Shown here: positions 1 through 64,000 of the stretch, in pieces
Layout: each line of letters starts with the position of its first letter
Position numbering within the stretch: the stretch's first letter is position 1
Assembly (NCBI GenBank): GCA_945952065.1
Contig: CAMFGY010000007.1
Location: 124,001 to 188,000, forward strand
Length of the DNA: 64,000 nucleotides
Source of the DNA: an uncultured Burkholderiales bacterium
Lineage (GTDB): Bacteria > Pseudomonadota > Gammaproteobacteria > Burkholderiales > Burkholderiaceae_C
Direction of reading: 5' to 3'
Notes under the pieces: model-generated
The model's database searches: none
Seen by the model: only the letters and a program-made list of their open reading frames with translations
What the model was told of the DNA's origin: nothing
Translations under genes and position numbers: made by a program

Positions 1-453
1 CGAGAGGTCCCAGTTGTCGGTGAACTGCATGCCGGGCACCACGCCACGGTCATCGGTAAAGCCGCTGACCATCAAAATCTCATCCCTTTGGGCCAGATAG
101 GTACGCAGCGGTTTGGCCAAGGCCGCGAGCAGGGCGCGTCCATCGGCCAGCAATTGATCGGAGCCGGTGGCAAAGAGCACGGCGCTGTTGATGCCAATGC
201 GCCCTTCTACCAAGGTGATGCGGCCATCGGCCAGCGGGCCGGCCAGTGCGCGTTCCAAGGCTTCGCGGCGGCTTTGTTCGGCTTTGCGCTGCTGCATTTC
301 GGCTTGCAATTGATGGGCAAGGTCCAGCTGCCCCACCAGGGCAGCCGCCAGCACCAACACGAAAGCGCCCAAGACGCCGGCCATCAAGTCACCAAAAGCA
401 GCCCAAGCATGGGCGGCCGTGCCTTCGTGCTCCAGCTCCAGCTGATCATCCAT
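1..453 (-). CDS. OmpA-family protein with MotB-like membrane anchor (partial at window edge)
   Basis: Reads off the left edge, so only about 150 N-terminal residues are visible. A short acidic N-terminus is followed by one hydrophobic segment (about residues 17-41). It contains GDLMAGVLGAFV, with Asp22 near its start, as in the ion-binding aspartate region of MotB, ExbD and ZorB anchors. A charged linker follows, and from about residue 80 an OmpA/MotB-like peptidoglycan-binding fold begins (IGINSAVLFATGSDQL, then GFTDDRG). The ATG at 451-453 overlaps the stop of the DUF802 gene (ATGGATGA), so the two are translationally coupled. Family knowledge: such proteins anchor motor stators to the cell wall. 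The role here is unknown. The missing C-terminus lies outside the window. Confidence 0.8.
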   Translation of the reverse strand, partial: MDDQLELEHEGTAAHAWAAFGDLMAGVLGAFVLVLAAALVGQLDLAHQLQAEMQQRKAEQSRREALERALAGPLADGRITLVEGRIGINSAVLFATGSDQLLADGRALLAALAKPLRTYLAQRDEILMVSGFTDDRGVVPGMQFTDNWDLS

Positions 454-2776
454 GGGGGGCCGCTCCTTGCAGTGCATCCAGGATTTGCTTTTGCGAGCCC
501 AGGCAGAGCTCGATCACCTCGCGTGCTTGGGCCACGTAATAGCCCAGTTGCTCGTCGCTGCGGTTGATGCTGGCGGCCAGGCGTTCTTCCAGCGCCGCCA
601 AATGCTGTTGCAGCTGAAGGTTGCTCTGTTGGAACTGCTCAATGGCGGCGCCAAATCCATCGCCCACGCTGGCGATATCGGCCGCGCTGGCCGCCAAATG
701 GGTGGCGGCATCGGCCAGCGAGTGGCCCGAGGCTTCGGCCAGCGCGGTGAAGCGCTGCCCCACGGTCTCAATCTGATGGGCCGAGCGGTCCACCAGGGCG
801 TCAATCGCGCGGCGTTGTTCGCCAGCGGCTTGCTGCAGCGAGCTGAGCAGGGTGGACACCGTGCTCATCAGTTCGCTTCGTTCCAACAGGGCCGCGCGAT
901 CTTGCGCTTGGCTTTGGGCCAGTTGCTCACGCAAAGCCGCCACCACTTCCACCGCCGCGCGGGGCGCTGCACTGGCGGCTTGCAAAATTTCGCCCGCCTC
1001 GCTCAGGGTCTTTTGGGAACAGACTTCGGCTTGAGCGACCAAGCTGCGGGTGTTGGTCAAGAGTTCGTCGGCGAGCGCTTGTTGTTGCTGCAGCTGTGCG
1101 GCCCCGGCTGCCGTCAGCTCGCTGCGCCAAGCGGCAAGGCGCGCCGCTTCATCGGCTTCTTGCGCGGATTGCAATTGCTGGAAGGCCGCGCCGATGGCCG
1201 CAATGCTGGCCTGCATTTGCTCTGCGGACAAGCGGCTGATCTCGCTGAGCGCTTGGTTGGCGCGCGCATCGCTGTCTTGCAGCATTTGCACAGCCTGGGC
1301 CCGCTGATGGGCCAACGCAGCTTCGAGGGCCTCGCGCTGCTGCTTCAAGGCCGCGGCATCGGCCGAGGCCTGAGCATGGCTTTGCTGGTCGCGAGCATCC
1401 AGGGCTGCGAGCTGACGCTCTTGGGCGCGCGAAACCTGTGCCAGCAGGTCTTGCATTTGGGCCGCGAACTGCTGTGCGGCTTGGCTGAGCAAATCGCCGG
1501 CGCCGGCTTGTTGCGCCTGCAGCGCTTGCAGCTGATCTTGCAGGGCCGCCCAGCGGGCTTGATCGGCTTCGGCCTGGGCCGCTTGCTGGCGGCTGACCAT
1601 GGCGTCCAAGGTCGCCAACATCGCTTGCGCATCGGATGCCCAACGCTGAGCCTGCGCCTGCGAGCTCCGCTCCGCGGCCGCGGCCGCGTCCTCCAAGAAA
1701 CGCTGCGACATGGCATGTTGCGCGGCCAGCGCCTCGGTCTGCTGCTGAGCGGCGAGTGCTTGTTGATGCTGCATGCGCTCGGCCCCGGCTTCAAATTGGG
1801 CGGCCAGTCCGCTCAATTGCTCGCTGACCACCTGGCCCACGCGCTCATGCAAAGCCCCGGCTTCGCTGGCAATGCCGGCCATCGCGGATTTCGCGGACGT
1901 CTGCATGGCCGCGCCGGCTTCTTTTGCCGCGTCATTCAGGCTGCTGCGCAACGTGGCATCCACACTTTGGGCCAAGGCCAGATAGGCCTTGCTGGTTTCG
2001 TCGTGAAACTGGCGGTTTTGAGCGCTCAGCTGTTCGGCAATTTGGCCGGTGAACTGCTGCAGCAGGGCGGCGAGCTCCACCTGCTTTTGATGTTCGCGGG
2101 CCAGCTGTGCGGCAGCGGCGGCCTCTTGTTCTTTTGCTTGCTTGGCGGCCGAGGTCAGCGGTCGCAGCCAGCCCTGCAAGGCCGCGTCCAGCAGGGCGCC
2201 AGCGGCTGCGCGCTCGCGCCGGGCCAGAGCAACCATCAGCCCCAACATGGCCGAACCCGCCACCCCGGCCACGCTGGCACTGAAGGCCAAGCCCAGACCT
2301 TGGATGGGGGCGCCCAAGGCAGTGCGCAGGGCCGCCAAATCCGCCGAAGCGCCCAAGGCGCTGGCAGTGCTGCTCAAGGTGATCACCAGGCCAATAAAGG
2401 TCCCCAGCATGCCCAGCAACACCAGCAGACCCGCGATGGCCGGTGCCAGGGCCAAGCCCGGCAAGGCCACCCGCATGCCTTGCAAGCGCAGCTGAACGGC
2501 GCCGCGTAAAGCGGTCGGCACGCTGAGCAGCCAATCGTCGGGCGCGCCCTCGCTGTCAGCCTTGTTTTCAGTGGCTGTGGCCAAGCCGCGGCTGTCGCGC
2601 CGAAAAGCAGCCAACTCCAAAGCGGCCATCAAAAAGAACAGCGCAATCACCACCGCCATGAGCAGGGCGACCGGGTGATTTTTGGCTGCGGCCCAGCCTG
2701 CCCCGGCGATGCCGAGCAATCCGGCCGCCAGGGCTACGGGGTAGAGGGCGTTGAGTGAGCGAAGGGATGGTTTCAT
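446..2776 (-). CDS. DUF802 protein: MotA/ExbB/ZorA-like membrane domain plus very long coiled coil
   Basis: 776 residues from the ATG at 2776, which overlaps the stop of the DUF3348 gene as ATGA; the frame stays open upstream but that part lies inside DUF3348. Predicted membrane segments lie near residues 11-30, 37-57, 104-134 and 155-185. The third contains LGMLGTFIGLV and the fourth GLAFSASVAGVAGSAMLG, the spacing and polar residues (Thr126, Ser166/Ser168) typical of MotA/TolQ/ExbB-type proton channels. Residues from about 210 to 760 are Ala/Gln/Glu-rich heptad-like sequence, predicted as one long coiled coil, presumably cytoplasmic. The pairing with an OmpA-anchored partner mirrors MotA-MotB and ZorA-ZorB. 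DUF802 itself has no assigned function. Motor function is my inference. Confidence 0.8.
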   Translation of the reverse strand: MKPSLRSLNALYPVALAAGLLGIAGAGWAAAKNHPVALLMAVVIALFFLMAALELAAFRRDSRGLATATENKADSEGAPDDWLLSVPTALRGAVQLRLQGMRVALPGLALAPAIAGLLVLLGMLGTFIGLVITLSSTASALGASADLAALRTALGAPIQGLGLAFSASVAGVAGSAMLGLMVALARRERAAAGALLDAALQGWLRPLTSAAKQAKEQEAAAAAQLAREHQKQVELAALLQQFTGQIAEQLSAQNRQFHDETSKAYLALAQSVDATLRSSLNDAAKEAGAAMQTSAKSAMAGIASEAGALHERVGQVVSEQLSGLAAQFEAGAERMQHQQALAAQQQTEALAAQHAMSQRFLEDAAAAAERSSQAQAQRWASDAQAMLATLDAMVSRQQAAQAEADQARWAALQDQLQALQAQQAGAGDLLSQAAQQFAAQMQDLLAQVSRAQERQLAALDARDQQSHAQASADAAALKQQREALEAALAHQRAQAVQMLQDSDARANQALSEISRLSAEQMQASIAAIGAAFQQLQSAQEADEAARLAAWRSELTAAGAAQLQQQQALADELLTNTRSLVAQAEVCSQKTLSEAGEILQAASAAPRAAVEVVAALREQLAQSQAQDRAALLERSELMSTVSTLLSSLQQAAGEQRRAIDALVDRSAHQIETVGQRFTALAEASGHSLADAATHLAASAADIASVGDGFGAAIEQFQQSNLQLQQHLAALEERLAASINRSDEQLGYYVAQAREVIELCLGSQKQILDALQGAAPHG

Positions 2777-3477
2777 GCGGGTTCTGTGGGAGTGTTCAAG
2801 GCCTCGATCAGGCCCAACACCGGTTGAAGCTTTTGGTCCAGCGCTGCTTGCAACAAGCGCTCGACATCGGTGTTCAGGTGGGCGCGCCAATGCAAGGGAT
2901 CAGCGCTGAAGTGCTTGTGCGCCCGCATCTCCAGCAAGGCAGACATTGCAGTCAAAGCGCGCGACTGCGGCGCTGCGAGCGCGCGTTCCATGGTTTCGTC
3001 CAGCAAAGCGAGCCGGCCGAGCGCGTCCGAAGCACGGCTCAAACGCGCACGCAGCTGGCCCCGCAAAGTGCTGAGACGGCTCTCGATCACGCGCTCTTGC
3101 AAACTGAAGTGCTGCAAATAGGGCGCCAATAGGTTTTTGAAGAGCGCATCTTTCTCGGCCGCCTGGGCGTCCTGAAAGGGCACATCTGGAAAGGCTTTGA
3201 AGCTCTCTGTGAGCTCGGCGTGCACGCGTGCGAGTTCCGCCTTTGCCCAAGATGAGGCCTCCACGCGGACTGAGGGCTGGCTGGCTTTGCCCACCGGCGT
3301 GGCCAAGACCTGGGAGAGCTCGATCGCTTGCGCCCAGCCCAACCATGCGCCCAGGCGTTGGCTCGCGGGCGGCGTGTTAGCCAATGTGGCCGACGACGCA
3401 GCACGCCATTGCTGCAGCAAGCTGCTCAATGACTCCGGGCGTAGCAATGCCGGATTGGGCTTTGAAAGGGTTTGCAT
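2773..3477 (-). CDS. DUF3348 domain protein
   Basis: 234 residues, no signal peptide or membrane segment, mostly helical and charged. The N-terminus (MQTLSKPNPALLRPESL) and the C-terminal stretch around DPLHWRAHLNTDVERLL fit the DUF3348 family as I recall it. It is the first gene of the cluster and its stop overlaps the start of the DUF802 gene by four bases. In Burkholderiales and Xanthomonadales DUF3348, DUF802 and OmpA genes are usual neighbours, often with a DUF2894 gene, which would lie off the left edge. A cytoplasmic accessory subunit of the putative motor is a reasonable guess. No enzymatic motif is visible. Confidence 0.8.
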   Translation of the reverse strand: MQTLSKPNPALLRPESLSSLLQQWRAASSATLANTPPASQRLGAWLGWAQAIELSQVLATPVGKASQPSVRVEASSWAKAELARVHAELTESFKAFPDVPFQDAQAAEKDALFKNLLAPYLQHFSLQERVIESRLSTLRGQLRARLSRASDALGRLALLDETMERALAAPQSRALTAMSALLEMRAHKHFSADPLHWRAHLNTDVERLLQAALDQKLQPVLGLIEALNTPTEPA

Positions 3478-3742
3478 GCAAAGACGCCGGCGCCAGCGCT
3501 CTGGTTGGAGAAAAACCGGCCATTTTAATGAGGCCGTCAGATGCGGGCGGATCGGGGCTGAGCCGTGGCCGGGGTTTCGGCTTCAAATCACAAGCCGGCG
3601 GCAGTCTTTGCCTGCTATCGGCGCAGTCCAGGGTCTGCGCTTGCGATCAAGGGGACCTATGGCACAGCCGCGGATGAGCGAGTCGCTGAGATGTGTTTGT
3701 GAGTTTACATAATACACATTGTCGATTATCCGCAAGGATCAC
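3478..3742. promoter_or_regulatory. Intergenic region upstream of the DUF3348 cluster
   Basis: No convincing gene. It holds the promoter of the minus-strand DUF3348-DUF802-OmpA cluster and the tail of the convergently placed hydrolase gene. Near 3711-3730 there is an AT-richer patch with ATTGTCGATTAT, which resembles the half-symmetric ATTGTCGACAAT sites of GntR-type regulators, but no gene starts next to it on the plus strand. Confidence 0.3.
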
Positions 3743-4645
3743 TTAGGCCAGCTTGGACTTCAAAAAGCTCACCGTTCGTGCCCACGCCAGTTTCGCGGCT
3801 TCGGCGTCATAGCGTGGCGTGGTGTCGTTGTTGAAGCCGTGTTGCACGCCTGGGTAGACATGGGCTTCATAGCTCAGGCCAGCTGCTTTCAGGGCGGCCT
3901 CATATCCGGGCCATCCGGCGTTGATCCGCTCGTCTTGACCGGCGTAATGAATCAGGAGCGGCGCCTTGATCTTGGCGACTTCGGTCGCCGGCGGTTGGCC
4001 GCCATAAAACGGGACGGCGGCAGCCAAACTGGGGATCTGGGTGGCCAGATAGTTGGCGATGCCGCCTCCAAAGCAAAAACCGATTGCGCCAACACGGCCA
4101 GTGCTTTCGGATGAGGCTTGCAAGCCTTCAGTGGCAGCGACGAAGTCCGCACGGGTTTTGTTGGCGTCGAGCTTGGCAAACAGGGCTCGGGCTTGGTCTT
4201 CATCGCCCGGATAGCCGCCCAAGGGAGCGAGCGCGTCTGGCGCGTAGGCCAAAAAACCTTCCAAAGCGACCCGGCGTGTGATGTCCTCGATATGAGGATT
4301 CAAGCCGCGGTTTTCATGCACCACCAACACGGCAGGCAAACGGCCTTGCGCCTTGGCTGGACGGGCCCAATAGCCCGTCACTTCACCGTAGCCCAGTGGG
4401 GAGGCAAAGCTGTGGCGCCGAGTGTGCAGTCGCGGGTCATCGGGCTTGATCTGCTGAGCTTGCGCAAATTGAGGACTGAGGCTGGCCAGCAAAGCGCTCG
4501 CCGCAGCGGCGTTGCCCGCATAGCGGCTGGCTTGCTCCAAAAAGCCGCGGCGACTGAGATCCCCGTGCACATAGCGGTCAAAGAGTTGCAGCACTTCCGG
4601 CTGAAAGTCATGGCTGGTCAAACGCGGGCTTGGCATCGTTGGCAC
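3743..4645 (-). CDS. Dienelactone hydrolase family protein, Tat-exported
   Basis: 300 residues. Alpha/beta-hydrolase of the dienelactone hydrolase (carboxymethylenebutenolidase) family. The nucleophile is Cys191 in GFCFGG, the acid Asp238 in AGQDER, and the base His269 in VQHGF; Glu111 in VVHENRGL matches the glutamate that orients the nucleophile. This is the cysteine triad of the family rather than a serine esterase. The N-terminus has a twin-arginine signal (LSRRGFLEQ, residues 30-38) followed by an alanine-rich hydrophobic stretch ending near AQAQQ, so the enzyme is probably exported folded to the periplasm (YghX-like). An SD-like AGGAG precedes the ATG. Its natural substrate is unknown, and no aromatic catabolism genes are nearby. 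Confidence 0.88.
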   Translation of the reverse strand: MPTMPSPRLTSHDFQPEVLQLFDRYVHGDLSRRGFLEQASRYAGNAAAASALLASLSPQFAQAQQIKPDDPRLHTRRHSFASPLGYGEVTGYWARPAKAQGRLPAVLVVHENRGLNPHIEDITRRVALEGFLAYAPDALAPLGGYPGDEDQARALFAKLDANKTRADFVAATEGLQASSESTGRVGAIGFCFGGGIANYLATQIPSLAAAVPFYGGQPPATEVAKIKAPLLIHYAGQDERINAGWPGYEAALKAAGLSYEAHVYPGVQHGFNNDTTPRYDAEAAKLAWARTVSFLKSKLA

Positions 4646-4689
4646 TCCTGTCGTGGTGCGGGGTATGTCGCGTCAAAGGGGGTTTTAGT

Positions 4690-4741
4690 CCTGAACTTGG
4701 CCTGGACTTAGGAATGGAGCCAAGTTGTCCCCTGACTTAGG
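4690..4741. repeat. Three short direct repeats (CCTGAACTTGG type)
   Basis: The 259-base gap between the hydrolase and the receiver gene contains three related copies: CCTGAACTTGG (4690-4700), CCTGGACTTAGG (4701-4712) and CCTGACTTAGG (4731-4741). GACTTAGGAA is repeated exactly at 4705-4714 and 4734-4743. They lie about 45-100 bases upstream of the hydrolase start. They could be binding sites for a regulator or the decayed end of an insertion element. Nothing else is recognisable in the gap. Confidence 0.4.
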
Positions 4742-4904
4742 AACGAAACGGAGACATCAGCCCATCCATTTCGTCTATTCTCGAATCCAGCAAAAAGCGC
4801 AAGCCTAGGTGCTTGCCCCATAACGAGTCGCCTCAATTCACCACCCTTCCCTGTTTTGATGGCCATCTTCAAACCCGCCTACTCGACGAGAGGCTGACTG
4901 ACCC

Positions 4905-5423
4905 ATGCTTGCGGGCTCATGCTTCTCGCTGACACTGCCTCTCAGTACCGATTCACAGTTGCAGGCCGCGCGCGCGACGGCGCCTGCGCCCGCCTCGCGC
5001 TGGTGCATCGCCTTGCTGGAAGACGACCCCGATGTTCGAGAGGCGATGACTGCCCTGTTGCAGCGCTGGGGCCATACGGTGCTACCTGGAGTCGATGCGC
5101 AAAGCGTGTTGTCGATGGCCGCAGACCAGGGTTTGAAGGTGGAGTTGATCGTCTCCGACTACAAACTGGGTTCGCGCAACGGTCTGGAGGAGGTGGCGGC
5201 ATTGCGGCAGGCACTTGGGGCGCCCAAGCGCCCCGCCCTGTTGGTCACCGGCGATCTTGACGCGAGCATTGCCGAACAAGCGGCGGCCGCGGAGCTGCAA
5301 CTGGTTCACAAGCCGCTGAAGCCCTCGCGTTTGTTGGAAATTCTGGGCACGATGCGGACCCCGAGAGAGGCTCGCCCGATTCAGGCGCTCGCCCCCGGCG
5401 CCAGCAGTTTGGAGCAGGTCTGA
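4905..5423 (+). CDS. Orphan response-regulator receiver protein
   Basis: 172 residues with a single receiver (CheY-like) domain at about residues 33-150. The acidic pocket is Glu39-Asp40-Asp41, the phosphoacceptor Asp85 (LIVSDYKLG), the switch Thr115 (LLVTGD) and the conserved Lys136 (VHKPLKP). There is no output domain, only a proline/alanine-rich tail. The first 30 residues are low-complexity, so translation may start later than the ATG used here. Receiver domains of this type often sit at the C-terminus of hybrid histidine kinases, but no kinase gene or remnant is visible upstream. It therefore acts as a stand-alone receiver or a detached fragment. Partner kinase unknown. Confidence 0.75.
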   Translation: MLAGSCFSLTLPLSTDSQLQAARATAPAPASRWCIALLEDDPDVREAMTALLQRWGHTVLPGVDAQSVLSMAADQGLKVELIVSDYKLGSRNGLEEVAALRQALGAPKRPALLVTGDLDASIAEQAAAAELQLVHKPLKPSRLLEILGTMRTPREARPIQALAPGASSLEQV

Positions 5424-5522
5424 GAGGTCTCCGCCGGTGCTGGCAGCCTTGTCCAGGCCTTGTCAATCCATGGGAATGCACGCCGGTTCTGCAAAGGATC
5501 TGGCCTACTGGGCATGTCGGAT

Positions 5523-5561
5523 GATTTCTTCAAATATATTTATGATATTCTGAAGAGAATC
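5523..5561. promoter_or_regulatory. AT-rich imperfect palindrome upstream of the aldehyde dehydrogenase gene
   Basis: GATTTCTTCA at the left is mirrored by TGAAGAGAATC at the right around an AT-rich centre (ATATTTATGATAT). The element stands out against GC-rich surroundings and ends 19 bases before the ATG. Position and symmetry suggest a repressor operator overlapping the promoter. The regulator is not encoded in the window. Confidence 0.5.
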
Positions 5562-5580
5562 TGATCCACATGAACCCACC

Positions 5581-7023
5581 ATGAGCCAAGCCGTTCACGC
5601 CAATTACATCAACGCCGAATGGGTGCAAGGCCCCAGCCAGCGCAGCAATATCAACCCATCTGACACCCGGGATGTGGTGGGGCTTTTCACTCAGGCCGAT
5701 GAGCAGCAAGTGGACCAGGCGATTCAAGCCGCGCACACCGCCGCCCCTGCCTGGGCGCTGAGCAATCCGCAACAAAGAGCAGATGCCCTGGACAAGATCG
5801 GAACCGAGATCCTGGCGCGCAAGGATGAGTTGGGCGAGTTGCTCTCCCGCGAAGAAGGCAAAACGCGGCCCGAGGGCATCGGCGAATTCGCCCGCGCCGG
5901 CGCCATCTTCAAGTTCTTTGCTCAAGAAGCCTTACGTTTGCGTGGCGACAAACTCGCCTCAGTGCGGCCGGGGCTGGAGATTGAAGTGACGCGTGAGCCC
6001 ATCGGCGTGGTGGGCCTGATCACACCCTGGAACTTCCCGGCAGCCATTCCCGCTTGGAAGATTGCGCCAGCACTGGCCTATGGCAATGCCGTGGTGTTCA
6101 AACCGGCCGAATTGGTGCCGGCCTCGGCCTGGGCCCTCAGCGAAATCATCAGCCGTGCGGGCCTGCCCCCAGGCGTTTTCAATTTGGTGATGGGCCCGGG
6201 CTCGGTGGTCGGTCAGGCGTTTTTGAACGATGCTCGCGTGGACGGCATCAGCTTCACCGGCTCGGCCGGCACTGGCGCGCGCATTGCGCAGGCCGCCGTT
6301 CAGCGCGGTGCCAAGTTCCAGTTGGAGATGGGCGGCAAGAACCCTTGCGTGGTCTTGGACGATGCCGACCTGGACACGGCTGTGAACTGCGTGGTGCAAA
6401 GCGCTTTTTACTCGACCGGCCAACGTTGCACCGCGGCCTCGCGCATCATTGTTCAAAAAGACATTTACGCCGAGTTTCTGGCGCGCCTGAGTGCCGCCAC
6501 CCAGAGCCTGCGCGTGGGCCATGCCCTGGCGGCTGACACCCAAATCGGCCCGGTGGTGGATGAGAGCCAGCTGGCGCAAGACCTGCGCTACATCGCCATA
6601 GCCAAGGCCGAGGGCGCACGCCACATCTGCGGCGGCGAGCAAGTCAAGGGCGACACGCCGGGCCACTTCCTGCGCCCTGCTTTGTTTGCCGATTGCGACA
6701 ACCGCATGCAGCATTGCCGAGAAGAGATTTTTGGCCCGGTAGCCAGCGTGATCCCGGCCGATAACTATGAGCATGCGCTGAGTCTGGCCAACGACACGCC
6801 TTTTGGCTTGTCCAGCGGCATTTGCACCCGCTCGCTCAAACATGCCACGCATTTCAAGCGTCATGCGCAAGCTGGCATGGTGATGGTGAATGTGCCCACC
6901 GCCGGGGTGGACTACCACGTGCCATTTGGCGGCCGCAAAGCCTCCAGCATGGGCTCGCGCGAGCAAGGCAGCTATGCCGCCGAGTTTTTCACCACCGTCA
7001 AAACCAGCTATTTGCAGGCCTGA
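5581..7023 (+). CDS. NAD(P)-dependent aldehyde dehydrogenase, ketoglutarate-semialdehyde type
   Basis: 480 residues, normal for the ALDH superfamily. Catalytic residues are in place: Asn151 in ITPWNFP, Lys174 in VFKPAE, Glu249 in LEMGGKNP and the nucleophile Cys283 in GQRCTAAS; FTGSAGTG (225-232) is the nucleotide-binding loop. The overall sequence most resembles alpha-ketoglutaric semialdehyde (2,5-dioxovalerate) dehydrogenases, which finish oxidative pentose, sugar-acid and hydroxyproline breakdown by forming 2-oxoglutarate. That assignment is inference, since no upstream pathway dehydratases are present. A palindromic operator lies just upstream and the lipoprotein peptidase gene starts 6 bases after the stop, possibly co-transcribed. 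Confidence 0.85.
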   Translation: MSQAVHANYINAEWVQGPSQRSNINPSDTRDVVGLFTQADEQQVDQAIQAAHTAAPAWALSNPQQRADALDKIGTEILARKDELGELLSREEGKTRPEGIGEFARAGAIFKFFAQEALRLRGDKLASVRPGLEIEVTREPIGVVGLITPWNFPAAIPAWKIAPALAYGNAVVFKPAELVPASAWALSEIISRAGLPPGVFNLVMGPGSVVGQAFLNDARVDGISFTGSAGTGARIAQAAVQRGAKFQLEMGGKNPCVVLDDADLDTAVNCVVQSAFYSTGQRCTAASRIIVQKDIYAEFLARLSAATQSLRVGHALAADTQIGPVVDESQLAQDLRYIAIAKAEGARHICGGEQVKGDTPGHFLRPALFADCDNRMQHCREEIFGPVASVIPADNYEHALSLANDTPFGLSSGICTRSLKHATHFKRHAQAGMVMVNVPTAGVDYHVPFGGRKASSMGSREQGSYAAEFFTTVKTSYLQA

Positions 7024-7029
7024 ACGCTC

Positions 7030-7947
7030 ATGATGCCAACACGCCCCAGCCCAGCCTATGCGAGTCTGCTCACGGCCGCGGCACTTTTGTTGAGTGCCTG
7101 CGGCAGCACCCTGAAAGTGCCGGTGCCGGCCGAAGGCTCGGTTGATCAGATCTTGAGCCGCAAACATCGCTGCAGCGACAGCCTGAGCCTGCGCTCACAA
7201 GCGTTGAGCGCGCAGCAAGAAGCCGGCATTTGCACCGAACTCGCCCAAGTGGAACAGCGCTTTCACCAGGTCTTCAAGACCCAAGGCCGGCCAGTCAAGG
7301 GCGATCTGAATCACTCGCTGCGCGCCAATATCTACGCCTCCAACGAAGACTTCAGTCGCTATGCCGGCCAGCATTTCAATATGCCTACCGACAACGGCGG
7401 CATGTATCTGGAAGGCCTGCCCGACCAGCCGGGCAACCAGGCGGAGTTCATTGCGAATCAACGCAAGGACGGCAGCGTGCGCAATCTGGCGCATGAATAT
7501 GTGCACTACCTGGATGGCCGTTTCAATTTGCACGGCGATTTCTGCGCGGTCTTGCATGACTCCCATTCGCCGCCGGAGAACTGCGCCCGCCCCGCCCCGC
7601 TGACGCCCTACCTGGTCTGGTGGACCGAGGGGGTGGCCGAGTACATCGCCCATGGCGACAAGCTCAGCGCGCGTCAGCGCGAAGCCGCAGCCGCCCAAAC
7701 CTTTGCGCTCAGCCAGTTGTTTGATACGGGCTATGAAGCCAATACCGGCGAAGCTCGGGTCTACAGCTGGGGCTATTTGGCAGTTCGTTTCATGATGGAG
7801 CGGCATCGCCCCGAGATCGAACAAATGCTCAGCCTGACTCGCGTGGGCGACTATCCTCGCTACCAGGCCCTGGTGCGGCAATGGGGCACGCGCTTCGACG
7901 CCGAGTTTGCCGCCTGGCTGAAAAGTCTCAGTGCTGTGGCGAACTGA
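7030..7947 (+). CDS. Collagenase-like (M9-type) zinc metallopeptidase lipoprotein
   Basis: 305 residues. A lipoprotein signal ends in LLSAC with Cys24 as the lipidated residue. The catalytic motif is HEYVHYLDGRF (His155-Glu156-x-x-His159), followed about 40 residues later by WWTEGVAEYIA, where Glu200/Glu204 would supply the third zinc ligand. HEYxHYLDGRF and EGxAEY are the signatures of clostridial and Vibrio collagenases (family M9). Here only a compact catalytic region is present, without the activator, PKD or collagen-binding domains of true collagenases. It is probably an outer-membrane-anchored peptidase of unknown substrate. No clear ribosome-binding site precedes the ATGATG start, in line with coupling to the preceding gene. 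Confidence 0.78.
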   Translation: MMPTRPSPAYASLLTAAALLLSACGSTLKVPVPAEGSVDQILSRKHRCSDSLSLRSQALSAQQEAGICTELAQVEQRFHQVFKTQGRPVKGDLNHSLRANIYASNEDFSRYAGQHFNMPTDNGGMYLEGLPDQPGNQAEFIANQRKDGSVRNLAHEYVHYLDGRFNLHGDFCAVLHDSHSPPENCARPAPLTPYLVWWTEGVAEYIAHGDKLSARQREAAAAQTFALSQLFDTGYEANTGEARVYSWGYLAVRFMMERHRPEIEQMLSLTRVGDYPRYQALVRQWGTRFDAEFAAWLKSLSAVAN

Positions 7948-8000
7948 GGCTATGCAGCCAGCGCGCTTGTGTTCGTGCTGCGGATCGAACGGAGGCTGAG

Positions 8001-9575
8001 ATGTGTACCGTGATTGCGGTGGGTCCCAAGGCCAGTGTGGATGGTTCCACTTTGTTGAGTCATTCCGATGCTGGGCAGGACTCGCGGGTGCGAAAAATCC
8101 CGGCCCAAGACCACCCCAGTGGCAGCAAAGCCCCGGTGTACTGGGGCTTGCAAGACATCCGCCGCGCAGACCTGGAGGATTACGGTGAGGTGATCGGCGA
8201 GATCGATCAAGTGCCCCACACCTACGCCTATTTCCACTCGGCCTATTCGCACCTGAACGAACACCAGCTGGCCATCGCGGAAAGCACCACCAGCCAACGC
8301 CCGGAGCTGCGCTGCGAGCGCGGCCAAGGGGAGCAAATCATGACGGTGGAGCAGGCCATGGTGTTTGCGCTGCAGCGCTGCCGCAAAGCGCGCGAAGCGG
8401 TGGCGCTGATTGGCGGCTTGATGGAGGTGCACGGCTTTCTGAGCTCCTGTGGTGATGGCAGCGAGCTGCTGTGCCTGGCCGACCCGGAGGAAGTCTGGGT
8501 GATGGAGATCGTCGGCGTGGGCCCTGGCTGGCGCAAAGCGAGCGGCCTAGCCGGTGCGATTTGGGCCGCTCAACGCATGCCTGACGACCATGTCTTGATC
8601 GTGGCCAATTGGAGCGTTTTGGGCGAGCTTGATTTGCAGGACAAGACCCATGTGATGGCCTGCGCCCATGTACAGCGTTATGCCCAAGCACGTGCTTGGA
8701 CTTCAAGCCAGGAGGGGCAGCGCTTTGATTGGCGCCAAGCTTACTGCCCCTTGCCCCATGAATGGGCCAGCGCGAGGCTTTGGCTTTTCTACTCCGAGGT
8801 GGCGCCCAAGCTGAGGCCCTGGCCGCAGCGCCGATTGGGTGGCGATGCCATGGACTGTTTGGACGCCTACCACCAGGTGGTCGAGCCGCTGGAGATTTAC
8901 CCTTTTTCGGTCAAGCCGGAGCGGCGCTTGTCCTTGCAAGACCTGATGCGCTTTCATCGCTCCACGTTTGAGGACACGGTTTACGACCCCACCGCTCAAC
9001 CGGCCTGGCAGGTGCCGGACGCCAAAGGGCAGGTCAGCAAAAGCCCTTTGGCCACGCCCTTCCCCAGCCCGGATTTGCGCCGCTTGTTGCGGCTCACGCA
9101 TCGGCGCCCCGTGGCGCGGCATTTTGGGTTTTACAGCGGCATTTGCCAGCTGCGCCAGCACAAGCCGCAAGACATTGCCGCCGTGTATTGGTTGGCCTTG
9201 GGCAATCCCTTGGTCAGCAGCTGGGTGCCCATGCATGTGGGCATCGAGGCCCTGCATCCCAGCTTCAATCGTTACGACCCGCAGCGCTACGACGAAGACT
9301 CGGCGCGCTGGAGCATCGAATTTGTCGACAATTTGATGCAGCTGCGCTTTCAGCAGGCCTTGCCCCTCTTGCTCACCCTGCGTGAGGCTTGGGAGGCGGA
9401 GCGAAGCCAGCAATGGCAGGCTCTGGAAGACGCCTTGGACCGGGAGCCGGACCCCTCAACGCGGGCTCAACGCTGCACAGCGTTCGCGCAGCAAGCGATG
9501 GCGGCGGTGCCTCAGTTTTATCGAGCCGTGCGAGACCGGCTTTTGGTGGAACTCAACCATTGCCGCACCCCTTGA
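8001..9575 (+). CDS. C69-family dipeptidase (Ntn hydrolase)
   Basis: 524 residues from the ATG at 8001, preceded by GGAGG at 7991; the open frame extends further upstream but lacks a better start. The protein begins MCTVIAVGPKASVDGS. Removal of the initiator Met exposes Cys2, the N-terminal nucleophile of peptidase family C69 (PepD/U34 dipeptidases). This version has no signal peptide, so it should be cytoplasmic, hydrolysing dipeptides with broad specificity. DDHVLIVANW and the C-terminal SGICQLRQ and WLALGNPLVSSWVP regions match the family core. It may be read together with the upstream peptidase lipoprotein, which would link peptide release and final hydrolysis. Confidence 0.87.
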   Translation: MCTVIAVGPKASVDGSTLLSHSDAGQDSRVRKIPAQDHPSGSKAPVYWGLQDIRRADLEDYGEVIGEIDQVPHTYAYFHSAYSHLNEHQLAIAESTTSQRPELRCERGQGEQIMTVEQAMVFALQRCRKAREAVALIGGLMEVHGFLSSCGDGSELLCLADPEEVWVMEIVGVGPGWRKASGLAGAIWAAQRMPDDHVLIVANWSVLGELDLQDKTHVMACAHVQRYAQARAWTSSQEGQRFDWRQAYCPLPHEWASARLWLFYSEVAPKLRPWPQRRLGGDAMDCLDAYHQVVEPLEIYPFSVKPERRLSLQDLMRFHRSTFEDTVYDPTAQPAWQVPDAKGQVSKSPLATPFPSPDLRRLLRLTHRRPVARHFGFYSGICQLRQHKPQDIAAVYWLALGNPLVSSWVPMHVGIEALHPSFNRYDPQRYDEDSARWSIEFVDNLMQLRFQQALPLLLTLREAWEAERSQQWQALEDALDREPDPSTRAQRCTAFAQQAMAAVPQFYRAVRDRLLVELNHCRTP

Positions 9576-9605
9576 TGGGCACGTGGATGGATGCAACAAC
9601 AGGAT

Positions 9606-9842
9606 TCAGGCGTTGACGATGTCTTGCTCGTCAAAACCGCTTAATTCTTCGTCGGCGGCCTCGTCGACCATGCGGTCAAAGTCGGCGTCGGCCAAGGCGC
9701 TCTTGGCGATCAGCGGCTTGTCCAGCGGGCGATAGACCCGGCTGTGCAAACGGTTCAGACGGTCGGAATGTTCCATGGCGCGCAGCACCTGCTCGGGGTT
9801 GAGCAGCATGGCGAAGGGGCTGGCGAGTTGGGCGTTCAACAT
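9606..9842 (-). CDS. Small uncharacterised acidic protein
   Basis: 78 residues; I do not recognise the family. The N-terminal half (MLNAQLASPFAMLLNPEQVL) is hydrophobic and helical. The C-terminal half is strongly acidic (DADFDRMVDEAADEELSGFDEQD). No signal peptide or metal-binding motif is visible. A purine-rich GGAGTCTCATC stretch precedes the ATG. It sits alone between a convergent dipeptidase gene and the downstream end of the ankyrin gene, so it has its own promoter in 9843-10004. Small acidic proteins of this kind are often species-group-specific. Function unknown. Confidence 0.6.
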   Translation of the reverse strand: MLNAQLASPFAMLLNPEQVLRAMEHSDRLNRLHSRVYRPLDKPLIAKSALADADFDRMVDEAADEELSGFDEQDIVNA

Positions 9843-10004
9843 GATGAGACTCCGTAGTGCTTGCGTTTCAAGATGTAAGCAACTTTAGGGAGTCCGGCCT
9901 GGGCTCAACAGTCGGGGGGCGCCGAAAGCGCGTGTCAGACAAAGTCTTACGCCGCTGCTGGTGGGCGCAAGGCTTTTTGTCAGGCAAGCGCTTGCGCGCT
10001 GCAG

Positions 10005-10667
10005 TCAGCGCAGCTTGGGCATTAGCTTTTGATGCAGGTCTTCTCGTCCGGCGCGCACCACGAAGTCCGCCGCGGCCAAACCTTGCTCATTGCGCAAAGA
10101 GGCGTCGGCACCGGCCTTGAGCAGAAACGCCGGCAAATCAATCGCCCCGTAGCCCGCAGCCAGCATCAACGGTGTGCTGCCATTGGGCGAGCGTGCATCG
10201 ATGGCGGCGCCCTGGCTCAGCAACCAAGCGGCCACGCCGTTGTCCGGCCCGCTGCAGGCGTAGTGCAGCGGCGTCCAACCCTCGCGGTTGATGGCCGCGC
10301 CGCGCTTCACCAGTTTTTGCACCCAGTCCAGCCGGCCCTTGAGCGCCGCCATCATCAGCGGGGTCTCGCCCTTGGCATTGGGGCTGTTCACATCCAGGCC
10401 CGGCGCGTTCATCAGCGCATCCAAGGCCTTGCTGGAATCTTCCCGGATGGCAATCTCCAGCGCCAAGCGGCCCCGGGCGTCTTTGCGGTTGGCATCCAGG
10501 CCGCTCAGCAGCAAGCGGGTCACGCTGTAGCCATCGTCCAGCTCGGCGGCCATCACCAAGTCATCGATAGGCGCGGCCTGCAAGCTCATGCTGAGCAGAC
10601 CCGCCAGCAGCAAGCCGGCTGCTTTGTTGAAGTTGCGCCGTGTTGTGGTTGCCATTGCCATTGCCAT
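10005..10667 (-). CDS. Ankyrin-repeat periplasmic protein
   Basis: 220 residues. A basic N-terminus with a possible twin-arginine motif (TTTRRNFNKA) leads into a hydrophobic segment ending in SLQAAP, a signal peptide. The rest is about five ankyrin repeats with recognisable cores such as GETPLMMAALKG, GWTPLHYACSG and GSTPLMLAAGYG. Ankyrin repeats mediate protein binding; no catalytic domain is attached. The gene starts 19 bases after the tatD stop on the same strand, so it is probably the last cistron of the mltG-tmk-holB-pilZ-tatD operon. Ankyrin proteins in this position are common in Burkholderiales, but their partners are unknown to me. Confidence 0.85.
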   Translation of the reverse strand: MAMAMATTTRRNFNKAAGLLLAGLLSMSLQAAPIDDLVMAAELDDGYSVTRLLLSGLDANRKDARGRLALEIAIREDSSKALDALMNAPGLDVNSPNAKGETPLMMAALKGRLDWVQKLVKRGAAINREGWTPLHYACSGPDNGVAAWLLSQGAAIDARSPNGSTPLMLAAGYGAIDLPAFLLKAGADASLRNEQGLAAADFVVRAGREDLHQKLMPKLR

Positions 10668-10686
10668 GCGTCCCCCTGCTATGACT

Positions 10687-11466
10687 TCAACTCAGGCCAA
10701 ACAGACGCTGCGTATTGGCCCGCGTTTGCGCGGCCAGCTCTGCAATCGACACCCCCTTGACCGCCGCCAGGGCCGCCGCCACATGTGGCACATAGGCCGG
10801 GCTGTTGGTGCGGCCGCGATAAGGCACGGGCGCCAGATAGGGGCTGTCGGTCTCGATCAGCAGTCGCTCCAATGGCAGTTGCGCCGCCACATCGCGCAGG
10901 CTTTGCGCGTTCTTGAAGCTCAGGATGCCCGAGAAAGACACGTAATAGCCGCGTTCGATGGCCGCCAGCGCCACCTCCACGCTTTCGGTGAAGCAGTGAA
11001 AAACGCCGCCCGCTTGCTCGCCACCCTCTTCATCCAAAACCTTCAAGGTGTCGGCGGCGCTGCTGCGGGTGTGAATCACCAGCGGCTTGGCAGCTTGCCG
11101 CGCGGCGCGGATATGGGTGCGAAAGCGCTCGCGTTGCCATTCCATATCGGCCTCGATGCTGCGCCCATTCAAGCGGTAATAGTCCAAGCCGGTCTCGCCA
11201 ATGGCCACCACCTTGGGGTCGGCGGCTGCGCTCAGCAACTCGGCCACGCTGGGCTCGTGAACCTCTTCATTGTCGGGATGCACCCCCACCGTGGCCCACA
11301 GCTGCGCGTGCTCATGCGCCAAGCCTTGCACCACCGGGAACTCTTCCATGGTGGTGCAGATGCAAATGGCCTGCTCCACCTGCGCGGTCATCATCTCGGC
11401 CAGGATTTGCGGCAGCTGGGCGCGCAACTCGGGAAAGCTCAGGTGGCAATGGGAATCAATGAACAT
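10687..11466 (-). CDS. TatD-family metal-dependent hydrolase (deoxyribonuclease)
   Basis: 259 residues, a typical TatD-family length. The metal ligands are visible in order: His6 and His8 (FIDSHCHLS), Glu91 (GETGLDYYR), His132 (VIHTRSS), His157 (HCFTES) and Asp207 (ETDSPYLAP), all on a TIM-barrel scaffold. Family members are Mg-dependent 3'-5' exonucleases and other hydrolases in the cytoplasm. The YcfH/TatD relative is the usual last member of the tmk-holB-pilZ cluster, as here. No ribosome-binding site problem or truncation is seen. The exact substrate cannot be fixed from sequence. Confidence 0.9.
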   Translation of the reverse strand: MFIDSHCHLSFPELRAQLPQILAEMMTAQVEQAICICTTMEEFPVVQGLAHEHAQLWATVGVHPDNEEVHEPSVAELLSAAADPKVVAIGETGLDYYRLNGRSIEADMEWQRERFRTHIRAARQAAKPLVIHTRSSAADTLKVLDEEGGEQAGGVFHCFTESVEVALAAIERGYYVSFSGILSFKNAQSLRDVAAQLPLERLLIETDSPYLAPVPYRGRTNSPAYVPHVAAALAAVKGVSIAELAAQTRANTQRLFGLS

Positions 11467-11544
11467 GCTTACAGGCCAAGAGAGGGATCAACAGCGGAGG
11501 AATCAACAAGGGGCTTCAGGCGCGCCCAAGCGCTGGAGCGCCGC

Positions 11545-11970
11545 TCAGATGGTTTGGGTGGGCTTGGAGGACGAAATCTGGGTACCCAAGATTTCTTCAA
11601 TCTTCAGCTTGATCAGGCGGCTTTTTTCGTCGGACGGAAACCGCACGCCGACGCCTTGGGTGCGGCCGCCCGAGGCATTGGCGGGGGTCAGCCAAGCGAT
11701 CTTGCCGGCCACCGGATAACGCTGGTTGTCATCGGGCAGGGCCAGCAGCAAATACACGTCCTCGCCGAGCCGGTACTCTCGATTGGTGGGCACGAACAAA
11801 CCGCCGTCGGTGAACACCGGCATATAGGCCGCATACAGCGCGCCTTTTTCTTTGAACACCAGCTGAATCACGCTGGGCCGGGGGCCGACCGCGGGCACAT
11901 TGGTGGTGGGCAAATCGGCCTTGAGTGCGCCGAGGCCGCCGGCCGGTGGTTTAGAAGGCAGATCGCTCAT
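11545..11970 (-). CDS. pilZ: PilZ-domain protein (type IV pilus PilZ type)
   Basis: About 141 residues from MSDLPSKPP. The core (YAAYMPVFTDGGLFVPT, then RYPVAGKIAWLTPANASG and GVGVRF) is the short single-domain PilZ of type IV pilus biogenesis. Those proteins lack the RxxxR arginines that bind cyclic-di-GMP, and I see none before the domain. It is found in the conserved slot between holB and tatD. I prefer the ATG at 11970 over one three codons upstream because a TACACT hexamer (11979-11984, minus strand) ends 8 bases before it. This suggests an internal promoter and a leaderless message for pilZ-tatD. Confidence 0.87.
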   Translation of the reverse strand: MSDLPSKPPAGGLGALKADLPTTNVPAVGPRPSVIQLVFKEKGALYAAYMPVFTDGGLFVPTNREYRLGEDVYLLLALPDDNQRYPVAGKIAWLTPANASGGRTQGVGVRFPSDEKSRLIKLKIEEILGTQISSSKPTQTI

Positions 11971-12021
11971 AGCCGGCAAGTGTAGCGAAGCCGACTGGGC
12001 CTGAAGCGCCGCCCCAGCCGA

Positions 12022-13062
12022 TCAAGCGCGCCGGGGCGAGGCCGAGCGCAACGCTTGTTGGCCTTGCGCCACCAGCGACTCCATCAGCAAACTGCTGTTG
12101 AGCGGATGTTCGGCATGCCGCGCGGCCCGGCGCAAGGCTGCGTCCCATTGATGCAAGGGTTCGGCCCACTTCGGCGCGGGCAAGGCTTCGGCCGGGAAGT
12201 ACACCGGCGCGGCCCCATGGGCGCGGCGAATCAAGTCGTGGCAGAGCCGTTGCAGCGCATCGATGGCGCGCGGCTGCGGCCAGTCGGCCAAGGCCTGGGC
12301 CTCGCCGCGAGCCAGCCGCTGGGGCAACTGCTGCCACGCGGCGGCGCGCAAGCCAGCTTCAAACCAGTCGCGAGCTTCCTGCGGCCGCCCGCCCGCAGCA
12401 TCCAGCAAGATGTCGGCGCCCTCCACGCCCTGCTGTTTCAGCCAAGCCAAGGCGGCTTCGCGCTGCGGCAGGCCCAGGGGCAGCGGTTGGCAACGGCTGC
12501 GTATCGTGGGCAACAAGGCCTGCGGCGCCGTGCTGGCCAGCACAAAGCGCAAGACGCCGGCAGGCTCCTCCAAGGTCTTCAGCAGCGCATTGGCCGCCAC
12601 CGTGTTCAAGGCTTCGGCCGGGTAAACCACCACCACCTTGGCACGGCCGCGCGCCGAGGTGCCTTGGGCGAAACCCAGCATGGCGCGTACGGCGTCGATC
12701 TTGATTTCACGGCTGGGCTTGGTCTTGCTGGCCTTGGGCTCGCCGTCGCGCCCGGTCTCGGCCTCCGTGCCCCAGCCCAGTTGCTCGCGCAAGGCTTCGG
12801 GCAGCAGCAACTGAAAGTCGGGGTGGGTGTGCGACAAAAACAAATGGCAGCTGGCGCATTCGCCACAAGCACTGGCATCGGCCTTGGGGCTCTCACACAA
12901 CCAAGCCTGCGCCAGCAACAAAGCCAGATCGAATTGGCCCACACCCGCGGGCCCTTGCACCAGCAGTGCATGCGAGCGCGCTTGAGCCAGGGCTTCACGC
13001 AAGGGCTGTTCCAGCCAGGGCAAGGGCTGCACCAGCGGTGTGTCGGCCGCCGCGCTCACCAC
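12022..13062 (-). CDS. holB: DNA polymerase III subunit delta' (clamp loader)
   Basis: 346 residues. Delta' is the rigid stator of the clamp-loader complex. The N-terminal AAA+ fold has a degenerate P-loop, [11 protein letters not shown] (residues 38-47), with Gln where Lys would bind phosphate; this fits the ATPase-dead state known for bacterial delta'. A zinc module follows (Cys56, Cys66, Cys69, Cys72 in [10 protein letters not shown]). [25 protein letters not shown] is the sensor/box region, and RSRCQPL a family signature. The start overlaps the end of tmk by 7 bases, and pilZ follows, the standard betaproteobacterial order. Confidence 0.93.
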
Positions 13063-13691
13063 CCTCTGGCCTCCATCACGGCTTCAATCTGCGCGGCCAC
13101 TTCGGCCACGCTCAGGCTGGCGTCGATGCGCACAAAACGGGCGGGCGCGGCCGCGGCACGCGCGGCATATCCAGCGCGCACCCGCGCAAAAAAGGCCAAG
13201 TCTTGAGCCTCGAAGCGGTCAGCCTCGCGCGCCGCCGCGCGCCGTTGGGCCGCGATCGCTGGGTCCAGGTCAAACCACAGGGTCAGGTCCGGTTGACGCT
13301 GGCCTTGCACCCATTGCTCCAGGGTGCTGAGCACTGTCAGGTCCATGCCTCGGCCATGGCCTTGATAGGCAAAAGAGGCGTCGGTGAAACGATCACACAA
13401 AACGGTTTGCCCCGCGGCCAGGGCTGGCTCGATCAAGGTTTGCAAATGATCACGGCGACCGGCGAAGACCAGCAGCAACTCGGTCAAGCTATCCATGGAC
13501 TGGTGCAAGAACAAGCCGCGCAAGGTCTCGGCCAAGGGCGTGCCACCGGGCTCGCGGGTGTTGAGCACCGTGGCGCCACGGGCCTTCAAGCGTGCCGTCA
13601 AGGCCTCGATATGGGTTGACTTGCCGGCCCCGTCTATGCCTTCAAAACTGATGAATCTGCCTGCCACGACTGCTTTCGATGGCGGCCTCAA
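13056..13691 (-). CDS. tmk: Thymidylate kinase
   Basis: Phosphorylates dTMP to dTDP. A P-loop ([11 protein letters not shown], residues 16-26), the DR(F/Y/H) motif in [17 protein letters not shown] and a lid region around [11 protein letters not shown] are present. The frame opens with a TTG at 13691 that overlaps the mltG stop as TTGA. An alternative is the GTG at 13667, which would give the more usual start [10 protein letters not shown]. Neither has a strong Shine-Dalgarno sequence, which fits translational coupling to mltG. It is followed by holB with a 7-base overlap. Confidence 0.93.
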
Positions 13692-14692
13692 CGGCCGCGC
13701 TGGTATTTGTTGACGGCGCGATTATGCGCGGCCAGGTCTTCACTGAACTCGCTGGAGCCATCGCCACGCGCCACAAAGTACAAAGCGCGGCTGCGCGTCG
13801 GATGTAAGGCGGCCAGCAAAGAGGCATTGCCCGGCATCGCAATCGGGGTGGGTGGCAGGCCGCCGCGGGTGTAGGTGTTGAAGGGCGTGTCGGTCTGCAA
13901 ATCGCGCTTGCGCAAATTGCCGTCAAATCGCTCGCCCAGGCCATAAATCACCGTCGGGTCGGTTTGCAAGGGCATGCCGATGCGCAAGCGGTTGATGAAC
14001 ACGGCCGCGACCAAGCCGCGGTCCGCCGGGCTGCCGGTTTCCTTTTCGATGATAGAGGCCAGGATCAGCGCTTCGTCAGCGCTCTTCAATGGCAAACCCT
14101 CGCTGCGCCCGGCCCAGGCCGCGTCCAGCCGTTTTTGCATGGCCCGGTGGGCGCGCTTGAGCACGGTGATGTCGCTGACCCCGCGGCTGTAGGCATAGGT
14201 GTCGGGGAAGAAGCGCCCTTCGGCCGCTTGACCGGGGGCACCCAGCAGGGCCATCAACTCGGCTTCGCTCAAGTTGGCCGTGGTTTGCTTGAGCGCGGGG
14301 CTCTTTTGCAAGGCGGCGCGCATTTGCCGGAAGGTCCAGCCCTCGATCAGACGCAGCTGCTCCAGCACCTCGTCGCCGCGCACCATTTTTCCCAGCAGGT
14401 CTCGCGGGGTATCGCCGCGGTGGATCTCATAGCTGCCGGCGCGAATCTGGCGGGCTTGGCCCGACCAACGAAACCATTCATAAAGCAGTCTGGGGTCGTC
14501 TTGCACACCCGCATGGGCCCAGGCCTGTGCCACCTCACGCGGCGAACTACCCGCCTCGATAGACAACTCCACCGAAGGCGCGTTCAGGGTCAGCGGCGCT
14601 TGCAGCCACCACCAGCCCCAGGCGGCCACGCCTGCCGCGCCCAGCAGCAAGAACAGCGTCAACAGCCACGCCAGCCGTTTGAGAAAATTCAT
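13688..14692 (-). CDS. mltG: Endolytic murein transglycosylase
   Basis: 334 residues from the ATG at 14692; the frame is open upstream but [15 protein letters not shown] gives the expected N-terminal membrane anchor (residues 5-28). A LysM-like subdomain (about 40-110) is followed by the YceG catalytic fold with [11 protein letters not shown] (161-171), ASIIEKETG (212-220, carrying the catalytic glutamate) and [10 protein letters not shown]. The enzyme cleaves nascent glycan strands in the periplasm and sets their length. It heads the mltG-tmk-holB-pilZ-tatD operon and is divergent from ygfZ, with only 66 bases between the two starts. Confidence 0.93.
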
Positions 14693-14745
14693 CGTCAGCC
14701 CAACTTTCAATGCCCTTGGGCGCATGCCCAGATTTGGGGGCTGAT

Positions 14746-14751
14746 GATAAT
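14746..14751 (+). promoter_or_regulatory. -10-like hexamer for a leaderless ygfZ transcript
   Basis: GATAAT lies 7 bases before the ygfZ ATG, with no Shine-Dalgarno sequence between them. A transcript starting at the usual distance would begin on the start codon. One of at least nine such arrangements in the window. Confidence 0.5.
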
Positions 14752-14758
14752 CGGGCCT

Positions 14759-15700
14759 ATGAACAGCTCGAACCCACTGAACCCCACCCCCTTGAGCGGC
14801 GCCGCGCGCCTGAGCGATTGGGGCCTGATCCGTGCCACTGGCGAAGACGCCGCCAAGTTTTTGCACAGTCAGTTGACGCAAGACTTCGCCCTGCTGGGCC
14901 TGAACGAAGCACGCTTGGCGGGCTTTTGCTCAGCCAAGGGCCGATTGCTCGCCACCATGATTGGCTGGAAGTCCAGCGAGCACGAGGTCTTGCTGGCCCT
15001 GCCCGCCGAGCTCTTGCCGGCGATCCTGAAGCGTCTGAGCATGTTTGTGCTGCGCGCCAAATGCAAACTCAGTGATGCGTCGGCCGAGTATCAGCTCTGG
15101 GGTTTGCTGGGCGCCGAGTCCGCCCAAAGCCTGGTGGACGCCCTGCCCGCCGCGACCTGGGGCCTGAGCCGAAACGACGCGCTGACGCTGATTGCCCTGC
15201 CCGAGGCTGCCGCTCAAGCGCGCTATCTGATGGTGCTGCCAACGCTGGCCGAGCCGCCCGCCTTGGCCCCCTTGAGCCTGCAAGCCTGGCGATGGCTGGA
15301 GCTGCAAAGCGGCTTGGCTTGGGTGCGTGCTGCCACCAGCGAACAATTCGTGCCGCAAATGCTGAACCTGGAGTTGCTGGGCGGCGTCAATTTCAAAAAA
15401 GGCTGCTACCCCGGTCAAGAGGTGGTGGCCCGCAGCCAGTACCGCGGCACTTTGAAGCGCCGCACCTTTTTGTTTGAACTGCAGGGCCAGGCCTTGCCTG
15501 GCCAAGAGATCTTTCACAGCGAAGACCCGGGTCAGCCCGCAGGTCTGGTGGCCGATGCTGCGAGCCAAGACGGCCGCAGCCTGATCTTGGCCGAAACCAA
15601 GATCGCCGCGCTGGAGACGGGCAGCTTGCATCTGGGTGGTGTGGACGGCCCGCAGCTGCAGGCACTGCCCTTGCCCTATGCCTTGACGGAACCTCAGTGA
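14759..15700 (+). CDS. ygfZ: YgfZ/GcvT-family folate-binding protein (iron-sulfur cluster maintenance)
   Basis: 313 residues. The family signature KGCYPGQE (residues 214-221), with the conserved cysteine, is intact, and the N-terminal GLIRATGEDAAKFLHSQLTQD matches the folate-binding GcvT-like fold. In E. coli, YgfZ uses tetrahydrofolate to support assembly or repair of some Fe-S enzymes such as MiaB. The ATG at 14759 is chosen because a GATAAT hexamer precedes it by 7 bases; an in-frame ATG exists at 14744. The DUF4936 gene follows after 13 bases. Cytoplasmic. Confidence 0.9.
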   Translation: MNSSNPLNPTPLSGAARLSDWGLIRATGEDAAKFLHSQLTQDFALLGLNEARLAGFCSAKGRLLATMIGWKSSEHEVLLALPAELLPAILKRLSMFVLRAKCKLSDASAEYQLWGLLGAESAQSLVDALPAATWGLSRNDALTLIALPEAAAQARYLMVLPTLAEPPALAPLSLQAWRWLELQSGLAWVRAATSEQFVPQMLNLELLGGVNFKKGCYPGQEVVARSQYRGTLKRRTFLFELQGQALPGQEIFHSEDPGQPAGLVADAASQDGRSLILAETKIAALETGSLHLGGVDGPQLQALPLPYALTEPQ

Positions 15701-15713
15701 GGGGTGGAGCTCA

Positions 15714-16010
15714 GTGTCAGCGCCAGTGAGTGAGCCGCCTGACGGGCTGGAGCTCTACGTTTACTACAAGCTGCCGGCCGCCCAGGCCATTGCTGCGCGC
15801 CAAGCCCTGCAGCAATGCAGCGAGGGCCAAAGCGAAGTGCAGCTGCAGCTGCGTCAACGCATGGACAGGCCGGGCGAGTTGCTGACCTGGATGGAAATCT
15901 ACCGTGGGTCGACAGCCGCCATGCTGCGGCTGGAGTCGCAGGTGGCGGCCGCGCTGCGCCCTTTCATCCAAGGCGAGCGCCATGTGGAACGCTTTGGGCC
16001 GCTGTCCTGA
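15714..16010 (+). CDS. DUF4936 family protein
   Basis: 98 residues starting at a GTG (15714) with GTGGAGC as a plausible ribosome-binding site. LELYVYYKLP at the N-terminus and LLTWMEIYRG in the middle match the DUF4936 family, a small alpha/beta domain resembling a dimeric ferredoxin-like fold. It follows ygfZ closely, as in many Burkholderiales, so the two are likely co-transcribed. No catalytic residues are obvious. Function unknown; a link to the YgfZ folate/Fe-S role is only suggested by position. Confidence 0.8.
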   Translation: MSAPVSEPPDGLELYVYYKLPAAQAIAARQALQQCSEGQSEVQLQLRQRMDRPGELLTWMEIYRGSTAAMLRLESQVAAALRPFIQGERHVERFGPLS

Positions 16011-16045
16011 GTGCAGCCCCCCCTGCGGCGCCGGAGTCGAAAGAC

Positions 16046-16909
16046 TCAAAGCGTCTTCACCATCTCCACATGGCCGATGCCGGCCTCTTCAAACACCGGG
16101 CCGCGTTGCACGAAACCGGCGCGGCTGTAAAAGCCCGCCGCTGACAGCTGTGCGTGCAGCAAGACCTCGCGATCGCCTTGTTGGCGCGCCGCCTGCATCA
16201 AAGCTTCCAATACCTGCTGGCCGACTCGACCGCCGCGCAAGGCCCGCATCACCGCCATGCGGCCGATTTTGGCCACGCCCGGCCCATGGGGCAGCAAGCG
16301 CCCGGTGGCCAGGGCCTGGCCGAGGCGGTTGTAGGCCACCGCGTGCAGGCAGCTGGCGTCGGCGGCGTCCCACTCCATATCGGCGGGGATTTTTTGCTCA
16401 TCCACAAACACTTGCTGGCGGATTTGGCCCGCGTCCGAGCCCAGCTCTGCCCAGCCACCCAAGCGGACATCGACCACCGGGTGGCCGGCCTCAAAGGCTT
16501 CGATCAGCTCACGCAAGGCGCTGGGCAAGGGTTTGGGGCTTTGCGCTTGGGCAAAAACATAGACCAATTCGCCCTGCACCAGCAATTCGGCGCCACGAAA
16601 CACAGCGGCCTCCATCTGCATCGAGCTCGTGCCCAAATGCTTGCAGCGGATGCCGATGCTGAGCAGGTCGTCATAACGCGCTGAAGCGAGATAGTCCAGA
16701 CTGGCTTTACGCACAGACATCTCGCCACCCAGCGCTTGCAAGCTGGCCTCATAAGGCAAAGCCAGGGCGCGCCAATAGGCGCTGATTGCGCTGTCGATGT
16801 AGTTCAGGTAGTGGCCATTGAAGACGATGTGCTGTGCGTCCACCTCTGACCAGCGCACCCGCAGGCGCTCGATGCATCGGAAGTGGGCGGGCTGCAGGGC
16901 TTGCGTCAT
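16046..16909 (-). CDS. Fusion of hotdog acyl-CoA thioesterase and GNAT acetyltransferase
   Basis: 287 residues from the ATG at 16909, which overlaps the stop of the esterase gene as ATGA. Residues 10-135 are a YbgC/4HBT hotdog thioesterase: RVRWSEVDAQHIVFNGHYLNYID carries the catalytic Asp24. Residues 150-287 are a GNAT domain of the ElaA class: RQQVFVDEQKIPADMEWD, then the acetyl-CoA loop in KIGRMAVMRALRGGRVG (214-230) and FYSRAGFVQRG near the end. Both halves keep their key residues, so this looks like a genuine two-domain enzyme. An acyl-CoA is a plausible shared substrate. The acceptor of the GNAT half is unknown. Confidence 0.85.
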   Translation of the reverse strand: MTQALQPAHFRCIERLRVRWSEVDAQHIVFNGHYLNYIDSAISAYWRALALPYEASLQALGGEMSVRKASLDYLASARYDDLLSIGIRCKHLGTSSMQMEAAVFRGAELLVQGELVYVFAQAQSPKPLPSALRELIEAFEAGHPVVDVRLGGWAELGSDAGQIRQQVFVDEQKIPADMEWDAADASCLHAVAYNRLGQALATGRLLPHGPGVAKIGRMAVMRALRGGRVGQQVLEALMQAARQQGDREVLLHAQLSAAGFYSRAGFVQRGPVFEEAGIGHVEMVKTL

Positions 16910-17877
16910 GCGCTTTGACCTTCTGGTGAGTTGGGGGCGGCGCACAGAAACGCCTGTTGCAAGGCTTGGCCGCAAACCTCCAGCGCGCTCAAAGCCTCGG
17001 GGATGGCGCGGCCCATCTTGATGAAGTCATGGGTGACACCGCGGTACAAGTCCAGCTGCACCGGGTTGCCGTTGGCGCGCAGCAAGTCGGCATAGGCAAT
17101 GCCCTCGTCGACCAGCGGATCGCATTCCGCCAACACCACACAGGCCGGGGCCAAGCCGCTGTGATCTTCGGCTTCCAGCGGTGCAAATCGCCAGTCGCGT
17201 TTGTGGTGCTGGTCGATGTAGTGGTTGAAAAACCAATCAATCGAGGCGGCATCGAGCAAAAAGCCATTGGCAAACAGCTTGTGCGAAGGGGTGTCGGCAT
17301 GGGCCGTGGCGCCCGGGGTGATCAAGAGCTGCAGGGCCAGCTTCCAGCCCTTGTCGCGGGCATGCAAGGCACACACGGCGGCCAAGGTGCCACCGGCGCT
17401 GTCGCCGCCCACGGCGATGCGGCTGCCATCCAGGCCCAAGGTCGGCGCGGCCTGCAGCAACCATTCGAGCACCGCCCAACAGTCGTCAACCGCTGCCGGG
17501 AAGCGATGTTCTGGGGCCAGCCGATAGTTCAGCGACAAGACCGCCGCACCGCTGCGCAGTGCCAGTTGGCGGCACAGGCTGTCATGCGTGTCAATGCTGC
17601 CAATCGTGAAGCCGCCGCCATGGAAGTACAAGAGCACCGGCAAGCCCTTGGCTTCGCTGGGCGCGTACAGGCGTGCCGCCAGCGCCCCTTCGGCGCCCGG
17701 CACTTGCAGATTGTCAACACGCGGCAGTGGCGCGCGCGGCAGATCCAAGATCTCAGCGCCCATCAGATAGCCGATGCGCGCCTGCTTGGGGCTCAAGGTA
17801 TGAAAGGCCGGCCGGTTCGCCCGGTGGATGCGGCTCAGCACGCCCGCCATCTTGGGCGTCAGCAAGGAACTACTCAA
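16906..17877 (-). CDS. Alpha/beta hydrolase, hormone-sensitive-lipase-like esterase
   Basis: About 323 residues if translation begins at the TTG at 17877, which has GGAG six bases upstream; the frame stays open to 17955 without a better site. The oxyanion motif YFHGGGF (about 84-90), the nucleophile GDSAGG (Ser160), Asp253 in AECDPLVDEG and His283 in VTHDF form a complete triad of the HSL (type IV) esterase family. These enzymes hydrolyse short-chain esters. It is the first gene of a two-gene operon with the thioesterase-GNAT fusion, which suggests a joint role in acyl-ester turnover (inference). Confidence 0.87.
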   Translation of the reverse strand: MSSSLLTPKMAGVLSRIHRANRPAFHTLSPKQARIGYLMGAEILDLPRAPLPRVDNLQVPGAEGALAARLYAPSEAKGLPVLLYFHGGGFTIGSIDTHDSLCRQLALRSGAAVLSLNYRLAPEHRFPAAVDDCWAVLEWLLQAAPTLGLDGSRIAVGGDSAGGTLAAVCALHARDKGWKLALQLLITPGATAHADTPSHKLFANGFLLDAASIDWFFNHYIDQHHKRDWRFAPLEAEDHSGLAPACVVLAECDPLVDEGIAYADLLRANGNPVQLDLYRGVTHDFIKMGRAIPEALSALEVCGQALQQAFLCAAPNSPEGQSA

Positions 17878-18183
17878 CAAAGACTCCAGATTTAGGCCTC
17901 GGAGGAGACGGCGAACGCCGCTCCCAGCCGCACGTACAGCCACTCCAACAGCCAATCAAACAGCCGCAATTGTCACATCTTGATGAAGACCGCCACCGGG
18001 CCTGTCGCTTCGCCACTGTTTCGGTCTGGCACAGGCTTTGGGTGACGGCTTGATGAAAGGCATGGGAAAGTCATGCCCCTAGCTCGTGGGAATTGGCGCG
18101 CATTTCAGACGTTATGGGCCTAGATTAGGGCTGCGTGGAACGCTCAATTCCGAGCCCAGCCACCCAACAAGGAGGATGTCTTG
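17878..18183. promoter_or_regulatory. Divergent intergenic region with inverted repeat and weak sigma-54-like site
   Basis: About 300 bases between the esterase and the PEP-CTERM gene, no gene seen. GGCATG-N7-CATGCC (18059-18077) is a perfect 6-base inverted repeat. TGGCAC-N5-TTGG at 18027-18041 resembles a -24/-12 sigma-54 promoter but has G instead of C in the -12 dinucleotide. GGAGG at 18171-18175 is the ribosome-binding site of the PEP-CTERM gene. Confidence 0.35.
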
Positions 18184-18726
18184 ATGATGCTTCGTACTTT
18201 GGCATGCGTCGCTGCGGCCTGCGGGCTGCTGGGGGCTTCAGCCCATGCCGCAACTTATAACTTTGGCGGCGATACCACCGGGGCGCCGACCTATCACCGC
18301 GCACTCGCCTCGTTCGGTGACCTGTCTCCGGTGGGCACGGCGGTGCACTACCAAACCTTGGTCTTCAGCGTCGATACCGCCGGCAGCTACGACTTCAAAA
18401 GCCAAGTCAGCGGCTGGGACAACTTCACCTTTTTGTACAAAAACGCCTTCAACCCGGCCAATGCCCTCAGCAACGGCGTCGTCGGCAATGACGACTTGGC
18501 CGGTGTCATCGGCGCCTCGGGCTTCAGCGCCAATCTGAGTACGGGCACCACCTACATCATGGTGACCACCGGCTTTGCCAACAGCGATATGGGCGCCTAT
18601 GCCAACAGCATCAGTGGCGCAGGCGATGTCATCACGGCTGCGGTGCCGGAGCCCGAAACCTATGCCTTGATGGGCCTGGGCCTGGGTCTTGTGGCGCTCA
18701 CCGCGCGTCGACGCAAGCTGCATTGA
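18184..18726 (+). CDS. PEP-CTERM sorting-domain protein (exosortase substrate)
   Basis: 180 residues. A Sec signal peptide (MMLRTLACVAAACGLLGASAHA) opens the protein. The C-terminus carries VPEPETYALMGLGLGLVALTARRR split as a PEP motif, a hydrophobic segment and a basic tail: the sorting signal cut by exosortase (EpsH/XrtA). The middle, including FSVDTAGSYDF and GWDNFTFLY, is a Ser/Thr/Asn/Gly-rich secreted domain of the FxDxF-like class. The ATG at 18184 has GGAGG eight bases upstream. Such proteins are linked to extracellular polysaccharide and floc formation. The exosortase and polysaccharide genes are not in the window. Confidence 0.9.
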   Translation: MMLRTLACVAAACGLLGASAHAATYNFGGDTTGAPTYHRALASFGDLSPVGTAVHYQTLVFSVDTAGSYDFKSQVSGWDNFTFLYKNAFNPANALSNGVVGNDDLAGVIGASGFSANLSTGTTYIMVTTGFANSDMGAYANSISGAGDVITAAVPEPETYALMGLGLGLVALTARRRKLH

Positions 18727-18771
18727 GCGCTGCATTCCGATGTTGGCGGGGTCTCAATGCCTCGCGCCAAG

Positions 18772-18799
18772 AAAAAAGCCCGGCTCTGGCCGGGCTTTG
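18772..18799. terminator. Bidirectional rho-independent terminator
   Basis: AAAAAA, then the 7-base-pair stem GCCCGGC-TCTG-GCCGGGC (18778-18795), then TTTGTTTT. The A-run and T-run flanks let it serve both the PEP-CTERM gene (plus) and the convergent isocitrate lyase gene (minus, stop at 18825). Confidence 0.85.
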
Positions 18800-18824
18800 T
18801 TTTGCGGCGAACGATGGGCGCCGA

Positions 18825-20123
<1,299 letters not shown>

Positions 20124-20524
20124 GATGGCTCCTGCTGAGACGTTGGGAAGAAAGGAAACAAGTGATCAAAAAGCCTCTTGCTTGGCACTCAATTTATTCC
20201 TGTTTCCTGAGCAGCGGAAGACTTATATCTTATATAAGACTAAAAAACTTTATCCGAAAAATCAATGACTTAGCGTCAGCATTTCTGATTGTGAAAATAC
20301 ATTTATCATCATGAGAAATAATGCGGCGGCGCAGCAACGAAAGAATTCACGATGTGAAATGGCGCTTTCGTATCGTGAATTGCCATGGGCGGACGACGCT
20401 GGCGCTAGGTGGCGCTGATCTGTTTGGGGCCAGTCGCTGGGCCAGCCCAGCCCTAGGACAGACAAACTTCGCTACAGTGGCGCCCCATTCCAATCAAGCC
20501 AAAAACCGCGAAGCGACCCCACTG
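20124..20524. promoter_or_regulatory. Long divergent regulatory region between aceA and the acetyltransferase gene
   Basis: 401 bases without a convincing gene. The aceA side is unusually AT-rich (about 20180-20340) and includes the palindrome TCTTATATAAGA (20228-20239). Further out is the 38-base inverted repeat at 20344-20381. CTACAGT near 20470 could be a -10 element for the plus-strand gene. The open frame starting at 20321 runs through this region into the acetyltransferase but has no ribosome-binding site. Confidence 0.5.
20344..20381. repeat. 38-base near-perfect inverted repeat (putative operator)
   Basis: AATTCACGAT (20344-20353) and its exact complement ATCGTGAATT (20372-20381) flank a centre containing GAAA and TTTC, also mirrored. 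It lies about 220 bases upstream of aceA and 144 bases upstream of the acetyltransferase start. Size and symmetry fit a dimeric or tetrameric regulator site; it could also fold as a hairpin in RNA. Confidence 0.6.
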
Positions 20525-21166
20525 ATGCACGGCCCCCACCCCAGCACCCTTCACCCCATGCCGGGCTTCCCCCAGGTGGCCTATTTGAAAAATGCGCTCA
20601 GCCATCTGCCCAACATCATCGTGGGCGACTACAGCTATTACGACGACCCGAAGGGGGTCAGCAATTTCGAAGGCAATGTGCTCTATCACTTCCCCTTCAT
20701 CGGCGACAAGCTGATCATCGGCAAGTTTTGCGCCATCGCCCGCGGCGTCAAGTTCATCATGAACGGCGCCAACCACAAGACCTCGGGCTTTTCCACCTAC
20801 CCGTTTTTCATCTTCGGCCAGGGCTGGGAAGCGGCGGCGCCCCAGCCCGGTGACTTGCCCTACAAAGGCGACACCGTGATCGGCAATGATGTGTGGATCG
20901 GCTATGAGGCGCTGATCATGCCGGGCGTCAAGATTGGTGATGGCGCCATCATTGCGGCGCGCTCGGTGGTGAGCAGCGATGTACCGGCTTACACAGTGGT
21001 CGGCGGCAATCCTGCGCAAATCATCAAACGCCGCTATCCGGAGGACGTGGCCCAGCAGTTACAGGCCCTGGCTTGGTGGGATTGGCCGGCCGAGAAAATC
21101 ACCGCCCATCTGCAAGAGATCATCGGTGCTGATTTGCAAGCACTGCAGGCCGCAGCATCAGCTTGA
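20525..21166 (+). CDS. CatB/Vat-type hexapeptide-repeat O-acetyltransferase
   Basis: 213 residues from MHGPHPSTLH. A left-handed beta-helix acyltransferase of the xenobiotic acetyltransferase group: IIVGDYSYYDDP near the N-terminus, GKFCAIARGVKFIMNGANH with the probable catalytic His84, and C-terminal hexapeptide turns VIGNDVWIGYEALIMPGV, IGDGAIIAARSVV and YTVVGGNPAQII. Family members acetylate chloramphenicol or streptogramins in resistant strains. Chromosomal homologues like this one usually have unknown native acceptors, so resistance should not be assumed. It is monocistronic, ending in a hairpin shared with the convergent marC-type gene. Confidence 0.85.
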   Translation: MHGPHPSTLHPMPGFPQVAYLKNALSHLPNIIVGDYSYYDDPKGVSNFEGNVLYHFPFIGDKLIIGKFCAIARGVKFIMNGANHKTSGFSTYPFFIFGQGWEAAAPQPGDLPYKGDTVIGNDVWIGYEALIMPGVKIGDGAIIAARSVVSSDVPAYTVVGGNPAQIIKRRYPEDVAQQLQALAWWDWPAEKITAHLQEIIGADLQALQAAASA

Positions 21167-21176
21167 TGTTCGGTGC

Positions 21177-21195
21177 GGGCGCCGCAGCGGCGCCC
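21177..21195. terminator. GC-rich hairpin between convergent genes
   Basis: GGGCGCCGC-A-GCGGCGCCC, a near-perfect palindrome directly after the acetyltransferase stop and before the end of the MarC gene, followed by GTTTT on the plus strand. The T-run is short, so efficiency is uncertain. Confidence 0.5.
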
Positions 21196-21199
21196 AGTT

Positions 21200-21802
21200 T
21201 TACAAACCGCCGACGAAGTAGCGCTTCAAGCCGGCCAGCACCATCTCCACCGCGATGGCGGTCAGCACCAGGCCCATCAATTTTTCGATGGCGGAGACCA
21301 CCGAGTCGCCCAGCAACTTGCGAATGCGATCGGCCAAGAGCAAGGTGAAGCCCGACACCAGCATGGCGGCGGTCAAGGCCCCGATCCAATCAAAAATCCG
21401 CTCGGGTTGGCGCGAAGCCAGCAACAAGACGGTCGCCATGGCCGACGGGCCGGCCAGCAAGGGCACGGCCAGAGGGAAGATGAAGGGCTCTTTGCCGGGC
21501 TCCAGCCCATAGGCCGACTCCCCTGCGCTGCCGAAAATCATCTTGATCGCAATGATCAAAAGAATCACGCCGCCGGCCACTTCCAGCGAGCGTTCGGACA
21601 AATGCATCACTTCCAGAAAGCTGCCGCCCAAAAACATAAAGGCAAAAAGCACGGCAAAGGCAATGCCCACCTCGCGGGCGGCCACCTTGGTGCGGCGCTC
21701 TTTGGGCACCTCGCGCATGATGCCAATGAAAATTGGCAGGCTGCCCAGCGGGTCAAGCACCAGCAACAGCAGGATGAAGGCGGAGAGAAAACTGTGATCC
21801 AT
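21200..21802 (-). CDS. MarC-family integral membrane protein
   Basis: 200 residues with six predicted membrane helices, for example LSAFILLLLVLDPLGSLPIF at the N-terminus and a central VAGGVILLIIAIKMIFG. DPLGSLPIF is the family signature. MarC (UPF0056) proteins have no established transport activity, and the old link to multiple antibiotic resistance has been withdrawn. A GACAAT hexamer (minus strand, 21810-21815) ends 7 bases before the ATG with no Shine-Dalgarno sequence, so a leaderless message is likely. Confidence 0.88.
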   Translation of the reverse strand: MDHSFLSAFILLLLVLDPLGSLPIFIGIMREVPKERRTKVAAREVGIAFAVLFAFMFLGGSFLEVMHLSERSLEVAGGVILLIIAIKMIFGSAGESAYGLEPGKEPFIFPLAVPLLAGPSAMATVLLLASRQPERIFDWIGALTAAMLVSGFTLLLADRIRKLLGDSVVSAIEKLMGLVLTAIAVEMVLAGLKRYFVGGL

Positions 21803-21884
21803 GGAACGGATTGTCGCGCCTGACGCGGAGCTGAGCCCTCAATCAGCCCAGCAAAGTACGGCTATTCAAACGCAAGCCAGGCAC

Positions 21885-22937
21885 TCAGGCCCGCGGATGG
21901 TGCTGGGCATGGAGGGCTTTGAGCCGTTCACGCGCCACATGGGTGTAGATCTGCGTGGTTGACAGATCCGCATGGCCCAACAGCAGCTGCACCGCGCGCA
22001 GGTCCGCGCCGTGGTTGAGCAAATGGGTGGCAAATGCATGGCGCAAGGTGTGCGGCGAGATGGGCGAATGGATGCCGGCCTGCTGCGCATATTTCTTCAC
22101 CAAGGTCCAAAACATTTGCCGGGTCATGCCTTCCCCGCGGACCGTCACAAACAAAGCATTGCAGGCCATGCCTTTGAGCAGTGGCCCGCGCGCATCTTGT
22201 AAGTAGCGCAGCAGCCAGCCATGGGCTTCTTCGCCAAACGGCACCAGCCTTTCTTTGGAGCCCTTGCCGGTGATGCGCAAGACGGCTTCTTTGAAACCCA
22301 CATGCACGCTGTTGAGCGTCACCAGCTCGGTCACCCGCAAGCCGCTGGCATACATCAGCTCCAGCATGGCGCGGTCGCGCAAGCCCAGCGCCGTGCCCAC
22401 ATCTGGGGCCATCAGCAAGGCCTCCACCTGGGCTTGCGTCAGCAGCTTGGGCACGCGCAGTGGTTGGCGTGCGTTTTGTAGGCGCAGGGTCGGGTCTTGG
22501 GTGATGCGCTGTTCGCGCAAGGCCCATCGAAAGTAGCGCTTGAACACACTCAGCCGCCGATTGGCGCTGGTGGCCCGGCTGCCGGCATGGCGGGCGCTGG
22601 CATAGGCCAGCAAATCCAGCTCGCTGCAGCCATCCAAGCTGACACGGGGCTGCGCCGCCAACCAGTCGGCCAAAAGGCGCAAGTCGCGCCGGTAGGCCTC
22701 CAAAGTGTTGGCCGACAAGCCGTCCTCCAGCCACAAGGCTTGGCCAAAGCTTTCAATCGCCGCGTGGCTTTGCACCAGGAGTCGCCGGGCCGCTTCATCC
22801 AGCCCAGCAGGCTGGGCAGAAGCGCCTTTTGAATCCCCAGCGTCTTTCGCGCCAGCAAAGCCCGTGATGCCAGGAACGCCCGCAGGCTCAATCAAGCTTG
22901 AGCTTTTGCTGGTCGACGACTTTTTTGTAGACATCAA
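21885..22937 (-). CDS. xerD: Site-specific tyrosine recombinase XerD
   Basis: Up to 350 residues. The catalytic residues are all present: Arg201 ([10 protein letters not shown]), Lys225 ([10 protein letters not shown]), His296 and Arg299 (SPHTLRHAF), His322 (LLGHADLS) and the nucleophile Tyr331 (TTQIYTHV). An N-terminal SAM-like core-binding domain spans about 55-140. Together with XerC, XerD resolves chromosome dimers at dif. The first 50 residues are Ser/Ala-rich and overlap the end of the upstream Bug gene by about 50 bases. A downstream GTG (22775) would give a more usual length of about 296. A housekeeping recombinase, not a phage integrase. Confidence 0.92.
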
Positions 22938-23862
22938 ACTCTGCCCGGATCTGGGCCGTGAACTGCTCCGGCGTGTTCACCACCAGCAGGGAGCCGGTGC
23001 CTTCGATGCGTGCCTTCACGTCCGGCAGTTCCGCCGTCTTTTTGACGGCCGCATACACCTTGTCCACCACCTCTTTGGGCAAGTTCTTCGGGCCATGAAT
23101 GCCGTAATAGGCCATGCGATTGACCGGCTCCAGGTCCAGTTCCTTGAAGGTGGGCACATTGGGCAGTTGGCTCAAGCGCTGCGGCGCTGCCACCACGATG
23201 GGGATCAAGCGGCCGTCTTTGATGAAGGGCAAGGCCGAGGGCAGATTGTCAAAAATCATCGGCACCTGGCCCGCCACCGTGTCGTTGAGCGCAGGGCCAG
23301 CACCGCGGTAAGGAATGTGCGTGATGAAGACCCCGGTCAAGCTCTTGTACAGCTCCATCTGCAGATGTCCAATGCCGCCGGTACCCGAGCTGGCAAAGCT
23401 GTATTTGCCGGGGCTCTTTTTCAGCTCCGCAATAAAGCCCTTGTAGTCACGAGCCGGAAACGAAGGATGCACCGCAATCACATTGGGTGTGGCAGCCACA
23501 TTGGTGATGGCCGTGAAGTCGCTCAGCGGGTTGTAGGGGATCTTGGGATTGATGGCCGGGTTGGCCGCAGTGGTGGAAACGGTGGCCACGCCCAGGGTGT
23601 AGCCGTCGGCCGCGGATTTGGCGATTTCATTGGCGCCCACCGAGCCGCCGCCGCCGGCCTTGTTCTCCACCAACACTTGTTGGCCCAAGGCCAGATGCAG
23701 CTTCTCGGCCAGAACCCGGGCCACGATGTCGGTGGTCCCTCCCGGTGCAAAGGGCACGATCAATTTGATGGGCTTGCTTGGATAGTTTTGAGCCCAAGTG
23801 GGCGCCGCCAGGCTGCTCAACACCAGGGCGCTCAAGGCCCCCATCCATTCACGACGAATCAT
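22888..23862 (-). CDS. Bug-family tripartite tricarboxylate transporter substrate-binding protein
   Basis: 324 residues from the ATG at 23862 (GGAG upstream). A Sec signal peptide ([19 protein letters not shown], cut near TWAQN) is followed by the family hallmark [20 protein letters not shown] and the [11 protein letters not shown] loop. Bug proteins (TctC type) bind small carboxylates in the periplasm and are hugely expanded in Burkholderiales. Most of them, as here, stand without the TctA/TctB membrane subunits. The ligand cannot be predicted. The gene overlaps xerD and could be transcribed with it. Confidence 0.9.
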
Positions 23863-24074
23863 CTTTTGCTCCAGATCTTGCTTTTGGCCGAGGTAGGCAT
23901 CAAGTCTCGCATGCGTCTGCGCGGGTCTGCGCAAGCCCTGACACCGGAGCGCAGCATGCCACAAGCCGAGCCCCTTTTTGTTGAGCTTGTGATGCCCTGC
24001 CGATTGGTCCAAAGCTCGCACCTTCAAGCGTCGCGCCAGGCCAGAGGCAGGCCAAGACAAGGCACACTCCGTTC

Positions 24075-24986
24075 ATGCCCGATGTTCTGCTGCTCCTGCC
24101 TGACTTTTTGCTGATTCTTTGCGGCTTTGTGCTGTGCCGCTATAGCAGCCTGAACCGCCCGATATGGGAGTCGGCCGAGCGCCTCGTCTATTACCTGCTG
24201 TTCCCGGTGCTTTTGTTTAACTCGATTGTGCGCACCCCTTTGCAGCTGGGCAGCACGGCTGGGCTGGCCCTGGGCGGCTTGGCCACTGTCTTGGGCGGTG
24301 TGGCTCTGGCTTACGGGCTGCGCGCCCTGCCCGCTTGGCGAGGCGAGGCCCATCGGCAGATGCATGCCTCCGGCGCGCAAGTGGCGTTTCGTTTCAACTC
24401 CTTCATTGCCCTGGCATTGGCCGAACGTTTGCAAGGCGCGCAAGGCGTGGCCTGGGTCGCTTTGCTGATTGCGCTGTGCGTGCCGGTGTGCAATGTGGCG
24501 GCCGTCTGGCCTCTGGCCCGGCATGGCGGCCAAGGCTATGGGCGAGAGTTGGTGCGCAACCCTTTGATCTTGAGCACGCTGGCGGGCCTCTTGGCCAATC
24601 TTCTGGGCCTGCGCTTGCCGGAGCCCGCTGCCCTGACCTTGCATCGCATCGGTCTGGCCGCGTTGCCGCTGGGCCTGATGGCGGTGGGCGCGGGCTTGCG
24701 CTTCGGCGCCCTGAAACAAGCGCCCGGCTTGGCCGCGGCGATTTTGTGCATCCGCCATGTGGCCCTGCCCCTGTTGGCATTGCTGCTGGCGCAAGTACTG
24801 CATTTGCAGGCAGCCCAACGGGCCCTGCTGCTGATGTTTGCCGCCCTACCCACGGCCTCCAGTGCCTATGTGCTGGCGGTGCGCATGGGCGGCCATGGGC
24901 CTTTTGTGGCGGGGCTGGTCACGCTGTCCACGCTCTTGGGCATGATCAGTCTGCCCTTGTGGCTGATGGTGCTGAGCTGGCTGTAG
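24075..24986 (+). CDS. AEC-family (auxin efflux carrier type) transporter
   Basis: 303 residues with about ten predicted membrane helices arranged as two inverted halves, as expected for AEC/BART transporters. The N-terminal LPDFLLILCGFVLCRY, the central FRFNSFIALALAERL and the C-terminal FAALPTASSAYVLAVRMGG (with the family's polar crossover region) are recognisable. Bacterial members export or import small carboxylates such as malate or malonate; the substrate here is unknown. The 3' end overlaps the convergent queG gene by 41 bases, unusual but clear in both frames. A CACACT hexamer 6 bases before the ATG may be a weak leaderless promoter. Confidence 0.85.
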   Translation: MPDVLLLLPDFLLILCGFVLCRYSSLNRPIWESAERLVYYLLFPVLLFNSIVRTPLQLGSTAGLALGGLATVLGGVALAYGLRALPAWRGEAHRQMHASGAQVAFRFNSFIALALAERLQGAQGVAWVALLIALCVPVCNVAAVWPLARHGGQGYGRELVRNPLILSTLAGLLANLLGLRLPEPAALTLHRIGLAALPLGLMAVGAGLRFGALKQAPGLAAAILCIRHVALPLLALLLAQVLHLQAAQRALLLMFAALPTASSAYVLAVRMGGHGPFVAGLVTLSTLLGMISLPLWLMVLSWL

Positions 24987-26118
24987 GTGCATCCAGCCCC
25001 TTGGATTGCGCAGGGGCGCTTTGCGCCAAGGCCCAGTGCAAATGCTCGGCCAGCAACTCAGAGGCCGACGCCAGTTGCTGGTGCAGCAGCGCACGCAAGG
25101 CCGGGTTTTCTTGCCGCGCCAAGGCGTTGCCGCTGACCACGGCCAGATTGCGTTGCCAGCGCTGATGGCCGATGCGCCGAATCGCGGAACCTTCGGTGCG
25201 GCGCAAGAACTCGGCTTCATCCCAGGCCCAAAGTTGCATCAGGCTGGGTGCGCGCATTTCGGGGCGCGGATCAAAATCGGCCACGGTGCTGGGCTGGGCA
25301 AATTTATTCCATGGGCAGATCAGCTGGCAGTCGTCGCAACCGTACAAGCGATTGCCGATCAGCGGGCGCAGGTCCACGGGAATCGGGCCCTCATGCTCGA
25401 TGGTCAGGTAAGAGATGCAACGCCGAGCATCCACCCGTTGCGGCGCCACGATGGCCCCCGTCGGACAAGCATCCAAGCAAGCGCGGCATTGGCCGCAATG
25501 CGCCGACACCGGTGCGCTGATGGGCAGCGGCAGATCGATATAAATCTCGCCCAGAAAGAACATCGAACCGGCGTCGCGGTGCAGGGTCAGCGTGTGCTTG
25601 CCGCGCCAGCCGATGCCGGAGCGCGAAGCCAATTCCACCTCCAGCACCGGGGCCGAATCGGTGAAGACGCGGTAGCCCCGCGGCCCCAGGGTCTGAGCCA
25701 AACGGTCGGCCAGCTTTTGCAAACGCGAACGCAGGACTTTGTGATAGTCGCGGCCTCGCGCATATATCGACACCTGGGCCCGTTGCGGATCGGCCAGGCC
25801 CTGCCATTCCAGGGCTTGCCAGTCCGGCGGGCTGTGGCGCGGCAAGTAGTCCATGCGGGCCGTGATGACGCGCAAAGTCCCCGGCACCAACTCCGCCGGC
25901 CTTGCCCGCTTCATGCCATGGGTTTGCATATAGTGCATGCTGCCGTGAAAGCCCGCCTCCAGCCATGCTTGCAAGCCGGGCTCCGCATCATGGAGATCGA
26001 TATCGGCCACGCCGATCTGGGAGAATCCCAGCTCCCGTGCCCAAGTGCGCAATTGCTCGACCAGCGTCTGCAATGCCTCTGGGTTGAGTTGTTGAATGTC
26101 TTGTGGAGACTGGGTCAT
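24946..26118 (-). CDS. queG: Epoxyqueuosine reductase
   Basis: 390 residues. Catalyses the last step of queuosine synthesis, the cobalamin-dependent reduction of epoxyqueuosine at position 34 of tRNAs. Two 4Fe-4S clusters are marked by CGQCRACLDACP (Cys208, 211, 214, 218) with Cys234 (RRCISY), and by CDDCQLICPWN (Cys261, 264, 268). FTDSAPVLE carries Asp154, the probable catalytic acid. The start is divergent from tsaE with no gap. TAGAAT (minus strand, 26125-26130) lies 6 bases before the ATG, predicting a leaderless transcript. Confidence 0.94.
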   Translation of the reverse strand: MTQSPQDIQQLNPEALQTLVEQLRTWARELGFSQIGVADIDLHDAEPGLQAWLEAGFHGSMHYMQTHGMKRARPAELVPGTLRVITARMDYLPRHSPPDWQALEWQGLADPQRAQVSIYARGRDYHKVLRSRLQKLADRLAQTLGPRGYRVFTDSAPVLEVELASRSGIGWRGKHTLTLHRDAGSMFFLGEIYIDLPLPISAPVSAHCGQCRACLDACPTGAIVAPQRVDARRCISYLTIEHEGPIPVDLRPLIGNRLYGCDDCQLICPWNKFAQPSTVADFDPRPEMRAPSLMQLWAWDEAEFLRRTEGSAIRRIGHQRWQRNLAVVSGNALARQENPALRALLHQQLASASELLAEHLHWALAQSAPAQSKGLDAPTASSAPSATRAD

Positions 26119-26628
26119 TTGAGCATTCTAGAAACCCGCCGTTTGCTATGGGCCGATGAGGCGGCCTGCGAGTCCTTCGCTCAAAGCCTGGCCGCGCTCT
26201 TGCGGCGCAGCGCCACACCGGTCAATGCCAGCATCGAGTTGCATGGCCCTTTGGGCGCGGGCAAGACCAGCCTCACCCGTCACTTGCTGCGGGCGTTGGG
26301 CGTTAGCGGGCGCATCAAAAGCCCCAGCTATGCGGTGCTGGAAAGCTATGCTCTGGGCCCTGAGTTCGCCCAGGTCGGCGAAGTCAGCCACTTTGATTTC
26401 TACCGATTCAGCGACGCACGCGAATGGGAAGACGCCGGCTTTCGCGACATCTTCGCCGCGCCCGGTCTGAAGCTCAGCGAATGGCCCGACAAAGCGGCCG
26501 GCATGCTACCGCCGTTTGACCTGCAAATCTGTCTGAGCGTGCATGATGATGAGAGCCGCGAGGTCGAACTGTGTGCCGGCAGTGCTTTCGGGCTGACCCT
26601 GTTGCAGGCCCTGGAGGGCGAGCCATGA
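26119..26628 (+). CDS. tsaE: tRNA threonylcarbamoyladenosine biosynthesis ATPase TsaE
   Basis: About 169 residues if translation starts at the TTG at 26119, with GGAG about ten bases upstream; no ATG suits. The Walker A motif GPLGAGKT (43-50), a SPSYAVLESY loop and HFDFYRF (91-97) define the family. TsaE works with TsaB and TsaD to place threonylcarbamoyl on A37 of ANN-decoding tRNAs. The stop overlaps the amiC start as ATGA. The tsaE-amidase-mutL-miaA order is an ancient conserved neighbourhood and is largely kept here, with dedA and rluB inserted. Confidence 0.92.
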   Translation: MSILETRRLLWADEAACESFAQSLAALLRRSATPVNASIELHGPLGAGKTSLTRHLLRALGVSGRIKSPSYAVLESYALGPEFAQVGEVSHFDFYRFSDAREWEDAGFRDIFAAPGLKLSEWPDKAAGMLPPFDLQICLSVHDDESREVELCAGSAFGLTLLQALEGEP

Positions 26629-28013
26629 AGGGCCGCCGTGAAGCCTTGAGTGCCATGGGGGGCTTGCTGCTGTGCCTGCGTTTGCAGCCAGCGCAGGCGG
26701 CTGCATCACCCAAGTCAAGCACGATCGTGGCCGTGCGGGTATGGCCGGCCAGTGATTACACCCGGGTCACCTTGGAGTCGGACAAGCCGCTGGAGGCCAA
26801 GCATTTCTTGGTGGAGGGGCCCGACCGCTTGGTCATTGACGTGGAAGGCTTGGAGCTCAGCGCCGGGCTGCGTGAATTGCTGGCCAAGGTCAAAGCCGAC
26901 GACCCCTATATCGCCGGGGTGCGTGTCGGCCAAAACACCCCGCGGGTGGTGCGCCTGGTGCTGGACCTCAAGCAAGCGGTGGCTCCGCAGATCTTTACTT
27001 TGGCGCCGGTGGCGGCCTATCAACACCGCTTGGTCTTCGACCTGTATCCCAAGCAAGAGCAAGACCCCTTGCTGGCCCTGATCAAGGACAAGGAAGCGGC
27101 CGAACTGGCGGCAGCCCAGTCGGTGCAAGACGCTTTGGGCGAATTGATCGGCAAAATCGCCAAAGCCCCCATCACCACACCCGCGGTGGTGGCGGCCGCC
27201 AAGCCCGCCAGCAGCGTGCAAACGCCCATCCCTGCGCCGACCTTGCCGGCCGTGCCGCCCAGCCCAGAAGACAAAGAACTGAGCCAGGCCAAGCTCGACC
27301 GCTTGATCGTGATTGCCTTGGACCCCGGCCATGGCGGCGAAGACCCGGGCGCCATCGGCCCCTCGGGTTTGAAGGAAAAAGACGTGGTGTTGGCCGTGGC
27401 GCTGAAACTGCGCGACCGGCTGCACGGCAACCCCAATATCCGGGTCATGTTGACCCGCGACGCCGACTTCTTTGTGCCCTTGCACGAGCGGGTGCGCAAG
27501 GCGCGTCGGGTGCAGGCCGATTTGTTCGTGTCCATCCACGCGGATGCCTTCTTCACGCCGGCTGCGCGTGGCGCCTCGGTGTTCGCCCTCAGCGAGGGCG
27601 GCGCCAGCAGTGCCGCCGCGCGTTGGATGGCCAATAAAGAAAACGCGGCCGATGTGGTGGGCGGCGTCAACACCACGGCGGTCAAAGATGCCGCGGTGCT
27701 CAAAGCGATGCTGGACATGAGCACCACCGCTCAGATCAAAGACAGCTTGAAGCTCGGCAAGGAAGTGTTAGGCCAAATCGGCCGGGTCGGGCAGCTGCAC
27801 AAAAAGCAGGTCGAGCAAGCCGGCTTTGCGGTGCTGAAGGCGCCGGATGTGCCTTCCATCCTGGTGGAGACCGCTTTCATCTCCAACCCGGAAGAGGAGG
27901 CACGATTGCGCGACCCTGACTACCAGCAGCGTTTGGTTGAGGCTTTGGCGACGGGCATTGCGCGTTATTTCGCCAAAAACCCGCCGCTGGCAAGGCACCG
28001 CCCGCTGTCTTGA
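26625..28013 (+). CDS. amiC: N-acetylmuramoyl-L-alanine amidase AmiC
   Basis: 462 residues. Cleaves the amide between muramic acid and the stem peptide during daughter-cell separation. A signal peptide starts with GRREALSAMGG, a possible twin-arginine type as in E. coli AmiC. The AMIN domain (about 35-145) targets peptidoglycan at the septum, an Ala/Pro linker follows, and the Amidase_3 domain (about 225-455) shows DPGHGGEDPGA (zinc ligand His236), LKEKDVV (Glu251), FVSIHADA and the catalytic VETAFISNP. Coupled to tsaE by a four-base overlap. Confidence 0.93.
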   Translation: MKGRREALSAMGGLLLCLRLQPAQAAASPKSSTIVAVRVWPASDYTRVTLESDKPLEAKHFLVEGPDRLVIDVEGLELSAGLRELLAKVKADDPYIAGVRVGQNTPRVVRLVLDLKQAVAPQIFTLAPVAAYQHRLVFDLYPKQEQDPLLALIKDKEAAELAAAQSVQDALGELIGKIAKAPITTPAVVAAAKPASSVQTPIPAPTLPAVPPSPEDKELSQAKLDRLIVIALDPGHGGEDPGAIGPSGLKEKDVVLAVALKLRDRLHGNPNIRVMLTRDADFFVPLHERVRKARRVQADLFVSIHADAFFTPAARGASVFALSEGGASSAAARWMANKENAADVVGGVNTTAVKDAAVLKAMLDMSTTAQIKDSLKLGKEVLGQIGRVGQLHKKQVEQAGFAVLKAPDVPSILVETAFISNPEEEARLRDPDYQQRLVEALATGIARYFAKNPPLARHRPLS

Positions 28014-28027
28014 GTTGCGGGGGAGTT

Positions 28028-28669
28028 TCAGGCGCTCTTCTTTTTGCCGCGCAAGCCGCCAACAATGATGATCAGGCCTGGGATGATGATCATCGCCCAA
28101 ATGATCTTTTCCAAGTTGTGTTTGACGGCGGGCACATTGCCAAAAGCATAGCCCGCCAGCGTCACGCTGCCGATCCAAAGCAAGGCTCCCGCTACATCGT
28201 AGAAGGTGAATTTGCGCCGCGTCATCTGAGCCACACCGGCCACGAATGGGGCGAATGTGCGGGCAAAAGGCATGAAGCGGGCAATGATTAAGGCCACGCC
28301 ACCGCGCCGCTCATAAAACTCATGCGCTGTGTTGAAGGCCTCTTTGTTGAAGAAGCGCGAGTGCTCCCACTGAAAAACCTTGGGGCCGAAAAAGCGCCCA
28401 ACGGTGTAATTGGTTTGGTTGCCAGCCACCGCCGCTGTCAACATCACAGCCATGGCCGTTCCCAAATCCATCAAGCCGGTACCACACATGGCCCCCACGA
28501 CAAACAGCAGGGAGTCGCCCGGAAGGAAGGGCATGACCACCAAGCCGGTCTCGACAAAAATGATCAAGAACAAGAGGGCATAGACCCAAACCCCATAGGC
28601 TTGCACAAAAGCCGCCAAGTGCTTGTCCACATGGACGATGAAGTCGATCAAAAAGCTTATGAATTCCAT
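28028..28669 (-). CDS. DedA-family membrane protein
   Basis: 213 residues with the VTT/DedA (SNARE-associated) fold. ETGLVVMPFLPGDSLLF and GGVALIIARFMPFARTFAPFVAG are the two re-entrant/helical motifs with the conserved Glu/Asp and Arg residues needed in E. coli DedA/YqjA. Members act in lipid-carrier flipping (undecaprenyl phosphate) and membrane-potential homeostasis. CATAAT (minus strand, 28678-28683) ends 8 bases before the ATG and no Shine-Dalgarno sequence is visible, so a leaderless message is predicted. Divergent from mutL, convergent with amiC. Confidence 0.9.
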   Translation of the reverse strand: MEFISFLIDFIVHVDKHLAAFVQAYGVWVYALLFLIIFVETGLVVMPFLPGDSLLFVVGAMCGTGLMDLGTAMAVMLTAAVAGNQTNYTVGRFFGPKVFQWEHSRFFNKEAFNTAHEFYERRGGVALIIARFMPFARTFAPFVAGVAQMTRRKFTFYDVAGALLWIGSVTLAGYAFGNVPAVKHNLEKIIWAMIIIPGLIIIVGGLRGKKKSA

Positions 28670-28745
28670 GGCGGCGGATTATGGCTGCACTTGATGACGG
28701 CATCTTCATGTGAGCATGCGCCAAGGGCGCGCGAGACAGTCTTCT

Positions 28746-28751
28746 TACAAT
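28746..28751 (+). promoter_or_regulatory. -10-like hexamer for a leaderless mutL transcript
   Basis: TACAAT ends 6 bases before the mutL ATG; there is no ribosome-binding site. The -35 region is not a good match. Confidence 0.5.
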
Positions 28752-28757
28752 AGCGCC

Positions 28758-30734
28758 ATGGATCTTCCCTCCCCTGTTGAATTGCCGCCTGCGCCGAGTG
28801 GTGCCGCGGCATCGCTCGCAACGCGCCGCGCCATCCGCGAACTCCCCGATGAATTGATCAGCCAGATCGCCGCCGGCGAGGTGGTGGAACGGCCTGCCTC
28901 GGTGGTGCGCGAGTTGGTGGACAACGCGCTCGACGCCGGCGCCAGCCAGATTCAGGTCAAGCTGATGGCCGGTGGGGTGCGAGCCATCGTGGTGGAGGAT
29001 GACGGCCTGGGCATCCCGGTCGAGGAGCTGCCGCTGGCCTTGAAGCGCCATGCCACCAGCAAGATTCGCAGCCTGGACGAGTTGGAGTCGGTGGCCACCA
29101 TGGGGTTTCGTGGTGAAGCGCTGGCAGCCATCTCTTCAGTGGCCGAAATGGCGGTATCCAGCCGCTTTGAAGGCGCGCCGCACGCCCACCGCTTGGATGC
29201 GCGCTCGGGTGAGCTGCAACCAGCGGCCCGTGCGCGCGGCACCAGCGTGGAAGTGCGCGAACTCTTTTTCAGCACCCCGGCGCGGCGCAAGTTTCTCAAG
29301 ACCGATGCCACCGAGCTGGCCCATTGTCTGGAGTCGGTGCGGCGCCATGCCCTGGCCCGGCCGGATGTGGGTTTCAGCGTTTGGCATGAAGGCAAGCTGG
29401 TCGAGCAATTGCGAGCTGGCGCCTCGGAGCAGCGCTTGCAAGATGTGCTGGGCGCTGAATTCATGGCGTCCAGCCGACCGGTGTACGCCGAAGCCGGGCC
29501 TTTGCGCATCTATGGTCGGGCCGGCTTGCCGGAAGCAGCGCGCAGCCGCGCCGATATGCAGTATGTCTACGTCAATGGCCGCTATGTGCGCGACAAGCTG
29601 ATCGCCCACGGCATTCGCTCGGCCTATGAAGACGTCTTGCACGGACATCGTCAGCCCAGCTATGTGCTGTTCATCGACATCGCCCCGGATCGGGTCGATG
29701 TGAATGTGCATCCCACCAAGATCGAGGTGCGCTTTCGCGACGGCCGTGAAATGCACCAACAGGTGCGCTATGCGGTGCAAGACGCTTTGGCGGCCTCGCG
29801 CTCCAGCGAGATGAGCACCGCTGCCGAGCCCGCGCAGGCTGCCTTTGCGGCAGTGCCGAGCGCCACAGACGCCAATGCTCCCACGCTCGGCAATCGCCCC
29901 TCACCGGGCAATCCGCCGGTATGGTTCAAGCCCAGCGCTGCCGCGCAATCATCAGCGGCGACGGCGACCGCCCAAGAAGGCCGCCCAACGTACGCCGGCA
30001 GTGCTTCCATCCCGAGCTGGCGCAGCAACACGCAAAGCTCGCTGGGGCTGAGTGAGGTGGCCACCCTCTATGGGCAAAGCAACAACACCTTGCCCGTGGC
30101 GAAAACTGAGCCCGCCGCCGAGGCGCCTGCCCACTCGCTGCCCGAACATGCCTGGCCTCTGGGGCGCGCCATTGCGCAGATTCAAGGCGTTTATGTGCTG
30201 GCCGAGAACGCCCAAGGCCTGATCATTGTGGACATGCATGCGGCCCATGAGCGGGTGGTGTATGAGCGCCTCAAAGCCAGCTTGGGCCAAGCCAAGATCG
30301 AATCGCAACCACTCTTGATCCCCATCACCTTTGCCGCCACGGCCGCAGAAATCGCCGCGGCCGAAGCCCATGCCGCCACCTTGGAGCGCCTGGGCATGGA
30401 TGTGGCACCGCTGTCGGCCAAAGTGCTGGCGGTGCGCGCCCGCCCGGCCTTGCTGGTGGGCGGCGATGTGGTGGAGCTGGTGCGCGGTGTGCTGGCTGAA
30501 TTGAGCCAGTTTGATGCCAGCCATGCGATTGAGCGGGCGCAGCATGAAATTCTTGCCACCATGGCCTGCCATGGCGCGGTGCGGGCGAACCGACAGCTGA
30601 GTTTGGAAGAAATGAATGGGCTCTTGCGCGATATGGAGCGCACGGAAAGAGCCGATCAGTGCAATCATGGTCGCCCGACTTGGCGGCAGCTGACCATGCG
30701 TGAATTGGATGCGCTGTTTCTGCGCGGACGTTGA
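28758..30734 (+). CDS. mutL: DNA mismatch repair protein MutL
   Basis: 658 residues. The N-terminal GHKL ATPase shows ELVDNALDAGA, DDGLGIP and GFRGEAL. A long Ala/Ser/Pro linker (about 345-455) joins it to the C-terminal dimerisation domain. That domain contains DMHAAHERVVYE (492-503), matching the DQHA(X)2E(X)4E endonuclease motif, together with ACHGA and CNHGRP-type zinc motifs. This MutL should therefore nick DNA itself, as in bacteria lacking MutH. The start at 28758 follows TACAAT by 6 bases. Confidence 0.94.
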   Translation: MDLPSPVELPPAPSGAAASLATRRAIRELPDELISQIAAGEVVERPASVVRELVDNALDAGASQIQVKLMAGGVRAIVVEDDGLGIPVEELPLALKRHATSKIRSLDELESVATMGFRGEALAAISSVAEMAVSSRFEGAPHAHRLDARSGELQPAARARGTSVEVRELFFSTPARRKFLKTDATELAHCLESVRRHALARPDVGFSVWHEGKLVEQLRAGASEQRLQDVLGAEFMASSRPVYAEAGPLRIYGRAGLPEAARSRADMQYVYVNGRYVRDKLIAHGIRSAYEDVLHGHRQPSYVLFIDIAPDRVDVNVHPTKIEVRFRDGREMHQQVRYAVQDALAASRSSEMSTAAEPAQAAFAAVPSATDANAPTLGNRPSPGNPPVWFKPSAAAQSSAATATAQEGRPTYAGSASIPSWRSNTQSSLGLSEVATLYGQSNNTLPVAKTEPAAEAPAHSLPEHAWPLGRAIAQIQGVYVLAENAQGLIIVDMHAAHERVVYERLKASLGQAKIESQPLLIPITFAATAAEIAAAEAHAATLERLGMDVAPLSAKVLAVRARPALLVGGDVVELVRGVLAELSQFDASHAIERAQHEILATMACHGAVRANRQLSLEEMNGLLRDMERTERADQCNHGRPTWRQLTMRELDALFLRGR

Positions 30735-30841
30735 AGCGCGCGGATTGACCTGTTCGCGAAACCCTCGCGCTCATTCGTCACCGCAGCCCTGCCCAAGAGC
30801 TGCCGCGACGCCTTGTTTTTTGATGGACCTCCGGAGGCATG

Positions 30842-32596
30842 ATGGCCACTTTGAAACTGAACAAAAAGAACAATGCAGGCCCACCCGGTTCCGGCAAACG
30901 CGGCCCCGACGGCGAGCGGCGTGCGCCGATTCGTGGCAAGGGCGTGTCGCGGCCCCGCCAAAGCCTGGCGCAGGCCCAGGCCGAGCGCGAACAGCGTCAA
31001 GCGCAGTTTGAAAGCCGTCGCGGTGATGAGCGCCGCGCCGGAGCGCCGGGGCGCTCCTCTGATCGCGCGCAAGACCGCGCACAAGACCGCACATCCGATC
31101 GCCCCCAGCGTGGCCCTGGCGGCCCCGCCGCATCGGCCCGTGACGGTTGGCGCAACCCAGGGCCGCGCTTTGAAAGCCGCTCGGAGCAAGGCTCCCGAGG
31201 GCGTGAGCAGCCGCGCGCCGAAGGGCGCTATGAAGGGCGCTATGAAGGTCGATCAGATGGACGTTTCGAGGGCCGCTATGAAGGTCGCCCCTCGCAAGGC
31301 CGCTCCTACGAAGGCCGCGACACTCGCGGCCCCGGCGGCCCCGGCGGCCCCGGCGGCTATGAGCCGCGTCGCTCAGGCTTTGGCCGCGATGCCCAGCCCG
31401 GCCGCGGCTATGGCCAGGGGGGTCCGGAGGCGGGCGCACGCCGCCATCCCGATGAACGAGGCGGGCCGAGCGGCCACGGCGGCGCAGGTCGCCGCGAAGA
31501 CCGCTGGCAGGGGCAGCGCCCGTCCTACGCCCAGGAGCCGCGCCGCGACTCCTTCTACGATGGGCGCCGTGACGACTCGCGCGTGGGCTATCGGGGCCAG
31601 CGCCAAGACCCGAGCCAAGCGCCCCGGCAAGAGGCACGCCAGGACCAGCGCCGCAACAGCGGTGCGCCGCGCACCCCCCCTCCCCGCCCGCATGGCCCTC
31701 GCCCCTCTGCGTCCGCCGAGCGCGCCGGCCAGCAATTGCCCGCGCATCTGCGTGAAGCCGCCGCGCAACTGCGCCGTCAGCTTAGCGACGACGAGGATGA
31801 TGAAGACGGCGACGTTTATATTGACCCGAACAGCGAAGGCCTGCGCCTGTCCAAGCAGATGGGCGTGCTGGGCCTGGCCTCGCGCCGCGAAGCCGATGAG
31901 TGGATTGCGGCAGGCTGGGTTCGCGTCGACGGCAAGCTGGCAGTGCTGGGCCAAAGGGTCGGCCCCGAAGCCAAGATCGAGATCGACCCGCGCGCCCACA
32001 AAGAACAAGCGCGCCGTGTCACCATTCTTTTGCACAAGCCCATTGGCTATGTGTCGGGCCAAGCCGAGGACGGCTATGAGCCCGCATCGGTCTTGATCAA
32101 GTCCGATGCGCAGTGGAGCGAGGACAGCTCGGGCATCAAATATCACATCGGTCATTCACGCGGCCTGGCGCCAGCCGGGCGCCTCGACATCGACTCCACC
32201 GGGCTCTTGGTGCTGACCCAAGACGGGCGCATCGCCAAGCTGCTGATCGGTGAAGACTCCAGCATCGAGAAGGAATACCTGGTGCGGGTGGAATACCACG
32301 GGCGCAACGGCGTGCGCAGCGAAGACGGCCGCTTGCCCGCTGCTGACTTGGCCCTGCTCAACCATGGGCTGGAGTTGGACGGCGTCAAGCTCAAGCCCGC
32401 CAAGGTCAGCTGGCAAAACGAAGACCAACTGCGCTTTGTGCTGCGCGAAGGCCGCAAGCGCCAGATCCGCCGCATGTGCGAGCAAGTGGGGCTCAAGGTC
32501 GTCGGGCTGAAGCGGGTGCGCATTGGGCGCATCAATCTGGGCAATCTGCCGGTCGGCCAGTGGCGCTTCCTGACGCCTTGGGAGCGGTTTGACTGA
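30842..32596 (+). CDS. rluB: 23S rRNA pseudouridine synthase RluB with long disordered N-terminus
   Basis: 584 residues from the second of two adjacent ATGs, which has GGAGG four bases upstream. The enzyme proper is C-terminal: an S4 RNA-binding domain (around [20 protein letters not shown]) and the RsuA/RluB catalytic core with [13 protein letters not shown] carrying the catalytic Asp near residue 449. It modifies U2605 of 23S rRNA. The first 300 residues are Arg/Gly/Asp/Glu-rich low complexity with YEGR/FEGR repeats (about 125-165) and a PGGPGGPGG run. Extra RG-rich tails on RluB are known in betaproteobacteria; this one is long. Confidence 0.9.
31218..31365 (+). repeat. In-frame coding repeats (YEGR units and GGCCCCGGC triplication)
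   Basis: Within rluB, near-identical 12-base units encoding YEGR or FEGR occur at about 31225-31320, followed by three tandem 9-base GGCCCCGGC-type units at about 31328-31356 (PGG repeats). Slippage-prone and likely variable in length between strains. Confidence 0.75.
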
Positions 32597-32627
32597 TGCT
32601 TGTTGCGCGCTCGCAAGGCCAAAGAAA

Positions 32628-33623
32628 ATGAACCTGACCCCAATTCAAGAGATGCAGTTCACGGGGCCGATTTGTATCGCCGGGCCGACGGGCTGCGGCA
32701 AGACGGCAGCGGCTCTGGCCGTGGCCGAGTTCTTGCCGGTGGAGATCATCAGCGTCGACTCGGCCCTGGTCTACCGAGGTATGGACATCGGCACGGCCAA
32801 GCCCAGTGCCGCGGAGTTGGCGGCGGTGCCGCACCATCTGATCGACATCATCGATCCCTTGGAGGCCTATTCCGCCGCGCAGTTTGTGGCCGCTGCACGT
32901 CAGTTGGCGCAAGACATCTTGGCGCGTGGCCGTCTGCCGCTCTTGGTGGGCGGCACCATGCTGTATTTCAAAGCCCTGTTCGATGGCTTGAGTGAGATGC
33001 CCCAGGCCGACGAAGCGCTGCGCGCCGAGCTCGATGCCAAGGCCGCGGCGCAAGGCTGGCCCGCCCTGCATGCCGAGTTGGCAAGACTTGACCCCCTCAC
33101 CGCCGCGCGCTTGGCGCCCGGCGATTCGCAGCGCATTCAAAGGGCGCTGGAGGTCTGCCTTTTGTCGGGTCGCCCGATGAGCGAGCTGCATCAAGTGCGC
33201 AGTGCTGGCGTTGATTGGCCCTTGATTTCGCTGGAGCCCAGCGATCGCGCCTGGCTGCATGCCCGCTTGGCCCAGCGCTTCGAACAAATGCTGGCGGCGG
33301 GCTTGGTCGAGGAAGTCAAGGCATTGAAAGCCCGGGGCGACTTGAGCCCCGACTTGCCCAGCATGCGTTGCGTGGGCTACCGGCAAACCTGGGAGGCGCT
33401 GGACAGTGGGGACTTCCAATCGCTGCCCGAGCGCGGTATTGCGGCCACCCGCCAGCTGGCCAAGCGCCAGATGACTTGGCTGCGCAGCATGCCCCAGCGG
33501 CAGGTGATCGCCTGCGAGCATCCGCAGGCGCAGCTGCATGTTTTGGCCGCGCTGCAAAGGCTCTTGCTGAAGGGGCCCTCGAGCGCAACTTTGGGCGCCC
33601 AAGCCGCGCAGGGCGCTGCTTGA
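32628..33623 (+). CDS. miaA: tRNA dimethylallyltransferase
   Basis: 331 residues from MNLTPIQ; an upstream in-frame start exists but lacks support. Transfers the dimethylallyl group to N6 of A37 in UNN-decoding tRNAs. The P-loop GPTGCGKTA (about 17-25), [18 protein letters not shown] and the [12 protein letters not shown] segment are family hallmarks, as is LRCVGYRQ-like [12 protein letters not shown] near residue 245. It follows rluB by 31 bases and is probably co-transcribed. Together with queG and tsaE it makes this part of the window rich in tRNA anticodon-loop modification. Confidence 0.94.
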
Positions 33624-33655
33624 AGCGCTGGTGCTGAGCAAGCAACTGCTGACAC

Positions 33656-34465
33656 TCAGCTGCGCATCAAGCTGCTGGACTCACCAGACAAAAGGCCAGC
33701 GCTGGCACGCACACAGTTGCGGCCTTGGAGCTTGGCCACATGGAGGGCGTCCTCCGCTTCGTGCACCAATTGCTGCAGGGCCAAATGCTTGGGCTGCAGG
33801 GCGGCAACGCCAACACTGGCGCTGACCGGAATGCTGTGGCCATTCCAGGCGAAGTTCAGCCGTTCGATGCGCTCACGAACGCGTTCCGCCACATCCAGCG
33901 CGCCGAGTGGGTCGGTGTGCGGCAAAAACAAAATGAACTCCTCGCCGCCAAAGCGGGCCAGCACGTCCGCCTGCCTCAGGGTTTCGCTGCAAGCCTCGGC
34001 GATGCGGCACAAAAGCATGTCGCCACAGCAATGGCCGAAGCCATCGTTGACCCGTTTGAAGTGGTCAACATCGATGAGCAAGAGCGCACAGTCGGTGTTG
34101 TAGCGCCGAGCCAAGGACCACTCCCGTTCAACCTGGCTCAGAAAATGACGGCGGTTGAACACCCCGGTGAGTGGGTCTTGGCTGGCATGCCGGTGCAGGT
34201 CTTGCGTCCACTGCTGTTGCAAAGCCAGCTGTGCCAGGATCTGCTGCCCCAGGCCGGCTGACAACACCAAGCTGCAAAGCCCGGCAGCCCAGGCGGCGCT
34301 GAGGGCGTCTCCTTGCCCGAAGAAACCCACCAAGGCTTGCGATGCCCCGATGGCCAGGGCCGTGCTCAAGGCGGTGAAGATCAGTAAAACAAGCCGGCTG
34401 CCCAGACGGGCTTGTGCGCGGCGAATGAAAGTCAAGCGTCCTGCGGGCGGCTGCTGTTGAATCAT
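33656..34465 (-). CDS. Membrane-bound diguanylate cyclase (GGDEF)
   Basis: 269 residues. Two N-terminal membrane helices (about 23-47 and 58-82) form a minimal sensor without a large periplasmic domain. The GGDEF domain (about 95-255) has DPLTGVFNRRHF, the metal-binding DVDHFKRVND and the active-site GGEEF (173-177). RQAD at 164-167, five residues before GGEEF, is an RxxD inhibitory site, so product feedback by cyclic-di-GMP is expected. It makes cyclic-di-GMP from GTP. Convergent with miaA. No partner protein is adjacent. Confidence 0.92.
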   Translation of the reverse strand: MIQQQPPAGRLTFIRRAQARLGSRLVLLIFTALSTALAIGASQALVGFFGQGDALSAAWAAGLCSLVLSAGLGQQILAQLALQQQWTQDLHRHASQDPLTGVFNRRHFLSQVEREWSLARRYNTDCALLLIDVDHFKRVNDGFGHCCGDMLLCRIAEACSETLRQADVLARFGGEEFILFLPHTDPLGALDVAERVRERIERLNFAWNGHSIPVSASVGVAALQPKHLALQQLVHEAEDALHVAKLQGRNCVRASAGLLSGESSSLMRS

Positions 34466-34712
34466 GTGCGATTAGCGCGCATTGGGGTGCGCTTGATTTC
34501 AGCACAGGCCCAGCGTGGCACAAGCCCAGCCGGCTCAACTTGGTAGCAATACCCAGCAATAGTCGGGCTGCCTGTTGCAAGCTTGCCTCAAATCAAATGC
34601 GGATTGAGCGAGATCAAGCAGACTGAGGCTGCCGGGCCTGGGTGAAACCCGCACAGGCGCTGCCCCAAACCAAAAACGCTGCCGCCTCGATGCGCAGCCT
34701 GGAGACATCGCG

Positions 34713-36863
34713 ATGCAAAACTTGGAACCGTCCACACCGACTCGGCTCATCGACAGTCTGGAACGCAGCGTCGATTTGATTCTGCAAACGGTGCAAGGCG
34801 ATATCGTGCTGGCCATTCCCCTGGGCATTGGCAAGCCCAATCCCTTGGTCAATGCGCTGTACCGGCGCATGGCCGGCCAGCCCGGGCGGCGTTTGAAAAT
34901 CTTCACCGCCTTGTCTTTGGAAAAGCCACCCGGCGCTTCGGAGCTCGAGGCGCATTTCCTGGCGCCCTTGGTCGAGCGGGTGTTCCAAGACTACCCCGAT
35001 CTGGACTATGTCAAGGCCTTGCGCGGCGGCAGTTTGCCCGCGCATATCGAGGTGCATGAGTTCTTCATGAAGACCGGTGACTACCTCGGTCATGCGGCGG
35101 CGCAGCAAGGCTTTGTCTGCACCAACTACAGCTTTGCGGTGCGCGACATGATGTCGCATGGCGTCAATTTGCTGATGCAAGCGGTGGCTGCCGAACCGGA
35201 CGCCGATGGGCGCATGCAGTACTCCTTGTCTTGCAACCCCGATTTGAGTGTGGATCTGCTGGAACGCTGCCGTGCCAAACAGCAGCCTTTGATGGCCGTG
35301 GCCATGGTGAACCGCCAACTGCCTTTCATGACGGGCCATGCGCAAGTGGCCCCCGAGCTGTTCGACCTGATTGTTGATGCGCCCGGCTGCAGCCACGCGC
35401 TGTTCGCGCCGCCCAACGCCTCGATCAGCTGGGCCGACTATGCCATTGGCCTGCATGCGGCCAGCTTGGTTCGCGATGGCGGCACCTTGCAAATCGGCAT
35501 CGGTTCTTTGGGCGATGCCATCGCGCAAGCCCTGTTGGTGCGCGATCAAAAGCCCGAAGCGTTTCACAGCATCCTCAGCGGTCTTTGCCATGGTCAAGTC
35601 CAGGGGCGCGAACTGGGGCGCTTTGAGCAAGGCCTGTATGGCTGCTCAGAGATGTTCGTCAATGGCTTTATGCGCTTGATCCAAGGGGGGGTGATCCGGC
35701 GCCATGTGCATGCCGATCTGCGTCTACAAACGCTGGCTTTGGCGGGCCGTTTGAACGAGAAGCCCGACGCCGCCGCCCTGCAAGCCTTGCTGGAGGCGGG
35801 TCATATCCACTCGCCGCTGCGGGCCGAGGATGTGGAATTTCTACAGGCCCATGGTCTTTTCAAACCCGGCGTCACATGGCATCCAGACACGCTGCAACTG
35901 GGCACGATGACGCTGCGCAATGATTTGCGCGATCCCAGCGCCGCCGCGGCGATAGCCCAGCATTTATTGGGCGAACGCTGGCTGCAAGTCACCCTGATGC
36001 ACGGCGGCTTCTTCCTCGGGCCGCGCGATTTCTATCAGGCGCTGCGCGACTTGCCGGCTGACTTGCGGGCCAAGATCGACATGACCCGCATCGGTTTCAT
36101 CAATGAGCTGTACGACGACAGCCTGGGCAGCGAGGCGCTCAAGCGCGCCCAGCGCGTCAAGGCCAGTTTGATCAATACCGCCATGAAGGTCAGCTTGTTG
36201 GGCGCGGCGGCGTCTGACGGGTTGGAGTCGGGCCAAGTGGTGTCTGGTGTCGGCGGGCAGTACAACTTTGTGGCCATGGCCCATGCCTTGCCCGATGCGC
36301 GCAGCATCCTGATGCTGCGTGCCAGCCATGACAACAAAGACGGCCTGCGCAGCAGCATTGTTTGGAGCTATGCCCACTGCACCATCCCCAGACATTTGCG
36401 CGATGTGGTCATCACCGAATACGGCGTGGCCGATTTGCGAGGCTGCACCGATGCCGAGTGCATCAAGCGCCTGTTGCAAATTGCGGATTCGCGCTTCCAG
36501 GCCGACTTGATGGCCGAGGCCAAAGCCCATGGCAAGCTGGAGGCGGATTACCAATTGCCCGAATGGGCGCGCCACAACAGGCCGGAGGCCTTGCGCGAGC
36601 TCTTGCGGCCCTGGCGCAATGAAGGGGTGCTGCCCGACTTCCCCTTTGGCACCGATTTGGACGCCGATGAATTGATCATCGTGCGCACCCTGAAGAAGCT
36701 CAAACATGCCAGCCGGCATCCGGTTGAGTTGGTGGGCATGATTTTGCGCAGTCTGGGCCCCGAGAAGCCGGTACCTCCCGCTTATTTGGAACGTTTGGGC
36801 TTGGCTGAAGCCAAGAGCTTCAAAGACCTGTTCATCAAGCGCTTGTTTGCCAGCAATCTTTGA
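34713..36863 (+). CDS. Long-form acetyl-CoA hydrolase/transferase family protein
   Basis: 716 residues, preceded by GGAG eight bases before the ATG. Belongs to the acetyl-CoA hydrolase/CoA-transferase family, which binds acyl-CoA and either hydrolyses it or moves CoA between acids. Family landmarks include GSLGDAIAQALL, MFVNGFMRL and, near the C-terminus, SIVWSYAHCTIPRHLRDV with ITEYGVADLRG. It is some 200 residues longer than the classical enzymes of about 500 residues, with an additional N-terminal part and a helical tail. This long form is common in Burkholderiales. Substrate not assignable from sequence. Confidence 0.85.
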   Translation: MQNLEPSTPTRLIDSLERSVDLILQTVQGDIVLAIPLGIGKPNPLVNALYRRMAGQPGRRLKIFTALSLEKPPGASELEAHFLAPLVERVFQDYPDLDYVKALRGGSLPAHIEVHEFFMKTGDYLGHAAAQQGFVCTNYSFAVRDMMSHGVNLLMQAVAAEPDADGRMQYSLSCNPDLSVDLLERCRAKQQPLMAVAMVNRQLPFMTGHAQVAPELFDLIVDAPGCSHALFAPPNASISWADYAIGLHAASLVRDGGTLQIGIGSLGDAIAQALLVRDQKPEAFHSILSGLCHGQVQGRELGRFEQGLYGCSEMFVNGFMRLIQGGVIRRHVHADLRLQTLALAGRLNEKPDAAALQALLEAGHIHSPLRAEDVEFLQAHGLFKPGVTWHPDTLQLGTMTLRNDLRDPSAAAAIAQHLLGERWLQVTLMHGGFFLGPRDFYQALRDLPADLRAKIDMTRIGFINELYDDSLGSEALKRAQRVKASLINTAMKVSLLGAAASDGLESGQVVSGVGGQYNFVAMAHALPDARSILMLRASHDNKDGLRSSIVWSYAHCTIPRHLRDVVITEYGVADLRGCTDAECIKRLLQIADSRFQADLMAEAKAHGKLEADYQLPEWARHNRPEALRELLRPWRNEGVLPDFPFGTDLDADELIIVRTLKKLKHASRHPVELVGMILRSLGPEKPVPPAYLERLGLAEAKSFKDLFIKRLFASNL

Positions 36864-36909
36864 GGCGCGGGTGCGCTGAGGCATTCAGCGGCGCAGCCTA
36901 CACTGCGGC

Positions 36910-38799
36910 ATGGCCTCCAAATCTGCAAGCACTTCTTCCAGCCCTGCTCTGCCCTCCAAGTTCCCGGAGGCAGAGCCCGCCAGGCCCAGCGCCTGGGACA
37001 GCCAAGACAAGCCCAAGGGACAGCCGCGCTCCCTGAGTGGGCTTTGGCCTTTTTTGCGTCCCTATCGTCGGCACATCGGCTTGGCTTTGGTGTTCTTGCT
37101 GTTGGCCGCTTTGGCGACCTTGGCTTTTCCCGTCGCCTTGCGCGGCTTGGTGGACCAGGGCATGCAAAGCAGCAGCGTCAACGCAGCAAGCGCCGGCGCT
37201 GCCCAGCACGGCGAGCGCCTGATGGCTTTACGTGAGCACTTCTTGGCCTTGTTTGCCGTGGGTGCCGCCTTGGGACTGTTCTCCGCGGCCCGTTATTACA
37301 TGGTCACTTGGCTGGGCGAGCGGGTCACCGCGGACCTGCGCAGCGCGGTGTACCGCCATGTGCTCAAGCAGAGCCCGGAGTTTTTTGAGAGCACCCAAAC
37401 CGGCGAAGTGCTTTCTCGCATCACCACCGACACCACCGTGGTGCAAACCGTGGTGGGCTCCAGTTTCTCCATGGGCTTGCGCAGCACGGTGATGGGCGTG
37501 GGCGCCATGGTGATGTTGGTTGTCACCAATCCGCTGGTGATGACGCAAGTGTTGGGCATCTTGATCTTGGTGGTGTCGCCGGCGATTTATTTTGGCCGGC
37601 GGGTGCGCAAACTCAGCCGCGCCAGCCAAGACCGCGTGGCCGACACCAGCGCCATCGCCGCAGAAGTCTTGAACGCCGTGCCGGTTGTGCAGAGCTACAC
37701 CCAGGAAGTCGCGGAAGCCGAACGCTTTGCCCAGGCCAGTGAGAACGCCTTTGACACCGCCCGCAAGCGCGCCTTGGTGCGCGCCGGTTTGGTGGCCTTC
37801 ATCATCAGCGCCACGTTTGCGGCCTTGCTGTGGGGCTTGTATCAAGGCACCCAGGCCGTCATGGCTGGACGCATCAGCGCCGGTCATTTGGGACAAACCA
37901 TCGTCTATGTGATTCTTTTGGTCAGCAGCGTGGCCGTGCTGGCCGAGGTCTATGGCGACGTCTTGCGCGCCGCAGGCGCAACTGAGCGCTTGATGGAATT
38001 GCTGGCCAGCCGCAGCAAGGTGCAAGAACCCAGCGAGCCGCTCGCCCTGCCCGCGTCCGAAGGCGGCTTGGCCCTGCATCTGAACAAGCTCAGCTTCCAC
38101 TACCCGTCCCGGCCCCAGCAGGCCGCGCTGCAAGACTTTGAGCTGCAAGTTCGCCCGGGTGAAACCGTGGCCTTGGTCGGGCCCAGCGGCGCGGGCAAGA
38201 GCACGGTGCTGCAACTCTTGCTGCGTTTTTATGATCCGCAATCCGGCCTCATCAGCCTCAACGGTGTGCCCACCCAGCGGCTGCGCCTGCAAGAGTTGCG
38301 CGCGGCCATCGGCTTGGTGCCCCAAGACAGCGTGATTTTTTCGACCAGCGCCATGGAAAACATCCGTTATGGCCGCCCGCAAGCCTCGGACGCCGAAGTG
38401 ATCGCGGCCGCCAAGGCCGCGTTCGCCGATGAGTTCATCCAGCGCCTGCCCGAGGGCTATGCCAGCTTTTTGGGCGAGCGTGGCGTCAGGCTGTCGGGCG
38501 GTCAACGTCAACGCATCAGCATTGCCCGGGCCATTTTGAAGAACCCGCCGCTGCTCTTGCTGGACGAGGCCACCAGCGCGCTCGACGCCGAGAGCGAACG
38601 CATGGTGCAGGCCGCCCTGGAAGCAGCCATGCAGCACCGCAGCACCCTGGTGATCGCCCATCGTCTGGCCACGGTGCAGCGCGCCGACCGCATTGTGGTG
38701 ATGGAGCACGGGCGCATTGTCGAGATCGGCACGCATGCCGAACTGAGCGCGCGCGACGGGCTGTATGCACGGCTGGCGGCTTTGCAATTTGCCGCTTGA
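36910..38799 (+). CDS. MsbA-like ABC exporter (fused permease and ATPase)
   Basis: 629 residues. Six membrane helices (about 45-345) precede a C-terminal ATPase with Walker A GPSGAGKST (424-432), signature LSGGQ (528-532), Walker B LLLLDEAT (548-555) and switch IAHRLAT. It is a homodimeric type IV exporter of the B subfamily (MsbA/LmrA-like); lipid or drug export are both possible. The N-terminal 40 residues are Ser/Pro-rich. TACACT (36899-36904) lies 5 bases before the ATG without a ribosome-binding site, so the message may be leaderless. Confidence 0.9.
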   Translation: MASKSASTSSSPALPSKFPEAEPARPSAWDSQDKPKGQPRSLSGLWPFLRPYRRHIGLALVFLLLAALATLAFPVALRGLVDQGMQSSSVNAASAGAAQHGERLMALREHFLALFAVGAALGLFSAARYYMVTWLGERVTADLRSAVYRHVLKQSPEFFESTQTGEVLSRITTDTTVVQTVVGSSFSMGLRSTVMGVGAMVMLVVTNPLVMTQVLGILILVVSPAIYFGRRVRKLSRASQDRVADTSAIAAEVLNAVPVVQSYTQEVAEAERFAQASENAFDTARKRALVRAGLVAFIISATFAALLWGLYQGTQAVMAGRISAGHLGQTIVYVILLVSSVAVLAEVYGDVLRAAGATERLMELLASRSKVQEPSEPLALPASEGGLALHLNKLSFHYPSRPQQAALQDFELQVRPGETVALVGPSGAGKSTVLQLLLRFYDPQSGLISLNGVPTQRLRLQELRAAIGLVPQDSVIFSTSAMENIRYGRPQASDAEVIAAAKAAFADEFIQRLPEGYASFLGERGVRLSGGQRQRISIARAILKNPPLLLLDEATSALDAESERMVQAALEAAMQHRSTLVIAHRLATVQRADRIVVMEHGRIVEIGTHAELSARDGLYARLAALQFAA

Positions 38800-38870
38800 G
38801 CCCTCATGAGCGCTCAGGCGCCGTCAAGAGCCCTCCACAAGCCTCAAAGCCAATCAGCTCGGATCAGAAA

Positions 38871-38897
38871 GAAAAAGCGGCCTCACATGGCGGCCGC
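38871..38897 (-). terminator. Rho-independent terminator of the DUF4136 gene
   Basis: Read on the minus strand: stem GCGGCC, nine-base loop, GGCCGC, then TTTTTCTTTC. It lies about 67 bases beyond the stop of the DUF4136 lipoprotein gene. Confidence 0.7.
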
Positions 38898-38963
38898 ATG
38901 GAGGGCGAGGATGAGCCCCTTGGCCGCCTTGCCCTCAGGCCAAGAAGCCAAGCACAGAGGCCA

Positions 38964-39584
38964 TTACGGCGCCTTGGGCGCGGCCACCGGAGCCGGCAAG
39001 GCCACCGGGTACTTGGCAAAAGCGGCTTTCACCGCAAGATCAATGCTGGTTTTGAGTTGGTCCAGGTCTTTTTGCGTGACGCTGTCGGTGACCACGCCTT
39101 CCCAAACCAATTGCTTGCGGGCCGCATCGACCACGTCAATGTTCAAAGTTCCTTCGGTGTACTGGGTGACGGTTTGCTGCTCGGCATACAAAGGCCAAGC
39201 GGTGTACATGCCGGCCCGGTAGCCGTAATAGCCCAAGCCCAGCATCGGCGACGGGGTCGACATGACGCGCATTTTTTCGTTCAGCGAGGCGCTGAAGTTC
39301 ACCAACAGCTGCGGCGAGGCAGCCTCATAGCGCAGGCCCCGCGCTTGCAACTCTTGCCGGGTGGCGTCTTTCAAATGCTGGCTGACGATGCTTTGGTAGC
39401 CGCCCCGATCGGTGCCCAAGGGATCGGCAAAGCCGAAAGTCTTGTACTGACTGAATTCGGCCGATTTGTCCAGATTGACACGCACTTGCGGGCCGCTGGC
39501 GCAGGCGCTCAGCAGCACGGCCACTGCGACCACGCCCAGGCCCAGCCGGGCGCGAGCTTGCGGGTTCGAGAGATTCATCACCAT
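38964..39584 (-). CDS. DUF4136 lipoprotein
   Basis: 206 residues from the ATG at 39584 (GGAG nine bases upstream). A lipoprotein signal ends in LLSACAS. The mature part contains YKTFGFADPLGTD and VNFSASLNEKM and ends in DLAVKAAFAKYP, as in DUF4136 proteins, a family of small outer-membrane or periplasmic lipoproteins of unknown function. A Pro/Ala tail follows. It may be the distal gene of a minus-strand group with the two envelope proteins upstream (stop-to-start gap of 49 bases to the next). Its own terminator follows. Confidence 0.85.
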   Translation of the reverse strand: MVMNLSNPQARARLGLGVVAVAVLLSACASGPQVRVNLDKSAEFSQYKTFGFADPLGTDRGGYQSIVSQHLKDATRQELQARGLRYEAASPQLLVNFSASLNEKMRVMSTPSPMLGLGYYGYRAGMYTAWPLYAEQQTVTQYTEGTLNIDVVDAARKQLVWEGVVTDSVTQKDLDQLKTSIDLAVKAAFAKYPVALPAPVAAPKAP

Positions 39585-39633
39585 GAATGGCTTCTCCTTC
39601 AAAGACAAGAAAAAACGGCGGGAGCGCCCAGAT

Positions 39634-40308
39634 TCACTTCGAGGCTGCCGAAGCGGCGGCCTTGGCTGCCTTGGGTGCGCTGGCCTTGCCGTTGTTAGGG
39701 GCTTTGACGGGCGGCGCCTGCTCAATGCTGATGGCCATGGCTTCCACCATGGCCAGGCGTACTTCGTCGCCCACTTTGAGCTTGTTGATGTCGACATTGG
39801 CGGGCAATGCCAGCGTTTCGGTGCGCTTCACACCCCGCAAGGTGGCAGTGTTGGCCTTGTGATCCAGCGCCGTGATGACGGCCAAGACTTCCACCGTGTG
39901 GCCGGCCGCCAAGGCTTGGCCGCCGGCGGATTCGACACGCCCTTCCGAGGCCGACTCCACCCGCTCGCGAATACCGCTCTTGCTGGTGGGCTCCAGTGCT
40001 GCGGCAATGGCCGTGGCATAACGGATCACCAGATCGTCACCGACGCGCAGTTTTTCAAAGTTCTGCATTTCGGCAGGGACCTTGACAGTGCTCAAACGGC
40101 CTTTGGGGCCGCGCAGAGTCAGCAAGCGATTGCCCGCATCCAATTCCAGCACACGCGCGCGGTACTCAATTTCAGCGCCCTTCATGCGCGCGCCATCGGT
40201 TTTGGCGCTGACGGTATTGGTGCTGATGCCTTGGGCCTGAGCCGCGAAGGACAAGCCGGTGCTCGCAGCCACGATGCAGGCCAGGGCAAGGGAAGACAGA
40301 CGGTTCAT
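39634..40308 (-). CDS. Periplasmic protein with internally duplicated domain
   Basis: 224 residues from MNRLSSLALAC; a Sec signal is cut near AQAQG. I do not recognise a named family. Two copies of a unit of about 57 residues are visible: the first runs from RARVLELDAGNRLLTLRGP to RVGDDLVIRYATAIA, the second from VEVLAVITALDHKANTATLRG to KVGDEVRLAMVEAMAIS. Each is a small beta-rich module with a closing (R/K)VGD motif, like a barrel that tracks a bound partner. The tail is Lys/Ala-rich. Expressed with the flanking envelope genes. Function unknown. Confidence 0.7.
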   Translation of the reverse strand: MNRLSSLALACIVAASTGLSFAAQAQGISTNTVSAKTDGARMKGAEIEYRARVLELDAGNRLLTLRGPKGRLSTVKVPAEMQNFEKLRVGDDLVIRYATAIAAALEPTSKSGIRERVESASEGRVESAGGQALAAGHTVEVLAVITALDHKANTATLRGVKRTETLALPANVDINKLKVGDEVRLAMVEAMAISIEQAPPVKAPNNGKASAPKAAKAAASAASK

Positions 40309-40338
40309 TGAAATTCCAATACAAGTCAAAGACAAAAA

Positions 40339-41253
40339 TCAGTGCAAAGCCACTGCATCGAAGCGCGCTGCCGTGCGCTGATCCAGGATCAGCAGCAATC
40401 GATCAGCGTCAATGCGATACGCCGGCTGGGCCATCAAGACCTGATTCAATTGCATCAGCAAGCGCTGCGCGAGCTCGGGACAGGTGCTCATGGTACCCGC
40501 CATAGCGTCGAATTTCAGCGTATCGGCCGACAATTGATAAGGCAGCTCAGTGCTGCCGCAGGCGGCGCGTATCCTCGCTCGCCCTGTGTGAGTGAGCAAG
40601 GTCAGGCTGAAGTCGCCCAAGGCTTCATAGGGCGTGCCCCGCAGCGTTTGGCCGTCCAATTCGACCAACTTCCAGTAGGTGTTGAGCAAAGCCGCGTGGG
40701 CTGGCCGCGGCGCAAGCTCAGGCGTCACGCCCACCGGCCCCACGGCACTGAGCGCAATCAGCAAACCCCTGTCCTTTTCAGGCTGCGCCGAGCTGGTAAG
40801 AACCGGGTGCATTTGGGTGCTGGTGAAACGCAGCTGTCCCGCCTCATGAAGGCTCACCCGCAAAGCGTAACGCGCCCTCGGGTCCAGTGTCTGTGGCGCC
40901 ACCTCGATGTGGAAGTCCAGCGCGGCCTCTGTGGGCAGCAAGGTCTGCTTCACTTCACTCAGCAAGCGGGCCGGGGCGCCAGCCCGGGCGATGTCCTCCA
41001 CCCGCACGGTAAAGAGCGCTGGGCGCGGCAGTGTGGCGCCTTGCGGCAGGACGGCCCGGCCGCTGACCGAGCGCAGCGGCTGGGCCTGCGGCGGCTCCGG
41101 CGAGGTGGCGTCAGCGCTGAGCGACAGAGTGCCAATGAGGCCGGCACAACAAAGCCGCCCGAGTGGCCCCAGCAGCGGCGGCGCCCCGCGGCGCACGAAA
41201 CAGTGCATGAAGCGGCGCATCCAGCAGCGCCATGAGTTCATCGGCAAGAGCAT
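40339..41253 (-). CDS. YbaY-like plus META-domain envelope protein
   Basis: Up to 304 residues; start uncertain, with MRRFMHCF at 41220 also possible. A hydrophobic signal-like stretch (LGRLCCAGLIGTLSLSADA) precedes a beta-sandwich of the YbaY/YscW type (about 60-165: SGRAVLPQGATLPRPALFTVRVED). A META/HslJ-like domain follows (about 190-304: LNTYWKLVELDGQTL, then CGSTELPYQL and TMSTCPELAQRL). HslJ and YbaY are separate stress-related envelope lipoproteins in enterobacteria; here both folds are in one chain. No lipobox cysteine is placed well, so it is probably soluble periplasmic. Confidence 0.75.
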   Translation of the reverse strand: MLLPMNSWRCWMRRFMHCFVRRGAPPLLGPLGRLCCAGLIGTLSLSADATSPEPPQAQPLRSVSGRAVLPQGATLPRPALFTVRVEDIARAGAPARLLSEVKQTLLPTEAALDFHIEVAPQTLDPRARYALRVSLHEAGQLRFTSTQMHPVLTSSAQPEKDRGLLIALSAVGPVGVTPELAPRPAHAALLNTYWKLVELDGQTLRGTPYEALGDFSLTLLTHTGRARIRAACGSTELPYQLSADTLKFDAMAGTMSTCPELAQRLLMQLNQVLMAQPAYRIDADRLLLILDQRTAARFDAVALH

Positions 41254-41484
41254 CCCGGTTCAGCCTGCGAAGGCCTCCTGCAAAACGGCGGCTTGACTGT
41301 ACCTGCTTCTGACCCGGCCAGCGGACGGGCCCCGGGGCCACGCTGCCCGCCGCTGCACGGGTTCTTGCCAGGGCCGTGCTGTCAATTTGCCCCGTTATAG
41401 TCAGCCAGCCTGCTGCGTCGCGTGAGCGCGCGCTGCTGCAGCACCGCTCTTGCCGGCCCAGCCACTTTTGACGGAAACAGCACC

Positions 41485-42714
41485 ATGGCTCCAATCAAGC
41501 TTGCTCTCCTTGTGCCCCGAAACCCAGCCTCTGGCGCTTGGCTTCTGATCCCGGTGTTTGCCATGCTGCTGAGCTTGAGTGCTTGCCAGAAGAAGGAAGC
41601 GGCGGCGCCCAAGGCCCTGCCGCCGGCACCGGTCAAGGTGGTGGCCTCGCGCGTCGAGACCGTGCCGGTGAATAACGAGTATGTCGGTCGGGTTGCGGCC
41701 TATCGTTCGGTCGAGGTGCGTGCCCGAGTCGAAGGCATTTTGGAGCGGCGCCATTTTGTCGAAGGGGCCGAGGTCAAAAAAGGCGATCTGCTCTACACCA
41801 TCGACCCCACCCCCTATCGCATCGCCTTGAATGATGCGCAGGCCGACCAAGCCCGCAGTGCGGCCAATCTGGCCAGCGCCCGCGCCAAAGAACGCCGTTT
41901 GGCGCCGCTGGTGAAAGAAAACGCCATCAGCCAGCAGGACTATGACGACGCGCTCACCGCGGTCAAGCAAACCGAAGCCTTGTTGGCCGTGTCTAACGCC
42001 AATGTCGAACGGGCTCAGACCAATCTGGGTTACACCCGTGTCACGGCAACTGAGTCCGGCAAGATTGGCGCCGCCTTGGTGCCCGAAGGGCGACTGGTGG
42101 GGCGTGGCGAATCAACCCATCTGACCACGGTGGACCGCCTGGATCAGGTCTATGTCAACTTCAATGTGGCCGACCGTGACGCCTTGATTCTGCGGCGTGA
42201 GTTGAGCGCCGGGCGGGTGAAAACCGGCGAAGGCACCGGCAGCGCCCAGGCTCGCCTCTACCTGCCGGATGGCAGCGAGTTTGAGCGCAGCGGTCGTTTG
42301 GATTTTTCAGAGTCGCAAGTCAACCCCAGCACGGGCACCATCACCTTGCGCGTGGTGATGCCCAATCCTTCGCAAAAGCTCTTGCCGGGCATGTATGTGC
42401 GGGTGGTCTACACCGCCGGAGCGCGGCCGGGCACGATTCTGATTCCTCAAAAAGCCGTCATCAAAACCCCCACCGGCCATATCGCCTGGGTCGTCGGGCC
42501 TGAGAATAGGGTGGAGCGCCGCGATCTGGTGGTCGGCGAGTGGTTGAAGAGCGACTGGATCATTGAAAAAGGCCTGGGCGCCGGTGAGCAGGTGGTGGTG
42601 GAAGGCCTGCATCGCTTGCAGCAAGGTGCGGTGGTCAGCCCCTCGCCCTGGGTGCCTGGGCCGGCGGCGTCGGCGACAGCAGCCGCCCCCGCTTCCATCG
42701 GCGCGAGCCGCTGA
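41485..42714 (+). CDS. RND efflux periplasmic adaptor (lipoprotein)
   Basis: 409 residues from the ATG at 41485. A lipoprotein signal ends in LLSLSACQ, as in MexA/AcrA. The order is classical: barrel-sandwich halves (VRARVEGILERRHFVEGAEVKKGD; then GYTRVTATESGKIG), an alpha-hairpin between (about 100-165), beta-barrel and membrane-proximal domains (LLPGMYVRVVY). It links the inner-membrane pump encoded next to the outer-membrane channel. The permease gene starts 16 bases after the stop. Confidence 0.93.
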   Translation: MAPIKLALLVPRNPASGAWLLIPVFAMLLSLSACQKKEAAAPKALPPAPVKVVASRVETVPVNNEYVGRVAAYRSVEVRARVEGILERRHFVEGAEVKKGDLLYTIDPTPYRIALNDAQADQARSAANLASARAKERRLAPLVKENAISQQDYDDALTAVKQTEALLAVSNANVERAQTNLGYTRVTATESGKIGAALVPEGRLVGRGESTHLTTVDRLDQVYVNFNVADRDALILRRELSAGRVKTGEGTGSAQARLYLPDGSEFERSGRLDFSESQVNPSTGTITLRVVMPNPSQKLLPGMYVRVVYTAGARPGTILIPQKAVIKTPTGHIAWVVGPENRVERRDLVVGEWLKSDWIIEKGLGAGEQVVVEGLHRLQQGAVVSPSPWVPGPAASATAAAPASIGASR

Positions 42715-42730
42715 TCCGAAAGGCCCGACC

Positions 42731-45700
42731 ATGGGATTCTTCGTCAAACGCCCGGTGATGGCGACCGTCATCGCCCTGCTCTTCATCTTGATCGGCCTGC
42801 TGGCCAGCCGCCAGTTGGCGGTGGAGCAATACCCCAATGTGGCACCGCCGCAGGTGCAGATCACCGCGACCTACCCCGGTGCCAGCCCCGAAACCCTGGA
42901 AACCACGGTGGCCGCGCCGCTGGAGCGCGAGATGAATGGCATCGCTGGCCTGCTCTATATGCAAAGCACCAGCTCGGCCAGTGGGTTGATGCAGCTGCAG
43001 GTTTTCTTCCAGCCGGGCACCGATCTGGATCTGGCGGCGGTCGAGGTCAACAACCGCGCCAAGCGCGTAGAGACGCTGTTGCCGCAAGAGGTGTTGCGCA
43101 ATGGCTTGCGGGTGGACAAAACCAATCCACAAATCCTGCAGGTGCTGGTGCTGCAGTCAGAAGACCCGCGTTTTGACCGCACCTATATTGCCAACTTGGC
43201 CAACAGCCAGGTCGTGAATGAACTCAAGCGCCTGCCAGGCGCCGGTGATGTGTCCTTGTTTGCCGCGCCCTATGCCATGCGCCTGTGGCTGGACCCCGAC
43301 CGGCTGGCCAAATACCGCCTCACGGCGGCCGATGTGGGCAATGCGGTGCGCGAACAGAACCAGAACTTCGCCGTCGGCGAGATTGGTCAGTCGCCGGCTG
43401 ACAACGGCCAGAGCCTGACCTTTCCGGTGCAGACCGCAGGCGGCCTCACCGAAGTGGAGCAATTCAAAAACATCGTCATCCGCGCCCTGCCCGATGGCTC
43501 GGTGGTGCGGGTGCGTGATGTGGCGCGGGTGGAGCTGGGCGCGGACGACTATCAGTTCGAGTCGCGCTTGAACGGCAAGCCGGCGGTGGCCATTGGGGTT
43601 TATCTGCGTCCGGGCGGCAATGCCCTGGAATTGGCCAAGGCCTTGAAGACGCGCATGGACCAGCTGACCCTGGCCTTCCCGCGTGAGATCAAATGGTCGA
43701 TCAGCTACGACACCACCAAATTTGTCACCGCCTCGGTGGAATTGGTCAAGCACACCTTCATCGAAGCCTTTGTTTTGGTCTTGGTGGTGGTCTATCTCTT
43801 CCTGGGCAGCATGCGGGCCACGGTGATCCCCTTGCTGGCCATTCCGGTCTCGATCGTGGGCACCATGGCCGGGCTGCTATTGGCCGGTTTTTCGATCAAT
43901 ATGCTCACGCTGTTTGGCTTGGTGCTGGCCATTGGCATCGTGGTGGACGACGCCATCGTGGTGGTGGAGGCGGTCGAGAAGATCATGCACGACGAGCATT
44001 TGGACGCCACCAGCGCCGCCATCAAAGCCATGCAAGGCATTGGCAGCGCCATCGTCGGCGTGACAGCGGTGATCTGCGCGGTGTTTGTGCCGATTGCCTT
44101 CTTGGGCGGCGTGACCGGCACCTTGTACAAACAATTCGCCATCACCATCACCTTCGCCACCTTGCTCTCGGCCATCACCGCCTTGACGCTGACCCCGGCA
44201 CTGTGCGCCCTGATCCTCAAGCCCGGCATGCACAAGCTCAAGCCCATCCAGGCCTTTGACCGTTTTTTTGAGCGCGTCACCGGCGGCTATGTTGTGGGCG
44301 TGAAGCTGCTGCTGGGGCGCAAGCTGATCGCATGGCTGGTCTACGGCGGCCTGATCGCTGGCGTGATGTTTTTGTTCAGCGCCATCCCGGGCGGCTTTGT
44401 GCCCGAGGAAGACAAGGGCACCATCTATGTGGCGGTGGACCTGCCAGCCGGGGCCTCGCATGAACGCACGCGTGAGGCCTTGAAGAAGGCCGAAGCCATT
44501 TTGGCCAGCGAAGACGCCATCCAAGACAGCACTGCGATCTTGGGCTTCTCGATCTTTTATCGCTATGCCAATCAGGCCTTTGTCTTCACCACCCTCAAAC
44601 CCTGGGATCAGCGCAACACGCCCGAGACCCGCGTCGCCGGTCTGATCAAACGCCTGAACCAAAAATTCGCGGGCATCACCGAGGCGCGCGTCTTCGCATT
44701 GAATGAGCCGCCGATTTCCGGCATGGGCAATGTGGCCGGATTTGATTACCGGCTGCTGTCGCTGGACGGCGACCGCGCCAAGCTCAACGCCGCCACCCAA
44801 GCCATGGCCGGCGCAGCCGCCAAAGACTCGCGACTGCTGGGCGCCCGCAGCGTGGCCGCGCCCGAGGTGCAAACCCTGTTCCTCGATGTGGATCGCAACA
44901 AAGCCAAAGCGCTGGGCGTCTCGGTGCCCGATCTCTATGCCACCGTGGGCACCTTGATGGGCTCGGCCTTCGTCAACCAATTCACCGCCTTTGGCACCAA
45001 TCTCAAAGTCAAGATGCAAGCGGAACAAAGCTTTCGCTCCGACCCCGCCGCGCTGGAGCGTTTCCAGATCCGCAACAGCAACGGCGACTTGGTGCCGCTG
45101 GCGGCCTTGATGCGCACCGAATGGCGCTCTGCACCCATCGCCCTGACCCGCTACAACGGCTATCCCTCGGTGCAACTCAATGGCGGCCCGGCGCCCGGCC
45201 GCAGCTCTGGCGAGGCCTTGCAGGCCATGGAAGAGCTCTCTGCCAGTACCTTGCCCGAAGGCACCAGCTTTGAATGGAGCGGGCAGTCGCTGCAGGAGCG
45301 CTCAGCCGGCGCGCAATCAGCCGGGATCTTTGCCCTCTCCTTGATTTTTGTGTTCTTGTTCCTGGCCGCTTTGTATGAGAGTTGGACCTTGCCGGTGGCG
45401 GTGTTCCTGATCGTACCCATCGCCATTCTGGGCGCCCTGATCGCCCTGCTCTTGCGTCAGTCGCCCAATGATGTGTTCTTCCAGGTGAGCTTGATCACGC
45501 TGGTGGGCTTGGCGGGCAAGAACGGCATTTTGATCGTCGAATTTGCCAAGCAGCAGTACGAGTCGGGCAAAGGCTTTGTCGAGGCTGCCATCGAGGCCGG
45601 CCGCCAGCGTTTGCGGCCCATTGTGATGACTTCGCTGGCGTTTATTCTGGGCGTTTTGCCGCTGGTCAAGGCCACCGGAGCGGGGGCTGCTACACAGCAT

Positions 45701-45856
45701 TCGGTGGGCACCGGCATCTTGGGTGGCATGTTGGCCGCCACCTTGGTGGGCGTGTTTTTCACGCCGCTCTTCTATGTAGCGATGATGAGTTGGTTTGGTG
45801 GCAAAGCCAAAGTAGCAGACAAGCCCAGCGACCCAGCCGAGGAGCTGCAGCCATGA
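42731..45856 (+). CDS. RND multidrug efflux permease (AcrB/MexB, HAE1 type)
   Basis: 1041 residues, the standard HAE1 length. The N-terminus MGFFVKRPVMATVIALLF is typical. The proton-relay pair Asp406-Asp407 sits in helix 4 (GIVVDDAIVVVE), and the conserved FVPEEDKG and GLAGKNGILIVEFA motifs are present. Forms an inner-membrane trimer that drives drugs out using the proton gradient. Upstream is its adaptor, and its stop overlaps the start of the outer-membrane factor as ATGA, giving a complete pump. No local regulator gene is found, so control is remote or constitutive. Confidence 0.95.
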   Translation: MGFFVKRPVMATVIALLFILIGLLASRQLAVEQYPNVAPPQVQITATYPGASPETLETTVAAPLEREMNGIAGLLYMQSTSSASGLMQLQVFFQPGTDLDLAAVEVNNRAKRVETLLPQEVLRNGLRVDKTNPQILQVLVLQSEDPRFDRTYIANLANSQVVNELKRLPGAGDVSLFAAPYAMRLWLDPDRLAKYRLTAADVGNAVREQNQNFAVGEIGQSPADNGQSLTFPVQTAGGLTEVEQFKNIVIRALPDGSVVRVRDVARVELGADDYQFESRLNGKPAVAIGVYLRPGGNALELAKALKTRMDQLTLAFPREIKWSISYDTTKFVTASVELVKHTFIEAFVLVLVVVYLFLGSMRATVIPLLAIPVSIVGTMAGLLLAGFSINMLTLFGLVLAIGIVVDDAIVVVEAVEKIMHDEHLDATSAAIKAMQGIGSAIVGVTAVICAVFVPIAFLGGVTGTLYKQFAITITFATLLSAITALTLTPALCALILKPGMHKLKPIQAFDRFFERVTGGYVVGVKLLLGRKLIAWLVYGGLIAGVMFLFSAIPGGFVPEEDKGTIYVAVDLPAGASHERTREALKKAEAILASEDAIQDSTAILGFSIFYRYANQAFVFTTLKPWDQRNTPETRVAGLIKRLNQKFAGITEARVFALNEPPISGMGNVAGFDYRLLSLDGDRAKLNAATQAMAGAAAKDSRLLGARSVAAPEVQTLFLDVDRNKAKALGVSVPDLYATVGTLMGSAFVNQFTAFGTNLKVKMQAEQSFRSDPAALERFQIRNSNGDLVPLAALMRTEWRSAPIALTRYNGYPSVQLNGGPAPGRSSGEALQAMEELSASTLPEGTSFEWSGQSLQERSAGAQSAGIFALSLIFVFLFLAALYESWTLPVAVFLIVPIAILGALIALLLRQSPNDVFFQVSLITLVGLAGKNGILIVEFAKQQYESGKGFVEAAIEAGRQRLRPIVMTSLAFILGVLPLVKATGAGAATQHSVGTGILGGMLAATLVGVFFTPLFYVAMMSWFGGKAKVADKPSDPAEELQP

Positions 45857-47289
45857 ATCACCTTCGCCCCTCCTTGGCTGCCTCGGCGCCGCTGTGCGCC
45901 TTGCTCACCAGCCTTATGCTGCTGAGCGCTTGCAGCAGCACACCCGAACGTTCGACCGATGCAACCCCGGGGGATCGGCCGCTGGCCTTGCCTCAGGGCT
46001 GGAAAAGCCCGGCCAACTCCCAGAGCAATTTGGCCGAACGCCCCTTTGCCAGCTTGTTTCGTGATGCGGAGCTGGAAGCACTGATCCAAGAAGCGCTGCG
46101 CAACAGCCCCGACATGCGCATCGCAGCGCAAAGAGTGGAGCTGGCACGCGCCCAGTACGGCTTGCAACAATCGGCCGCCCTGCCTAGCCTCGGGGCCGAC
46201 GCCAGTGCGAGCCGCCAACGCGCCCCCAGTGGGCTCAGCGGCAGCGAAAACAGGCTGTCCTCCAGCTACCGTCTCGGTCTGGCCATACCGGCCTGGGAGA
46301 TTGATCTGTGGGGACGTTTGAGCGCCTTGAACGACGCCGCCTTGCGCAATCTGGAATCAAGCGAGGCCTTGCAGCGCTTTGCCCAGGTGGGTTTGGTCTC
46401 GGAGATCGCAGCCGGCTGGCTCAAGCTTTTGGAGTTTGACGAGTCCATTGAAATCGCCAAGAGCACCCAGAGCTCACGGGCCGAGTCGCTGCGCATTGTG
46501 CGTCTGCGCTTCAATGCCGGCGTGGTCTCCAAGGTGGATGTGACCCAGGCCGCCACCTCCTTGGCCCAGGCCGAGGCCGCGCTGGCCTTGATGCAACAAA
46601 ACCGCGGTTTGCAAGAAAACGCTTTGTGCTTGCTGATCGGGCACAATCCCGGCCCCTTGCATGCGCGCACACCGCTGGGCCAATACGCGCTGCCCGAGGC
46701 TTTGCCCGCTGGCATCCCATCGGACCTGTTGACGCGGCGGCCCGATGTTCGTGCCGCCGAACTCAGCTTGGCCGCCACGCAATCCAGCCTCGCCGCTGCC
46801 CGCAAAGCCTACCTGCCCAGCATTTCTTTGACCGGTTTTTTAGGTTTCATCAGTCCGCAGCTGAGCCAGTTGTTGGAAGGCGATCGCAGCGCCTACACGC
46901 TCAGCCCGGCCCTGCAACTGCCTTTGTTCACCGGCGGACGTTTGGAGAGCAATGTGCAAGCGGCCGAGGCGCAGCAGCGGCTGGCGATGGAGAACTACGC
47001 CCGCACCACGCAGATCGCGCTGCGTGAGGTGGAAGACGCGCTGCTGCGCTTTCAACATCTGCGTGAACAACGTGACGCCACCCAAACCATCGTCAACGAA
47101 AGCCGCGAGCGCCTGCGCTTGGTGGACTTGCGCTATGCCAATGGGATTTCGAGTTACTTTGAAGTGCTGGACTCGCAGCGGCAACTGTTTGACGCCCAGA
47201 TGCAGCTGACCCAGCTCACCAGCGGCACATATGGCGCGGTGATTGCGCTGTACCGGGCCCTGGGCGGAGGCTGGAGCCCGCAGCGCTGA
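45853..47289 (+). CDS. NodT-family outer-membrane efflux channel
   Basis: 478 residues. A lipoprotein signal ends in LLSACSS. The two outer-membrane-factor repeats are clear: FASLFRDAELEALIQEALRNSPDMRIA at the start and RRPDVRAAELSLAATQ with GISSYFEVLDSQRQLF later. TolC/OprM-type trimers form the exit duct of tripartite pumps. The ATG overlaps the permease stop, and the next gene (AsmA) follows with no gap. The operon is thus adaptor-permease-channel-AsmA. Confidence 0.94.
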   Translation: MNHLRPSLAASAPLCALLTSLMLLSACSSTPERSTDATPGDRPLALPQGWKSPANSQSNLAERPFASLFRDAELEALIQEALRNSPDMRIAAQRVELARAQYGLQQSAALPSLGADASASRQRAPSGLSGSENRLSSSYRLGLAIPAWEIDLWGRLSALNDAALRNLESSEALQRFAQVGLVSEIAAGWLKLLEFDESIEIAKSTQSSRAESLRIVRLRFNAGVVSKVDVTQAATSLAQAEAALALMQQNRGLQENALCLLIGHNPGPLHARTPLGQYALPEALPAGIPSDLLTRRPDVRAAELSLAATQSSLAAARKAYLPSISLTGFLGFISPQLSQLLEGDRSAYTLSPALQLPLFTGGRLESNVQAAEAQQRLAMENYARTTQIALREVEDALLRFQHLREQRDATQTIVNESRERLRLVDLRYANGISSYFEVLDSQRQLFDAQMQLTQLTSGTYGAVIALYRALGGGWSPQR

Positions 47290-49362
47290 ATGGCCACCAG
47301 TTCGCGTTCATGGCTGCGTTGGACCCTGGCGCTTGCGGCCATCATGGGCGTGCTGACGCTGGGGGGTTTCTTGGCTCTGAAGCGGGCCTACCCGCCCGAG
47401 CGCTTGTTGGCCATGGTGAGCGAACAGGTGCAAGCCAAGACCGGCCGAGCTTTTGCGATTCGCGGCGCCATCAGTTGGCGGCTTTTGCCCAATATCGCCG
47501 TGGTGGTGGAGGATCTGCACCTGGCCAATATTGATTGGGGCAGCCAGCCGGAGATGCTCAGCGTGAGGAAAGCCGCGCTGGAATTGGCCTTGAAACCCTT
47601 GATGGACGGGCGCGTCGAGGTGCAACGCATCTTGATCGAGGGGGCGGAAATCTGGTTGGAGCTCGATGAACAAGGGCGAGGCAACTGGGCCTTCAGCCCG
47701 CGCCAAGGCGCTTCCAGCGAGCCCAAGCCAGGGCGCGCCAAAGCCGGTGAATTCAGCCTTGCCCATGTGCAATGGTTGGATTCACGGGTGACCTTTCACA
47801 GCCCGCGATTGAAGCAAGACCTGACCCTGCGCATCGACGAGCTGAATCTGCAAGCCCAACAGGCCAACTACGGCCTCTTGGCTCGCTTGAACTTGGCCGA
47901 ACAGGCCCTGCGCATCGAGGGCAGTTTTGGCGGCCTGAGCGCCTTCAGGGCCGAGAGCGAGTTCTGGCCCTTTGATCTGACACTGCAGATGCAGGGCTTG
48001 GACCTGTCCAGCCAGGGGCAGCTGTCTTTGGGGGCGCATGCGGGCGACTTCAATCTCGCCCTGCAAGCGCGCCTGAGCGACACCCAAGCCCTGCAAGCGC
48101 TGCTGCCGCGCCAAGCCGAGGGGCTGCGAAAGCTGCCTCAAAACCTGCAACTGGAAGCCCAAGTGCGTCGCCTAGGACCGGTGCTGTCTTTGCAGCCCTT
48201 CAAACTGAGCACCGGCGGACAAAGCCTGGAGGGCGAGTTGTTCGAACGGGGCACAAAGCCTTTGCGGCTGGAAGTCAAACTCAAATCAGAGGCCCTGGAC
48301 CTGCGCCCTTTTGTTCCGACCACCCAAAGTGCGGCCCGGGCGGGCAGCCCGGACCCAGGCAAAGCGGCCTCCGCGAGCAAGGCCCGCAGCCCCGTCTTCA
48401 GCCGCGAAGCCTGGCCCTTGCCCAAAACCTTGCCGCTGGCCCTCGATGTGGCTTTGGATATTCGCGCTTTGCAAGCCCCCAAGCTGCCGCCGATACAGGG
48501 ACTGCTGGCCCATTTCGAGATGCAGCCGCAAGGCCTGGCCCTCAAAAGCGCGCATTGGCAAATGGCCGGGGGGCTGTGGCAAGCTTCAGCCGCATTGGAT
48601 CTGCCTGCCCCTGAAGGCCAGGCCGCCACAAGCAAGCCCAAGGCAAAGCCTATGCCGCAGTGGCGCCTCAGAATGGACGGTCGCGATATCGGCATCGATG
48701 CCCTGCAACCCTATCTCGGTGGCAGTTTGGGCACGGCGCTGCGCGGTGGGCGCCTGCGCATGGCGGTGGATGTGGCGGCCCAAGGGGACGATGCGCATGA
48801 ATGGGTGTCTTCGCTGCAGGGTCAGGTCTTGCTCGATGCCCGCAACTTCGTTTTGCTGGGTCGGGTCAATCAACTCGGCACCGATGTTTTGATGGGGCTT
48901 GTGCGCGCCCTGCTGCCGGGTGAACAGAACCGCAGCGACAACCCGATCCGCTGCGCGGTGATGCGCCTGCCCTTTAAACAAGGGCGCGCCGAGGTCGATC
49001 GCTCCATCGCTTTGGAGTCCGAGCAATTCAATCTGGCGGCGCTGGGGCAGATCGATCTGGGCAAGGAAACCCTCAGTCTCTCGATGCGGCCCAGCACCCA
49101 AAAAGGCTTGGGCGTCAGTGCGGCCAATTTATCGGCCTTGGTGCAGTTGCAAGGGCCGCTGAATCAGCCCGAGATCAGCTGGGACGCCGCCGGCACCGCC
49201 CAACAAGCCAGTCAAGTGGGCCTGAAGCTGGCCACCGGCGGTTTGTCCATCTTGGCGCAACGCCTGTTGAACAAACCAGAAGCGGCCGAGCAGCCTTGTC
49301 AGCGCGCACTCAAGCCGCCCAAAAACGCCAAGCCTTCCTTGCTGAATTGGCTGGGCGGCTGA
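47290..49362 (+). CDS. AsmA-family protein
   Basis: 690 residues. An N-terminal membrane anchor (about 9-29) is followed by the AsmA domain (RAFAIRGAISWRLLPNIAVVVEDLHL) and a long repeating beta-groove section. The C-terminal AsmA_2 part (about 480-640) contains LDARNFVLLGRVNQLGTDVLMG. AsmA/TamB-type proteins are inner-membrane bridges implicated in phospholipid transport to the outer membrane. Its ATG directly abuts the stop of the NodT gene, so it is part of the pump operon, an uncommon pairing. No lipobox is present. Confidence 0.88.
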   Translation: MATSSRSWLRWTLALAAIMGVLTLGGFLALKRAYPPERLLAMVSEQVQAKTGRAFAIRGAISWRLLPNIAVVVEDLHLANIDWGSQPEMLSVRKAALELALKPLMDGRVEVQRILIEGAEIWLELDEQGRGNWAFSPRQGASSEPKPGRAKAGEFSLAHVQWLDSRVTFHSPRLKQDLTLRIDELNLQAQQANYGLLARLNLAEQALRIEGSFGGLSAFRAESEFWPFDLTLQMQGLDLSSQGQLSLGAHAGDFNLALQARLSDTQALQALLPRQAEGLRKLPQNLQLEAQVRRLGPVLSLQPFKLSTGGQSLEGELFERGTKPLRLEVKLKSEALDLRPFVPTTQSAARAGSPDPGKAASASKARSPVFSREAWPLPKTLPLALDVALDIRALQAPKLPPIQGLLAHFEMQPQGLALKSAHWQMAGGLWQASAALDLPAPEGQAATSKPKAKPMPQWRLRMDGRDIGIDALQPYLGGSLGTALRGGRLRMAVDVAAQGDDAHEWVSSLQGQVLLDARNFVLLGRVNQLGTDVLMGLVRALLPGEQNRSDNPIRCAVMRLPFKQGRAEVDRSIALESEQFNLAALGQIDLGKETLSLSMRPSTQKGLGVSAANLSALVQLQGPLNQPEISWDAAGTAQQASQVGLKLATGGLSILAQRLLNKPEAAEQPCQRALKPPKNAKPSLLNWLGG

Positions 49363-49363
49363 G

Positions 49364-49380
49364 GCACTGCGGCGCAGTGC
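49364..49380 (+). other. Hairpin after the AsmA gene
   Basis: GCACTGC-GGC-GCAGTGC starts two bases after the stop codon. A strong 7-base-pair stem without a following T-run, so it could protect the mRNA 3' end or aid rho-dependent termination rather than terminate on its own. Confidence 0.35.
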
Positions 49381-49391
49381 AAGAGGGTGTG

Positions 49392-49790
49392 TCAGTCCAG
49401 CACTGGCGCGACCAACTTCCAGTGCCCCTTGGCGTCTTGGCAGAAGCGGTAGACCCCTTCGTCCTTCACATTGCCCCAGGCATTGTGGATGCGCAAATTG
49501 CGGCAATCCATGCCCCGGCTTTTACCGCGCTCCAAAGCGACCACCCAGCCCGAGGCACGGCTGGTTTCACTCTTCCAATCGAACTGGGTGCCGTCTTGGG
49601 GGCTCTGCACCGCCTGATCAATTTGGGCTTGCAGCAAGCTCAAGTCGGCCTTGCTGAATCGCGCCAAGGCCGAGTTCTTCATGGCCTGCAAATTGGAATG
49701 GGCCTGGGCACTGGTGAAGGCGCTGAGCGCGGCCAGGGTGAGGAGAAGCTTGGCTGTTTTGATGATGGGCCCCTGAAGAATGCAAAACAC
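49392..49790 (-). CDS. Small secreted protein resembling the 17 kDa surface-antigen family
   Basis: About 110-133 residues, depending on start. KTAKLLLTLAALSAFTSAQA is a clear Sec signal peptide. The mature part has FDWKSETSRASGWVVALERG, DCRNLRIHNAW and YRFCQDAKGHWKLVAP, the pattern of the C-terminal domain of rickettsial 17 kDa antigen-like proteins (two cysteines and a final G-x-W). No ATG or TTG fits the signal peptide well. The GTG at 49790 works but adds nine residues. An ATC at 49766, preceded by AGGGG, would place the start exactly before the signal. Function unknown. Confidence 0.6.
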   Translation of the reverse strand: MFCILQGPIIKTAKLLLTLAALSAFTSAQAHSNLQAMKNSALARFSKADLSLLQAQIDQAVQSPQDGTQFDWKSETSRASGWVVALERGKSRGMDCRNLRIHNAWGNVKDEGVYRFCQDAKGHWKLVAPVLD

Positions 49791-49846
49791 GGTCCGCAAA
49801 GAATAGCTTGATTTGAGGGTGAACCCCGAGCGCCGGGCCGCCACCT

Positions 49847-49852
49847 TAGAAT
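49847..49852 (+). promoter_or_regulatory. -10-like hexamer for a leaderless thyA transcript
   Basis: TAGAAT ends 8 bases before the thyA ATG; no ribosome-binding site lies between. This supports the start at 49861 over later in-frame ATGs. Confidence 0.45.
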
Positions 49853-49860
49853 CGCGCCCC

Positions 49861-50730
49861 ATGATCAGCCCGACCTCGAGCGCCCCCGCCATGCCGCCAA
49901 CCCACCCTCTCGCCAGCTCTGCAGCCCGCCCGGTACGGGCCCAGTACGAGGACTTCATGCGCCATGTCTTCGAGCATGGCGTGGCCAAGACGGACCGCAC
50001 CGGCACCGGCACCCGCTCGGTGTTCGGCCACCAAATGCGCTTTGATTTGAATGAAGGCTTCCCGCTGGTCACCACCAAGAAAGTGCATCTCAAGTCCATC
50101 ATTCTGGAACTGCTGTGGTTCTTGCGCGGTGATTCCAATGTGAAGTGGCTGCAAGAGCGCGGCTGCACCATCTGGAATGAATGGGCGCGCGAAGACGGCA
50201 GCCTGGGCCCGGTGTATGGCGTGCAATGGCGCTGCTGGCCCAAGGCCGATGGCAGCCACATCGACCAGATCGCCGAAGTCGTCAAGCAACTAAAGCACAA
50301 CCCAGACTCCCGCCGCATCATCGTCAGCGCCTGGAATGTGGCCGAGCTCGATCAAATGGCCTTGATGCCTTGCCACGCCTTTTTTCAGTTCTATGTGGCC
50401 GAGGGCAAGCTGTCTTGCCAGCTCTACCAGCGCAGTGCCGACATCTTTTTGGGCGTGCCCTTCAATATCGCCAGCTATGCCTTGCTGACGCAAATGTTGG
50501 CCCAGCAATGCGATTTGGCCCTGGGCGACTTTGTCTGGACGGGCGGCGACTGCCACATCTACAGCAACCACTTCGAACAGGTGCAAACCCAGCTGGCCCG
50601 CGAGCCGCGCGCCTATCCCCGCATGCAGATCAAGCGTCGCCCGGCCTCCATTTTTGACTATGAGTTGGAAGACTTTGAGCTGAGCGACTACGACCCGCAC
50701 CCCGCGATCAAGGCGCCGGTGGCCGTATGA
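49861..50730 (+). CDS. thyA: Thymidylate synthase
   Basis: 289 residues. Methylates dUMP to dTMP using methylenetetrahydrofolate. The catalytic Cys171 lies in [13 protein letters not shown], and the phosphate-binding [11 protein letters not shown], the [13 protein letters not shown] loop and CHIYSNH are intact. The first 20-25 residues are Pro/Ala-rich and longer than in E. coli; an ATG at 49891 is an alternative. The stop overlaps folA as ATGA, a classic pairing because ThyA produces the dihydrofolate that FolA recycles. Confidence 0.95.
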
Positions 50731-51239
50731 GTTTGCTGACCTTGATTGCCGGTGTAGCGCGAGGCGGCGCCATCGGGCGCGGCAATGAATTGCTGTTCCG
50801 TCTGCCCGAAGACATGGCGCATTTCAAAGCGCTGACCCTGGGCCACAGCGTCATCATGGGCCGCAAGACCTGGGATTCCATCCCCGCGCGTTTTCGTCCC
50901 TTGGTGGGGCGGCGCAACCTGGTGCTGAGTCGCCAGGCCGGCTTGAACTTGGAAGGCGCCGAAGTCTTTGCCTCGCTGCAAGCGGCGCTGGCCAGCTGCG
51001 CCGATGAGTCCGAGGTGTTTGTGATGGGCGGCGCGGAAATCTACGCCCTGGCCCTGCCCTTGGCCGATCGGCTGGAATTGACGGAATTCGAGGCCGAGGC
51101 CGAAGCTGCCGACGCATTTTTCCCGGCTTGGCGCGCCGAAGACTTTGAAGAAGTCTCGCGCCAAAGCCACTTCAGCCCGGCCGAACGTGGCCATGGCTGG
51201 CCTTATCACTTTGTGCGCTACCAGCGCCGCAAACCCTGA
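50727..51239 (+). CDS. folA: Dihydrofolate reductase
   Basis: 170 residues. Reduces dihydrofolate to tetrahydrofolate with NADPH; target of trimethoprim. Asp29 in LPEDMAHFK is the catalytic acid, and [12 protein letters not shown] and [14 protein letters not shown] are the NADPH-binding signatures. One oddity: the position equal to Trp22 of the E. coli enzyme is Phe24 here ([10 protein letters not shown]). Coupled to thyA by a four-base overlap. The DUF4337 gene follows after 24 bases. Confidence 0.94.
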
Positions 51240-51263
51240 ACCCTTTACCAGGAGATTGAAGCG

Positions 51264-51839
51264 ATGTCCGGACACGGCTTTCACGTCCACGGCCCCCATG
51301 ACCACGAGTTGGAACATGCGGCTCAACATGAACCCAAAGGCATTGCCGGCAAGCTGGCCGTGATCACCGCCATCTTGGCCACCATAGGCGCCATGTTTTC
51401 TTATATGGGCGGCGCCACTCAGGCCAATGCAGGCTTGTACAAGAACGACGCGGCAATCAAGAAGACCGAGGCCTCGAATCAATGGAATTACTACCAGGCC
51501 AAGAGCAGCAAACAAAACATGGCCGAGTTGGCCCTGGTCTTGGTGAGCGAGGACAAGAAAGCCAAGTACGCCGAGGAAATTGAGCGTTACAAAAAAGAAA
51601 AGGCCGAGATCAAGGAAAAGGCCGAAGCCTTCGAGGCCGAATCCAAAGAATTCGACCACAAGAGCGCCGAGCAAATGCACCAGCACCACCGTTGGGCCCA
51701 AGCCACCACCGCCTTGCAGGTCTCCATCGCCTTGGCCGCCATCACCTTGCTAACCAAAAAGCGTTGGATGGAGATGGGCACCTTGGCCATGGGCGCGGTG
51801 GGCATAGCCCTGGGCGTGCTGGCCTGGATGCACATCTAA
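51264..51839 (+). CDS. DUF4337 membrane protein
   Basis: 191 residues, with AGGAG before the ATG. A His-rich start (GHGFHVHGPHDHELEHAAQH) is followed by one membrane helix (about 28-50), a charged coiled-coil region (about 75-135, KYAEEIERYKKEKAEIKEK) and two C-terminal helices. This is the DUF4337 layout. The His-rich segment could bind metal, but nothing shows that it does. Likely in the thyA-folA transcript. Function unknown. Confidence 0.82.
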   Translation: MSGHGFHVHGPHDHELEHAAQHEPKGIAGKLAVITAILATIGAMFSYMGGATQANAGLYKNDAAIKKTEASNQWNYYQAKSSKQNMAELALVLVSEDKKAKYAEEIERYKKEKAEIKEKAEAFEAESKEFDHKSAEQMHQHHRWAQATTALQVSIALAAITLLTKKRWMEMGTLAMGAVGIALGVLAWMHI

Positions 51840-51857
51840 GCCCGCCGCGCCAATCGA

Positions 51858-54281
51858 TCAGCGGTTTTCCAAGCGCGAGTAGTCAAACAAGCCAGCCTCC
51901 CAGATCGGGCGCTGGCCTGTTTTTTCCAGCAAACGATCGCTGTGCGCCCAAAACCCCGCGTCGGTGCGGCGCACGCCATAACGCTGCATCAGAGCGGCAT
52001 AGTCCGCTTCATTGCCGAGCTGGCTGATGGCCGTCACCAAGCCCTTCAAGCCTGCTTCGTCTACGCGCAGCAAGGCATTGGGATAGGCACCCACATAGCC
52101 TTGCAAGACTTGCAAACGGTCTTCATCGGGCAGACGTTTTTTCTCCTCACCGAAAGGTGACGCCACATTCAGATGGGCGCTGTGGCGCAGCAGGGAGAAA
52201 GGCTGGCCTGTCGCGGCACCTGGGTTTTGCAGCCACAGATAGCTGAGCTCCGGCATCACGCTGGCGGCGCGCCCTTGCAGGTTCGACAGTTGCTCCAGCA
52301 GCGCTTTGCTGGCCGGTGAAATCTGCGCAGTCTCGAGCCGATGCTGCCCCCCATCCAGGCCCGCATAGTGCTGGCGCAAGGTGGCATACAACTCGGTGAG
52401 CGGCTCTGCGGTTTTGAAGCGCAGGCCGGTTTCTTGCTCAAAGTAAGCGCGCATGGCATTGAGCTGTTCGATGTGGGCAGGGCTGGCGCCGCGGTACCAA
52501 TGGTCTTGCAACGATTGGCGCGAAGCCTTGGGCAGCAAGGCCAGGAAATTGAACTCGCCCTCCATGCGCAAGAAGTCCATATAAAGCCGTGTGGCCAGTT
52601 GGTGGCCCACATTGCCGTAAATGTCGAAGCCGCTCACCAAGAGGTAATAGATGCGCTCGAACAAAGCAAAGTCCAAAACCAAGACCGTCTGCGGTCTTTC
52701 GCCATGCAGGCCTTGCACCACGGAGGCACTGTCAAAGTGCCGAAAGGCCGTCAGTGCAGCATTGGGGTTGGGCGCTTCGCCCGCTTGACGCCCCGACCAC
52801 AGGGTTTTCAAAGTCACGGGCGAGCGCGCGCCAAAGCGGGTATTCATGAACTCGCTCTTGCGCTGCAGATACTGCTGTTCGAGCTTGGCGTAGCCGCGAA
52901 AGCTCAGCAAGCCCGCGCTGCTTTCATGTTCGGCTGGCATGCGCAGGGTTTCCAGGCTGGCCGCCAAAGCCTCTTCGTCCTGGCTTTGTACTTCGATGCC
53001 CGGCTGGGAGAACAGCACCCAGAAATGGTCATTGATGACATTCAAAGCCACTTGGCCGCGGCACACCGGCCCTTTCATGAAGGCCGCGAAGATGAATTGC
53101 GCCTCGTCCAAAAGAAAGCGATGGCGCGACTCCACCGGCAAGGCCCGAAAGGTCACAAAGGGGTTGGAGGCCACCACCGCCTCATAGCTGGGCAAGGCGT
53201 TGACGGCATAGCTGGGCTCCAAGAACCAGCGCTTCAAACGGGCCATGCGGGCCGGATTCAAAGCCAGCGGCAAATGGGTCTTGTTGACGATGCTTTCCTG
53301 GTGGGGCCGCAAGCGGTAGTACACGCGCGGCACGCCCGGATCGTCATAAGGGCGGCGGGTGGCCACGGGGGCGATGGGCTCGCCCGGCGGTGTGCTGGAG
53401 CGCAGCAATTGGTAGTACTGCTGCGGCTGTTGCTGCCCCGTTTTGCCCCCATCAAAGTACAAATGGCCCACGAACCAATGCTCATAGATGTAGCGGCTCA
53501 TCAGCTGGGCTTTGAGGCTGTCTGCGTTGAGGAAACGCTCCCACTGTTCTACTTGCGCCAACTCGGAGGCGGGCAAAGCTTTGGGCGCGCTGCGTGGCGC
53601 ACCGAAAGCCAACCAGCTGCTGAGCAGGCGGTGCTCAGGCTCACTCAAAGCAGGCAGCCCGAAAGGCATGCCCCATTGCGGGTGCTGGGCCTCATAAACC
53701 GCCATGTCCTCGATACGTGGGCATTGGGCCTTGCGATCGAGAGATAGATCAAAGTCCTGCTCGGCAAGCAAAGGCCCAGCATTGGGCGCAGCGCTTTGTT
53801 TGAGTGCCAGCAAACGGTGCATCACACCCGCCTCACGGTTGGCTGCGAGCGAGGATTCGCGCTCATTCAACACCGGAAAGAAGCCTTGGCTGCGCCACTG
53901 GGCATTGCTGTGAGCGTCCAGGTACAGCCGCGTGGGCGGCGCGGCCATCAGGCGGTTGGCATAAATGTCCTTGGGGTTGGCGCCACGCGTGAGGCCTTCA
54001 TAGCTGCTGAGTTTGAGCTGGCAAGGTGCGTCATAGCAGGCATGACAAAGCACACAGCGCTTGTCCAGCAAGGGCTGGATCTGGCGGTCATAGTCCAAGA
54101 CCTGGCGTCCGGCGTTTGGCACGGGGCGCGGCGTGGCGTCAAATTTCGCCGGGTTCTCGGGGCCGTATTGCTGATCCAGGCGCTGCTCGGTTTTGACCGA
54201 CAGCACCGCCGCGCAACCCATCAGGCTCAACAGGGTCAAGGCCATGAACCAAAAACGCCAAGGCTGAAATTTGCTTCTCAT
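51858..54281 (-). CDS. cti: Fatty acid cis/trans isomerase
   Basis: 807 residues from MRSKFQPW. Converts cis-unsaturated acyl chains of membrane phospholipids to trans, a fast response to solvents and heat known from Pseudomonas and Vibrio. An N-terminal hydrophobic signal (FWFMALTLLSLMGCAA) directs it to the periplasm; the Cys in LMGC may be lipidated. The cytochrome-c-type haem motif RCVLCH (Cys76, Cys79, His80) is intact, as required for activity. The remainder matches the family over its full length (GLPALSEPEHRLLSSWLAFG and others). Monocistronic. Confidence 0.93.
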   Translation of the reverse strand: MRSKFQPWRFWFMALTLLSLMGCAAVLSVKTEQRLDQQYGPENPAKFDATPRPVPNAGRQVLDYDRQIQPLLDKRCVLCHACYDAPCQLKLSSYEGLTRGANPKDIYANRLMAAPPTRLYLDAHSNAQWRSQGFFPVLNERESSLAANREAGVMHRLLALKQSAAPNAGPLLAEQDFDLSLDRKAQCPRIEDMAVYEAQHPQWGMPFGLPALSEPEHRLLSSWLAFGAPRSAPKALPASELAQVEQWERFLNADSLKAQLMSRYIYEHWFVGHLYFDGGKTGQQQPQQYYQLLRSSTPPGEPIAPVATRRPYDDPGVPRVYYRLRPHQESIVNKTHLPLALNPARMARLKRWFLEPSYAVNALPSYEAVVASNPFVTFRALPVESRHRFLLDEAQFIFAAFMKGPVCRGQVALNVINDHFWVLFSQPGIEVQSQDEEALAASLETLRMPAEHESSAGLLSFRGYAKLEQQYLQRKSEFMNTRFGARSPVTLKTLWSGRQAGEAPNPNAALTAFRHFDSASVVQGLHGERPQTVLVLDFALFERIYYLLVSGFDIYGNVGHQLATRLYMDFLRMEGEFNFLALLPKASRQSLQDHWYRGASPAHIEQLNAMRAYFEQETGLRFKTAEPLTELYATLRQHYAGLDGGQHRLETAQISPASKALLEQLSNLQGRAASVMPELSYLWLQNPGAATGQPFSLLRHSAHLNVASPFGEEKKRLPDEDRLQVLQGYVGAYPNALLRVDEAGLKGLVTAISQLGNEADYAALMQRYGVRRTDAGFWAHSDRLLEKTGQRPIWEAGLFDYSRLENR

Positions 54282-54378
54282 CAGGTTTGCGCCACAAAGT
54301 GAATGGACGGCATTCTCACCCTGGAGATGGGCTGGGCGCCAGCGCGGCAAGGCCGAGCCCCGGGGAACAGACGCGTGT

Positions 54379-54711
54379 TCAGCCGCCTTCTCGCACCGGC
54401 AGGCCATGGGCACGCCAAGCGGCCATGCCGCCGGCCAGGTTGCGGGCCTTGGTGTGCCCTTGGTGCAGCAAGTATTGCAGCGCCTGCATGCTGCGGCCGC
54501 CGGCAGCGCAAGCCAAGATCAGGTCTTTGTTGCGGGGCAATTCATGGTGCCGTCGCTCCAACTCACTCAGCGGCATGCACAGCACGCCGGGCGCCTCATA
54601 CGCCATGCGGGCGACTTCGTGGGGCTCTCGCACGTCCACCAAGGTGCAGTCGCCCGCACGCAGGGCGGTCAGGGCCGATGGGGGGTCCAGTTGAAGCAAG
54701 GGCGTGTTCAT
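54379..54711 (-). CDS. Rhodanese-like sulfurtransferase
   Basis: 110 residues, a single rhodanese domain. VDVREPHEVARM and the active-site loop CAAGGRS (Cys68) are intact; the loop is the six-residue type of sulfurtransferases rather than a phosphatase. It accepts sulfane sulfur as a persulfide in the cytoplasm. It is divergent from a second RND operon that ends in DUF2892 and OsmC genes. Those families often accompany rhodaneses in sulfide/persulfide handling, so the flanking genes are probably one regulatory unit. Confidence 0.87.
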   Translation of the reverse strand: MNTPLLQLDPPSALTALRAGDCTLVDVREPHEVARMAYEAPGVLCMPLSELERRHHELPRNKDLILACAAGGRSMQALQYLLHQGHTKARNLAGGMAAWRAHGLPVREGG

Positions 54712-54932
54712 GGCTTTCCTTTCTGTTGCAGGCCAGGGTGACAGGGGTGCAATGCCGGTGCTCATAGGCGATGCTCATAGGCGGTGAGGCGCCGGTGCAT
54801 TGCGTGGCAAAGCGCACAGGCTGGCTGGGCCTGCCGGTTTGCGATCACGCATTGTTTGACTATTTGCGTGTTTAGTTAAATAATAAAAGCACCAAGTTCA
54901 ACTGTCCAGCGATTTCAACTCGCTGTGAAGCC
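54712..54932. promoter_or_regulatory. Divergent promoter region of the rhodanese and RND2 genes with AT-rich operator
   Basis: TTGACT (54856-54861), 17 bases, AATAAT (54879-54884) is a good sigma-70 promoter toward the RND genes. The imperfect inverted repeat ACTATTT...AAATAAT overlaps the spacer and both hexamers, as ArsR-type repressor sites do (compare BigR/SqrR). A tandem 12-base repeat TGCTCATAGGCG lies near 54762-54785. No gene is present. Confidence 0.5.
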
Positions 54933-56132
54933 ATGAAGCCTTTCAAGCGTCCTTCCGCCCTGCCCTCCCGAGCCCTAGCCGGGCGTCGCCGCCTGACCGT
55001 GCTGGCGGGATTCGGGCTGCTGGCCGCCAGTTTGGCGCTCAGCACCCAAACCGCAGCCGCCAGCAGTCCCAGCGAACCGGGCCAGAACACGCCGCTGAAG
55101 ACGCTGCTGATCGCCCCACAAGCCCAGCAGGGCCAAGACAGCCGCGACGCCGTCGTGGAGGCCTTGCGCCAAACCGTGGTTGCCGCCCAGGTGCCTGGGG
55201 CCATTGTGCAAATGGAAGTCAAGGTGGGCGACCGAGTCCGCGCGGGCCAAGTCTTGATGCGCATCGATGCCCGCCAGGCCGAACAAAGCGCGCAAGCCAG
55301 TGAGGCACAAGCCCAGGCCGCACGTGCTCAGGGGCTGCTGGCTGCTCGGGAATTTGAACGCCAGCAACAGCTCTTCAAACAAAACTACATCAGCCAAGCC
55401 GCGCTGGACCAGGCCGAGGCCCAGTACAAAGCCAGCCAAGCGCAGGTGCAAGCGCAGTTGGCCCAGGTCGGCGTGGCGCGCACCCAAAGTGGCTTCAGCA
55501 TTGTGCGCAGCCCTTATGCCGGCATCGTGGCCGAACTGCCCGTCACGCTCGGTGATATGGCGCAGCCCGGCCGCGCACTGGCAACGATCTATGACCCCGC
55601 CGCCTTGCGGGTGAGCACCCATCTGCCGCAAAGCCTGATCCAAGAACTGCAAGGTTTGCAAAGCAAGGGCCAGCTCGACAAAGCACAGTTCCGCATCGAA
55701 TTGCCCGGCTTGGGCAGAGCGAGGCCCCCCATCACGCCGAGCCAGATTCAGATCCTGCCCACGGTGGACCCGGCTTCGCTGACCCAAGAATTGCGCCTTG
55801 ATTTGCCCGCTGAACTCCAAGGCGCGGTGCCCGGCATGTTTGCCCGGGTGCACTGGTCCAAACGCTTGCCAGTGGGCGGCACCAGCACGCAAACAAGCGC
55901 GCAAACAAGCGCCCAGGCAGGGGTGAGCGCCGGCGCCTTGCTCGTGCCCCGCAGCGCCGTGCTCAAACGTGCCGAATTGATGGCGGTTTACGTCTTGGAC
56001 GCCAAGGGTCAGCCGCTGCTGCGACAGGTGCGCCTGGGCAAGCTGCAAGGCGATCAACAAGAAATCCTCAGCGGTCTGAATGTGGGCGAGCGCCTGGTGC
56101 TGAACCCGCAAGCCGCCGCGCTTGCGCGCTGA
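54933..56132 (+). CDS. RND efflux periplasmic adaptor (second system)
   Basis: 399 residues. An N-terminal signal/anchor (RRRLTVLAGFGLLAASLALSTQTA) without lipobox, then lipoyl-like halves (VPGAIVQMEVKVGDRVRAGQVL; GFSIVRSPYAGIVAELPVTLGD), a coiled-coil hairpin (about 118-170) and a C-terminal barrel. A QTSAQTSAQ repeat (DNA repeat near 55888-55915) lies in a flexible loop. The permease gene starts 16 bases after the stop. No outer-membrane factor is encoded here, so it probably borrows a TolC/NodT channel such as the one at 45853. Confidence 0.9.
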   Translation: MKPFKRPSALPSRALAGRRRLTVLAGFGLLAASLALSTQTAAASSPSEPGQNTPLKTLLIAPQAQQGQDSRDAVVEALRQTVVAAQVPGAIVQMEVKVGDRVRAGQVLMRIDARQAEQSAQASEAQAQAARAQGLLAAREFERQQQLFKQNYISQAALDQAEAQYKASQAQVQAQLAQVGVARTQSGFSIVRSPYAGIVAELPVTLGDMAQPGRALATIYDPAALRVSTHLPQSLIQELQGLQSKGQLDKAQFRIELPGLGRARPPITPSQIQILPTVDPASLTQELRLDLPAELQGAVPGMFARVHWSKRLPVGGTSTQTSAQTSAQAGVSAGALLVPRSAVLKRAELMAVYVLDAKGQPLLRQVRLGKLQGDQQEILSGLNVGERLVLNPQAAALAR

Positions 56133-56148
56133 AAGAAAGGCGCCCCTG

Positions 56149-59100
56149 ATGAACACCACCCCCACTGAAGCAGATCGCCCCTTGGGCGTTTCAGGGCGCA
56201 TTGCCGCCTTTTTCCAAAGCGCGCAAATCACCCCCTTGCTCGCCCTGGTGGCCTTGCTGCTGGGCGTGTTTGCGGTGCTGGTGACACCACGCGAAGAAGA
56301 GCCGCAGATCAACGTCACCATGGCCAATGTCTTGATCCCCTTCCCGGGCGCCAGTGTGCGGGATGTGGAGCAGATGGTGGCCACACCGGCCGAGCAGGTG
56401 CTGTCGCAAATCAGTGGGGTGGAGCATGTGATGTCGGTCTCCAACCCCGGCATGGCGGTGCTCACCGTGCAGTTCAAGGTGGGGGTGCCGCGCACCGAAG
56501 CCTTGGTCCGGCTGCATGACACCGTCAGCGCCAATGCCGACTGGCTGCCTCAAGGCCTGGGCGTGCAAGCCCCGCTGATCAAACCCAAGGGCATTGATGA
56601 CGTGCCCATCGTCACCCTCACCCTGTTCAGCCGCGATGCCCAGACCGGCGCCTATGACTTGGAGCGCGTGGCGCACAGCATGGAGATCGAACTCAAGCGC
56701 GTGCCCGGCACTCGCGAGGTCAAGAGCTTGGGTGGCCCGGGGCGTGCGGTCTTGGTCGAGATGGACCCTGCCCGCATGAACAGCGTGGGTTTGACCGTGG
56801 CTGAGCTGCGTCAAGCCTTGCAATCCGCCAATGCCGGCCTGCCTTTGGGTGATCTGTTGCAAGGCGGCAAAGCGGTGGCCCTAGAGGCCGGGCCATTTCT
56901 TGAATCTGCACAGGACCTGGAGACTTTGTTGGTCGGCGTGCGTGCCGACAAGCCCGTCTTTCTGCGCGATGTGGCTCAGATTGTCGACGGCCCCGCCACG
57001 CCGACGCGTTATGTCTGGCACGGTGTCGGTGGCGCGTCCCCGCTCTCGCAGCGCTTTGAGGCGCCGGCCCTGACGATCTCGGTTACCAAGAAGGCGGGCG
57101 AGAACGCCATTGACGTGGCCAATGCCGTGATGCAGCGCGTAGACAGTCTGCGCAACACCGTGATTCCCGCCAATGTGGAAGTGAGCGAAACCCGCAACTA
57201 CGGCGCCACGGCCAATGACAAAGCCCAAAAGCTGATTCAAAAACTGATGTTTGCCACCGCCTCGGTGGTGGCCTTGGTCTTTGTGGCGCTGGGGCGCCGC
57301 GAAGCTGCGATTGTGGGCGCCGCGGTGGTGCTGACCCTCACTGTCACCTTGTTCGCCTCCTGGGCCTGGGGCTTCACCTTGAACCGGGTGTCTTTGTTTG
57401 CCCTGATCTTTTCGATTGGCATCTTGGTGGACGATGCCATCGTGGTGGTGGAGAACATCCATCGCCACCAGCAGCTCTACCCGGGCCGCAGCCTGGCCCA
57501 GATCATTCCTGGCGCGGTCGATGAAGTGGGTGGCCCCACCATCTTGGCCACCTTGACCGTGATTGCCGCCTTGCTGCCCATGGCTTTTGTTTCCGGCCTG
57601 ATGGGCCCGTATATGAGCCCCATCCCCATCAATGCCAGCATGGGCATGCTGCTGTCATTGGCGATTGCCTTTGTGGTCACGCCCTGGCTGGCGCGACTGG
57701 GCATGAAGGCCCTGCCCGCCGGCTCGACCACGGACCCGCATGCGCTGCATGGCTTATCGGCCAAATTGGCGCCGCTGTTCGAACGGGTCTTCAAACCCCT
57801 GCTGGACCGACAGCGCGGCGCGCGCAATCGCGGGCTTTTGGGCCTCATGATCGCGGGGCTGATCGCTTTGTCTTTGCTCTTGCCGGCCACCGGTTGGGTG
57901 CTGTTGAAGATGCTGCCCTTTGACAACAAATCAGAGTTCCAAGTCATTGTGGACATGCCCGCAGGCACGCCGCTGGAACAAACCGCGGCCGTCTTGCGCG
58001 AGTTGGGCGCGCAGCTCGCACAGACGCCCGAGGTCAGCCACTATCAGGCCTATGCGGGCACAGCGGCCCCCATCAACTTCAATGGCCTGGTGCGCCAGTA
58101 CCAGCTGCGCAGCAGCAGCCACCAAGGTGACTTGCAGGTCAATTTGGTGGACAAGCAGCACCGCAAAGAGCAAAGCCATGCGATTGCGACCCGCTTGCGC
58201 CCGGCTTTGCAAGAGATTGGTCGCCGCCATGGCGCCAATGTGAAGGTGGTCGAAGTGCCGCCAGGCCCGCCGGTGCTTTCGCCCATCGTGGCCGAAATCT
58301 ACGGTCCCGACGCTGAGGGGCGGCAGGCCCTGGCCCGTCAGGTGCGTGCGGTATTCGAAAAAACCGAGGGCTTGGTCGATGTGGACGACAGCAGCATCGC
58401 CGCCGCACCCCGCAAGCTGCTGCTGGTGGATCGCAGCAAGGCCGCGCGCTTGGGCGTGTCCCAACAAACCATTGTCAGCACCTTGCAAGCGGGTTTGGCG
58501 GGAGATCCGGTCAGCTATTTGCATGATGGCGCCAAATACCCCGCCGCGGCCACCCTGGTCTTGCCCGCCAGCTCGCAGGGTGACTTGAACGCCTTGCTGT
58601 CTTTGAGCGTGCGCTCGACGGCAGGCAAGCTGATCCCGATTCAAGAACTGGTGCATATCAGTGACAGCTTGCGTGAGCAGCCCGTTTATCACAAGGATCT
58701 CTTGCCCGTGAATCTGGTGGTGGCCGATATGGCGGGTCGCTTGGACAGCCCGCTCTACGGCATGTTTGGCATGCGGGCAGCGCTGCAAAAAATCACAACA
58801 CCCGACGGCGGCCGCCTGCAGGAGTACTTCATTCGCCAACCATCCGATGCTTACCGGGCTTATGCCCTCAAATGGGATGGCGAGTGGCAAGTGACTTATG
58901 AAACCTTCCGCGATATGGGGCTAGCCTATGGCGTTGGCTTGGTCTTGATCTACCTCTTGGTGGTGGCGCAGTTCGCCTCCTACCTGACGCCTTTGATCAT
59001 CATGGCGCCGATCCCGCTGACCCTGATCGGCGTGATGCCCGGTCACGCTTTGCTGGGGGCCCAGTACACCGCCACCAGCATGATCGGCATGATTGCCCTG

Positions 59101-59409
59101 GCGGGCATCATTGTGCGCAACTCCATTCTCTTGGTGGACTTCATCAACCTGCAGGTGCGCACTGGCATGCCGTTTGAGCGAGCCATCGTCAGCTCGGCCA
59201 TCACCCGCGCACAGCCCATCATGTTGACCGGCTTGGCCGCCATGATGGGAGCCTTCTTCATCCTGGATGACCCCATCTTCAACGGTCTGGCCATCTCCTT
59301 GATCTTCGGAATTTTTGTATCGACCCTGTTGACGCTGGTGGTGATTCCCACCCTGTACTACATGGCCTATCGGCACCGCTTGTCTGTGTTAACGGGCAAG
59401 TCCGACTGA
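56149..59409 (+). CDS. RND efflux permease (second system)
   Basis: 1086 residues, about 40 longer than the first pump, from MNTTPTEADRPLG. Helix 4 carries the proton-relay pair Asp428-Asp429 (GILVDDAIVVVEN). VTPREEEPQINV and GIIVRNSILLVDF mark it as a member of the acriflavin-resistance-like branch that differs from AcrB (Asn in RNSI rather than KNGI). Substrate unknown. Its operon partners (adaptor before, DUF2892 and OsmC after) and a divergent rhodanese point to sulfur or electrophile stress rather than general drug efflux (inference). Confidence 0.92.
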   Translation: MNTTPTEADRPLGVSGRIAAFFQSAQITPLLALVALLLGVFAVLVTPREEEPQINVTMANVLIPFPGASVRDVEQMVATPAEQVLSQISGVEHVMSVSNPGMAVLTVQFKVGVPRTEALVRLHDTVSANADWLPQGLGVQAPLIKPKGIDDVPIVTLTLFSRDAQTGAYDLERVAHSMEIELKRVPGTREVKSLGGPGRAVLVEMDPARMNSVGLTVAELRQALQSANAGLPLGDLLQGGKAVALEAGPFLESAQDLETLLVGVRADKPVFLRDVAQIVDGPATPTRYVWHGVGGASPLSQRFEAPALTISVTKKAGENAIDVANAVMQRVDSLRNTVIPANVEVSETRNYGATANDKAQKLIQKLMFATASVVALVFVALGRREAAIVGAAVVLTLTVTLFASWAWGFTLNRVSLFALIFSIGILVDDAIVVVENIHRHQQLYPGRSLAQIIPGAVDEVGGPTILATLTVIAALLPMAFVSGLMGPYMSPIPINASMGMLLSLAIAFVVTPWLARLGMKALPAGSTTDPHALHGLSAKLAPLFERVFKPLLDRQRGARNRGLLGLMIAGLIALSLLLPATGWVLLKMLPFDNKSEFQVIVDMPAGTPLEQTAAVLRELGAQLAQTPEVSHYQAYAGTAAPINFNGLVRQYQLRSSSHQGDLQVNLVDKQHRKEQSHAIATRLRPALQEIGRRHGANVKVVEVPPGPPVLSPIVAEIYGPDAEGRQALARQVRAVFEKTEGLVDVDDSSIAAAPRKLLLVDRSKAARLGVSQQTIVSTLQAGLAGDPVSYLHDGAKYPAAATLVLPASSQGDLNALLSLSVRSTAGKLIPIQELVHISDSLREQPVYHKDLLPVNLVVADMAGRLDSPLYGMFGMRAALQKITTPDGGRLQEYFIRQPSDAYRAYALKWDGEWQVTYETFRDMGLAYGVGLVLIYLLVVAQFASYLTPLIIMAPIPLTLIGVMPGHALLGAQYTATSMIGMIALAGIIVRNSILLVDFINLQVRTGMPFERAIVSSAITRAQPIMLTGLAAMMGAFFILDDPIFNGLAISLIFGIFVSTLLTLVVIPTLYYMAYRHRLSVLTGKSD

Positions 59410-59456
59410 CCTTTTCCCTCCCACATGGCTTCCAACCTTCACACCCAGGAGTTTTT

Positions 59457-59666
59457 ATGAGTACATGGCAAATCGTACGCGTCGTGGCCGGCAGCTTCAT
59501 CTTGTTGTCGCTGGCATTGGGCATCCCCGGCAGCCCGATCTATCTGAGCCAATGGTGGCTGGCCTTCACCGCCTTTGTAGGCGCCAATCTGTTGCAAAGC
59601 GGTCTGACCCGTTGGTGTCTGATGGAGAGCCTCTTGGCCAAGCTCGGGCTGCGCCGCGAGGCTTGA
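59457..59666 (+). CDS. DUF2892 small membrane protein
   Basis: 69 residues, GGAG six bases before the ATG. Two hydrophobic helices (about 6-26 and 31-50) and a short basic end, the pattern of the DUF2892 (YgaP-type membrane) domain, often found fused to or beside rhodaneses. MSTWQIVRVVAGSFIL, GIPGSPIYLSQWWLAF and NLLQSGLTRWCLME are recognisable. Lies 47 bases after the permease and 43 bases before the OsmC gene, so it is in the same operon. It may anchor or pass sulfur between partners; exact function unknown. Confidence 0.82.
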   Translation: MSTWQIVRVVAGSFILLSLALGIPGSPIYLSQWWLAFTAFVGANLLQSGLTRWCLMESLLAKLGLRREA

Positions 59667-59709
59667 AGCTAAAGGCCGATTGTGAGCCCCTATTTTGAAA
59701 GGAAGCACG

Positions 59710-60156
59710 ATGTCTGAAGGTCTGGTTCGAGTCCATTTAAACCAAGTGCAGAACTATCAATTCCAAGTTCATTTTGGCGATGCGATGCCCGCATGGCTCG
59801 CTGATGAACCCCCTCCCTTGGGGGCGGGGCAAGGCCCTTCGCCGGTACAGCTGCTGGCGGCCGCGGTGGGCAATTGCCTGAGCGACTCATTGCTCTTCGC
59901 CTTGCGAAAATTCAAACAAGCGCCGGAACCCATCCATTGCGAAGTGGATGCCGAAGTGGGCCGCAATGCGGAGGGCCGGATGCGGGTCTTGCAGCTGAAG
60001 GCCAAATTGACCTTGGGCGTAGCGGCTGCGCAATTGGCGCAACTGGACCGGGTCTTGAGCAGCTTCGAAGCCTATTGCACCGTCACGCAAAGTGTGGGGG
60101 CAGGCATTCCGGTTCAAGTTCAAGTCTGGGATGCCCAGGGGCAGCAACTGAAGTGA
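59710..60156 (+). CDS. OsmC-family peroxiredoxin-like protein
   Basis: 148 residues from MSEGLVRV (AAGGA upstream). The two reactive cysteines of OsmC/Ohr proteins are present: Cys56 in AAAVGNCLSDSL and Cys123 in FEAYCTVTQSV. Such proteins reduce organic hydroperoxides and, in some cases, polysulfides. It is the last gene of the RND2-DUF2892 operon. Combined with the divergent rhodanese, this is a consistent thiol/sulfur stress set. Confidence 0.87.
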   Translation: MSEGLVRVHLNQVQNYQFQVHFGDAMPAWLADEPPPLGAGQGPSPVQLLAAAVGNCLSDSLLFALRKFKQAPEPIHCEVDAEVGRNAEGRMRVLQLKAKLTLGVAAAQLAQLDRVLSSFEAYCTVTQSVGAGIPVQVQVWDAQGQQLK

Positions 60157-60199
60157 TTGGATGGCGGGCTCCGGCTGGCAAGCCGCATCCTGGTGCCCG

Positions 60200-61120
60200 T
60201 CAAGGCTCCCGGCCCAAGTTTGCGAGGTATTTTTTTTGCAACTTGGCCACGCTGCCCTCGGCTTCCAACTCCCGGTAGGCCTGCAGCCAGCGCTCGGCTT
60301 CAGCCTTGTCCAGCGAGAGTGAAGTCGCCATATAGAGCTCTGCAGTCTTCAAGCTCAAGCCGCGATTGAAATTGGCGGCCTTGTAGCCGAACTCTGCAAT
60401 TGCCGCTCGCAACATCGGCTCGCCCGCATAGATGGCGTCGATGTGTTGACGTTCGAGCAAGCGCAGCAATTCTTTGTAGTCCTTGCCCTCCAAGATCTGG
60501 CTGAAGTTCTCGGCCTGCAAATTCTTGATGATGGGCGAGCCCCGCAAAACACCGATGCGCCGTGCTTTCAGCGCTTCGGCGTCGAAGCGGTCGAAGGGGT
60601 CCGATGCCCGACTGAAAAAGGTGTAGTGCACCGTGGTCAGGGGAATGAGCCAATTGAAGCGTGTTTCGCGGTCAGGTGTGCGTGCCAGCGGAAACACCCC
60701 ATACGAGGCGCCCTCTTGCGCCATGCGGACGGCACGCGCCCAAGGATAGAAGTGGGTTTCGCCGCTTCGATTCAGCTTGCTGCGCATCAGCGCTGCCAAG
60801 TCAATGGCCAAACCCTGGGGCCCTTGTGGGCCCTGCCATGCAAACGGCGGCAACTCACCCGCCACCCATTGCAGCGCTGCTTGTGAGCGTGCTGGTGGGG
60901 GAGACCCGGGGCCGGCCGGCGCCGCGCTCGCGGCCAAGGTCAGCATCCCGGCCATCAGCACCGGCAACAGCTGGCGAGCTTGTGGAGGCTGCGGTCTGAG
61001 CAAAGCCTGTGCTTGCAAGCTGATTCGCTCAGCCCTCTTGGCGGAAGCTGCGGCGCAGCTTTTGCGGTGAAGAACAAAGCGCCTCAGGAAACACTGCAAA
61101 GAAAAAACAATTGAGTGCAT
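60200..61120 (-). CDS. Periplasmic solute-binding protein, family 3 type
   Basis: About 306 residues if it starts at MHSIVF (61120); the hydrophobic signal (QLLPVLMAGMLTLAASAAPAG) lies some 50 residues in, so the true start may be a later TTG. The mature part matches the amino-acid-type binding fold: WVAGELPPFAWQGPQGPQG, then GVFPLARTPDRETRF and RRIGVLRGSPI, ending in YRELEAEGSVAKLQKKYL. No ABC permease or ATPase gene is adjacent, so it is an orphan; some homologues act as sensors. Ligand unknown. Confidence 0.8.
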   Translation of the reverse strand: MHSIVFSLQCFLRRFVLHRKSCAAASAKRAERISLQAQALLRPQPPQARQLLPVLMAGMLTLAASAAPAGPGSPPPARSQAALQWVAGELPPFAWQGPQGPQGLAIDLAALMRSKLNRSGETHFYPWARAVRMAQEGASYGVFPLARTPDRETRFNWLIPLTTVHYTFFSRASDPFDRFDAEALKARRIGVLRGSPIIKNLQAENFSQILEGKDYKELLRLLERQHIDAIYAGEPMLRAAIAEFGYKAANFNRGLSLKTAELYMATSLSLDKAEAERWLQAYRELEAEGSVAKLQKKYLANLGREP

Positions 61121-61192
61121 CGGCTGATTAGGTTTTAGGTCAGCCTCCCTGTCTGCAGCGCCCAACTCTACACCGCAAGCCCGGGTCTGCGT

Positions 61193-61960
61193 TCACATGG
61201 CCTTGAACAAATGCACATAGGCCCGGCTGACCGGCAATTCTTTGTCATGGCCTTTGATACGCAGGAACAAGCGGCTTTGTTCGTCCCGTCGAGTGCCGGC
61301 CAGATGGACGAGATTGATCACGGTGGAGCGATGCACCTGCCAGAACTGTTCGGGGTCCAGCTGCCCCAGCAAATCCACAATGGGGGTGCGGATCAGGTGC
61401 TCAGCCGCCGCGGTTTGCACCACGGTGTATTTGTCATCGGCGTGGAAGAACAAAACGTCTTCAACAGGCACCTGATGCATGAGCTCACCACTGGCGGCGC
61501 GAACAAAGCGCAGGCGTGTTGGCTGAACCGGCGCGGGCCCGGTTTGCAGCGGGGGCATCAGGCGCTGCAAGGCATCGGCCAAGCGTCTATCCTCCAAGGC
61601 AGCAAGCTGGGAGGAACGAATCCTGTCCAGTGTTCGAGCCAAACGCTCCGTCTTCAAGGGTTTGAGCAGGTAGTCCAGCGCCGCCGCCTCAAAGGCCTCG
61701 ATCGCATAGTCGTCATAGGCCGTGACAAAGACCACCCGGGTCTGGCCTTCAATGCCTTGCGCCACCTCCAAGCCCGTCAATCCCGGCATCTGGATGTCCA
61801 AAAAAGCCAGCTCCGGCTGCAATCGGGCGATCTGCTCAGCCGCTTCCACCCCATTCTTGGCGATGGCCACAATCTCCAGCTCTGGCCAGAGTTGGTTCAA
61901 CTGCTGCTTCAGGTATTGCGCCAGATGCGGCTCGTCATCGGCGATCAGGACTCGGGTCAT
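61193..61960 (-). CDS. LytTR-type response regulator
   Basis: 255 residues. Receiver domain (1-120) with Asp8-Asp9, phosphoacceptor Asp55 (LAFLDIQMPG), Thr/Ala switch at FVTAYDDYA and Lys at LLKPLK. C-terminal LytTR DNA-binding domain (about 150-252) with VEDVLFFHADDKYTVV and FWQVHRSTVINL. Family of AlgR/LytR/VirR regulators that bend DNA at direct repeats. Its ATG overlaps the kinase stop as ATGA, so the two form one operon. Target genes are unknown; the adjacent solute-binding gene lies downstream on the same strand. Confidence 0.92.
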   Translation of the reverse strand: MTRVLIADDEPHLAQYLKQQLNQLWPELEIVAIAKNGVEAAEQIARLQPELAFLDIQMPGLTGLEVAQGIEGQTRVVFVTAYDDYAIEAFEAAALDYLLKPLKTERLARTLDRIRSSQLAALEDRRLADALQRLMPPLQTGPAPVQPTRLRFVRAASGELMHQVPVEDVLFFHADDKYTVVQTAAAEHLIRTPIVDLLGQLDPEQFWQVHRSTVINLVHLAGTRRDEQSRLFLRIKGHDKELPVSRAYVHLFKAM

Positions 61961-63132
61961 GGTGTTTCAAGAACGGCGGATTTTCCGCGGGTGTAGGGAA
62001 GGTTCAAGGTCGCCAGGGTTCCGACGGCTTGCTGCGTTAGCTGCAGGCTGGCATTGTGGGGGTAGAGGCTTTGCAGCCGCGCACGGATATTCCCCAGGGC
62101 CAGCCCCGCCCCTGCTCTGCGCCCGGGTCGCCTCGGCGCGTCCAGCCCAAGCCCGTCGTCGTCCACTTGCAGTTCCAGTCGGTCGTTCAATACCTTGGCG
62201 CGAATCACAATGCGACCGCCTTCCACCTTGGGCTCCAGGCCGTGATGGATGGCGTTTTCAATCAAAGGCTGCAAGAGCAAGGGCGGCAGCACGGCGGCGC
62301 GCGCCTCTCCGCTGGCTTCGATTCGGAAGCTCAGGCGCTCGTTCATGCGGATCTGCAAGAGTTGCAAATAGCTTTGCGCCATGTCCAACTCCGAGCCCAG
62401 GGTGCTGTTGCCATCACGCAGTTGCCCCAAAGAGGCCCGCAAATAGTCGGTGAAGGCCTCCAACATCTGTTTGGCGCGGGGGGCATCGTAGTCAATCAAG
62501 CTCTGCACATTGGCCAGCGTATTGAACAGGAAGTGCGGCTCGATCTGCCCTTGCAGCAGACGCAGCTGCGCTTCGGTGGCGGCCAGTTGCAAGGCTTGCT
62601 GCTTGCTGCGCATCTTCCACCAAAAGAGATTGGCGCCCGTGATCAACAAGGTCAAAAAGCCGAACACGCGCAGGTTTGCGGGTTGATTCAAAAAGCTGCC
62701 GAGCAGATCCAGCTTCATCCAATGGCCCAGCAACACCATGCCCAAGGCGCCGCCTATCATCGTGCCCGTGATGCCCACCGCAGCCGCAAAAAGCCCCGCT
62801 TGCCAGTGGCCGTGCCAGGCCTTCAGCTTGGTCATCATGAACTCGGGCATTAACAGCTCCAAGCTGCGAAACATGGCGTGGATGGCGTAGGAAATGCACA
62901 AACACAGCACCAGATTGGCCCCCAGGGTGGGCAGCAGCCACGCCTTGTCGAGCAAGCGCCCCAGAATCAGACCCGGCACCAGCGTGAACAAGAGTGCAAA
63001 CGCCAGGCCAATGCCGGCACTGATGAGCAAACGCGCCCAAGTCGGCTCTTCACGCTCGCGCATCGGCACCGTGAAGGAACGCCAGGCTTGCTGAAGGCCT
63101 GATGCAAAGCCCTGAGTCAATGAAGTATTCAT
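61957..63132 (-). CDS. LytS/AlgZ-type sensor histidine kinase
   Basis: 391 residues from MNTSLTQG. Several membrane helices (about 34-60, 70-88, 112-138, 153-172) with little periplasmic sequence. The His_kinase domain has the phosphoacceptor His200 in QIEPHFLFNTLANVQ and an ATP-binding region with PLIENAIHHGLEP and DDDGLGLD. Partner of the LytTR regulator encoded next. TACACT (minus strand, 63140-63145) lies 7 bases before the ATG, which supports this start and a leaderless transcript; the open frame continues upstream without a better site. Confidence 0.92.
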   Translation of the reverse strand: MNTSLTQGFASGLQQAWRSFTVPMREREEPTWARLLISAGIGLAFALLFTLVPGLILGRLLDKAWLLPTLGANLVLCLCISYAIHAMFRSLELLMPEFMMTKLKAWHGHWQAGLFAAAVGITGTMIGGALGMVLLGHWMKLDLLGSFLNQPANLRVFGFLTLLITGANLFWWKMRSKQQALQLAATEAQLRLLQGQIEPHFLFNTLANVQSLIDYDAPRAKQMLEAFTDYLRASLGQLRDGNSTLGSELDMAQSYLQLLQIRMNERLSFRIEASGEARAAVLPPLLLQPLIENAIHHGLEPKVEGGRIVIRAKVLNDRLELQVDDDGLGLDAPRRPGRRAGAGLALGNIRARLQSLYPHNASLQLTQQAVGTLATLNLPYTRGKSAVLETP

Positions 63133-63338
63133 GCAGCGCAGTGTAGGCAGGCCCAGCCCGGCCTTGCGGCGCCCAAGCGACGAGTCGACAGCCGGAGCGA
63201 CGAATGGCAAGCGGCCTGTGCAGGCATACACGCCCGGGTCAAGCCCGACAAGGAACAGTCAAATCCCTTGCCTACAATCCGCCCACTGATTTGTTCGCAG
63301 ATCGCGTTTTCTATCCAATCATTCCAAGGGAAGTCCAC
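63133..63338. promoter_or_regulatory. Divergent promoter region of the kinase and the mutase genes
   Basis: Contains TACACT toward the kinase (63140-63145, minus) and TACAAT (63273-63278, plus) as a -10-like element about 60 bases upstream of the mutase ATG. AAGGGAAG before the ATG is its ribosome-binding site. No gene is seen. Confidence 0.45.
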
Positions 63339-64000
63339 ATGCAAGTTCACGCGTCCATCTTCAAAGCCTATGACATTCGGGGCGTCGTCGGCACGACCCT
63401 GAACGAAGAGCTGGCCGAGCACCTGGGGCGCGCCTTTGGCACCGAGGCCCTGGCCTTGGGTGAAAAGGCCGTGGCTGTGGGCCGCGATGGGCGCTTGTCT
63501 GGCCCCAGCTTGGTGGCCGCCTTGATTCGCGGTTTGCAGTCCACTGGGCTGGATGTGGTGGATCTGGGGGCCGTCACCACGCCCATGCTTTACTACGTGG
63601 CCGCCACCCGTGCCAAGCATGGCTGCCGCAGCGGCATCATGGTGACCGGCAGCCACAACCCTAAGGATTACAACGGCTTCAAGATGGTCTTGAAGGGCGC
63701 CGCGGTGTATGGCGAACAAATTCAAGGCCTGCGCCGCCGCATTGAAGCCGAGGACTACAAGATCGGCCAGGGCCGCAGCGCCACCATGGACATCGTGGCC
63801 GAGTACCGCCACCGCATCGTCAAGGACGCCAAACTCAAGCGCCCGATGAAGATCGTGGTGGACTCCGGCAACGGCATCCCCGGCGCCAGCGCCCCGGCCA
63901 TTCTGCGCGCCTTGGGCTGTGAAGTGATCGACATCTACTCCAAGGTGGATGGCGACTTCCCCAATCACCACCCCGATCCCTCGCGCCCCGAGAATCTGGA
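63339..64000 (+). CDS. Phosphomannomutase/phosphoglucomutase (partial at window edge)
   Basis: The first 220 residues are visible; the frame runs off the right edge. MQVHASIFKAYDIRGVVG is the conserved N-terminus of the alpha-D-phosphohexomutase family, and the phosphoserine Ser105 is in VTGSHNPKDYNGFK. KIVVDSGNGIPG opens the second domain. Interconverts mannose-6-P/mannose-1-P and glucose-6-P/glucose-1-P (AlgC/ManB type), supplying sugar nucleotides for exopolysaccharide and LPS. This may serve the exopolysaccharide machinery implied by the PEP-CTERM protein. Confidence 0.93.
   Translation, partial: MQVHASIFKAYDIRGVVGTTLNEELAEHLGRAFGTEALALGEKAVAVGRDGRLSGPSLVAALIRGLQSTGLDVVDLGAVTTPMLYYVAATRAKHGCRSGIMVTGSHNPKDYNGFKMVLKGAAVYGEQIQGLRRRIEAEDYKIGQGRSATMDIVAEYRHRIVKDAKLKRPMKIVVDSGNGIPGASAPAILRALGCEVIDIYSKVDGDFPNHHPDPSRPENL

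Follow-up and report, generated by a model that had tools for sequence, protein, structure and literature searches.

A Zorya type III gene cluster in an uncultured Burkholderiales bacterium, with a conserved tip on the tail of its putative motor protein

The stretch of DNA analysed (the window; 64,000 nucleotides of contig CAMFGY010000007.1 from an uncultured Burkholderiales bacterium) bears at one end a gene cluster that, judged from its sequence, is almost certainly Zorya type III, an anti-phage system that is already known. All four proteins matched Zorya type III models of PADLOC in a profile scan: ZorA3 matched PDLC00647 (565 bits, 7.9e-170, covering residues 51-809 when the protein is read as 814 aa from the TTG at 2890), ZorB3 matched PDLC00651 (300.8 bits, 1.2e-90), the DUF3348 protein matched PDLC00658 (127.2 bits, 2.6e-37), and the DUF2894 protein matched a PADLOC type III model with 76 bits (1.1e-21). 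The ZorA and ZorB genes were flanked by genes for DUF3348 and DUF2894, the arrangement that defines the type. This DUF3348-ZorA-ZorB-DUF2894 set was named Zorya type III in 2021 in PMC8565338, which also reports phage protection in E. coli by the type III system of Stenotrophomonas nitritireducens. The features are as follows.

2773-3477, minus strand: DUF3348 protein (ZorF / ZorG3), 234 aa; PF11828, 90.4 bits (cut-off 25)
446-2776, minus strand: ZorA3, MotA-like, 776 aa from the ATG overlapping the DUF3348 stop
2177-2476, minus strand: ZorA3 motor core, residues 101-200, with LGMLGTFIGL and SVAGVAGS; aligned on the solved ZorA 8VVN_C
977-2176, minus strand: ZorA3 tail shaft, residues 201-600
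446-976, minus strand: distal tip of the ZorA3 tail (residues 601-776), with a sequence conserved across ZorA3 proteins (RSDEQLGYYVAQAREVI)
1-453, minus strand: ZorB3, OmpA protein (PF00691), first 151 of 215 aa
388-390, minus strand: codon for Asp22 of ZorB, the residue expected to bind the ion
L001:9806-10453: complete ZorB3 on the contig, 215 aa; the part beyond the window is L001:9806-10000
L001:9252-9809: DUF2894 gene, just beyond the window edge

The initial annotation, which recognised a motor-type defence system from sequence alone, took the motor to be undescribed, a reading ruled out by the four PADLOC matches together with the published definition. It also held defence to be only one possibility; defence is more than that, because type III has been named and its blocking of phage published (both in PMC8565338). 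Other elements of its reading were upheld. The two stop-start overlaps in the window were present (4 bases, ATGA, at the DUF3348/ZorA junction and 8 bases at the ZorA/ZorB junction), and a third, of 4 bases (GTGA), joined ZorB to DUF2894 outside it. The DUF2894 gene guessed to lie off the edge was found there, and the two proteins proposed as partners of the motor, DUF3348 and DUF2894, both belong to the type III gene set. Gene names are swapped between sources, DUF3348 being ZorF in papers and 'ZorG3' in PADLOC-DB v2, and one annotated record still labels the genes as DUF3348, DUF802, OmpA family and DUF2894 proteins.

Hydropathy analysis placed four N-terminal membrane segments in ZorA3, as had been described (residues 8-26, the weakest, 35-53, 114-132 and 167-185), and one in ZorB3 (23-41) with Asp22 immediately before it, in agreement with the account of an OmpA neighbour with a single membrane helix; the numbering of Thr126 and Asp22 also agreed. 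The OmpA domain of ZorB3 matched PF00691 with 63.8 bits when read from the upstream ATG. A profile of the ZorB3 N terminus found 8VVN_B (6.9e-6) and 8QYD_F (2.8e-4), the latter from another ZorAB entry, with the aspartate aligned: Asp22 corresponded to Asp24 in 8VVN_B and to Asp26 in 8QYD_F, as counted along the alignment by hand. This residue was D in 38/38 aligned ZorB3 proteins. T133, D134, L150, R154, R192, R196 and R197 were also kept in all 38, and were likened to published peptidoglycan-binding positions by motif reading, not by alignment to ZorB I; in ZorA, T126, S168 and S175 were kept in 35/35 ZorA3. Defence by types I and II depends on the motor with its membrane aspartate (Asp24), on the tail and on peptidoglycan binding, according to PMC11890865, in which 8VVN is the solved type I ZorAB, of ZorA5B2 composition.

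The first 200 residues of ZorA3, a segment that excludes most of the tail, gave E values as low as 5.1e-8 with ZorA1 models of PADLOC and 1.4e-4 with its ZorA2 models; ZorA3 also matched NCBIfam ZorA_1 (5.9e-5). When a profile of 35 ZorA3 sequences was compared with the PDB, the best match was 8VVN_C, a type I ZorA, at E 3.4e-9 for the whole chain and 3.9e-5 for the stretch holding the motor core, a score that partly reflects tail composition, because the same profile also scored unrelated helical proteins (a designed three-helix bundle, 1e-6; apolipoprotein A-IV, 1.3e-5). A smaller profile, of 8 sequences, found no ZorA chain in the PDB. The similarity to ZorA on which the initial annotation had staked its case was detected in these profile searches, and with 8VVN_C and 8VVN_B both found, its assignment to the MotAB/ZorAB-type motors, closest to ZorA and ZorB, stands. 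The name DUF802 given to ZorA3 holds by relationship only, because PF05650 (DUF802) matched 24 of 35 related ZorA3 proteins and failed to match ZorA3 of this locus in the Pfam search; DUF802 was rejected as a domain of the present protein. PF05650 likewise gave no match in the whole genome or in the control genomes.

The ZorA3 tail (residues 216-776) comprises 561 residues with two prolines; as one helix it would be about 84 nm long, close to the rough 80 nm first estimated. ZorA measured from 602 to 1250 aa in 67 loci, and the shaft, which varied in length, was least conserved at 376-525. Median pairwise identity over 29 loci was 67 for the motor, 51 for the tip and 30 for the shaft, compared with 33.5 for DUF3348 and 33 for DUF2894. 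ZorA3 is conserved in its motor, variable along its shaft and conserved again at the tail tip, which lies about 400 residues away from the membrane. In PADLOC, the tip alone matched four ZorA3 models (1e-48 to 1.3e-62) and, weakly, one ZorA1 model (4.6e-4), with no match to ZorA2 models at E 0.01. Its conservation may reflect bundling of the pentamer instead of docking.

Among 300 genomes of the order, ZorB3 was present in 16, and DUF3348 and DUF2894 in exactly those 16, a co-occurrence that is new here; in the genus, 8 of 18 genomes held the system. Searches by tblastn with the window proteins recovered all four genes in 57 of 75 loci, their order and strand being identical in 57/57. The ZorB3 tree largely followed taxonomy by family (judged by eye), a pattern equally compatible with a resident function and with defence, and no copies were found at E 1e-20 in 50,697 phage records. 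Around the present copy, the eight neighbours were assigned by Pfam to GcvP, GcvH, GcvT, an amidohydrolase, a dienelactone hydrolase, a receiver domain, an aldehyde dehydrogenase and an M9 peptidase; against PADLOC they gave nothing better than 3.9e-4, a non-Zorya match, and no ZorC plus ZorD or ZorE effector was among them. The neighbours of 35 other loci were mixed (116 Pfam families, of which 25 were listed). That set comprised 135 proteins, two a side where found, from 35 loci hand-chosen out of 75, with proteins longer than 900 aa dropped and frames picked by a simple GC3 rule rather than a gene finder. It matched 29 PADLOC families at 1e-10, stray DUF3348/DUF2894 frames included; among the 25 families listed, DrmC models were matched by two members and the others by one each (among them DinG, dGTPase, PDC-M05A, a GajB-like helicase, a phospholipase effector and AbiLii), and no other defence family recurred. 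The survey for defence islands that had been proposed showed none, either at the present copy (8 neighbours) or at the 35 other loci (135 neighbours).

Paucibacter copies shared a common cassette of ~4.2-4.4 kb, whose ends lay close to the start of DUF3348 and the stop of DUF2894, with differing flanks; twice it was inverted beside the same gene. On average 5% of flank bases were conserved (median, 1%; 10 pairs from 5 genomes, G001, with a copy divided between two contigs, being excluded), compared with 15% (median, 0%; 15 pairs from 6 genomes) for the amidohydrolase used as a core-gene control. The flanks of this single control were also poorly conserved. The medians do not point to a mobile element; none is claimed. 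No tRNA was found at 8 loci.

Both remaining proteins were predicted to be all-helical (DUF3348 with a pLDDT of 89.6 and a pTM of 0.84). DUF2894 was basic, with a median pI of 10.4 and the last 40 residues net positive in 62/63 proteins, whereas DUF3348 proteins were mostly not (net positive in 23/64). This charge is weak evidence for nucleic-acid binding by DUF2894, which also gave a weak HTH_20 match in Pfam in 10 of 63 proteins (best, 0.0008) and resembled generic helix bundles in fold comparison.

We consider it probable that the cluster encodes a complete Zorya III defence motor, with DUF3348 and DUF2894 docked at the tip of its tail and acting on nucleic acid. ZorA3 and ZorB3 would assemble in the inner membrane into a motor like ZorA5B2, driven by ions, with the ZorB OmpA domain able to grip peptidoglycan. 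Disturbance of the envelope on phage entry would open the ion path past Asp22 and set ZorA, together with its long cytoplasmic tail, turning. The tip conserved at the far end of this tail would dock the helical-bundle DUF3348 and the basic DUF2894, the latter carrying the assembly to nucleic acid, so that the phage would be stopped near its entry site.

The effector step could take other forms. Nucleases act there in types I and II, which possess ZorD and the nickase ZorE, and delivery of a nuclease in the same way, with DUF3348 or DUF2894 a cryptic nuclease or the recruiter of a host one, is conceivable though somewhat doubtful. No nuclease family was recognised by Pfam at E 0.1 in 63 DUF2894 or 64 DUF3348 proteins save one Exonuc_VII_L match (0.078) in a single DUF3348 protein, residues at least 85% conserved included no obvious metal-binding or catalytic set by eye, and among PDB sequences DUF3348 had no relative at E 5, while DUF2894 had three weak ones, the best at 0.055; the all-helical predictions also argue against this reading. 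A nuclease-free Zorya, in which the tip would hold a nucleic-acid-binding DUF2894 through the adaptor DUF3348 and the phage genome, left uncut, would be trapped and either wound up mechanically or blocked where it enters, seems to us distinctly unlikely. Abortive infection by ion leak, with the ZorAB channel depolarising the cell and DUF3348 and DUF2894 merely gating it, we judge unlikely: the PADLOC authors (PMC8565338) suggest that ZorF and ZorG regulate ZorAB and refer to the idea of abortive infection through a proton channel, but a tip conserved so far from the membrane and a basic DUF2894 would be left unexplained, and types I and II need the tail (PMC11890865) and have effectors that act on DNA.

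The ZorB3 tree, the metabolic neighbours here and mixed ones at the other 35 loci, and the absence of copies from the phage records at the above threshold would all suit a resident rotary motor with an envelope function, phage protection by a plasmid-borne copy being a by-product and not defence in the normal host. That reading is very improbable, given the patchy distribution in genus and order and the published phage protection by a relative. For the effector step, the linkage of the four genes, the conservation at the end of the tail and the basic charge of DUF2894 offer concrete points at which to cut and test.

Compared with MotAB/PomAB stators, the B subunit has a similar OmpA domain, a MotB chain being the best match of the full ZorB3 profile (2.9e-19), whereas the A subunit is long-tailed, a feature not known from MotA, and the eight scanned neighbours are non-flagellar. 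With other Zorya type III systems the cluster shares the same four families, order and strand, and overlapping genes, although it belongs to a divergent subgroup, its ZorB3 scoring lowest of the 16 in the order (300 bits versus 345-390). With types I and II it has in common the motor core, the Asp/Thr ion site, the OmpA-type anchor and the long cytoplasmic tail; it differs in the tip, with its single weak ZorA1 match and none to ZorA2 at E 0.01, and in having DUF3348 and DUF2894 where those types have ZorC/ZorD or ZorE.

Three genes on the minus strand open the window, and the last of them is completed on L001, the wider stretch of the same contig:

1-3477, minus strand: DUF3348 gene (2773-3477), MotA-like gene (ZorA, 776 aa) and the beginning of the OmpA gene (ZorB, 215 aa)
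L001, past the window edge: the rest of the OmpA gene, and the DUF2894 gene, whose presence there had been guessed

Each gene overlaps the next (by 4, 8 and 4 bases), an operon-like arrangement. The residue numbers and membrane segments initially given for ZorA and ZorB were borne out on re-examination. The nearest other genes (8 scanned) were glycine-cleavage genes and those for an amidohydrolase, a dienelactone hydrolase, a receiver-domain protein, an aldehyde dehydrogenase and an M9 peptidase.

PADLOC-DB models named all four proteins, as ZorA3 (7.9e-170), ZorB3 (1.2e-90), DUF3348 (2.6e-37) and DUF2894 (1.1e-21). PMC8565338 names this gene set Zorya type III, with 6,401 occurrences, and its authors state that a Stenotrophomonas nitritireducens copy in E. 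coli significantly reduced the plaquing of at least one phage. PMC11890865, in which ZorA5B2 structures of types I and II were solved, covers type III in its introduction. The initial annotation had called the motor undescribed; since the PADLOC-DB type III models and PMC8565338 already cover the system, that word fails; the observation itself is sound and its functional guess good, but the system is a known one. In both papers, ZorF is DUF3348 and ZorG is DUF2894; PADLOC-DB v2 swaps these names, and PMC8565338 also uses "zorBC" for the pair. A Caballeronia plasmid is annotated in the identical gene order (DUF3348, DUF802, OmpA, DUF2894).

The likeness of the motor to ZorA/ZorB, proposed from the sequence alone, was upheld by profile comparisons, which reached 8VVN_C, 8VVN_B and the ZorA1 and ZorA2 models of PADLOC. 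A Pfam scan placed ZorA in no family, and NCBIfam ZorA_1 matched it at only 5.9e-5; for its membrane part (residues 1-200) the best matches were 5.1e-8 among the ZorA1 models and 1.4e-4 among the ZorA2 models. Against the PDB, a profile built on 8 ZorA3 proteins retrieved no ZorA chain; one of 35, including the window's own protein, gave 8VVN_C (type I ZorA) as its top match (E 3.4e-9). Unrelated helical proteins followed from 1e-6 on, so part of this score reflects tail composition; over the stretch that includes the motor core the match was 3.9e-5, with LGMLGTF aligned on LGVIGTF. The ZorB N-terminal profile (24 proteins, again including the window's own) yielded two chains below E 0.4, 8VVN_B (6.9e-6) and 8QYD_F (2.8e-4), the latter labelled simply "Membrane protein" in the search output and presumably a ZorB. 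Counted by hand from the alignment, Asp22 of ZorB falls on Asp24 of 8VVN_B and Asp26 of 8QYD_F. PMC11890865 describes Asp24 as required for type I and type II defence. The ZorA tail comprises 561 residues and would span ∼84 nm as one helix; Pro605 casts doubt on such an uninterrupted helix. ZorA size ranged from 602 to 1250 aa across 67 loci, with start codons picked by rule.

Among 300 genomes of the order Burkholderiales, ZorB3 (at E 1e-40 or better), DUF3348 and DUF2894 (both at 1e-6 or better) each matched 16, and these were the same 16; the three lay within 5.5 kb in 15 of them and on two contigs in the other (G254). A bacterial genome scan gave 139 candidate stretches, of which the best 80 were carried forward, and provided 75 loci. 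With the window proteins as tblastn queries, all four genes were recovered in 57 of these, with identical order and strand in 57/57. One or two genes were missed in the remaining 18, some of which lie at contig ends; some missed genes were probably too divergent for a single tblastn query. The shared genomes and the constant four-gene arrangement tie DUF3348 and DUF2894 to the ZorAB motor.

Within the genus, the ZorA3 model matched 11 of 18 genomes; 8 of them, over 200 bits, are real, and three, at only 19 to 21 bits, were taken as chance coiled coil. ZorB3 was present on 27 of 72,556 plasmid records (E 1e-40); the 50,697 phage records searched at E 1e-20 contained no copy. The ZorB3 tree (72 rows) placed the window copy beside Paucibacter copies, in a group of 27 rows from Sphaerotilaceae and unclassified Burkholderiales. 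There are exceptions that hint at some transfer, for example L108, a Roseateles locus next to Rhizobacter on a long branch of unsure placement. On the Caballeronia plasmid, the gene immediately upstream of DUF3348 encodes an IS5 family transposase (L143:1718-2671).

The surroundings of the cassette vary. The window has a single dienelactone hydrolase gene (3743-4645) adjoining the cassette, which is oppositely oriented relative to it; in the relative G009, two paralogous dienelactone hydrolase genes (91% identical) flank the cassette (L051:6701-7603, 12333-13226). In the genomes G003 and G008 the cassette adjoins the same HAD-like gene in opposite orientations (L049:6576-7505, L050:11828-12535). 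In G001 its DUF2894 end meets homology to the truD region of G003 within one base (L047:7580-8614), and the Zorya copy is broken inside ZorA across two contigs (L002, L047).

Conservation was uneven. BLAST identity of the window proteins to full-length Paucibacter copies was ∼92 to 94% for ZorB, ∼70% for ZorA, ∼61 to 62% for DUF2894 and 50 to 55% for DUF3348. Median pairwise identity (406 pairs among the 29 loci that all four alignments share; 405 for the shaft) was 67% for the ZorA motor core (101-200), 51% for the tip (601-776), 30% for the shaft (331-560), 33.5% for DUF3348 and 33% for DUF2894.

DUF3348 was confidently predicted as long helices (pLDDT 89.6, pTM 0.84); the DUF2894 model is helical, its global confidence low (pLDDT 79.9, pTM 0.41). 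Fold comparison of both models returned nothing beyond common helix bundles, and no obvious catalytic set was seen among their conserved positions. Across 63 proteins DUF2894 has a basic median pI of 10.4, with a net positive charge in 57/63 and positive last 40 residues in 62/63, whereas DUF3348 is mostly not basic (positive in 23/64, the window's own slightly basic), which makes DUF2894 the better candidate for nucleic-acid contact. At the strongly conserved family positions Gln128, Glu212 and Arg216, the window DUF3348 has Glu, Ala and Lys, respectively.

If type III works like types I and II, ZorB would sense envelope disturbance, ions would pass at its Asp22, and the ZorA tail would carry the signal to the effectors. 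In type III these would be DUF3348 and DUF2894, sited at the tail tip, where they may act as cutters, recruit one or simply hold the phage genome, the last being the most novel of these readings; this missing effector step is the interest left in the system. The last 177 residues of ZorA matched four ZorA3 models (1e-48 to 1.3e-62) and a single ZorA1 model (4.6e-4); at E 0.01 they matched none of the ZorA2 models. A motor common to the Zorya types with a type-specific tip is what would be expected if the tip receives type-specific partners.
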